Below are positions 1-33,974 of a stretch of 33,974 nucleotides of DNA, piece by piece. The notes under the pieces were generated by a model that did no database searches, was not told where the DNA came from, and was given only the letters and a program-made list of their open reading frames with translations. The stretch's first letter is position 1. Every line of letters starts with the position of its first letter. The position numbers and the translations under genes are program-made. Origin of the DNA: Aquificaceae bacterium (GTDB lineage Bacteria > Aquificota > Aquificia > Aquificales > Aquificaceae); the NCBI GenBank assembly GCA_026981975.1, contig JALSHV010000001.1:1-33974 (forward strand). Direction: 5' to 3'.

Positions 1-275
1 GAATAAATCTTGAAGATGGATTTGCAAAACCTGACAGTGTAAAAGTAATCCGATATGAGAACAAGAATACTCTTTTAGAAATAGTGTTTCACGAAGGTAG
101 AAAACACCTTGTAAAGAGATTTTTTTCCTCTTTTGGTTATCCTGTCCTAAAACTAAAGAGAACTGCAATAGGACCTATAAAGCTGAGCAAACTCTCCCCA
201 GGAAAATGGCGGAATCTCTCCAAAAGGGAGCTGTTTCTGTTGTTCCGTGCTGTTGGTTTAAAATATAATCCATGA
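1..275 (+). CDS. Pseudouridine synthase, RsuA/RluB family (C-terminal part only)
   Basis: The reading frame is open from the window edge (first full codon at base 3) to the TGA ending at 275, so only about 90 C-terminal residues are present. They match the end of the RsuA/RluB/RluE enzymes that isomerise uridine in rRNA. The family pattern reads EGRKHLVKR (normally EGRNRQVRR), then GYPVLKLKRTAIGPIKLSKL, then GKWRNLSKRE. The catalytic Asp lies upstream of the window, so RsuA, RluB and RluE cannot be separated. The stop overlaps the next start by 4 bases (ATGA), indicating translational coupling to the thioredoxin gene. Confidence 0.82.
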   Translation, partial: INLEDGFAKPDSVKVIRYENKNTLLEIVFHEGRKHLVKRFFSSFGYPVLKLKRTAIGPIKLSKLSPGKWRNLSKRELFLLFRAVGLKYNP

Positions 276-649
276 TAGATCTTATCCTCATTCTTCTCGC
301 GGGTGTGGGAGTAGGGATCTTTATAGTGATATCTCTTCATACACTTGTAAGATGGAAAGCACGTAGATTGGTAGGAAAAGAGATAACAGATTTTGGAAAG
401 AACATTATTCTTTACTTTTACTCACCCGGCTGTAAGGCTTGTATGAAAATGGAGCCTGTTATGAAATCCGTAGCAAAGAAAACTCGTGTAAGAAAAATAG
501 ACATATCCGATAAAGAGGGGCTAAGAACTGCCAGAAAACTGGGTGTGTGGGGAACACCTACAACTGTTATAGTAAAAGACGGTAAGGTAAAAAGTGTTTT
601 TGTAGGATACAGAAGTGAAGAAAAAATCCTAAGGGAGGTTGGAAAATGA
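272..649 (+). CDS. Membrane-anchored thioredoxin-fold protein
   Basis: This 125-residue protein has one N-terminal hydrophobic segment (about residues 3-25) followed by a basic stretch and a thioredoxin fold. The redox motif is CKAC at 54-57, inside [10 protein letters not shown]. The cis-proline loop is GTPT, with Pro at 96, and the edge strand is followed by the usual glycine-rich turn. It is probably a thiol-disulfide oxidoreductase tethered to the inner membrane. The basic residues after the anchor (RWKARR) may instead favour a cytoplasmic catalytic domain by the positive-inside rule, so the side is uncertain. It overlaps both neighbours by 4 bases (ATGA at each end), so it belongs to a coupled operon with the pseudouridine synthase and transaldolase. 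The substrate is not deducible. Confidence 0.85.
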
Positions 650-1299
650 AGTTCTTCATTGACACGGCGGATATAGAACAAATTAGAACAGCTAACAGTT
701 GGGGAATACTGGACGGAGTTACTACTAATCCCACTTTAATTTCTAAAACGGGTAAAGCTTTCAAAGAAGTAGTTAAAGAAATCTTAGAGGAAGTAGACGG
801 TCCTGTAAGTCTTGAAACCGTATCCTTAGACGCTGAAGGAATGATAAGGGAAGGAAGACAACTGGCTGAACTCGGTAACAATGTGGTAGTAAAAATCCCC
901 ATGACTCCAGAAGGAATGAAAGCGGTGCAAACTCTTGAAGGAGAAGGTATTCCTACCAATGTAACATTGGTGTTTTCTCCCGCTCAGGCTCTTATAGCTG
1001 CTAAGGCGGGTGCTTCCTATGTTTCCCCTTTCGTCGGTAGAATAGATGACGTATCGGGTGAAGGAATGAAACTCATAAAAGAGATAAAGGAAATCTTTTA
1101 CAACTATGAAATAGATACGGAGATAATAGTAGCAAGCGTGCGTCACCCGATGCATGTGGTAGAAGCTGCTCTTATAGGAGCGGATATATGCACCATGCCT
1201 TTCGCTGTAATGGAAAGACTCTTCAAACATCCTCTTACAGATAAAGGAATAGAACTCTTTCTTAAGGACTGGGAAAAAGTTCCGGAAAAACCCTTTTGA
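646..1299 (+). CDS. tal: Transaldolase, short TalC/MipB type
   Basis: This 217-residue protein has the length of the short transaldolase / fructose-6-phosphate aldolase subfamily. That subfamily forms a TIM barrel and transfers a dihydroxyacetone unit between sugar phosphates in the non-oxidative pentose phosphate pathway. It begins [10 protein letters not shown] and has GVTTNPTLI near 24-32. The Schiff-base lysine is K83 in VVKIPMT, followed by [11 protein letters not shown] and the [15 protein letters not shown] phosphate-binding strand. The start overlaps the thioredoxin stop (ATGA), and a GGAGG for the next small gene begins two bases after its TGA. Separation from fructose-6-phosphate aldolase is by general family expectation only. 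Confidence 0.93.
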
Positions 1300-1312
1300 T
1301 GGAGGATAACCA

Positions 1313-1453
1313 GTGGGATTAATGGACAGAGACTACTACAGAGAAAAAAAACCAGAAAAGCCCAGCTTCCTGAAGTGGTTAAAGGATAATCCTCTGAAGG
1401 CTATAATCCTTGTGGTAGCCGTGCTTATTCTCATAGGACTACTTTTAAGATGA
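1313..1453 (+). CDS. Small single-span membrane protein, 46 aa
   Basis: A short open frame fills the gap between transaldolase and the UbiB-family gene. GGAGG at 1301-1305 lies 7 bases before a GTG start at 1313; an in-frame ATG at 1322 is the alternative. The peptide has a charged head (MDRDYYREKKPEKPS), an amphipathic link (FLKWLKDNP) and one hydrophobic helix (AIILVVAVLILIGLLL), ending in Arg. Its TGA at 1451-1453 overlaps the ATG of the next gene (ATGA). The ribosome site, the coupling on the downstream side and the clean topology argue that it is real. I do not recognise the family. Membrane insertion is the only property I can infer. Confidence 0.62.
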   Translation: MGLMDRDYYREKKPEKPSFLKWLKDNPLKAIILVVAVLILIGLLLR

Positions 1454-3105
1454 TAGGTCCCAAGCATGTAAAGAGAAAAGCTCAAATAGCCAAAATTCTT
1501 GCAAAGCACGGCTTTGGGTTCTTGGTTGACAGAGTAGGACTGGGTAAATTTGTTCCATTTCACTGGGGAATCTTAGGACACAGAAGAAGAAAAATTCCCT
1601 ATTCAGCTCCCGAACATCTCAGATTGGCTTTTGAGGAGCTTGGCTCTACTTTTATAAAACTGGGTCAGATATTAAGCACAAGACCGGATCTTATTCCTGA
1701 AGAGTATATAGAAGAACTATCCCGCCTTCAGGACAGAATTCCACCCTGCCCAGTGGAGGAAATAGAAAAAGTTATAGAAGAAGAGCTTGGAAAGCCTGTA
1801 GGGGAAATCTTTAGTTATTTTGAAAAATCAGCTGTAGCTTCCGCTTCAATAGGACAAGTTCACAGAGCTATTTTAAAAAGCGGAGAAAGAGTCATTGTAA
1901 AAGTTCAAAAACCCGGAGTAGAAAGTCAAATAAAACAAGACCTTGAAATACTGGAAGAACTTGTAAAGAGAATATCTTCCCACTGGGAAATAGCTCAGCG
2001 GTGGGACGTGGAAGGACTTTTTGAGGAATTTGCCTACGTTCTGAAGAACGAGCTTGACTATATAAGAGAAGGCAGAAATGCAGAAACTTTCCGTAAAAAC
2101 TTTTTGAAAGATCAGCACATTTATATACCCCGTATTTATTGGGAATATACAACCTCAAAAGTTTTGGTATTGGAAGAACTTCAAGGAACAAAGTTAACAG
2201 ATGTAAAAGGTATAAGAGATATGGGATTTGATCCCAAGGAAATAGCTAAGAAAGGAGCCTTGATGTATCTGAACATGTTCTTCAGAGACGGATTCTTTCA
2301 CGGAGATCCCCATCCCGGGAATTTTTTTGTTCTTAAAGACGGTCGCATAGGTATCGTGGATTTCGGAATGGTAGGTGTGTTGGACGATATGAGAAGAGTG
2401 AATTTACTTCAGCTTATATACGGTATAGCAAAAAACGATATGTCTCTTGTTATGGACGCTCTCTACGATTTAGGTATAAAGGGTGAAATGAAAAAAGAAG
2501 TTATGCTTAGGAAAGAGCTTGAAGTCCTCTTTTCCTATTACTTTTTCCAATCTCTGAGTGAGGTAAAAATTTCAAGGGTGGTTCACGAAATATTTAGACT
2601 AACTTATAGATACAGGATAAATCTGCCTTCAGATTTATTCCTTTTTCTCAAAACCATAGGTATGGCGGAAGGGCTTTTAATGAAGTTAGATCCTCAGTTC
2701 AGAATGATCAACGTGGCAGAACCCTATGTAGTTAGAATGAGAAAACTTTTTCTATCTCCAAAATTCATGGCTCGCAGAATTGAACGTAATACCCTTATTA
2801 TCTCTAAAATGATGATGGAATCTCCGGAAAAACTGAAGCGTTTTTTAAATATGCTTGAAAGCGGTAAATTGGAATTTTCCGTCAAATACGAAGGAGAAAA
2901 GAGATTCGTTAGCGATCTTAGAAAGGATATAAACAGACTTACGGTAAGCATAATAACCTTAGCTTTCATCTTATCTATGGCTCTTATAGTGTCTTCTTAC
3001 AAGCCGGGATTTTTCAGAGTTGAGTATTTCCTCGCCCTTGTAGGTGGCACAGCTCTTATATTCTTAGGCGGACTTATGGTTAAAATACTCAGAGAGGGAA
3101 CTTAA
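1450..3105 (+). CDS. ABC1/UbiB (AarF) family atypical kinase, membrane-anchored
   Basis: This 551-residue protein has all the marks of the UbiB/ADCK/AarF family. It has the KxGQ-type motif KLGQILSTRPDLIP (from residue 70), the alanine/glycine-rich nucleotide loop ASIGQVH (132-138), the lysine of VKVQKPG (K151), the catalytic HGDPHPGN loop (284-291) and DFG (304-306). Two hydrophobic segments end the protein (about 495-515 and 523-545), as in bacterial UbiB. Family members are ATPases/kinases that support isoprenoid quinone biosynthesis. Which quinone is served here cannot be told. The start is coupled (ATGA) to the 46-aa membrane peptide, so the two proteins may be made together. ubiB is a reasonable symbol, but orthology is not proven. 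Confidence 0.92.
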   Translation: MIGPKHVKRKAQIAKILAKHGFGFLVDRVGLGKFVPFHWGILGHRRRKIPYSAPEHLRLAFEELGSTFIKLGQILSTRPDLIPEEYIEELSRLQDRIPPCPVEEIEKVIEEELGKPVGEIFSYFEKSAVASASIGQVHRAILKSGERVIVKVQKPGVESQIKQDLEILEELVKRISSHWEIAQRWDVEGLFEEFAYVLKNELDYIREGRNAETFRKNFLKDQHIYIPRIYWEYTTSKVLVLEELQGTKLTDVKGIRDMGFDPKEIAKKGALMYLNMFFRDGFFHGDPHPGNFFVLKDGRIGIVDFGMVGVLDDMRRVNLLQLIYGIAKNDMSLVMDALYDLGIKGEMKKEVMLRKELEVLFSYYFFQSLSEVKISRVVHEIFRLTYRYRINLPSDLFLFLKTIGMAEGLLMKLDPQFRMINVAEPYVVRMRKLFLSPKFMARRIERNTLIISKMMMESPEKLKRFLNMLESGKLEFSVKYEGEKRFVSDLRKDINRLTVSIITLAFILSMALIVSSYKPGFFRVEYFLALVGGTALIFLGGLMVKILREGT

Positions 3106-3115
3106 ACTTGTGAAG

Positions 3116-3121
3116 TAAAAT
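3116..3121 (+). promoter_or_regulatory. Candidate -10 element for a leaderless ntrC4 mRNA
   Basis: TAAAAT lies 6 bases before the ATG at 3128, and there is no Shine-Dalgarno. Initiation at the normal distance would begin on or next to the start codon. No good -35 is visible. Confidence 0.35.
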
Positions 3122-3127
3122 TTAACT

Positions 3128-4486
3128 ATGTCAGTAAGAGTTCTTGTAGTTGACGATGAAGAAGGAATAAGAAAATCTCTCACGGATATACTGGGAGAGG
3201 AAGGATACAACGTAAAATCCGTAGGCACTTTGTTAGAAGCTAAGCGCAAAATACAAGAGGAGTATTTTCACGTAATAGTCCTTGACGTATGGATGCCTGA
3301 CGGAGATGGTGTAGAGTTCATAGAGGAGATCAAGAATTGTTCTCCAGATTCAGTAGTGGTAGTTATAACAGGTCACGGCAACATAGAGATGGCAGTTAAA
3401 GCTATAAGAAAAGGAGCTTATGATTTCTTAGAAAAACCCTTCTCCATGGATAGGTTTCTTTTAACAATTAAACACGCAAGTGCAGAAGCCTGTGCAAAGA
3501 GAAGTGAAGAAGTTCAAAAAGAAGAAGAAGTTGAGTTTATAGGAAATTCAAAGAAGATACTGGAAATAAAAGAAACTATAAGTAAAATAGCCCGTAGTAA
3601 AGCTCCTGTGCTTATACTGGGAGAAAGCGGAACAGGTAAGGAATTAGTAGCCAGACTTATTCACAAATACTCAGGTAGAAAGGGACAATTTGTTGATATA
3701 AACTGTGCTTCAATTCCCGGAGAATTAATAGAAGCTGAGCTTTTCGGTTACGAAAGAGGAGCTTTCACAGGAGCTGTGAATAGGAAAAAAGGTAAATTTG
3801 AAATAGCAGATAACGGAACCCTTTTCTTAGACGAAATAGGAGATATGGATACAAAAGCTCAAGCCAAGCTTCTGAGGGTTATAGAAAGTGGAAGCTTTAC
3901 CAGATTGGGAAGCGTTCAGAAAATAGAAGTAGACGTTAGAATAATTTCCGCTTCTAACAAGAATATATCCTCAGAAATACAAGCGGGGAAATTTAGAGAA
4001 GATCTCTATTACAGAATTTCCGTATTTACAATAGAATTGCCTCCACTAAGAGAAAGAAAAGAAGACATTCCTTTGCTTGCAGAATACTTTTTGAATCGCT
4101 TTGCGCGTGAATACAGAAAGAACTGCCGCATCCTTTCGGAAGAAGCAAAGGAAATCCTTATGAATCAAAGATGGAAGGGTAACGTTAGAGAGTTGAAAAA
4201 TGTAATGGAAAGAGTAGTTATCCTCTGCAATGAGGAAATTGTGCGTCCTGAGCATTTAAATATAGATATAGAAAAGCCTCTTAAGGATTACAGCTATATT
4301 TTCAGACTCTCCAGCCTTAAAGAAGCACGGAGGGAGTTTGAAAAAGTATTTATAGAAGAAAAACTCAGAGAGTTTAACTACGATATAAAAGAAGTAGCAA
4401 GCAAAATAGGGACGGATTTGTCCAATTTATACCGCAAAGTTAAAGCGTATGGTATAAAGATCAAGAATTTGCAAGGTTCATTATAA
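3128..4486 (+). CDS. ntrC4: Sigma-54-dependent response regulator, NtrC4-like
   Basis: This 452-residue protein has three domains. The receiver (1-120) has the acidic pocket DDEE from residue 9, phospho-acceptor D53 in VLDVWMPDGDG, T81 and K103. The AAA+ domain has Walker A GESGTGKE at 165-172, the sigma-54-contacting loop GAFTGA at 211-216, Walker B DEIGD at 235-239 and an arginine-finger region (FREDLYYR). The C-terminus is a Fis-type helix-turn-helix (about 410-447). It should hydrolyse ATP to open sigma-54 promoters when phosphorylated. The receiver and linker closely resemble NtrC4 of Aquifex aeolicus as I remember it (VIVLDVWMPDGDGV, LLTIKHA). No histidine kinase is nearby, so the partner is encoded elsewhere. 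Its 3' end overlaps rsmE on the opposite strand by 26 bases. Confidence 0.93.
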   Translation: MSVRVLVVDDEEGIRKSLTDILGEEGYNVKSVGTLLEAKRKIQEEYFHVIVLDVWMPDGDGVEFIEEIKNCSPDSVVVVITGHGNIEMAVKAIRKGAYDFLEKPFSMDRFLLTIKHASAEACAKRSEEVQKEEEVEFIGNSKKILEIKETISKIARSKAPVLILGESGTGKELVARLIHKYSGRKGQFVDINCASIPGELIEAELFGYERGAFTGAVNRKKGKFEIADNGTLFLDEIGDMDTKAQAKLLRVIESGSFTRLGSVQKIEVDVRIISASNKNISSEIQAGKFREDLYYRISVFTIELPPLRERKEDIPLLAEYFLNRFAREYRKNCRILSEEAKEILMNQRWKGNVRELKNVMERVVILCNEEIVRPEHLNIDIEKPLKDYSYIFRLSSLKEARREFEKVFIEEKLREFNYDIKEVASKIGTDLSNLYRKVKAYGIKIKNLQGSL

Positions 4487-5162
4487 GTCCTGCTATTACA
4501 ACAGTTGCAGTTTCTGTTCTCAATAAATGGGGTTTGAGTCTAAGAGGTCTAAAACCCTTTTCCCTGAGTATGGTTATCTCTTCTTCAGCAAATCCCCCTT
4601 CCGGTCCTATGACTACATTGATGCTGGCTATTCCCGAAAGGGATAAATCCCTCACACTTAACCCTTCAGAAAAGTTGTCAAGAACCAAGTTCAGATCCTT
4701 ATCAGCTTGCAGATCAGCAAGGAAAATACAGTCTTCTATTCTGAGCGGATAAGGTCTTGCAGATTGCTTCATAGCTTCCCTTACTATCCTTTCCCAACGA
4801 TCCCTCTTCTTTTCCAATACTCTTATATCTTTGAAACTTCTTTTAGTAATTAACGGTGTCAGAGTCCTAACACCAAGCTCAGTGCATTTTTGTAGTATAA
4901 AGTCCATTGTTCCTAAATTTACAGTAACAGATTGATAAACACAAAGCTCCGGTGTAGGGATTGAAGATTCCAATTTTTCAAGGATTTCTGCTTTTGCAAA
5001 GTGTTTATTCTTATCAATTAAGATGCACCTGTAAAGGTTTCCCTCCCACAGAACTCCTATTTCCTCTCCTTTGACAACTCTTCTTATCTTAAGGTGCTTG
5101 TATTCACGCCCACTTATGTAGAAAATATTATCCTTTTTTTCGGAGGGAAAAAATATATGCAT
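4461..5162 (-). CDS. rsmE: 16S rRNA m3U1498 methyltransferase
   Basis: This 233-residue SPOUT-class methyltransferase matches RsmE, which N3-methylates U1498 in the decoding centre using S-adenosylmethionine. It has an N-terminal PUA-like part (FYISGREYKHLKIRRVVKG), then KCTELGV near 92-98. The knot region has VIGPEGGFAEEEI (184-196) and LRLKPHLLRTETA (207-219). The start MHIFFPSEKK is where RsmE proteins usually begin. No clear Shine-Dalgarno is present; a GC-rich hairpin (5169-5187) lies just before the ATG. The gene lies downstream of the HU gene on the same strand and converges on ntrC4 with overlapping 3' ends. Confidence 0.93.
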   Translation of the reverse strand: MHIFFPSEKKDNIFYISGREYKHLKIRRVVKGEEIGVLWEGNLYRCILIDKNKHFAKAEILEKLESSIPTPELCVYQSVTVNLGTMDFILQKCTELGVRTLTPLITKRSFKDIRVLEKKRDRWERIVREAMKQSARPYPLRIEDCIFLADLQADKDLNLVLDNFSEGLSVRDLSLSGIASINVVIGPEGGFAEEEITILREKGFRPLRLKPHLLRTETATVVIAGLIMNLANS

Positions 5163-5168
5163 GGGAGA

Positions 5169-5187
5169 GGGGCTTTTAAAAAGCCCC
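5169..5187 (-). terminator. GC-rich hairpin between the HU gene and rsmE
   Basis: GGGGCTTT and AAAGCCCC form an 8-bp stem with a 3-base loop, starting 9 bases after the HU stop and ending just before the rsmE ATG. In the HU/rsmE direction it is followed by TCTCCC, not a T-run. It is therefore more likely a partial attenuator or an mRNA 3'-end stabiliser than a full terminator. Confidence 0.45.
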
Positions 5188-5195
5188 CGAATATT

Positions 5196-5468
5196 TTACT
5201 TTATACCTTCTCTTAAATCCTTTGCGGGTTTGAAAGCAACTACTTTTCTTGCGGGTATCTGTATTACCTGTCCAGTTCTCGGATTTCTACCCTTTCTGGC
5301 AGCTCTTTCTTTAACGGTGAATATTCCAAGACCCGGAATAGCTATTCTTTCTCCCCTTTTGAGAGCCTCAGAAATAGCGGATACAGCTGCTTTGAGTGCA
5401 GCATCGGCTTCTTTCTTGGTAATTCCTGCCTGCTTTGCTATCTCCGCAACAAGCTCAGCTTTTGTCAT
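5196..5468 (-). CDS. hup: HU/IHF-family histone-like DNA-binding protein
   Basis: This 90-residue protein is a typical HU monomer. Helices MTKAELVAEIAKQAGITKKEADA and VSAISEALKRGERI are followed by the saddle IPGLGIFTVKERAARKGRNP and the DNA-intercalating arm RNPRTGQVIQIPARKVVAFKPAK. It acts as a dimer that bends and compacts DNA. I place the start at 5468 because the HU fold begins there and GGGAGG lies a few bases upstream; an in-frame extension to 5570 would run through the promoter. A near-consensus promoter (5508-5536) drives it. HU often helps CRISPR adaptation and sigma-54 looping, but a link to the array or NtrC4 here is only a possibility. Confidence 0.95.
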   Translation of the reverse strand: MTKAELVAEIAKQAGITKKEADAALKAAVSAISEALKRGERIAIPGLGIFTVKERAARKGRNPRTGQVIQIPARKVVAFKPAKDLREGIK

Positions 5469-5507
5469 AGCACGACCCTCCCAATAGGATTTAAACGCTG
5501 ATATTAG

Positions 5508-5536
5508 ATAATACATAACTTTCCTTGATTTTGCAA
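5508..5536 (-). promoter_or_regulatory. Sigma-70-type promoter of the HU gene
   Basis: On the minus strand TTGCAA (5531-5536) and TATTAT (5508-5513) are separated by 17 bases, about 40 bases before the HU start. This fits high expression of HU. Confidence 0.6.
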
Positions 5537-5551
5537 GCCTTTTCTTTGTTC

Positions 5552-5557
5552 TATAAT
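5552..5557 (+). promoter_or_regulatory. -10 element for ileS
   Basis: A perfect TATAAT lies 42 bases before the ileS ATG. The best -35 is the palindromic TTGCAA at 5531-5536, at a short 15-base spacing, and it is the same hexamer used by the HU promoter. Confidence 0.45.
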
Positions 5558-5599
5558 TATCTTTCAGCAACTTTTCGGAGTCTTACGGAGGGCGCTTAA

Positions 5600-8413
5600 A
5601 TGAATTACAGCGAAACTTTAAATCTTCCCAAAACAGAATTTCCCATGAAGGCAAACTTGTCCCAGAACGAGTTGAGAATACTTAAAAAGTGGAAAGAACT
5701 TTACAAAAAAATAAAAAAAACCGAAAAAGAAGAGGTTTTTATCCTTCACGATGGTCCACCTTATGCCAACGGCAGGATTCACATAGGACATGCTCTTAAC
5801 AAAATACTCAAGGACATAGTTAACAAATACAATCTCATGACAGGTAAAGATATAGTGTTTATACCCGGTTGGGATTGTCACGGTTTACCCATAGAAAGGC
5901 AAGTGGAAAAAGAGCTTTCCACTAAGAAAGTCAAAAAGGAGCAGATTCCGAAAACAGAATTCAGAAAACTGTGCAGAGAATACGCCCGCAGATTTGTGGA
6001 TATTCAAAAAGAAGAATTCATCAGATTAGGAGTTTTAGCGGACTGGGAAAATCCATACCTTACTATGGATCCCTCTTACGAAGCTCAGGAAATACGTGAG
6101 TTGAGTAGGTTCTTTGAAAGAGGTCTTGTTTACAGAAGCAAAAAACCTGTTTATTGGTGTATTCATGATAAAACAGCGGAAGCGGAAGCAGAAGTAGAAT
6201 ACCTTCAAAGGAAAGATCCCAGCGTATACGTCAAGTTCCCGCTGAAGAAAGATAAAGAGGTTTCCTTAGTTATATGGACAACAACACCTTGGACATTACC
6301 CGCAAACCTTGGAATAATGGTAGGAGAAGATTACCCTTACGTGTATGTAAAAACACCGGCAGGAATTCTGATTTTAGCAGAAGCTCTTGTCGGAAATTTT
6401 GAAAAAACAACTGGGATCAGGGGAGAAGTTATCAAGAGAGTAAAAGGAAAGGATCTCATAGGTATTGAATACCTACATCCTTTCGTAGAAAAAGCGGAAT
6501 TAAAAGGATTTCTAAGTGAAAAAACGTTGAAAAATATGTGGAAAGTTTATCCTTCCGAATTCGTAGAACTGGAAACCGGAACAGGATTGGTTCATATGGC
6601 ACCGGGTCATGGACAGGAGGACTATGTGATAGGAAGTAAATACGGTATTGAACCTTACTCTCCAGTAGACGAAAGCGGTAGATTTAAAGAACCTGCTCCA
6701 GCATTCTTGATAGGAAAAAGAGTTTTTGACGCTAATGGAACAATTGTAGAAATTTTAGAAGAAAAGGGATATCTGATACACTATTCCGAAATAGAACACT
6801 CTTATCCCCATTGCTGGCGGTGCAAGAACCCAGTTATATACAGGGCTACCCATCAGTGGTTTATCAGTATGAACACCTTTATAAAGGGGAAAAGCCTAAG
6901 AGAAAGAGCATTAGAAGAAATAGAAAAGGTGAACTGGATTCCGTCCCACGGTAAGGAAAGGATAAAATCTATGGTAGCTAACAGACCAGATTGGTGTATT
7001 TCAAGACAGAGATACTGGGGAGTTCCCATCACTGTCTTCTACTGTAAGGGTTGCGGTAGTATTCTTTCAGACAAAGAGTTATTTGAACACATAGCAAGAA
7101 TAGTGGAAGAATATCCCATGGGAACAGATATATGGTTTGAAAAAGAAGAAAGCGATCTTATACCCAAAGATTACAGATGTAAAAAATGCGGTAGCAGGAA
7201 CTTCAGAAAGGAAGAAGATATTTTAGACGTATGGTTTGATTCAGGTTGTTCTCACGCAGCTGTCTTAAAGCCTATAGGATACAGAAAAGCTGATATGTAT
7301 TTAGAAGGTTCTGATCAACACAGAGGTTGGTTTCAAGCATCACTTCTTGAGTCTGTAGGATCATACGGAGAAGCTCCTTACAGAGAAGTCTTAACCCATG
7401 GATTTACAGTAGATGAGAAGGGGCGCAAAATGTCTAAGTCTCTGGGAAACGTGGTTTCACCTCAAGAAGTAGTTAGTCGTTACGGAGCTGATATTCTAAG
7501 GATTTGGGTGGTTTCGGAAGATTACACGGAAGATATAAAACTAGGAGAAGCTATACTCAGGAATCTTATTGAAGACTACAGAAAAATAAGAAATACCCTG
7601 CGCTTTATGCTTTCAAATCTTTACGACTTTAATCCTTCACAGGAAAAAGTGCCTTACAGGGAATTGCATCACTTTGACAGGTGGATTATCTCGCGTGTTC
7701 AGAGTTTACTAGAGGAAGCTCACCAACATTACAGAAATTACACTTTTCACAGAGCTTATTACAGTATACGTAACTTCTGTGCAACAACACTTTCAGCTCT
7801 TTACTTTGATATTCTAAAGGACAGACTCTACGTTTACAGTCCCCACAGCTGGGAGAGGAAATCCGCCCAAACTGCTCTTTATGAAATTTTAGTTTCCCTT
7901 ACAACACTTATAGCTCCTTTTTTAAGCTTTACAGCGGAAGAGGTATGGGAACACATCAGAAAAATAGATCCCTTTATGCCTGAAAGTGTTTTTCTATACG
8001 AAATTCCTAAACCCAGAAGAGATTTAATAGACAAAGAGCTGGAAAAAGATTACGCAGAACTTCTTGAAGTAAGAGACAGTGTCATGGACTTGTTGGAAAT
8101 AGCCAGAAGGGAAAAGTTAATAAAACATCCTTACGAAGCAAGGGTTTACCTCTATACGGAAGACAGTAAATTAAAAGAACTGCTCCAACGTTACTTGGAT
8201 TACTTAAACTTCTTTTTGACAGTAAGTCAGGTTATCATAGATAAAGGAGGAGATATAAAAGAGGAAAAGGAAAGTATGATACTGGGAGTTTCAAAGGCGA
8301 AGGGTAGGAAATGTCCCAGGTGTTGGATCTTTTATCCAGAAGAGGAATTCAACGGTGAGGTATGTATCAGATGTGCAAAAGTTCTTAAAGAATTGGGATA
8401 TATTCGCATTTAA
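5600..8413 (+). CDS. ileS: Isoleucyl-tRNA synthetase
   Basis: This 937-residue class I synthetase charges tRNA-Ile. It has the HIGH motif (61-64) in [24 protein letters not shown] in the catalytic domain, the CP1 editing domain ([11 protein letters not shown], then the [15 protein letters not shown] region), [10 protein letters not shown] and KMSKS (610-614). The C-terminal zinc ribbon has Cys905, Cys908, Cys922 and Cys925. That ribbon and the length match the bacterial-type enzyme (about 940 residues), which is usually mupirocin-sensitive; sensitivity here is inference. GGAGGG lies 8-9 bases before the ATG. The gene is divergent from the HU gene across 131 bp. No T-box leader is visible. Confidence 0.98.
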
Positions 8414-8466
8414 ATCATATTCCTATTTGGGAGGGGGGAATAGACTATAGTATAAGGAGGTAGAAA

Positions 8467-9447
8467 ATGAAGCGTCAAAGCATACCTATAGTAGATTTTC
8501 TAAGAGAAACGAAAGGTTCAATTCTCATACTTCCTCACGAAAACCCAGATGGAGATGCTTTGGGAAGCGCTCTTGCACTTTACCTGTTTCTTAAGAAAAA
8601 AGGGAAAAACGTTTCTGTAGGTTGTAAAGATAAAATACCCCATTTTTTGGATTTTATACCTCACACGGAGGAAATAATTAAAATACCCAATGGAAAGTTT
8701 TACGATATAGGCATAATAGTGGACTCCGCCGGATTTCATAGGGCGGGTGCAGATATAAGGGTAGCAAAGAAAATAAGAATTGATCACCATATAGGAGGTG
8801 AATTTCTAAGCCGTTACGATTACATAGATCCTAAAGCTCCAGCTACTGCTTCTCTAGTTTACGAACTGATTCTGGCTTGGGACGAAAGTGCTATTGATAA
8901 GGAAATAGCTACATGCCTTTACACGGGATTGGCTACCGATACGGGATTTTTCAGATACTCTAATACCAACGAATACACTTTTGAACTTGCAAAACGCCTT
9001 GTAGCTCAGGGAGCAGATCCCAATTACATTTACAGAATGTTCTCAGAAAGGGAATCCTTTAACAAGATGAAGTTAATATCAAAAGTGCTGGAAACTTTAA
9101 GTCTATACGAAGAAGGACTTGTTGCGGGGATAACCGTATACAGCAGATTTTTTAAAGAAACAGGAACAGAATACACAGACAGTGAAGGGCTTGTGAATTA
9201 CCCAAGATCAATAGAGGGTGTAGAAGTAGCCTTTGCTCTTATAGAGAAACCGGAAGAAGGGTTGTGGAAGGTATCTCTCAGAAGTAAAGAGTCCGTAGAT
9301 GTATCTAAGATAGCGGAACGCCTTGGTGGAGGAGGTCACAAATACGCTTCTGGGTGTAAGATTAAAACAACTTCACGGGAAAAAGCACTGAACTTATTGC
9401 TAAAAGAAATAAGAAAACAGCTCAAGTTTCAACACATAAAGAGCTGA
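8467..9447 (+). CDS. nrnA: DHH-family phosphoesterase (NrnA-like)
   Basis: This 326-residue protein has the DHH-DHHA1 architecture of NrnA, which degrades nanoRNA and 3'-phosphoadenosine 5'-phosphate (pAp). Metal ligands are seen in LPHENPDGDALGSA (H24, D28, D30), VDSAG (D86) and DHH (106-108). The DHHA1 substrate loop is GGGGHKYASGC from 287. A strong AAGGAGG lies just before the ATG. The 53-bp gap after ileS has no convincing terminator, so the two may be cotranscribed. The 3' end lies 2 bases from the converging secD stop. The split between oligoribonuclease and pAp phosphatase activities cannot be judged. pAp removal would suit a sulfur-assimilating cell. Confidence 0.9.
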   Translation: MKRQSIPIVDFLRETKGSILILPHENPDGDALGSALALYLFLKKKGKNVSVGCKDKIPHFLDFIPHTEEIIKIPNGKFYDIGIIVDSAGFHRAGADIRVAKKIRIDHHIGGEFLSRYDYIDPKAPATASLVYELILAWDESAIDKEIATCLYTGLATDTGFFRYSNTNEYTFELAKRLVAQGADPNYIYRMFSERESFNKMKLISKVLETLSLYEEGLVAGITVYSRFFKETGTEYTDSEGLVNYPRSIEGVEVAFALIEKPEEGLWKVSLRSKESVDVSKIAERLGGGGHKYASGCKIKTTSREKALNLLLKEIRKQLKFQHIKS

Positions 9448-9449
9448 AC

Positions 9450-10946
9450 TCACATCTTAAGCCATCTCTTTTTGGCAAGAATATCAAGAAAAACCTTAGC
9501 ATAGTAAACATTGGACAGAAAGCTGGCTACTGTTCCTATTGCTAAGGTTGTGGCGAATCCCTTAACGGGTCCACTACCAAACTGGAATAAGATTAAAGAT
9601 GCGACAAGTAAAGTTACATGAGTATCCCATACCGCACTCAGCGTTTTTTTGTAACCGAGTTCTACAGATTTTCTCAGAGTGTTTCCCAACCGGAGTTCTT
9701 CTCTTACTCTTTCAAATATAAGAACATTAGAATCAACCGCTATTCCCATATTAAGGATAATCCCTGCTATTCCCGGTAACGTTAAAGTTGCGGAAAGGCC
9801 TGCCAATCCCGCCCAGAGAAGAAGAGCATTAAGGAGTATTGACACGGTGGCTGAAACTCCTGCCATTTTATACCGGGAAATAACAATAAACAGAAGCAAT
9901 ATAAACCCCAAGATTCCAGCTTTTATACCCTGCTCTATAGCGTCTTTACCAAGAGACGGTCCTACCACCTTTTCTTGAAGGATACTGACACTTGTAGGCA
10001 GAGAACCCGTTCTGAGAATAAGGGCTAAATCTCTTACTTCCTGGGGTGTAAAGTTACCTGTTATTTGACCTCTGTCGGATATTCTGCTTTGAATGACGGG
10101 AGCTGATACAACTTCTCCCTCAAGAACTATAGCCAAGCGTTTACCTATGTTTCTTGAAGTAAAATCCCCAAATCTGTCAGCGGCTTCACTGGTAAGTTCA
10201 AATCCAACGGCAGGTCTGCCGAATTCGTCTTGTGAAGTATAGGCGGTTTTAAGATCAGCACCTTTTATTACAGGAATTCTATCTACAAGAAACCATTCAT
10301 TTCCTCCCCTTGAAGGGAGAATTTCCGTATCCTTTGTAAGTCTTCTTTCAAGATCTTCCTTAGAAAAAGAACTGTCTATTACAAGCCTGAGTTCCAAAGA
10401 GGCGGTGCTTCCTATTATCCTTTTAGCTCTTTCTATATCTAAAAAACCGGGAAGTTCTATTAAGATTCTCTCTTTGCCTAAGCGTGTTACAACAGGCTGA
10501 GCTACTCCTAATTTATCTATTCTGTTCCTCAAAACTTCTATGGTTTGATCTACTATGTCCTTTCTCAATCGTTCTATGTAGGCTTCCGAAAATCTAACAG
10601 AAAGAATACCCGCTGAGGGGTTTTCAATAATAACCTCCGATATCATCTGCTCAAGGGCAGAGCGTATGTAGGGAAGTTCTTTTTCCTCAAGATATTCTAT
10701 ATCTATCCTATCCTTGTAAATTACCACATCAAGGATTCTGAAACCTGCTTCTCTAAACTTAGATTCAATAAGTCTGGCGGTTTTTTCGTATTCTAAAATA
10801 ACAGCTCTTCTGTAATCAGGTTCTAATACTATAGAAATACCTCCTTTAAGATCAAGTCCAAGATTAACAGGTTTGTAAATTACTACACCAAGACAGATAA
10901 TTACTAAAACAAGTAAAGCGGTAAGATTGTAAAGGGCATTTCTCAT
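9450..10946 (-). CDS. secD: Protein translocase subunit SecD
   Basis: This 498-residue protein is an RND-related SecD, which with SecF uses the proton motive force to help proteins through SecYEG. It has one N-terminal membrane helix (about 7-27), the conserved NLGLDLKGGISIVLEPD, and a periplasmic P1 region ending in GNFTPQEVRDLALILRTGSLP. The C-terminal five-helix bundle carries GIAGIILNMGIAVDSNVLIFERVREELR with its key Asp. Length is near the short bacterial form. secF is not adjacent in the visible sequence, so the pair is either separate or unlinked. A TAGTAT -10-like hexamer lies 6 bases before the ATG and no Shine-Dalgarno is present. The gene is divergent from pabB across 31 bp. Confidence 0.96.
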   Translation of the reverse strand: MRNALYNLTALLVLVIICLGVVIYKPVNLGLDLKGGISIVLEPDYRRAVILEYEKTARLIESKFREAGFRILDVVIYKDRIDIEYLEEKELPYIRSALEQMISEVIIENPSAGILSVRFSEAYIERLRKDIVDQTIEVLRNRIDKLGVAQPVVTRLGKERILIELPGFLDIERAKRIIGSTASLELRLVIDSSFSKEDLERRLTKDTEILPSRGGNEWFLVDRIPVIKGADLKTAYTSQDEFGRPAVGFELTSEAADRFGDFTSRNIGKRLAIVLEGEVVSAPVIQSRISDRGQITGNFTPQEVRDLALILRTGSLPTSVSILQEKVVGPSLGKDAIEQGIKAGILGFILLLFIVISRYKMAGVSATVSILLNALLLWAGLAGLSATLTLPGIAGIILNMGIAVDSNVLIFERVREELRLGNTLRKSVELGYKKTLSAVWDTHVTLLVASLILFQFGSGPVKGFATTLAIGTVASFLSNVYYAKVFLDILAKKRWLKM

Positions 10947-10977
10947 CGGTAAATACTATCATACATTAACATATCCA
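10947..10977. promoter_or_regulatory. Compact divergent promoter region secD/pabB
   Basis: Only 31 bp separate the two start codons. On the minus strand TAGTAT (10953-10958) is 6 bases from the secD ATG. On the plus strand the best -10 is the weaker TAACAT (10967-10972), 5 bases from the pabB ATG. Neither gene has a Shine-Dalgarno. Confidence 0.4.
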
Positions 10978-12000
10978 ATGAGCCTGATAGTTTCAGGAGG
11001 TTGGTTCGGGAAAAAGGGACTTTACGAATTTGAAATTTTGAATACACACTTTCCTTCTTCTTTGGAAGAACTAAGAGATAAAAAAGGGTTTGTTCTCATA
11101 TCCTACGATTTTACAGAAAGGATACTCGGTGTTTCACTTAAAAAATCTCCACTTCCTCCTGTAGTCTTTTTTGAGATAGGGAATGGTAAGCCTGTTACAA
11201 GAAATTTATCAAAGCAGGTAAACCTTAAACCTATATGTTCCTCTCTTTCTGTAGAAGAATTTAAAGACAAGATAATTAAGATCAAAAGTTTCATAGAAAA
11301 AGGAGATGTTTATCAGATAAATCTTACTTGTGCTTTTAAATTCCTTCTTGAAGGAAATCCTGAAGATCTCTTCCTAAACTTTTATAAAAACCAACCTGTT
11401 CCCTACGCCTTTTTCCTTAAGACAGAAGATTTTTTTGTAATCTCCGGTTCTATGGAGCTTTTCTTAAAGAAAAGAGGTAAGCGTATAAGAAGTGAACCTA
11501 TTAAAGGAACGGGCAAGAGTTCAAGAGAAATAATCTCCAGTGAGAAGGAAAGGGCTGAGAATTTAATGATCACGGATATGATGAGAAATGATCTTGGAAA
11601 AATAGCTGTTTCGGGAACCGTTAAGGTAAGAGAGCTTTTCAAAGTAAGAAAGTTCAAAACTCTTTATCAAATGCACTCCACGGTAGAAGCAGAAACCCAT
11701 GCAGATATAGTAGACATACTAAAAGCAACATTCCCTCCCGCTTCTGTTACAGGAGCGCCTAAGTTCAGAGCGATTGAAATTATAGAAGAGCTTGAACCTC
11801 ACCCAAGAGGCTATTACTGCGGAGTTGGTGGTTTTATAAGTGAAAAAGGAAACTTCACTTTAAGTGTCCTTATAAGAACCGCTTTCGGTAGCGGTCCTTA
11901 TCTTACCTACTACACAGGTTGTGGTATAGTTTGGGATTCAGATCCCGAAAGGGAAGTTGAAGAGCTTTTTCTTAAAATGAAAGCTTTTTACAAAGGTTAA
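10978..12000 (+). CDS. pabB: Aminodeoxychorismate synthase component I
   Basis: This 340-residue chorismate-binding enzyme makes 4-amino-4-deoxychorismate for folate. The diagnostic PIKGT motif (174-178), with lysine K176 where anthranilate synthase has Ala, supports PabB over TrpE. It also has ITDMMRNDLGKIAVSGTVKV, TFPPASVTGAPKFRAIEIIEELE and GYYCGVGGFI. It is shorter than the approximately 450-residue enzymes and lacks much of the N-terminal TrpE-like domain, as in several compact PabB proteins. No PabC lyase domain is fused. The 3' end lies 2 bases from the converging hisIE stop. folD lies in another operon of the window. Confidence 0.9.
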   Translation: MSLIVSGGWFGKKGLYEFEILNTHFPSSLEELRDKKGFVLISYDFTERILGVSLKKSPLPPVVFFEIGNGKPVTRNLSKQVNLKPICSSLSVEEFKDKIIKIKSFIEKGDVYQINLTCAFKFLLEGNPEDLFLNFYKNQPVPYAFFLKTEDFFVISGSMELFLKKRGKRIRSEPIKGTGKSSREIISSEKERAENLMITDMMRNDLGKIAVSGTVKVRELFKVRKFKTLYQMHSTVEAETHADIVDILKATFPPASVTGAPKFRAIEIIEELEPHPRGYYCGVGGFISEKGNFTLSVLIRTAFGSGPYLTYYTGCGIVWDSDPEREVEELFLKMKAFYKG

Positions 12001-12002
12001 TA

Positions 12003-12620
12003 TCATCTCATTCTCTCTATAAGCTTTTCCATAACTTCTTTAATATCTGTATTAGTTAAAGTCAGTGCCAAAATGAAAACATACAACATATCCGCAGCTT
12101 CGGAAACTATGTCTTTTTTAATACCATTTTTGAAGGCAATAAGGCATTCTATCGCTTCTTCACCGAATTTTTGAAGCACTCTATCCGTTCCAGATTCAAC
12201 TAACTGAACAGTATAAGAATCTGGCGGTTTTTTCTCAATACGATCTTTCAATATTTCCTGAAGGCGAAAAAGAGCTTCAAAAGGGAGGGGTTTGCTAACT
12301 TTTTCTCCGCTTATACTTCTAAAAAAGCAGTTTCTTTCTCCTGTATGACAGGCTTTGTTTAAGTTCTGTTCTATTACATAGATAAGTGCGTCTTCATCAC
12401 AGTCTATTCTTACCTCCCTTACCCTTTGAACTTCTCCGGAAGTTTCGCCTTTTTTCCACACTTTACCCCTACTTCTGGAAAAGTAATGTGCGTATCCCGT
12501 CTCTAAGGTTTTTTTAAGAGCTTCTCTATTTGCCCAAGCCATCATTCGTATTTCCCCTGTTCTGTAATCCTGTGCTATTACGGGAATAAGTCCTGCGTTG
12601 TTAAACTTAGGATCTATCAC
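12003..12620 (-). CDS. hisIE: Bifunctional phosphoribosyl-AMP cyclohydrolase / phosphoribosyl-ATP pyrophosphatase
   Basis: This 205-residue fusion performs steps 2 and 3 of histidine biosynthesis. The HisI part (about 1-110) has [27 protein letters not shown] and its metal ligands C74, D75 and D77 in DCDEDALI, plus C91 and C98 in [10 protein letters not shown]. The HisE part (about 118-205) has the helical [15 protein letters not shown] and [13 protein letters not shown] of the pyrophosphatase. It begins with GTG, and the GTGA overlap with the hemE stop (12617-12620) shows translational coupling. No other his gene is present, in keeping with a dispersed histidine pathway. Confidence 0.95.
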
Positions 12621-13627
12621 AGTCTATACCCCTTTACTGTGTCCACCAACAATTTGACTTTTTTAAAATCCATATCCGGTGCAAGACCGTGTCCGAGGTT
12701 AAATACATACCCGCTCTTTCTGGGTATAGATCTGAGCAGTTGAAGAGTTTTAAGCTTTATGGTTTCCTCAGAAGCGTAAAGAACAGAAGGATCTAAATTT
12801 CCCTGAAAAGCTTTGTCAGTTTTCAGCATTTCCAAGGATAAATCTACACTCCAATCCACGGAAAGAACATCTGCTTTAGTTTTTCTGAGAAGATCCACAA
12901 AAGAAGAAGATCCCCTGAAGAAGTAAATAACGGGTGTGTCAAATTTGGTTTTAATTCTACTGAGGAGTTCTTCTACATAGGGAAGGACTGATTCTTCGTA
13001 ATCCGCACGGGAGAGATGCAAAGTCCAACTGTCAAAGATTTGCACTACATCTGCTCCTGCTTCTATTTGAGCTGATAAATAATCACCTATTGTCAACGTT
13101 AGTATTTCCATAAGCCTGCTGAAGTCATACTCTCTTTCCCACATAAATACTTTTGTTCTTCTAAAATCCGTGCTGGATTTTCCTTCTACTAAGTAGCTAA
13201 GTAGTGTAAAGGGCGCACCCGCAAAGCCTATAACGGGAACTTCTTGTTGAAACTGCTTTAACTTTTTTATGATTTCGTAAACGTAACTGTTTTCGGAAGG
13301 GTTATACTTTTTCAAATCGGATACTTTTCCGCTCCAGTGCAGTTTGGGTCCTTCGTTTTCCGCAAACTCAATACCTACACCGAGAACCTCAAGAGGAACA
13401 AGAATATCGGAAAAGATAATAATAGCGTCTACTTCAAGAAGCTCTAAAGGAAGGAGTGAAACTCTTACGGCGGAATCTACGTTTTTACAAAAGCTTACAA
13501 AATCCCTTTCTCTTTGTCTTATATCTCTGTATTCCTTCATGTATCTTCCCGCTTGGCGCATAAGCCAAACGGGAAACCGCTCTATTTTCTCACCTTTAAT
13601 AGCCCTAAGAAGAAGATTGTTTTTCAT
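12617..13627 (-). CDS. hemE: Uroporphyrinogen decarboxylase
   Basis: This 336-residue enzyme converts uroporphyrinogen III to coproporphyrinogen III in haem synthesis. The N-terminus is typical: [30 protein letters not shown], with the substrate-binding RQAGRY at 24-29. It is followed by [27 protein letters not shown], and the C-terminal [12 protein letters not shown]. The ATG at 13627 is fixed by this homology. It lies directly after the T-run of the porin terminator and has no Shine-Dalgarno, so expression probably depends on read-through or on a promoter in the hairpin region. It is coupled to hisIE by a GTGA overlap. Confidence 0.96.
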
Positions 13628-13656
13628 AAAAAAATACCCCGCCTTATAAGGCGGGG
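13628..13656 (-). terminator. Rho-independent terminator after the porin gene
   Basis: CCCCGCCTTATAAGGCGGGG (13637-13656) is a perfect 20-bp palindrome beginning 15 bases after the porin stop. On the minus strand it is followed by TA and then seven T residues. The T-run ends exactly at the hemE ATG. Confidence 0.85.
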
Positions 13657-13671
13657 TTCCTTAGGATTTTA

Positions 13672-14808
13672 TCAGAAGAAATACCAGAAAGCCAGCGTAA
13701 CGTCTGTTACGTCCTTGGTGTTTGGTGCTTCGTTCTTTATCTGATCTATGGATAAGGATATTCTGTTTCCTACACCTTTAACATACAGCTGTCCTGCTAA
13801 ACCCATTGTAGTAGCTTTGTAGCCTCCGTTAGCAGTTTTTGGATCGGATTGTGCCCATCTGAAGGTAATCGCAGGTTTTCCGAGCATTGTCTTTTGATTA
13901 AAGAGAACCTGTCCTTGAACAAGAAGTCCCTTTCTGTCATCATCAGGGTTTCCTCTGAAATCTTTGTGATCCACATAGCCTATTTGCAGGTTCGGGGTTA
14001 CTGTTCCTAAGTTCTGTTCCCACATCAGATCTACACCCAAGGATTTGTTATTTGCTGTCCCTGTCTTTTGAGTGAAATAGGCTATTCCTAAGGCGAGTGT
14101 ATTCTGCTTTCCTAAATAGGTTTCTCTCAAAACGTAACCGGGATGTCCTTTATAGCCCGCCATTACGGGTGCAAATTCTACTCTTAATCCGTAACCTGTT
14201 TTGGCATTGTTAACGGAAGTCTCATCTCTCATATCCACTACGGTAAGGTAATACTTAAACAATCCATCTGCTACTTTTCCCCATGCGGTTACTTGCGGAG
14301 AACGTGAGCCTGATCTTGGTGCTCTTTCTACAGCTGGGTTTGTAAAGGGATTTGCCGCTAGAACAGGCGTCCCTGCAGCATCTGGTCTGCTTTTACCTAA
14401 ACCTACAGGCATCAAAAGAGACCAACCCATGTATATACCAGAATTCAGCTGGAAGGGTAACTTGTAAAGTCCCGCCATGAGTTTAAATTCCTTAGCAAAG
14501 TCAAGAAGAACATAAGCGTCAATGATTTCAAAATTGTCTCCTGCGTTATTGGTGAATTCCGCCTGCCAACCCCATTTGAACACTTTGGAGATATTCCCTT
14601 TTGCGTAAAGTCGGGTGTCCGGGACACCTAAGATTAAATCAGCCTTGTCTGGGTCCCCTATACTTCCCAAATATGTAGCATGGATTTTTCCTCTGAACCC
14701 AAAGTTAAGAGATTTACCCTCACCCAAGTCTATCTTTGCTGCCTGTGCTTGTCCTGCAAAAATCCCTGCACCCAGTATGGCCGCCACTGCTAAGTAGCTC
14801 TTCTTCAT
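13672..14808 (-). CDS. Outer-membrane porin
   Basis: This 378-residue protein has a clear Sec signal peptide (MKKSYLAVAAILGAGIFAGQAQA, cleavage likely after about residue 23). The mature part has alternating hydrophobic/polar strands, and the protein ends FWYFF, the terminal aromatic signature recognised by the BAM complex. It looks like a phosphate-selective or general-diffusion type beta-barrel of about 16 strands. The transported solute is unknown. GAGGAGGG lies a few bases before the ATG, and a near-consensus promoter lies 36-65 bases upstream, so it should be abundant. A strong terminator follows. Two palindromic sites upstream (14901-14953) suggest regulation. Confidence 0.88.
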   Translation of the reverse strand: MKKSYLAVAAILGAGIFAGQAQAAKIDLGEGKSLNFGFRGKIHATYLGSIGDPDKADLILGVPDTRLYAKGNISKVFKWGWQAEFTNNAGDNFEIIDAYVLLDFAKEFKLMAGLYKLPFQLNSGIYMGWSLLMPVGLGKSRPDAAGTPVLAANPFTNPAVERAPRSGSRSPQVTAWGKVADGLFKYYLTVVDMRDETSVNNAKTGYGLRVEFAPVMAGYKGHPGYVLRETYLGKQNTLALGIAYFTQKTGTANNKSLGVDLMWEQNLGTVTPNLQIGYVDHKDFRGNPDDDRKGLLVQGQVLFNQKTMLGKPAITFRWAQSDPKTANGGYKATTMGLAGQLYVKGVGNRISLSIDQIKNEAPNTKDVTDVTLAFWYFF

Positions 14809-14843
14809 AGTTTTACCCTCCTCTTTAAAATTTTTTCTCTGTC

Positions 14844-14873
14844 ATTATAGACATGTCTTTTCTTTTTTGTCAA
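14844..14873 (-). promoter_or_regulatory. Near-consensus sigma-70 promoter of the porin gene
   Basis: On the minus strand TTGACA (14868-14873) and TATAAT (14844-14849) are separated by 18 bases. The spacer starts next to the -10 with the palindrome GACATGTC. This is the best promoter in the window. Confidence 0.85.
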
Positions 14874-14900
14874 GTCTTTTTGTATCAAGGCTTAGGCAGT

Positions 14901-14953
14901 TGCATAATTGCAAAAGTGCTGAGGGATATTTATTATTTTTTTGCAAATTTGCA
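14901..14953. promoter_or_regulatory. Paired TGCA-N4-TGCA operator-like palindromes
   Basis: TGCATAATTGCA (14901-14912) and TGCAAATTTGCA (14942-14953) have the same layout, and their centres are 41 bp apart, about four helical turns. The first can be read as TTGCA-N4-TGCAA, the geometry of CRP/FNR-family boxes. Relative to the predicted porin start (about 14837) the centres fall near -70 and -111. The second also covers the presumed -35 of the 34-aa gene. The regulator is unknown. Confidence 0.45.
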
Positions 14954-14983
14954 GATTTTAAACTCGGGTTATAAGTTTTAATT

Positions 14984-15088
14984 ATGAGATTGTTAGATTT
15001 TCTTTTGCTTGTATTAATCACAGGCACAGGTTTTTATCTTTTCTGGAGAGGAATTAGAAAAAAAGGCAAAGGAGAGTGTTGTAATTGA
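14984..15088 (+). CDS. Tiny Cys-tailed membrane protein, 34 aa
   Basis: A short frame between the porin promoter and the TPR lipoprotein gene encodes a hydrophobic helix (about LLDFLLLVLITGTGFYLF) followed by a basic tail WRGIRKKGKG and a terminal ECCN. The layout of one helix, a Lys/Gly hinge and a C-terminal Cys cluster resembles the small FeoB-associated Cys-rich membrane proteins, but no feo gene is near and the tail is very short. TATAAG (14970-14975) lies 8 bases before the ATG and there is no Shine-Dalgarno, so it would be leaderless. It ends 1 base from the converging TPR gene. Coding is plausible but not proven. Confidence 0.5.
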   Translation: MRLLDFLLLVLITGTGFYLFWRGIRKKGKGECCN

Positions 15089-15089
15089 A

Positions 15090-16100
15090 TTATTCAGTTT
15101 CCACTATAAAACCGTATAAGTTATAGTTTTTCAATTTTTCCAGTTCTTTCTGAGCTTTTTCCCTTGAAGGGAATCTACCGTATATGACCTTGTATATGCC
15201 GGAAACCTCAACAATTGAAAAGTCTTTCAAGCCCTTAGCTTTCAGTTTCTCAGTGAAAGCTTCCGCCCTGCTTCTGGTAGAAAAGGCTGCTATTTGGATA
15301 CCGAATTTTTCACCAGTCTTTTTTTGCATAGATCTCCTTTTCAGAGTTTGTTTTTGCTCTTCCACAAGAACCTTACTGAGTATTTCATAAGCTTGTGTTC
15401 TTTGTAAATTGTTCGCCTGCCTGTTTTCTATTACCATCTTTACAGCTTCCTTTGCTTTACTGAATCTGCCGGTTTCATAGTAAATTCTTGCAAGACTCAG
15501 ATAAACTTCCGGACTTCCAAAATTGTTGGATATTAAGACTCTGTAAAGTCTTTCAGCCTTATCGTATTCTTTGGCGTCCATGTAAGCGCTTCCTAATTCT
15601 AATTGAGCTTCTATAAACAGAGGATTATAAGCGGTGGCTTTTTTTAAGTATTCCCTATAGTTTTCCACATCACCCATATCTTTGTAAACCCTTGCAAGAT
15701 GGTAGAAGGCAACGTGTTTTTTATCAAAGATTTCATCACGCACAGCATCTTTCAAATAAGAGATAGCTTCTTTGTAGTTTTTTTTTCGGAAGTATAAAAC
15801 CCCTAAGTTCATCTTTGCTTCGGAAAATTGTGGATCTATTTCTAAAACCTTTTTAAAAGCCCTTTCCGCCTTGGAGTATTCTTCTACTTCCATGTAGGTA
15901 AGTCCCAAAGCATTCCACACCTTGGGTTCTTTCGGAGCTACCCGGGAAGCTCTGTAAAGGTAAGATATAGCTTCGGAGTAATTCTTGGCGTAAAAAGACG
16001 ACATTCCCAGATCATACAGATATCTCCAATCCTGAGCGGTATCTTTCTTCACAGAACAGGAAAGTAAAGTTAAAAGTATAAAAACAGAAATAATTCTCAT
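15090..16100 (-). CDS. TPR-repeat lipoprotein with C-terminal SPOR domain
   Basis: This 336-residue protein has a lipoprotein signal (MRIISVFILLTLLSC, lipobox Cys15). About six or seven tetratricopeptide repeats follow (roughly 25-245; for example WNALGLTYMEVEEYSKAERAF and AKMNLGVLYFRKKNYKEAISYL). It ends with a SPOR domain (about 262-336: FGIQIAAFSTRSRAEAF ... YKVIYGRFPSREKAQKEL). SPOR domains bind denuded septal peptidoglycan, so the protein probably works in the periplasm in cell-wall remodelling or division. It is coupled by ATGA to another SPOR protein upstream, at the end of the six-gene minus-strand run. The exact partner enzymes are unknown. Confidence 0.88.
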   Translation of the reverse strand: MRIISVFILLTLLSCSVKKDTAQDWRYLYDLGMSSFYAKNYSEAISYLYRASRVAPKEPKVWNALGLTYMEVEEYSKAERAFKKVLEIDPQFSEAKMNLGVLYFRKKNYKEAISYLKDAVRDEIFDKKHVAFYHLARVYKDMGDVENYREYLKKATAYNPLFIEAQLELGSAYMDAKEYDKAERLYRVLISNNFGSPEVYLSLARIYYETGRFSKAKEAVKMVIENRQANNLQRTQAYEILSKVLVEEQKQTLKRRSMQKKTGEKFGIQIAAFSTRSRAEAFTEKLKAKGLKDFSIVEVSGIYKVIYGRFPSREKAQKELEKLKNYNLYGFIVETE

Positions 16101-16621
16101 TTAACTATAAAAGCTCCGCTAAAATTCTTACGCGCTGTTTTTAAAGCAGTTTTTAAATCTTTAGCTTTAAGCCGTATCCTTACCTTGTAGAGTCCCCTTT
16201 CTTCAACTATGAAAGCGGAGAAACCCTTTTTCTTAGCTTCATTTAAGCTTCTCTGAGCGTTGTTCTTTCTTTTAAAAGCTCCTATCTGAGCTATATATTC
16301 TTTTAAAACTACTGCCTTTTTAGCAGTTGGCTTTTTCTCAGGTTCTTTTTTTACTTCCTTTGCCTTCTGAATCTCCCGAGCTTTGGCTTTTTCTTTTCTT
16401 GGTTCAGGAGTTTTTTTTACCTGCTGAGGTTTAGGAGTCTGAGGTTTTACCTGCTCCGTTTTAGGTTTAATTTGAACAGGAGGCTTACTCCTAACAACCG
16501 GCGGAGGAGAGGCTTTTCTTTCTTGGGATTCAAGCCACGTGTTCACACCTAAGTAAAAGAAAACGAGCGCTACCAGAATTCCTAACAGTAAAACCAATCT
16601 GTGCTTTTGGAGCTTTTGCAT
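16097..16621 (-). CDS. SPOR-domain inner-membrane protein (FtsN/DedD-like layout)
   Basis: This 174-residue protein has a short cytoplasmic head and one membrane helix (about 9-27). A long Lys/Pro-rich linker follows (about 38-103, with repeats such as PKPQQVKKTPEPRKEK), and a C-terminal SPOR domain (about 107-174: YIAQIGAFKRKNNAQRSL ... LYKVRIRLKAKDLKTAL). This is the topology of FtsN and DedD, which bind septal peptidoglycan, but no FtsN-type essential helix can be identified. It lies 12 bases after argS and overlaps the TPR-SPOR gene by 4 bases, so two SPOR proteins are made together. The high Lys content suits a wall-binding linker. Confidence 0.87.
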   Translation of the reverse strand: MQKLQKHRLVLLLGILVALVFFYLGVNTWLESQERKASPPPVVRSKPPVQIKPKTEQVKPQTPKPQQVKKTPEPRKEKAKAREIQKAKEVKKEPEKKPTAKKAVVLKEYIAQIGAFKRKNNAQRSLNEAKKKGFSAFIVEERGLYKVRIRLKAKDLKTALKTARKNFSGAFIVK

Positions 16622-16633
16622 TTTTAATCCCCC

Positions 16634-18370
16634 TTACATTTTTTCAGGAGCAGATACACCTATTAATTTTAAACCAAGGCGTAGGGCTGTTCTTATACCC
16701 TTTAGCAGAGCTATTCGTGCTGATGTGATCTCCCTGTTACCACTTACAATTCTGTAACGATTGTAAAAGCTGTGAAAACTGCTGGCTAAATCTATAAGTA
16801 GATAGGTGATAATATGAGGCTCACGACTAAGAGCTGCTTCTTTTAGCTCATCTTTCATAAGTAGAACTTTCTTTATTAATTTAATTTCATCTTCCGCATT
16901 CAGATATTTCAAAAATGGTAAGAAATTCTCTTCTTCCGGATCTACCTTCCATTTGTTTTTAAACTCTCTGAAGATACCGGATATACGGGCGTGTGCATAC
17001 TGGACGTAAAATACTGGATTCTCCGAACTTTTCTCTTTAACTTTGTCCACATCAAAATCAAGAGGGGTATCACTCCTTTTTGTCAAAAAAACAAAACGCA
17101 CAGCATCGGGACCCACTTCTTCTATCAGTTCCCGTAAGGTTACGAAATTACCAGCTCTTTTGGACATCTTTATCTCCCTACCTTCTTTGAAGAGCCTTAC
17201 CATCTGAATCAGGTATATTTCTAACCAGTCTTCGGGTATCTTCAACATCTTCAAAGCAGCTCTTACACGCGGTATATAGCCGTGATGATCCGCTCCCCAT
17301 AGATTTATAACCTTTTTAAATCCTCTTAAGTATTTATTCCGATGATAAGCAATATCAGAAGCAAAGTAAGTGTAAGTGCCATCTGATTTTCTTAAAACTC
17401 TGTCCTTATCGTCTCCAAAGGCAGAAGTTCTAAGCCACAAAGCACCTTCTTTTTCGTAGAGAAAATCCTTAAGATTTTTTAAGAGTTTATCAACATCTCT
17501 TTTTTCGTAAAGTTTTCTTTCACTGAACCAAATGTCAAAGCTTACACCAAGAGATGAAAGGTCTTTTCTTATTTCTCCCATAAGGAAATCTAAACCAAAG
17601 ACAGAACACAGTTCTATCTGCGGATCCTTAAAAGGTTTAAAGAGAGCCGTATAGTTAAGGGGAAAAGGGAAACAGGCAGAGAGCAAAATATCACGGGCTT
17701 TTAAAACTCCTTCAGAACTCAAGAGCAGATCCCCAACGTGTTCCCTAAGCAGAGAAGCTATTTCTAATATGTATTCTCCTTTGTAACCTTCCTTTTCAAA
17801 AACACCCTTTAAATCAGAGCAATCAGAACCTGAAAGTTGAAGGTAGCGATAGAGTATAGAAACTCCTAACAGATAAACCTGTCTGCCGGTATCGTTTACG
17901 TAGTATTCACGGGTAATTTTGTAACCAAAGAAGGAAAGCACTCTAGCAAGGACATCACCTACAACCGCACCTCTTCCGTGTCCTAAGTGCAGTGGTCCGG
18001 TGGGGTTTGCACTTACAAATTCTATTTGAAGTCTTTCTTCCTTTCCTAAGTCTTCTTTGAAAAAATCCTCACCCAATTTAAGAAGATTTTCAAATTCCCT
18101 CAAAAGAAACCCTTCAGAGAATTTGAAGTTTAGAAAACCCTTTACGGGAGTAACCTCTTCAAAGGCGTCATCTTTACACAGAGTTTTCGCAATAGTTTGG
18201 GCTATATCCTGCGGATTCTTTTTAAGCTCTTTGGCAATTAGAAAGGAAACATTACTGGCAAGATCTCCTAAGCTTTCATTTCTTGGCTTTTCTATTTTTG
18301 CAGGAGGAAGATTTAAACCGAAGAGTTCAGAAACAAGAGCCTCCAGTCTTGATTTTATATATTCTTTCAT
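16634..18370 (-). CDS. argS: Arginyl-tRNA synthetase
   Basis: This 578-residue class I synthetase is nearly the length of the E. coli enzyme. It has an N-terminal Add-1 domain, the HIGH variant in FVSANPTGPLHLGHGRGAVVGD, WGADHHGYIPRVRAAL, the KMSK-like loop IKMSKRAGNFVTLREL, and the DALR anticodon domain near the end (YVQYAHARISGIF and the helices to the C-terminus). It charges tRNA-Arg. It lies inside the six-gene minus-strand run between fliN and the SPOR genes, with gaps of 15 and 12 bases. The mix of translation, flagellar and cell-wall genes is typical of the scrambled operons of this lineage. Confidence 0.97.
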   Translation of the reverse strand: MKEYIKSRLEALVSELFGLNLPPAKIEKPRNESLGDLASNVSFLIAKELKKNPQDIAQTIAKTLCKDDAFEEVTPVKGFLNFKFSEGFLLREFENLLKLGEDFFKEDLGKEERLQIEFVSANPTGPLHLGHGRGAVVGDVLARVLSFFGYKITREYYVNDTGRQVYLLGVSILYRYLQLSGSDCSDLKGVFEKEGYKGEYILEIASLLREHVGDLLLSSEGVLKARDILLSACFPFPLNYTALFKPFKDPQIELCSVFGLDFLMGEIRKDLSSLGVSFDIWFSERKLYEKRDVDKLLKNLKDFLYEKEGALWLRTSAFGDDKDRVLRKSDGTYTYFASDIAYHRNKYLRGFKKVINLWGADHHGYIPRVRAALKMLKIPEDWLEIYLIQMVRLFKEGREIKMSKRAGNFVTLRELIEEVGPDAVRFVFLTKRSDTPLDFDVDKVKEKSSENPVFYVQYAHARISGIFREFKNKWKVDPEEENFLPFLKYLNAEDEIKLIKKVLLMKDELKEAALSREPHIITYLLIDLASSFHSFYNRYRIVSGNREITSARIALLKGIRTALRLGLKLIGVSAPEKM

Positions 18371-18385
18371 AAGAAGAGATTATAC

Positions 18386-18832
18386 CTACTTCTTTAAACT
18401 TTCCTGAATTGTATCCTTGAAAACGTTTTTTCTCTCTTCACTGTATATTTCCGTTATTCTTATACCGAATTTCTCACCAACTACTACAAGCTCTCCTTTT
18501 GCTATAAGCTTACCGTTTACTTTAATATCAATCGGTTCAGTAGTTTCCCTGTCAAGTTCTAAAACAGAACCGGGACCCAGATTTATGAGCTCCTTTATCT
18601 GAAGCACAGTAGAACCTACCACAACTTCCACGTTAAGGGGAATATCCATGAGTCTGTCCAGAAGACGGGTTATATCCTTTTCAGAAACTTTTTTTTCTAC
18701 AGTTTTCTCCGTTTTTTCCCCTTCCTTCCTTTCAGCTTTCTCCGCACTCTGCTGTTGAGCTAAAGCCTCTTCCCATTGCTTTGCGAGTTCTTCCTGAGAA
18801 ATCTCCTCTTCTTTTTTTTCCTCTTCAACCAT
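18386..18832 (-). CDS. fliN: Flagellar motor switch protein FliN
   Basis: This 148-residue protein has a highly charged Glu/Lys-rich N-terminus (1-52) followed by a SpoA/FliN domain (about 55-140). The domain pattern is MDIPLNVEVVVGSTVLQIKEL, LGPGSVLELDRETTEPIDI and VNGKLIAKGELVVVGEKFGIRITEI. FliN forms the lower C-ring of the flagellar motor with FliG and FliM and helps dock export substrates. No other flagellar gene is in the window. It starts 1 base after the TusA-DUF3343 stop and is followed after 15 bases by argS. HrcQ/SpaO-type secretion proteins share this domain, but the size and conservation favour FliN. Confidence 0.9.
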   Translation of the reverse strand: MVEEEKKEEEISQEELAKQWEEALAQQQSAEKAERKEGEKTEKTVEKKVSEKDITRLLDRLMDIPLNVEVVVGSTVLQIKELINLGPGSVLELDRETTEPIDIKVNGKLIAKGELVVVGEKFGIRITEIYSEERKNVFKDTIQESLKK

Positions 18833-18833
18833 G

Positions 18834-19442
18834 CTATCTATCTCCTAAGGGATATACCCTTGTGTAATTTCCTCCTTCTTTTTTGTATATGGATTCCACA
18901 CCGAAGCCTTCTCTTAAGAGTTCTTCGTATACTTTTCTTGCTTTATCCTCTCCCTTTACTGCGATAACAACACCGCACCGTGGATCTATCTCGTCGGGAA
19001 CTGGAATAAGAACAGATCCGTATTTACCTTTAAGGAATTTTTCCGCTCTTGTCCCTTCAGAAATTGCAGTGAAGGTTATAAAATGATCGGGCTTTTTTAC
19101 AAAGGGATTAAGTTTTAGGAAGAACAATCTCAGATGTAGTTTAACTCCCAAAGCGTGAAACCTTATCCAGTAGCCAATTGAAGGTTCCTTACTGTCAGGT
19201 GCTTTTCTTACATAGGCTATTATTTTTCCATTATCCTTATAGAGTTTGAGAATTTCATTCCCTGTCTGTCTGCTCCAGTTCCAAAGATCTCTTTCAAAAC
19301 CCGGATCTGTTGCTTTTACTTTAAGAATTTCACCTTCTTTCATCTTCTTCACTGTCTCCGAAGTAATTACCATAGGCACAGGACAAGAAAGCCCTTCCAA
19401 ATTCAGCTCCTTAAAGATAGATTTTTCTTCAACAATAGCCAT
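18834..19442 (-). CDS. TusA-DUF3343 fusion, putative sulfur/selenium carrier protein
   Basis: This 202-residue protein has an N-terminal TusA/SirA domain (about 10-82) with the persulfide cysteine C20 in GLSCPVPM. A linker follows (about 83-118: KEPSIGYWIRFHALGVKLHLRLFF). The C-terminal DUF3343 domain (about 120-190) has FTAISEGTRAEKFLK and a second conserved cysteine C156 in EIDPRCGVVIAV. Both domain types are linked to sulfur or selenium transfer, so the fusion offers two carrier cysteines in one chain. It probably relays persulfide sulfur in the cytoplasm; the donor and acceptor are unknown. It lies in the minus-strand run between a membrane protein (6-base gap) and fliN (1-base gap). Confidence 0.85.
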   Translation of the reverse strand: MAIVEEKSIFKELNLEGLSCPVPMVITSETVKKMKEGEILKVKATDPGFERDLWNWSRQTGNEILKLYKDNGKIIAYVRKAPDSKEPSIGYWIRFHALGVKLHLRLFFLKLNPFVKKPDHFITFTAISEGTRAEKFLKGKYGSVLIPVPDEIDPRCGVVIAVKGEDKARKVYEELLREGFGVESIYKKEGGNYTRVYPLGDR

Positions 19443-19448
19443 GTCTTC

Positions 19449-20315
19449 TTACCCTATGTTAAGAGCTTTACCTATTGGAGATTCTCCCGAAAAACCCGCT
19501 ATATATAAACTTACCATCTTACCTGCTCTCTCCAAACTACTAACAAGAATATCATCGTTAAGCTGAAAAGGGCTCTCCATCTCAAATATAACCACCGCAT
19601 TTCCCTCTTCAAGTTTTACTGGAACAGAAAGAAGTCCTCTCTCCTTGTCCATAAGTGGAGAGTAATCTTCTAAATTCCCTTTAGGAACAACGTGAATTCT
19701 TTTAAGATTAAAGCGTCTCTTTATACTGCGGAGAAAATCCCTAATATCAGGACATTCCGCTGATATTTCAAGGAGGAAATCCAGATTCTCCAGTTCTTTT
19801 CTATCCTTTTCCCAACGTGCAAAGTCCTTAAGCAGTTTTCTGTATGAATTTTTAAGGTTTTTCATATAATCTCTTTCTTTTTTTAAAGCACTTGTGTAGT
19901 CAGGAATAAGCGCTGAAAGAGGAGAAGCAGTGAATAGGATAAGGGTTGAAAAAAGCCACAGCGGTTCTCTGTAAAGACTGTAAACACTCAGAAACACACC
20001 GGAGAACAGCAAGAGCACCGCGCTTAAGGGATTTCTAACAGTATGAACCACAATGGCGGGTATGAGAGTGTAAAGAGCTATTTCTTCGCCGCTAAGAAAA
20101 ACGAGAAGCGGGAGGAAAAACACATCAACAAACTTATTTACAAAACCAGTTCCGCTCGGTTTGAAGTAACAAAGAAGTCCTAAACTGAAGTAAAGAGCTG
20201 TGAAAATCAACAGGGAACTTTTTAAAGAAGCTGAAAGAGAAAGTGACAGTAAAACAAAATAAAGTGAAAGAAGAAGCCTAACTCCCAGAAAAACTTCCTT
20301 AGTCAGTTTTTTCAT
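19449..20315 (-). CDS. Integral membrane protein with coiled coil and GAF-like C-terminal domain
   Basis: I do not recognise the family. The 288 residues fall into four to five hydrophobic helices (about 11-135), a charged coiled-coil stretch (about 143-178, [18 protein letters not shown]) and a soluble C-terminal domain (about 178-280). The soluble domain has a secondary-structure pattern like a diverged GAF sensor ([45 protein letters not shown]). The layout of a membrane bundle, a signalling helix and a GAF-like domain resembles sensor input modules, but no kinase or cyclase output follows. It is the first gene of the six-gene minus-strand run and is divergent from cysS across 24 bp. It has no Shine-Dalgarno. 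Confidence 0.72.
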
Positions 20316-20339
20316 CTGTTATTATCATATAATAAATCT
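20316..20339. promoter_or_regulatory. 24-bp bidirectional promoter, both mRNAs likely leaderless
   Basis: TATAAT (20328-20333, +) lies 6 bases before the cysS ATG. TATGAT (minus strand, 20324-20329) lies 8 bases before the opposite ATG. The two hexamers overlap in an AT-rich near-palindrome, and neither gene has a Shine-Dalgarno. Confidence 0.5.
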
Positions 20340-21812
20340 ATGAGCTTGAAGATTTACAACACTTTAACAAGAAAGGTGGAGGAATTTGTCCCCGTTGATC
20401 CTCCGAAAGTTTTAATATACACCTGCGGTGTTACAGTTTACGATGATTGCCATGTAGGACACGGCAGGAGTTTGATAGTGTTTGACACCTTCCGAAGATT
20501 CCTTGAACATCTGGGTTACGAAGTTAAGTTTATACGAAACTTTACAGACGTAGATGACAAGATCATAAACAGAGCAAAAGAAGAATGCACGGACTTTATG
20601 ACCATAGCAAACAGATACATAGCCAGTTACTACAAAGACGCGGAAACGATAGGGGTAAAACCCGCAGATGTAGAACCCAGAGTTACGGAACATATTCCGG
20701 AAATTATTGATATAATAAAGCGTCTTCTGGAAAAGGGCTTTGCTTATGAATCCGAAGGAGATGTTTACTTTTCTGTAAAGTCCTTTAAGGATTACGGAAA
20801 GCTTTCCAAAAAAAGACCTGATGAATTGGAAGCGGGAGCAAGAGTTGAACCTTCTGAAAAGAAAAGGGATCCTTTAGACTTCGCTCTTTGGAAGTCCTCA
20901 AAGGCAGGTGAACCAGCATGGGATTCACCGTGGGGAAAAGGAAGACCTGGTTGGCATACAGAGTGTGTTGCAATGATATTCAAACACTTAGGAGAAACCA
21001 TAGATATACACGGTGGGGGATTAGATCTTGTATTCCCCCATCATGAAAATGAAATAGCTCAGGCCGAAGCAGCAACAGGAAAACCCTTTGCAAGATACTG
21101 GATGCACAACGGACTTGTAACCGTAGGCGGACAAAAGATGTCCAAATCCCTTGGTAATTACGTAACCCTTAAAGAGATATACAGTCGGTATCCTGCAGAT
21201 ATACTAAGACTTCTTGTTTTACAGACTCATTACAGAAGCCCCTTAGACTTTTCTTGGGAAAAGATGGAAGAAGCAAAAAGAGCTTATGAAAGACTCAAAT
21301 CCGCCGTAGAAGACCTTGAAATCCTGAAAAACCTAAAATTGATTCCGGGCAAATCGGGTGCAGATCCTCTTTATGAAAAGGTAAGAAGAGCAGAAGCGAA
21401 CTTCTACAAAGCTCTAAGCGATGACTTTAATACCCCCGAAGCTTTGGCACATCTGTTTTCCCTTGTGGGAGAGTTGGGTAAGATAAAGAACAAAGCTTAC
21501 AGCAAAGGTGAAATTTCCGAATCTGAATTAAGCGCCTATGAATTTGCTTCAAAGTTTCTTTTAAACACTTCTAGAAAGATGTTCGGCTTAATGGAAGATA
21601 CAAAGCCAGAATGTTTGAAACCGGAAATATCTGAGGAAACTGTATCAGCTCCCGATGAAACGGACAAATTTATAAATCTACTTGTGGAAATAAGGAACTT
21701 AGCTCGTAAAGAAAAGCAGTTTTCCATAGCGGATAAGATAAGAGAAGAATTGCAAAAACTGGGAGTAGAACTGGAGGATACACCCACAGGAACCAGATGG
21801 AAGAAAAAATGA
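20340..21812 (+). CDS. cysS: Cysteinyl-tRNA synthetase
   Basis: This 490-residue class I synthetase has the zinc ligand C29 in [20 protein letters not shown], with the HIGH variant HVGH at 38-41. It has GWHTECVAM and [20 protein letters not shown] of the catalytic/zinc site, and KMSKS at 266-270. The DALR and C-terminal anticodon domains end in RWKKK. It charges tRNA-Cys. The start codon directly follows a perfect TATAAT at 6-base distance, so the mRNA is probably leaderless. The stop overlaps the folD start. CysRS also makes protein-bound cysteine persulfides in many bacteria; this is family knowledge and not visible here. Confidence 0.97.
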
Positions 21813-22669
21813 ATTCCCCTCTTATTTTAAACGGTAAAGAGCTTTCTAAGAAACTCCGAGAAAAGTTAAAGGAGGAAATAAAAGATTTCTTGTCTAAGGG
21901 CTACAGAAAACCCGGACTTGCTGTTATTTTGGTAGGTAACGATCCTGCGAGTCTTATATACGTTAAGAATAAAATTAAGGCGTGCAAAAGCATAGGTATT
22001 GAGTCTTTTTTCTTTCATCTTGAAGAGAACATTACAACTCAGGAACTTCTGGATCTAATAGCAGAACTGAACAACAGAGAAGATATAGACGGTATACTGG
22101 TTCAACTTCCTTTACCTAAAAGTGTTAATCAAAAGGAGATAATTTCCGCTATTCTCCCTTCAAAAGATGTGGACGGATTTCACCCGGAAAACATGGGAAA
22201 ACTCATAGCCCAAATTGAAGATGGATTTATTCCATGCACTCCCTTAGGAATTGATCTACTGATGAGCCACTACGGCATAGAAGTAAAAGGAAAAGATGTC
22301 GTTATAGTGGGTGCGGGTTTTATAGTAGGTAGACCTCTTTCCTCCCTTCTTCTCTGGAGGAACGCTACAGTAACAGTTTGCCACATTTATACAAAAGACA
22401 TAAGTAAGTTTACAAGATCAGCGGATATACTGATATCAGCAACTGGTATTCCTCACTTGATCAAAGAAGACATGGTATCGGAGGGAACAGTTGTTATAGA
22501 CGTAGGTATATCCAAAGTAGAGGGTAAGATTGTAGGAGATGTAGATTTTGAAAAAGTAAAAAGGAAAGCCTTAGCCATAACTCCTGTTCCCGGCGGAGTT
22601 GGTCCGATGACTGTCACCGCACTTTTGATGAACACACTCAAATCTTATAAGAAGAGAAACTTACTTTAG
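21809..22669 (+). CDS. folD: Bifunctional methylenetetrahydrofolate dehydrogenase / cyclohydrolase
   Basis: This protein of about 286 residues interconverts 5,10-methylene-, methenyl- and 10-formyl-tetrahydrofolate with NADP. It has [16 protein letters not shown], the catalytic lysine region [26 protein letters not shown] and [14 protein letters not shown]. The Rossmann segment is [18 protein letters not shown], and the C-terminal signature is [13 protein letters not shown] choose the ATG at 21809 because it forms an ATGA overlap with the cysS stop and has GGAAG at a suitable distance; the ATG at 21797 would add four residues. The 3' end overlaps the converging arsR-type gene by 4 bases. GAGF replaces the more usual GRS in the nucleotide-binding turn. 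Confidence 0.96.
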
Positions 22670-22989
22670 AACTTCTTGTCCATAATTTGACTGCACTTTA
22701 TAAAGCGTTCAAAGAGAACTTTTTTAAAAAGATCAAGAGCTTCAAATATTCTTCTGTCAGATACGTAGTAATACACTTTTTTTCCTTCCTTACGGGAACA
22801 TAGAACACCAACAGCTTTCATATAGCTAAGATGCTGGGATATTCCTGACTTTCCGAGTTTTAAACAAGTTGCTATATCAGATACTGTCTTTTCACCTTCT
22901 CTCAAACATTCCATAATCATCAATCTTACTGGGTTTGAAAGCACTTTATATACTTCCGCCTGAAGTTCATAACTCCTTCTTTCTTCCAT
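22666..22989 (-). CDS. ArsR-family winged-helix transcriptional regulator
   Basis: This 107-residue protein is a typical small ArsR/SmtB dimer. It has VLSNPVRLMIMECLREGEKTVSDIA, the recognition helix KSGISQHLSYMKAVGVL and the wing KEGKKVYYYVSDRR. The classical ELCVC metal box is absent. Cysteines are at 28, 42, 64 and 99, and C28 just before EGE with C99 in the last helix resembles the placement in persulfide sensors of the BigR/SqrR group, offset by one residue. A redox or persulfide signal is therefore possible, but a metal is not excluded. It is divergent from the DUF374 gene across 27 bp, which it may control, and converges on folD with a 4-base overlap. Confidence 0.9.
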   Translation of the reverse strand: MEERRSYELQAEVYKVLSNPVRLMIMECLREGEKTVSDIATCLKLGKSGISQHLSYMKAVGVLCSRKEGKKVYYYVSDRRIFEALDLFKKVLFERFIKCSQIMDKKF

Positions 22990-23016
22990 GACTTACAATA
23001 AAGATAATATCAATCT
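22990..23016. promoter_or_regulatory. 27-bp divergent promoter region, arsR-type gene / DUF374 gene
   Basis: On the plus strand GATAAT (23003-23008) and TAATAT (23005-23010) lie 8 and 6 bases before the DUF374 ATG. On the minus strand TTTATT is 7 bases before the regulator ATG. Neither gene has a Shine-Dalgarno. A single bound ArsR dimer could cover both promoters. Confidence 0.4.
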
Positions 23017-23664
23017 ATGAGTGCTGATTTAAGGTTTAGAATTGTCCTTTTCCTAATGCCTTTGATTGTGCTCTTAGTAAGAATTTTAGGAAGGACTATA
23101 AGATGGAGAAAGAGATACGACTTTGAGTCCTATCGGGGAAAGATATACGCGGTATGGCACGGACATGCCCTTGCTCTTGCCCTTTTTGCAATGGACAGGA
23201 ATATTTACGCCTTAGCGAGTAAATTCAGAGATGGAGAAATAGCAGCAAGACTTTTAAAAGGATTAGGTTTCAAAGTTGTAAGAGGATCAACCGAGGAAGG
23301 AAAAGTTGAAAAAGGTGGCAGAACAGGAACTCTTAAGCTTATAACCGCTTTAACAAAGGGCTACAGTGTAGCTATAACAGTTGATGGACCCAAGGGACCA
23401 CCCTTTAGAGTTAAAAAGGGGGTTGTATTTCTTGCTCAAAAAACGGGAGCGGAAATAGTCCCTGTAGTGGTTAAATTTAAAAAGGCAAAGGAGCTTTCTT
23501 CTTGGGATAAGTTCCTTATTCCATATCCCTTTACTAAAGGACTGGTAATAACAGGGGAGGAAGTTACTGTGTCCGAGAAGGACGATCTTGAGCAGAAGAG
23601 ACTTGAACTTGAAAAGAAGCTCTCCGAGCTTTCTTCTTTGGAGGTTTCTTGGGAGGATATATAA
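23017..23664 (+). CDS. DUF374 lysophospholipid acyltransferase-like protein
   Basis: This 215-residue protein has an N-terminal membrane helix (about 8-24) and the DUF374 pattern. That pattern is YAVWHGHALALALFA (47-50 WHGH), SKFRDGEIAARLLKGLGFKVVRGS, a GG-rich loop, VAITVDGPKGPPF (123-128 DGPKGP) and KKGVVFLAQKTGAEIVPV. DUF374 is related to LPLAT/LpxL acyltransferases and probably modifies lipid A or another envelope lipid at the inner membrane. The last 33 codons overlap the converging khtU frame by 101 bases. It is divergent from the ArsR-type gene with no Shine-Dalgarno. Confidence 0.88.
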   Translation: MSADLRFRIVLFLMPLIVLLVRILGRTIRWRKRYDFESYRGKIYAVWHGHALALALFAMDRNIYALASKFRDGEIAARLLKGLGFKVVRGSTEEGKVEKGGRTGTLKLITALTKGYSVAITVDGPKGPPFRVKKGVVFLAQKTGAEIVPVVVKFKKAKELSSWDKFLIPYPFTKGLVITGEEVTVSEKDDLEQKRLELEKKLSELSSLEVSWEDI

Positions 23665-24781
23665 TATCAGCTATCTTAGGAGCTAATACAAAAAACATGC
23701 TTCCCACTACAGCTGTTATAAGTATAAAGGGAATAACAATCAGCTTAAGAGTTGGTTCAAGAGAAGCGATGATGACGGAAAACTCACCACGAGGGACAAA
23801 GGACAGAGAGGTTCTCAAACGGGTTTTCTTTTTCATGCCGTAGATATAGGCAGCTGTATAAGTGGAAATTATTTTCAGTATTATTCCCAAGCCTATAAGA
23901 AGAAGAACAAAAGCAATGTTTTTAGGAACTATAAGATTACTTTCATAAGCAAAAAAGAAAAAGAAAACGCCTATGGAAAGTTCCTTTAAAGAAGAAAGAT
24001 GATGTTCTATATTCTCTGTGATACGTGATTGAGGGATCAGGACTCCTAACAGAAAAGCTCCCAAAGCTTCAGAAAGTCCGGCAGATTTGAAGGATATTCC
24101 TACAGCCATTGCACTGCCAAGTAGAAGAAAAACAAAAGATTCCTCTTCTGAAATTCTGTCAAGCCAACCTCTTATGCGTGGGATTACAAAACGGTGTATT
24201 AAATAGAAACAAAACAAAACCCCCATGATTTTTACAACACTTACGGGAATGGTTTGCGGATCTACTGTTCCTGCTTCAGTCATTGGAAGTAAAAAAGAAA
24301 TGAGTAAAATACAAACAAGATCTTCAAATATGAGTATCCCTATGAGAAGATCTGCTTCAGGAGAAGCAAGACGCTTCATGTCCATAAGTAGTTTTGCCAC
24401 TATTGAAGTGCTGGAAGGATAAAAAACACCCGCTATTATAAGGGCGGATACAGTATCAAATCCGAAAAACTTTGCCAGAATTACAATAGGAACAAAGTTA
24501 AACATTAGATCTATAAAACCGGGTTTTATCACAGAAGTCATAGTTCTGAGACGTTCAAAGGAATATTCAAGTCCTATAAAAAAAAACAACAGTATTATTC
24601 CCGCTTCTTTAAAAACTTCCAAAAGATGGGTGCTTTCTTGGTGAAGCCATAGTTTTGAAAGAAAACCTACCAAAAGGAAAGAAATTATAGAAGGAATACT
24701 TATACGTCTAAGAATGTAAGCGATTAAAAACATTAAAATAAAAAGAAAACTTATGTGTAAAAATGTAAGGTAATGTTCCAT
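23564..24781 (-). CDS. khtU: K+/H+ antiporter of the CPA2 family (KhtU-like)
   Basis: This 405-residue protein has about 12-13 membrane helices of the KefB/NhaS type. Its conserved patterns include IIRR-like RRISIPSIISFLLVGF, GIILLFFFIGLEYSFERL, GVFYPSSTSIVAKLL, LLIGILIFEDLVCILLIS, and LSEALGAFLLGVLIPQS. It lacks the cytosolic TrkA-N domain, which suits pairing with the adjacent KhtT-like subunit. The final 33 residues (IIYPPKKPPKKKARRASFQ and onward) are soluble, basic and Pro-rich. They come entirely from the 101-base overlap with the DUF374 gene on the other strand. The gene starts 4 bases after khtT. The ion could also be Na+. Confidence 0.87.
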   Translation of the reverse strand: MEHYLTFLHISFLFILMFLIAYILRRISIPSIISFLLVGFLSKLWLHQESTHLLEVFKEAGIILLFFFIGLEYSFERLRTMTSVIKPGFIDLMFNFVPIVILAKFFGFDTVSALIIAGVFYPSSTSIVAKLLMDMKRLASPEADLLIGILIFEDLVCILLISFLLPMTEAGTVDPQTIPVSVVKIMGVLFCFYLIHRFVIPRIRGWLDRISEEESFVFLLLGSAMAVGISFKSAGLSEALGAFLLGVLIPQSRITENIEHHLSSLKELSIGVFFFFFAYESNLIVPKNIAFVLLLIGLGIILKIISTYTAAYIYGMKKKTRLRTSLSFVPRGEFSVIIASLEPTLKLIVIPFILITAVVGSMFFVLAPKIADIIYPPKKPPKKKARRASFQVQVSSAQDRPSRTQ

Positions 24782-24785
24782 AGCT

Positions 24786-25277
24786 TCAGGCGGTGCAGTC
24801 TTTACAGTATTCCAAGAAGTTTTTAAGTTGTTGTCTTGTTCCAGCCACTACAAGAATATCGTCTGTGAGTATTTGAGTTTCAGAGGGATCAGGGTTAACC
24901 AGCATATTTCCCTCCCTTATAATGGCTACAATGGAAGCTCCTGTTCTTTTTCTTATTTGAGATTCCGCTATTGTTTTTTTAACAAGAGGAGAAAATTTTC
25001 CAACCCTTATCCATTCCATAACCATTTCCTTCATTATTAGTTCCATTTTCTCAGGAGCTACTGGTTGATATACTGTTCCCGCTAAAAGGAAACCGAGTTC
25101 CTTTGCTTCGTCTTCTGTCAAGGATATGACACAGGTGGGTTCTTCTTCTTCCTCTTCTACTATGTAAATTTCTCTTCTACCGGTATTGTGGATTATTAAG
25201 GTAAGTTCTCCTCCACCTTCAAGTTCTATTGTGTATCTCTTTCCCACTCCCGGCAGATCTGTTTCCCTGAACTGCAT
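24786..25277 (-). CDS. khtT: TrkA-C (RCK_C) regulatory subunit, KhtT-like
   Basis: This 163-residue protein resembles KhtT of Bacillus subtilis. It has MQFRETDLPGVGKRYTIELE at the start, HNTGRREIYIVEEEEEE, SLTEDEAKELGFLLAGTVYQP, and an RCK_C domain (about 75-160: IRKRTGASIVAIIREGNMLVNPDP and LTDDILVVAGTRQQLKNF). KhtT gates the KhtU antiporter, and in Bacillus its RCK_C domain binds cyclic di-AMP; ligand binding here is inference. It sits between guaB (3-base gap) and khtU (4-base gap), so the antiporter pair is translated with a nucleotide-biosynthesis gene. Confidence 0.87.
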   Translation of the reverse strand: MQFRETDLPGVGKRYTIELEGGGELTLIIHNTGRREIYIVEEEEEEPTCVISLTEDEAKELGFLLAGTVYQPVAPEKMELIMKEMVMEWIRVGKFSPLVKKTIAESQIRKRTGASIVAIIREGNMLVNPDPSETQILTDDILVVAGTRQQLKNFLEYCKDCTA

Positions 25278-25280
25278 AAT

Positions 25281-26774
<1,494 letters not shown>

Positions 26775-26784
26775 TTAAGATAGC

Positions 26785-27219
26785 TCAGCACTTTTTCCTT
26801 ATTTCAAGCAAAAGTTCATACATCAATCTTCCGGGAATATTCAAAGCTTGTTCTATATGCTGATCCGAAAGTTCTTCAAGGGTTCTAAAGTAGTGATAAA
26901 GTTCAAATATCTCCATAAGACAGCAATACAGTTCTCTTTCCAAATCCTCAAGATCTTGTTTTATTTGTTCCTTTTGCTTCCCTTCTCTGAGATTTTCATA
27001 CATCTCTCTGTTAGCTTTAATCTCATCTATTAGCTCCTTCATATAAGTTTTCATTTTATTTTGATAGTCCTCTATCTTTTCGGGTAATATTTCCGATATG
27101 AGTTTTTCCTCTTTTTTTGCCAGTTTTGAATACAACTCTTTAAGTTCCTTATGCTCTTTAATTTTATCTAAGCAAGGTCCTACACACTCCATAATAGTTT
27201 CCTTTCTTTTTTCAGCCAT
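26785..27219 (-). CDS. Unknown alpha-helical, charged protein, 144 aa
   Basis: I do not recognise this protein. I place the start at the ATG at 27219, which has GGAGGG 5 bases upstream; an in-frame TTG at 27234 has no such site. The sequence is almost wholly helical and rich in Glu and Lys, with long heptad-like stretches (KEHKELKELYSKLAKKEEKL, KQKEQIKQDLEDLERELY). Five Cys residues sit in MECVGPC near the start, LYCC in the middle and KKC at the end. Tyr and Phe cluster in FELYHYFRTLEEL. It is probably a cytoplasmic helical bundle. It lies between dtd and guaB on the same strand. Confidence 0.72.
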   Translation of the reverse strand: MAEKRKETIMECVGPCLDKIKEHKELKELYSKLAKKEEKLISEILPEKIEDYQNKMKTYMKELIDEIKANREMYENLREGKQKEQIKQDLEDLERELYCCLMEIFELYHYFRTLEELSDQHIEQALNIPGRLMYELLLEIRKKC

Positions 27220-27246
27220 CTTTACCCTCCACAAAATAAAATAGTT

Positions 27247-27696
27247 TCACAACTGCTCAGAATCCAGCAAAATTGTAACAGGACCCCAATTTTCTATAAG
27301 GACTTCCATCATTGCACCGAATATTCCCGTTTCTACCTTCTTTACACCCGTTTTTTTGAATTCTCTTACAAAGAAATTGTATAATTCCTCTGCTCTTTTA
27401 GGTTCTTCCGCCTCCTCAAAGCTGGGTCTTCTACCTTTTCTCGTATTTGCGTATAGAGTAAACTGAGAAATTATAAGAGCTTCTCCTTCTATATCAAGGA
27501 GTGAAAGTTGAAACTTTCCCTTTTTGTCTTCAAATATTCTCAAATTCACTATTTTCTTGACAAGCTTTTGAGCATCTTCTTCCGAATCTCCTTTTTTTAT
27601 ACCTAGTAAGATATTAAGTCCTCTGCCTATACTTCCAACTACTAAACCGTTAACTTTAACTTGAGATCTGTTTACCCTTTGCACCACAGCCCGCAT
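27247..27696 (-). CDS. dtd: D-aminoacyl-tRNA deacylase
   Basis: This 149-residue protein is a standard DTD. It begins MRAVVQRVNRSQVKVNG and has the active-site motif SQFTLYANTRKGRRPSF (from residue 77) and the cross-subunit GPVT motif (138-141, preceded by NW). DTD removes D-amino acids and glycine mischarged onto tRNAs. The homology fixes the start at 27696; a longer frame to 27873 would overlap the divergent epmA-like gene and is not used. No Shine-Dalgarno is present. TACAAT on the minus strand lies 8 bases before the ATG. Confidence 0.95.
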   Translation of the reverse strand: MRAVVQRVNRSQVKVNGLVVGSIGRGLNILLGIKKGDSEEDAQKLVKKIVNLRIFEDKKGKFQLSLLDIEGEALIISQFTLYANTRKGRRPSFEEAEEPKRAEELYNFFVREFKKTGVKKVETGIFGAMMEVLIENWGPVTILLDSEQL

Positions 27697-27721
27697 TGAA
27701 AAGGATTGTAATATATTTTCT
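27697..27721. promoter_or_regulatory. 25-bp divergent promoter region dtd / epmA-like
   Basis: TAATAT (27709-27714, +) lies 7 bases before the GTG of the epmA-like gene. TACAAT (minus strand, 27705-27710) lies 8 bases before the dtd ATG. The two hexamers overlap by two bases. Confidence 0.42.
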
Positions 27722-28603
27722 GTGCTTGAACTGTGGGATACTTTCATAAACAGATTGAGGAATTTTTTTAGGAGCAGAGGATACTTAGAAGTTTCCACTC
27801 CTATTCTTACAAATTTCCCTAATTTGGATTCCAACGTTGAACCTATCCCTGTAAGGGTAAAGTTTAAAGGCAAACATAAGAGATTGTGGCTTCAAACTTC
27901 TCCAGAATACTCTATGAAAAAGATAGTTTCAAAATACAGAAAATCCATATTCCAAATAACAAAGGCTTTTAGAGATAACGAATACGGCAGATTTCATAGA
28001 CACGAATTCCACATGCTTGAATGGTATAAAGTGGGTGGAAATTACAAAGATTTAATATCGGAAATAAAAGATCTTCTGAGAGTTCTTTTCGGATACAGAG
28101 ATTTTGAAGAATTAACAGTAAAAGAAGCTCTTAAAAAGTATGCAGGTATTTCTCTTGTTGAAGAGGAGATTAAGTTCCGGGAACTTCTCAGTAAGAAAGG
28201 TATTTCTTTTAAGGAAGATGAAGACTGGGAAACACTTTTCTACAGAGTTTTTGTAGAAATTGAGAAACACTTAGGAAAAGACAAGCCTTTATTTCTTACG
28301 GATTTTCCCACACGTCTGTGTGCTTTGGCTAAAATCAACAACAACAGAGCAGAGAGATTCGAACTCTTTATAAAGGGTGTGGAAATTGCCAACGGCTGGA
28401 CGGAAGAAACAAGTGAAATAGAAGTCAGAAAAAGGCTTGAAAAAGAAGCCTTTAAAAGAGATTTACCTGTTGACGAAGACTTTATTAAAGCACACCGATC
28501 AATACCCCCTTGCGCGGGTTGCTCTATAGGAGTTGATAGGCTTTTTACGTTGTGGCTTGGAAAGGAGAGTTTGAAGGATACAGAAATTTTGAGTGTTGTA
28601 TGA
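27722..28603 (+). CDS. epmA: EpmA/PoxA-type class II synthetase paralogue (EF-P lysine ligase-like)
   Basis: This 293-residue protein is a truncated LysRS-like class II domain without the anticodon-binding domain, as in EpmA (GenX/PoxA). It has FFRSRGYLEVSTPILTNFPN, LQTSPEYSMKKIV (motif 2 region), KAFRDNEYGRFHRHEFHMLEWYK, VEIANGWTEETSEIEVRKR and the motif 3 stretch CAGCSIGVDRLFTLWLG. EpmA attaches beta-lysine to elongation factor P with EpmB. efp and epmB are not in view, so the substrate is inferred from family. The start is a GTG with no Shine-Dalgarno; the family N-terminus begins close to it. Confidence 0.88.
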   Translation: MLELWDTFINRLRNFFRSRGYLEVSTPILTNFPNLDSNVEPIPVRVKFKGKHKRLWLQTSPEYSMKKIVSKYRKSIFQITKAFRDNEYGRFHRHEFHMLEWYKVGGNYKDLISEIKDLLRVLFGYRDFEELTVKEALKKYAGISLVEEEIKFRELLSKKGISFKEDEDWETLFYRVFVEIEKHLGKDKPLFLTDFPTRLCALAKINNNRAERFELFIKGVEIANGWTEETSEIEVRKRLEKEAFKRDLPVDEDFIKAHRSIPPCAGCSIGVDRLFTLWLGKESLKDTEILSVV

Positions 28604-28622
28604 TAGAATTCTTCGTCACCCT

Positions 28623-29720
28623 ATGAGGATATTGTTGTATATAAACACTTTGAGTAAATACAACTACGGCAATCTCAAATCCAATTTAGAGCTTATGGAA
28701 GGATTTCTTGAAAAGGGAATAGAAGTTTTCCTTATAGTTAACAAGAGAAGTCCCCACGATTTATCTGTGCCTGTTGAAGTAATTTCCCTTGATGCTAAAG
28801 GAGATTTTGACAGGCCTTTTAAATTAGCACGTATAGTAAAGACTTTAAAACCTGACGCTGTTATTGCCAATATGCTTACACAGATGGTCACAGCATCTAT
28901 TGCGAAGCTGTTAAGGCGCGGAAAAGGAATAAAATTTATAGGGATAGAAAGAGATACAAGAGCTTGGCACAGAAAGTTTTGGAAACTACCTTACAGGTTT
29001 TTTATAAAAAAAGTTTATGAGAATATGGATCACATAGTTGCTGTATCGCCTGCTGTTGAAAGAGATTTGAAAAAAACCTTTTTTATAAAGGAAGACAAGA
29101 TAAAACTCATATACGATTCTGTAGACAGTGAAGATATTAGAAAAAAAGCTAAGGAACCTATTGAAGAGAATTTGAAAGATATATTCAGTAATTTCAAAAT
29201 ACTGACAGTTTTGGGAAGAATAGACGCTCAGAAAGAACCATTCCTTGCGCTGGAAGTGTTTACACGTTTGAAGAAAGAAACAGTAGGAGTAAAACTCTGT
29301 TTTATAGGTAGTGGAGAGTTAGAAGCAGAACTTCGGAAGAAAATAGCGGATAACGGTCTTGAAGAAGATGTTCTTATTCTTGGATATAAAGAGAATCCCT
29401 TTAAATATCTAAAAGCTTCAAAGATACTACTGCACACCGCCAGCAGAGAGGGTTTAGGACGGGTTATCTTAGAAGCGGGGATTTTAGGTATTCCCACTGT
29501 TGCCTTCTACGGAGAAGAATCTGGCTATACAGAGATAATTGAAAAATACAACTGTGGAATATTAGTTCCCTTCGGAAATATCTCTGAAATGTCACGAAAG
29601 ATAAAAAAAGTGTTAGAAGACAAAACTCTGTATCAAAGACTGTCTCTGAGTGCTAATAGGATCTGTGAGGATTTCACAAAGGCTAAGGTAGCGGATGAAT
29701 ACATTAAACTACTACAATAA
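28623..29720 (+). CDS. GT4-type glycosyltransferase
   Basis: This protein of about 365 residues has two Rossmann domains of the GT-B fold. The N-terminal half begins MRILLYINTLSKYNYGN. The C-terminal half has VLGRIDAQKEPFLALEVF, LCFIGSGELEAELRK, VLILGYKENPFKYLKASKILLHTASREG and the nucleotide-sugar signature EGLGRVILEAGILGIP. It probably transfers a sugar to lipopolysaccharide or another surface glycan; donor and acceptor are unknown. I choose the ATG at 28623 because the first beta strand begins there. A GTG at 28593 would overlap the epmA-like gene and add ten residues without homology. Confidence 0.88.
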   Translation: MRILLYINTLSKYNYGNLKSNLELMEGFLEKGIEVFLIVNKRSPHDLSVPVEVISLDAKGDFDRPFKLARIVKTLKPDAVIANMLTQMVTASIAKLLRRGKGIKFIGIERDTRAWHRKFWKLPYRFFIKKVYENMDHIVAVSPAVERDLKKTFFIKEDKIKLIYDSVDSEDIRKKAKEPIEENLKDIFSNFKILTVLGRIDAQKEPFLALEVFTRLKKETVGVKLCFIGSGELEAELRKKIADNGLEEDVLILGYKENPFKYLKASKILLHTASREGLGRVILEAGILGIPTVAFYGEESGYTEIIEKYNCGILVPFGNISEMSRKIKKVLEDKTLYQRLSLSANRICEDFTKAKVADEYIKLLQ

Positions 29721-29730
29721 ATCGTTTTCC

Positions 29731-29759
29731 TTGAAGACTATATGTTAAGTTTTTATAAT
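29731..29759 (+). promoter_or_regulatory. Sigma-70 promoter of tRNA-fMet (and probably pyrE)
   Basis: TTGAAG (29731-29736) and a perfect TATAAT (29754-29759) are separated by 17 bases. The -10 ends 11 bases before the tRNA, so the 5' leader of the precursor would be only a few bases long. Confidence 0.8.
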
Positions 29760-29770
29760 TAATATTACTA

Positions 29771-29847
29771 CGCGGGGTGGAGCAGCCTGGTAGCTCGCCG
29801 GGCTCATAACCCGGAGGTCGAGGGTTCAAATCCCTCCCCCGCAACCA
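29771..29847 (+). tRNA. Initiator tRNA-fMet (CAU)
   Basis: The 77-base cloverleaf has its CCA encoded. The acceptor arms CGCGGGG and CCCCGCA leave the C1-A72 mismatch that marks the bacterial initiator. The anticodon stem has the three G-C pairs (CCGGG / CCCGG) around CTCATAA. The T arm is GAGGG-TTCAAAT-CCCTC. The pyrE start codon lies only 7 bases after the CCA. Confidence 0.97.
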
Positions 29848-29854
29848 AAAATCC

Positions 29855-30397
29855 ATGGAAAAAGAAAAGCTAAAAGCTCTTATAAAGGAACGCTCCCTTA
29901 AAGTGGCGGACAAACCTGTTTTTAGGCTGTCTTCCGGAAAATTCAGTAAATACTATATAGATCTGAAACAGATAACTTTTGATCCCGAAGGTTTATACAT
30001 GGTAGGAGAACAAGTTTATCAAATGATAAAACCCTTCAACCCTCAAGCGGCGGGTGGACTTACCTTAGGAGCTGATCCTTTAGCCTACGCTGTGGCTTTT
30101 ATATCGTATATCAAAGGGAAACCTATAAAACCCTTTGTAGTAAGGAAAGAACCTAAGGAACACGGGACAGGTAAGCAAGTAGAAGGATTACTTAAAAAGG
30201 GAGATAGGGTGGTTATTTTGGAAGACGTTGTGACTACAGCATCTTCCTCCCTTAAAGCGGTAAAAGCCTGTCAGAGATTAAAACTTGAAATAATAGGGGT
30301 TTTTGCGGTAGTGGATAGGGAGGAAGGAGGGGAAGATAATCTCAGAAAGGAAGGGATAAAACTTTACTCTCTTTTCAAACTTTCTGAACTCCTGTAA
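29855..30397 (+). CDS. pyrE: Orotate phosphoribosyltransferase
   Basis: This 180-residue enzyme joins orotate and PRPP to make OMP in pyrimidine synthesis. It has FRLSSGKFSKYYIDLKQIT near the N-terminus, the catalytic loop FVVRKEPKEHGTGKQVEG (with the Lys/Arg residues), and the PRPP-binding motif VVILEDVVTTASSSLKAV. The homology-defined ATG lies 7 bases after tRNA-fMet, with no Shine-Dalgarno. The mRNA is therefore probably released by tRNA 3' processing with almost no leader. The stop shares one base with the start of the next gene (TAATG). No other pyr gene is in view. Confidence 0.95.
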   Translation: MEKEKLKALIKERSLKVADKPVFRLSSGKFSKYYIDLKQITFDPEGLYMVGEQVYQMIKPFNPQAAGGLTLGADPLAYAVAFISYIKGKPIKPFVVRKEPKEHGTGKQVEGLLKKGDRVVILEDVVTTASSSLKAVKACQRLKLEIIGVFAVVDREEGGEDNLRKEGIKLYSLFKLSELL

Positions 30398-31224
30398 TGT
30401 CAGGTATAACTCTGGCGCTGTTATCAGCTTTTCTGTGGGCTACTAACGATATACTGAACAAAAAAAGTATAATAAAAGGTTACAGTGAGAATTTTGTTTT
30501 ATGGATTCGCTTTCCCATTGGAGCTGTTTTACTACTGCCGTTGGGTATTTACTTCTGGAGTTTTAACCTGTCTGTGTTATGGACCACTTTTCTATGGCTT
30601 CCGATAGAAGTTATGGCATCGGTATTCTTTATCAAGGGAATTAAGTTCGCTCCTCTGTCCGTAGGAATGCCTTTTTTTGCCTTTATGCCTTTGTTCTCTG
30701 CAATTTTTGGATACATTTTTCTGGGAGAAAAGATAGAAATTTCTGGTTTTTTAGGTATAGTGCTTATTCTTCTCGGATCCATTGTAATAACAGGCGGTTC
30801 GGTAGCTTCTTTCCTTAAAGCAAATAGAGGTAGTTTTTTTATGCTTGTCTCTGCTGTGCTTTTTGGTATGAGTGCGGTTATAGGTAAATTAGCTATAGTA
30901 AAGAGTAATCCTTATTTTTTTTCTTGGTATTACTGCACAGTTATGACTTTTGGACTTATTCCGCTAACAGGGTTTAAAGAAATTGCGTATAAAAAAAACT
31001 ATTTAAATCCTTTGAACCTTCCTATGGGAGTTTTATTCAGTTCAGGAATGATAGCTTACAGTCTTGCATTGGAAAAAATTCCTGTTTCCTATACAGCTTC
31101 AGCGGAAAGGCTTGCAATAATACTTGATGTTATCTACGGAAAGATATTCTTTGGTGAAAAGATAAAGAAAAACTTTTTAGGATCTATTTTAATGGTAACA
31201 GGAGCTGTTTTGCTAAGCTTATAA
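30397..31224 (+). CDS. EamA/DMT-superfamily transporter
   Basis: This 275-residue protein has about ten membrane helices in two EamA repeats (about 1-130 and 140-275). It has the usual short loops, for example ALLSAFLWATNDILNKKSI at the start, EKIEISGFLGIVLILLGSIVITGG closing the first half and GEKIKKNFLGSILMVTGAVLLSL closing the second. The substrate cannot be predicted; the family includes amino-acid, nucleotide-sugar and metabolite exporters. It overlaps the pyrE stop by one base, so it is translationally coupled to pyrE. Its own stop is embedded in the TATAAT before the next small gene. Confidence 0.87.
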   Translation: MSGITLALLSAFLWATNDILNKKSIIKGYSENFVLWIRFPIGAVLLLPLGIYFWSFNLSVLWTTFLWLPIEVMASVFFIKGIKFAPLSVGMPFFAFMPLFSAIFGYIFLGEKIEISGFLGIVLILLGSIVITGGSVASFLKANRGSFFMLVSAVLFGMSAVIGKLAIVKSNPYFFSWYYCTVMTFGLIPLTGFKEIAYKKNYLNPLNLPMGVLFSSGMIAYSLALEKIPVSYTASAERLAIILDVIYGKIFFGEKIKKNFLGSILMVTGAVLLSL

Positions 31225-31225
31225 T
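31220..31225 (+). promoter_or_regulatory. TATAAT directly before the 76-aa gene
   Basis: A perfect TATAAT lies 6 bases before the ATG at 31232, and no Shine-Dalgarno is present. It contains the EamA stop codon. It could give a leaderless internal transcript. Confidence 0.42.
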
Positions 31226-31231
31226 TAAAGT

Positions 31232-31462
31232 ATGGAAGCAATTGTTAGTGTTGCTTTGCTTATTATTGTGGTTTTTATAGGAGCGGGATATTACATAGAA
31301 GATAAAAATATTGCCCAGCGTGTGGAAAAGGGAAATGCGGTAATGTGCAACGGATCTGTTATAAAAGGTGCGCAACTTATCAGAATAGGTGAAAAGCTTT
31401 ACGTAAAAAAGGGAAAGCTTATGTTTCCAATAGAAAAATGTGAAAAACCTTCTACAGAATAA
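31232..31462 (+). CDS. Small membrane-anchored protein of unknown function, 76 aa
   Basis: I do not recognise this protein. It has one N-terminal membrane helix (about 3-22, IVSVALLIIVVFIGAGYYI) and a soluble tail. The tail has two Cys residues (MCNGS at 37-41 and EKCEK near 70) and beta-rich patterns (GAQLIRIGEKLYVKKGKLMFPIE). The tail could be a small bent beta sheet held by a disulfide if exported. It starts 7 bases after the EamA gene, with a perfect TATAAT at leaderless distance, so it may be both cotranscribed and separately expressed. A GC-rich hairpin follows its stop. Confidence 0.72.
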   Translation: MEAIVSVALLIIVVFIGAGYYIEDKNIAQRVEKGNAVMCNGSVIKGAQLIRIGEKLYVKKGKLMFPIEKCEKPSTE

Positions 31463-31492
31463 AAAAAGGGGGCGGTATTTCGCCGACCCCCC
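31463..31492 (-). terminator. GC-rich hairpin with a T-run on the minus strand
   Basis: GGGGGCGG (31468-31475) pairs with CCG and CCCCC across a single-base bulge. On the minus strand the stem is followed by seven T residues, as in an intrinsic terminator. On the plus strand only GTTT follows, so it would be a weak terminator for the 76-aa gene. No minus-strand gene is visible upstream of it. Confidence 0.6.
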
Positions 31493-31552
31493 GTTTACTG
31501 AAGCTCCCCTCCCACTAAGCTTCTCACCCTGAAAAGGGAATATAGCTTTTTT
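31468..31552. ncRNA. Candidate structured RNA or 3' UTR with three hairpins
   Basis: Three hairpins follow one another: the GC-rich stem above; GAAGCT/AGCTTC (31500-31523) with a 12-base loop; and CCCT-GAAA-AGGG (31527-31538) with a GNRA tetraloop. A run of six T residues follows at 31547-31552. On the plus strand the second loop reads CCCCTCCCACTA, which could pair with GGAGG ribosome sites; on the minus strand it is G-rich. The strand is undecided and no known RNA family is recognised. Confidence 0.3.
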
Positions 31553-31558
31553 CTGTTT

Positions 31559-31574
31559 AAAATCATATGATTTT
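31559..31574. repeat. 16-bp perfect AT-rich palindrome upstream of the MFS gene
   Basis: AAAATCATATGATTTT reads the same on both strands and is followed by further ATCAT/ATGAT half-sites up to about 31588. It lies about 58-73 bases before the MFS start, so it could be an operator. AT-richness makes chance possible. Confidence 0.4.
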
Positions 31575-31631
31575 TATCATAAAATCATTTTTTCAACAGT
31601 ATTTTATACTCACTGGTAAATTTATTAATCT

Positions 31632-32756
31632 ATGCTGAAGCGTATATCCTTCGCTCTTTTTGATAGTGGAGAAACTGTGCTTTCTGCTCTTGTATTTTCA
31701 ACTTTCTTCCCTCTTTACATAACTGAATTTGTGGATACAAAAACATACAGTCTCCTTTACGGCTTTTCCTTTCTCCTATCCTTTGGATTAGCTCTTTACT
31801 TTGGCAAACTGGCAGATAGTAAAGCTTTGAGAAAACACTTTTTTTCTTTTTTCGGATCCGCTATTCCGGTTTTTTGTATGCTCATCGGTTTTTTCTACCA
31901 ATATCCGTTTATAGCTCTGGTATTTTTTCTAATTATGTCCGTTCTTCATCAGCAAGCTTTTGTCTTCTACAATTCTCTGCTCCTCGGATTTGAAAGCAGA
32001 GGATTCACTTCAGGTATGGGAGTAGCTTTCGGATACGTTGGATCTGCTTTTTCTCTTATTTTTTTGGCGGACAAGTTAGAAGGAAGAGAAGTTTACTTTG
32101 CGGTGGCGTTTTTATTCCTTGTTTTTATGATCCCTTCACTTCTGACTGTTGAAAACCCTACTGCTAAGGGAAGTGTAGAACTCAAAAGACTTGTCTCAGA
32201 GAAAAGGTTTCTGTTTTTAATAGTATCTATACTTTCCGTTACAGAAGTTGCTAATACGCTTGTGGCTATGATGAGTATATATCTACGAGAGGTTTATCAG
32301 CTAAGTTCTGAAGAGATTTACAAAATCGTAGGACTTTCCGCTATAGGAGGGATATTAGGCGGATTCTTTTGGGGATTTTTAACGGATAAGCTGGGTGTAA
32401 AACGGGTGTTTCCTGCAGGATTTGCTCTGTGGATTTCATTTCTGTGTATTCTTCCTGTAATCCCTGCGGAACTTTTGTTACTTGCCGGTTTTTCTGCGGG
32501 TTTGGCTCTTTCCCATATATGGACAACATCAAGAGTTTTTATATTACACGAATTCCCCGCTTCAGAAGCTGCAGTGAGAATGTCTTTTTTATCCCTTACA
32601 GAAAGAATTGCTTCCACTACAGGATTACTGATATGGGCTTTGTTTTTGTTTTTAACAGCAGACAATATGAAGCTTTCAGCTTTTCTGATGATTGTTTTTC
32701 CTTTAATCGGGATTATCGCCTATACTGCTTTTTTAAAAAATACTAATATCACTTAG
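31632..32756 (+). CDS. Major facilitator superfamily transporter (UMF1/Atg22-like)
   Basis: This 374-residue protein has 12 predicted helices. The central motif FYNSLLLGFESRGFTSGMGVAFGYVGSAFSLI is typical of the UMF1/Atg22-related MFS group. The MFS loop 2-3 motif appears as FGKLADSKALRKHFF, and its second-half copy as GGFFWGFLTDKLGVKRVF. The transported compound is unknown. It is somewhat shorter than the usual 400-450 residues. No Shine-Dalgarno is present, and the start context AATCTATG is shared with the cysS and DUF374 regions. The last 8 bases overlap the converging mog gene. Confidence 0.85.
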   Translation: MLKRISFALFDSGETVLSALVFSTFFPLYITEFVDTKTYSLLYGFSFLLSFGLALYFGKLADSKALRKHFFSFFGSAIPVFCMLIGFFYQYPFIALVFFLIMSVLHQQAFVFYNSLLLGFESRGFTSGMGVAFGYVGSAFSLIFLADKLEGREVYFAVAFLFLVFMIPSLLTVENPTAKGSVELKRLVSEKRFLFLIVSILSVTEVANTLVAMMSIYLREVYQLSSEEIYKIVGLSAIGGILGGFFWGFLTDKLGVKRVFPAGFALWISFLCILPVIPAELLLLAGFSAGLALSHIWTTSRVFILHEFPASEAAVRMSFLSLTERIASTTGLLIWALFLFLTADNMKLSAFLMIVFPLIGIIAYTAFLKNTNIT

Positions 32757-33276
32757 CAGGTCTAAAAGCTTTTATCTTATTTTCGTAAGTGTCTATAAAA
32801 GCACCGCCTATTAAATCTATGCAATAAGGAACTGCAGGAAAAACCGCATCAAGGCAGATCTTAATAGACTGAGGTTTACCAGGAAGATTGATTATAAGAC
32901 AGTTCTTCCTTATACCTGCTATTTGTCTGGAAAGAATAGCGGTGGGAACTTGCTGAAGGGATACCTGTCTCATAAGCTCCCCAAATCCCGGTAAGATTTT
33001 GTCACAAACTGATTCCGTTGCTTCAGGTGTTACGTCTCTGTGGGCAGGTCCTGTTCCTCCTGTTGTCAGGATAAGACTACACCCCAGCTCATCAACCATT
33101 TCTTTAAGTTGTTTTTCTATTAAATCTCTATCATCTGGCACTATACGATACTCTATCCTAAAAGGTGTTTTTATAACATCTTTTAAATAATCTATTATTG
33201 CTTTACCGCTTATATCTTCATACTCTCCTCTACTGGCTCTATCTGAAACCGTCAAAACTCCTATAAGTGCTTCCAT
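32749..33276 (-). CDS. mog: Molybdopterin adenylyltransferase, Mog type
   Basis: This 175-residue protein is of the MogA/MoaB family and resembles Mog, which adenylates molybdopterin before molybdenum insertion. It begins IGVLTVSDRASRGEYEDISG and has the MPT-binding TTGGTGPAHRDVTPEAT (from 71). It continues with PGFGELMRQVSLQQVPTAILSRQIAGIRKN and NLPGKPQSIKICLDAVFPAVPYCIDLIGG. It implies molybdenum or tungsten enzymes in the organism. It has no Shine-Dalgarno; TAAAAT (minus strand, 33285-33290) lies 8 bases before the ATG. It is divergent from the CRISPR leader and converges on the MFS gene. Confidence 0.93.
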   Translation of the reverse strand: MEALIGVLTVSDRASRGEYEDISGKAIIDYLKDVIKTPFRIEYRIVPDDRDLIEKQLKEMVDELGCSLILTTGGTGPAHRDVTPEATESVCDKILPGFGELMRQVSLQQVPTAILSRQIAGIRKNCLIINLPGKPQSIKICLDAVFPAVPYCIDLIGGAFIDTYENKIKAFRPAK

Positions 33277-33334
33277 TTTTGGATATTTTAACTCAAAGCG
33301 TGAAGTTCAATATTTCATCTTTTTTTAAAGTTAT

Positions 33335-33404
33335 AAGTTCTTGATTTTTCTAAAAAAATTTAGAACCCTGACACAGATCATACCGATTTTAAAATCAAGA
33401 ACTT
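33335..33404. repeat. 14-bp perfect inverted repeat in the leader
   Basis: AAGTTCTTGATTTT (33335-33348) and AAAATCAAGAACTT (33391-33404) are perfect inverted copies 42 bases apart. A second inverted repeat, TTCTAAA-N4-TTTAGAA, lies just inside the left arm. Confidence 0.7.
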
Positions 33405-33425
33405 TAAGTTATTACTGGACAATAA

Positions 33426-33445
33426 GAAGGGTTTAGATACCCTTC
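33426..33445. repeat. Hairpin in the leader
   Basis: GAAGGGT and ACCCTTC form a 7-bp stem around the loop TTAGAT. Confidence 0.55.
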
Positions 33446-33478
33446 CGGCTCCTTGGCAACTGAATAGGGTGTTTTTTA

Positions 33479-33593
33479 TCAAAGTGTTGGGAGAGTAAGT
33501 TTAGCAGGAAGTTATTGATATGCCTGTATAATTTAACCAACAGGGTTAATTGCAAACAATTCTCACTCCCAACACTTTGAATTTCAATAACTT
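33479..33593. repeat. Interlocked inverted repeats before the first CRISPR repeat
   Basis: Arm A, TCAAAGTGTTGGGAG (33479-33493), pairs with CTCCCAACACTTTGA (33566-33580). Arm B, AAGTTATTGA (33509-33518), pairs with TCAATAACTT (33584-33593). B opens inside A and closes outside it, the order of an H-type pseudoknot. TTAACC/GGTTAA (33533-33549) sits in the inner loop. Confidence 0.65.
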
Positions 33594-33604
33594 AATTTCT
33601 TACT

Positions 33605-33974
33605 GTTGCATTAATCCCTAGAAAGTGAGGGATTGCGACAATGTTCCAACTGGTCCTATTCTTTCTTTACTTTTGTTTTGTTGCATTAATCCCTAGAAAG
33701 TGAGGGATTGCGACTTGTGTTGAAACTTAAGCTTTAAGTTCTTCATGACTTACCGTTGCATTAATCCCTAGAAAGTGAGGGATTGCGACCTGAACGGACG
33801 ATAGTCCGCACTCCAGAATCTTCTCCTGTGTTGCATTAATCCCTAGAGAGTGAGGGATTGCGACTCTTAGCCAAGGACAAAGCTTTGTCCTTGGCTTTTT
33901 CTCGAAGTTGCATTAATCCCTAGAAAGTGAGGGATTGCGACTTTCAGTGTCTCTGTCTGTCCACTCCATCGCAA
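33605..33974 (+). CRISPR. CRISPR array, five repeats, continuing past the window
   Basis: Five 35-base repeats lie at 33605-33639, 33680-33714, 33755-33789, 33830-33864 and 33907-33941. Each begins GTTGCATTAATCCCT and ends AGGGATTGCGAC. Four are identical; the fourth has A to G at position 19. Complete spacers are 40, 40, 40 and 42 bases, and a fifth (33 bases seen) is cut by the window end. AATCCCT and AGGGATT form a 7-bp stem with an 8-base loop, and the last 8 bases, ATTGCGAC, would be the crRNA 5' handle, as in type I/III systems. No cas gene is in the window, so the type is unproven. Confidence 0.98.
33869..33900 (+). terminator. Terminator-like palindrome inside CRISPR spacer 4
   Basis: AGCCAAGGACAAAG (33869-33882) is followed directly by its exact reverse complement CTTTGTCCTTGGCT (33883-33896). 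The T-run 33896-33900 comes next. This has the form of an intrinsic terminator on the plus strand and fills most of the 42-base spacer. Confidence 0.75.

Follow-up and report, generated by a model that had tools for sequence, protein, structure and literature searches.

The fourth spacer of a CRISPR array in a genome of the Aquificaceae has the sequence and predicted fold of an intrinsic terminator, oriented to act on leader-driven transcription, and the leader of the same array carries an element that by its sequence is an rRNA-type boxA with a boxB-like hairpin. The explanation that we favor, to which we give about an even chance, is that spacer 4 is a captured foreign terminator causing a partial stop at about 33900 behind a boxA leader, and that it is a tolerated accident rather than a selected switch. 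The window, i.e. the whole stretch of 33,974 nt that was analyzed, is the entire contig C1 of a 29-contig, 1.61-Mb assembly; it contains five 35-nt repeats, the first starting at 33605, and ends within spacer 5. Its relevant features are as follows.

33368-33395, plus strand: possible leader promoter (CTGACA, 16 nt, TAAAAT), upstream of boxA; a consensus match only, of a kind no commoner than in shuffled sequences
33426-33445, plus strand: boxB-like hairpin, GAAGGGT-TTAGAT-ACCCTTC, directly before boxA
33447-33469, plus strand: boxA, GGCTCCTTGGCAACTGAATAGGG, identical in 16S leaders and CRISPR leaders of relatives
33605-33639, plus strand: CRISPR repeat 1
33640-33679, plus strand: spacer 1
33680-33714, plus strand: CRISPR repeat 2
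33715-33754, plus strand: spacer 2, with a weak AT hairpin (terminator score -67.6)
33755-33789, plus strand: CRISPR repeat 3
33790-33829, plus strand: spacer 3
33830-33864, plus strand: CRISPR repeat 4, with A changed to G at 33848, in the loop
33865-33906, plus strand: spacer 4, TCTTAGCCAAGGACAAAGCTTTGTCCTTGGCTTTTTCTCGAA, 42 nt, bearing the terminator-like element
33869-33896, plus strand: perfect 28-bp palindrome inside spacer 4, AGCCAAGGACAAAGCTTTGTCCTTGGCT, folding in RNA to a 12-bp stem closed by a 4-nt loop
33896-33900, plus strand: run of five T, the first doubling as the last base of the palindrome
33907-33941, plus strand: CRISPR repeat 5
33942-33974, plus strand: spacer 5, incomplete at the contig end

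Spacer 4 is unique, of regular length, and flanked by conserved repeats (33830-33864 and 33907-33941). A sequence-only reading of the window had described it as the longest complete spacer, containing a perfect 28-bp palindrome followed by five T residues. The palindrome is present and perfect, and occurs once in the whole 1.61-Mb assembly; the five T residues are there too, but only four of them lie outside the palindrome. No other complete spacer in the window is as long as spacer 4, but 42 nt is ordinary, and three of the nine spacers on contig C14 have that length. In the RNA hairpin the loop consists of the central four bases, and six of the 12 base pairs are G-C; at 37°C its predicted folding energy is -19.7 kcal/mol, with z = -5.3 relative to dinucleotide shuffles, and by extrapolation above 37°C it is still predicted to fold at 70°C (-10.5 kcal/mol), 80°C (-7.8 kcal/mol) and 90°C (-5.0 kcal/mol). 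A 12-bp stem was reached by one of 20,000 shuffles of spacer 4 and by none of 200 shuffles of a set of 217 distinct spacers taken from this genome and its relatives (26 stretches with arrays), in which the stem of spacer 4 is the longest (the next has 9 bp). The hairpin is more than a product of chance, both its stem length and its folding energy exceeding those of shuffled sequences.

The stable, GC-containing hairpin is followed directly by a U-tract, and RNA 3' ends are predicted at about 33897-33903. With a score of the d'Aubenton-Carafa type (a formula derived for E. coli, used only for comparing sites), spacer 4 reaches 22.0 in the direction of the array versus -33.9 on the opposite strand, and it alone among the 217 spacers combines a strong stem with a T-run; two others that are nominally terminator-like score -19.8 and -67.6, the latter being spacer 2, which was rejected as a terminator on that score. 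The statistics of the genome's own terminators were gathered from 467 kb, sampled as stretches and read on both strands. Seven distinct sites score at least 10, among which spacer 4 ranks fourth, with a predicted stability at 75°C within the range of the others. Because five of the six other high-scoring sites lie no more than 32 nt after a stop codon (of open frames of at least 80 codons), the architecture of spacer 4 is that of sites placed behind genes. Thus the proposal that the spacer is an intrinsic terminator is borne out as to terminator quality and as to its terminating orientation on the crRNA strand, but not as to its simply cutting off the array.

Intrinsic terminators behind genes are rare in the sampled 467 kb, at about 1% of gene ends: a simple terminator test was passed by five of 412 sampled gene ends, versus about 1.7 expected from shuffles. 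This rarity may point to mostly Rho-dependent termination. No hairpin with a T-run was found at the ends of rRNA operons checked in two genomes of the lineage. In 24 related arrays the 250 nt past the last repeat never contain an intrinsic terminator, so that apart from spacer 4 no element of this kind is seen in these arrays.

The leader element at 33426-33469, a hairpin followed by GGCTCCTTGGCAACTGAATAGGG, was absent from the sequence-only reading. A search with the leader found the 23-nt element in many copies among relatives: in genomes of the same genus it lies 80-115 nt ahead of the 16S 27F site with a hairpin preceding it (one base is changed in one other genome), and a further copy follows the tRNA in the 16S-23S spacer where that region was in reach. 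In the assembly studied here, from which the 16S operon is absent, the 23-mer occurs only in two CRISPR leaders, so the identity of boxA was judged against the rRNA leaders of relatives. It also resembles the boxA of the E. coli rrn operons, TGCTCTTTAACAA, at 9 of 13 positions. We take it to be a boxA with a boxB-like hairpin, identical to the boxA of relatives' rRNA operons and placed upstream of the first repeat. A search of Rfam with the leader returned nothing credible, and none of the solved NusB structures found with an Aquifex aeolicus NusB sequence as the query shows binding to this leader. Between boxA and repeat 1 (33479-33593) the leader also holds two crossing pairs of inverted repeats (15 nt, perfect, and 13 nt at 92%), an arrangement capable of forming a pseudoknot. 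The 8-mer TCCTTGGC, common to spacer 4 and boxA, was taken as chance, as five of the 217 spacers share some 8-mer with boxA.

The hairpin and the 23-mer, with small changes, precede CRISPR arrays of at least three repeat classes: boxA lies 135-137 nt ahead of repeats of the GATTGCGAC type, 209-237 nt ahead of most of those that resemble GTTCCTAATGT and 15 nt ahead of the GTTTATTAGGTGCC repeats, with single exceptions at 28 and 315 nt. The boxB-like stem varies in sequence and keeps its pairing in most leaders, as judged by inspection of each sequence, because the hairpins fall into two registers when aligned without gaps. The rRNA boxA is present in nearly all of the CRISPR leaders found, in a sample biased toward this result by being collected through similarity to this leader. 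An rRNA-type boxA, mostly with a boxB-like hairpin, is thus seen at near-fixed distances before arrays of at least three repeat classes across the Aquificaceae, and may be a general feature of how CRISPR arrays are transcribed in this family. Elsewhere, boxA is known upstream of bacterial CRISPR arrays (Stringer et al. 2020, as reported in PMC12691694 and PMC7862264); the literature collection searched contained no paper linking Aquifex, CRISPR leaders and boxA. Because the leader holds an rRNA-type boxA, RNA polymerase within the array is probably Nus-modified.

The array probably continues on contig C14 (nine spacers), although the join is uncertain, with at least two arrays sharing the leader: contig C27 ends in a second, 96% identical copy of the leader, adjoining cas2-cas1-cas2. 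Because the array on C14 ends in a degenerate terminal repeat, the leader is on the side of the window and the plus strand is the crRNA strand. Besides that last repeat, only repeat 4, just before spacer 4, is changed (A to G at 33848). C14 also contains two adjacent identical 42-nt spacers, a duplicated unit (491-609 of the stretch examined). On C27 (6550-8688 of the stretch examined), cas1 lies between two cas2-like genes, with a 240-aa open reading frame and cas6 nearby, right before the second leader copy, whose own array is missing from the assembly. A solitary CRISPR-like repeat with three mismatches is found on the minus strand of contig C11 (41415-41449), and its surroundings, where a DnaN-like gene accompanies unknown genes, resemble a mobile element; solitary repeats can serve as RNA anti-CRISPRs. 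Type III-A csm genes are located on contig C24, where a profile scan placed three RAMP genes above the family cut-off, and a neighboring 809-aa product with a GGDD motif was read by eye as cas10/csm1 and a 144-aa product as a csm2 candidate. Interference is probably of type III-A, judging from these genes, and because no cas3 in the assembly passed its cut-off, the array would supply crRNAs to the type III-A complex.

In the favored explanation, spacer 4 would derive from a fragment of foreign DNA that by chance included an entire intrinsic terminator, inserted by Cas1-Cas2 in the orientation able to terminate transcription from the leader. The boxB-like hairpin and boxA of the leader RNA would probably place the polymerase that crosses the array in a Nus-factor antitermination complex, and termination near 33897-33903 would be partial, with a degree of read-through that we can only infer. 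Spacers 1-3 would be expressed normally, spacer 5 and older spacers would be reduced and not absent, the self-folding crRNA of spacer 4 would presumably be poorly active, and spacer 4 would have been acquired by accident and tolerated, rather than selected as a switch. For this explanation speak a stem and score equal to those of the genome's own sites just behind genes, the longest stem of 217 spacers, and a fold predicted to persist at 70-90°C; the sharing of the boxA and boxB-like hairpin with 16S leaders of relatives, the failure to find the palindrome elsewhere in the assembly or in relatives, the reduction of intrinsic termination by the E. coli rrn complex with SuhB (PMC6614801) and the presence in the assembly of two proteins of the SuhB (inositol monophosphatase) family point the same way. 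Against it, that family is near-universal and its part in the Aquificaceae is conjectural, and no protospacer was found in any collection searched. Antitermination of the rrn type acts mainly on Rho, so that termination could be nearly complete, and the rRNA operons of E. coli themselves end in strong intrinsic terminators.

The strongest of the competing explanations, though we consider it improbable, is that nearly all transcription ends at spacer 4, so that the array yields nothing beyond spacers 1-3 and a truncated spacer-4 crRNA, all older spacers being silent. The score, equal to that of the genome's gene-end sites, agrees with this, as does the fact that antitermination is known mainly against Rho (PMC12691694). 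However, the leader contains boxA, and the E. coli rrn complex with SuhB weakens Rho-dependent and also intrinsic termination in vitro, as a reduction and not an abolition (PMC6614801). Thus the prediction of a clean cut-off after repeat 4 is too strong and is not supported as it was stated, because a Nus-modified polymerase resists Rho and the SuhB complex reduces intrinsic termination; nor can full cut-off be dismissed, because what was reported for E. coli is a lowering of termination. Apart from the last, the repeats on C14 are intact, with no decay seen, which argues against a full stop, although C14 may belong to the other array. The claim that all later spacers would be silenced can apply only to those older than spacer 4: an array grows from its leader, so the three spacers acquired after it are upstream and untouched in any case. 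If transcription stopped near 33900 and the RNA were cut in repeat 4, an 8-nt handle and about 36 nt would remain, close to the length of mature type III crRNA, and spacer 4 could then be usable as the last unit.

Less probable again is that the boxA-modified polymerase passes the hairpin almost completely, with little effect beyond a self-folding spacer-4 crRNA. The boxA and boxB-like hairpin of the leader are consistent with such a bypass, as is the finding that in E. coli an intrinsic terminator can be suppressed in a manner dependent on SuhB (PMC6614801), but read-through in E. coli lowers termination and does not abolish it. Three later acquisitions upstream show that spacer 4 has been tolerated, which is equally expected if only old spacers were lost.

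Spacer 4 is most likely a captured foreign terminator, and equal-scoring sites just behind genes make the earlier suggestion of such a capture plausible, but no source was found in any collection searched. The proposed search for the arms and T-run in the host, relatives and viruses was negative throughout: the palindrome matched only itself in 60 relatives with up to three mismatches and in 151 genomes with a variable loop; BLAST against phages and plasmids gave only partial matches (E about 0.1 or worse); and a pattern search of IMG/VR with spacers 1-4 gave no match. The joined spacers, compared with 293 genomes, matched nothing outside the array itself except short pieces that were partial or ran across a junction (29 nt at 93% being the best), and no self-targeting was found. 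No protospacer for spacer 4 appeared in any collection searched, hot-spring viruses being poorly sampled in them. A Paenibacillus hairpin among GTDB contigs has the same arms with another loop and without a T-run, and was taken as chance. It is doubtful that the palindrome was instead an inverted repeat of a mobile element (an operator, origin or recombination site) with a coincidental T-run: a perfect palindrome with a AAAGCTTT centre is also typical of binding sites, and no source terminator emerged from the relatives, phage and plasmid, IMG/VR and GTDB searches, but here, just like at the gene-end sites of the genome, a T-run abuts the stem and does so in a single direction.

The earlier suggestion of a regulatory stop gained no evidence. 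That spacer 4 is kept for limiting the expression of older spacers would fit its position and orientation and the roughly mature length of the crRNA left by a stop near 33900, but is very unlikely, given that the element is absent from the 60 relatives (up to three mismatches) and 151 genomes (variable loop) and that the 24 related arrays all lack an intrinsic terminator after the last repeat. An artefact of assembly or amplification is scarcely credible: the contig does end 68 nt past spacer 4, in an assembly broken inside the array, but the spacer has a normal length, intact flanking repeats and a unique sequence, and fold-back artefacts are usually much longer than this palindrome.

Captured terminators are a hazard built into adaptive acquisition, in that any new spacer risks importing a stop signal that silences older memories; the survival of arrays under imported stop signals has been studied for Rho. 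Here boxA is followed, about 427 nt further downstream, by a terminator-grade spacer, in a lineage that seems to have few hairpin terminators. We suggest, tentatively and as something rather unlikely, that an rRNA-type antitermination complex and a spacer-borne intrinsic terminator compete naturally in this array, and that the boxA-modified polymerase substantially reads through. If this were true, CRISPR leaders would guard old spacers from captured terminators as well as from Rho. Which signal wins, stop or anti-stop, could be tested on the natural array or a reporter. A literature search lying outside most subscription journals found nothing on intrinsic terminators as spacers.

Spacer 4 resembles known intrinsic terminators in its stem with six G-C pairs, its 4-nt loop, its U-tract and a score like that of gene-end sites of its own genome, but differs in lying within a CRISPR spacer and not behind a gene, in being a perfect palindrome, and in that its termination is a prediction. 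The leader resembles the boxB-boxA site of rrn operons in having a hairpin directly followed by boxA at a transcribed leader position, with a 23-mer identical to that of same-genus 16S leaders, but here the element stands before a CRISPR array, where Nus binding is presumed. As far as the accounts of Stringer et al. (2020) in PMC12691694 and PMC7862264 extend, boxA-antiterminated CRISPR arrays likewise have boxA in the leader before the first repeat and share this element with rRNA operons; the arrays of the Aquificaceae differ from them in lineage, in the boxB-like hairpin and in comprising several repeat classes, and the present array differs in holding an intrinsic terminator, the known hazard being Rho.
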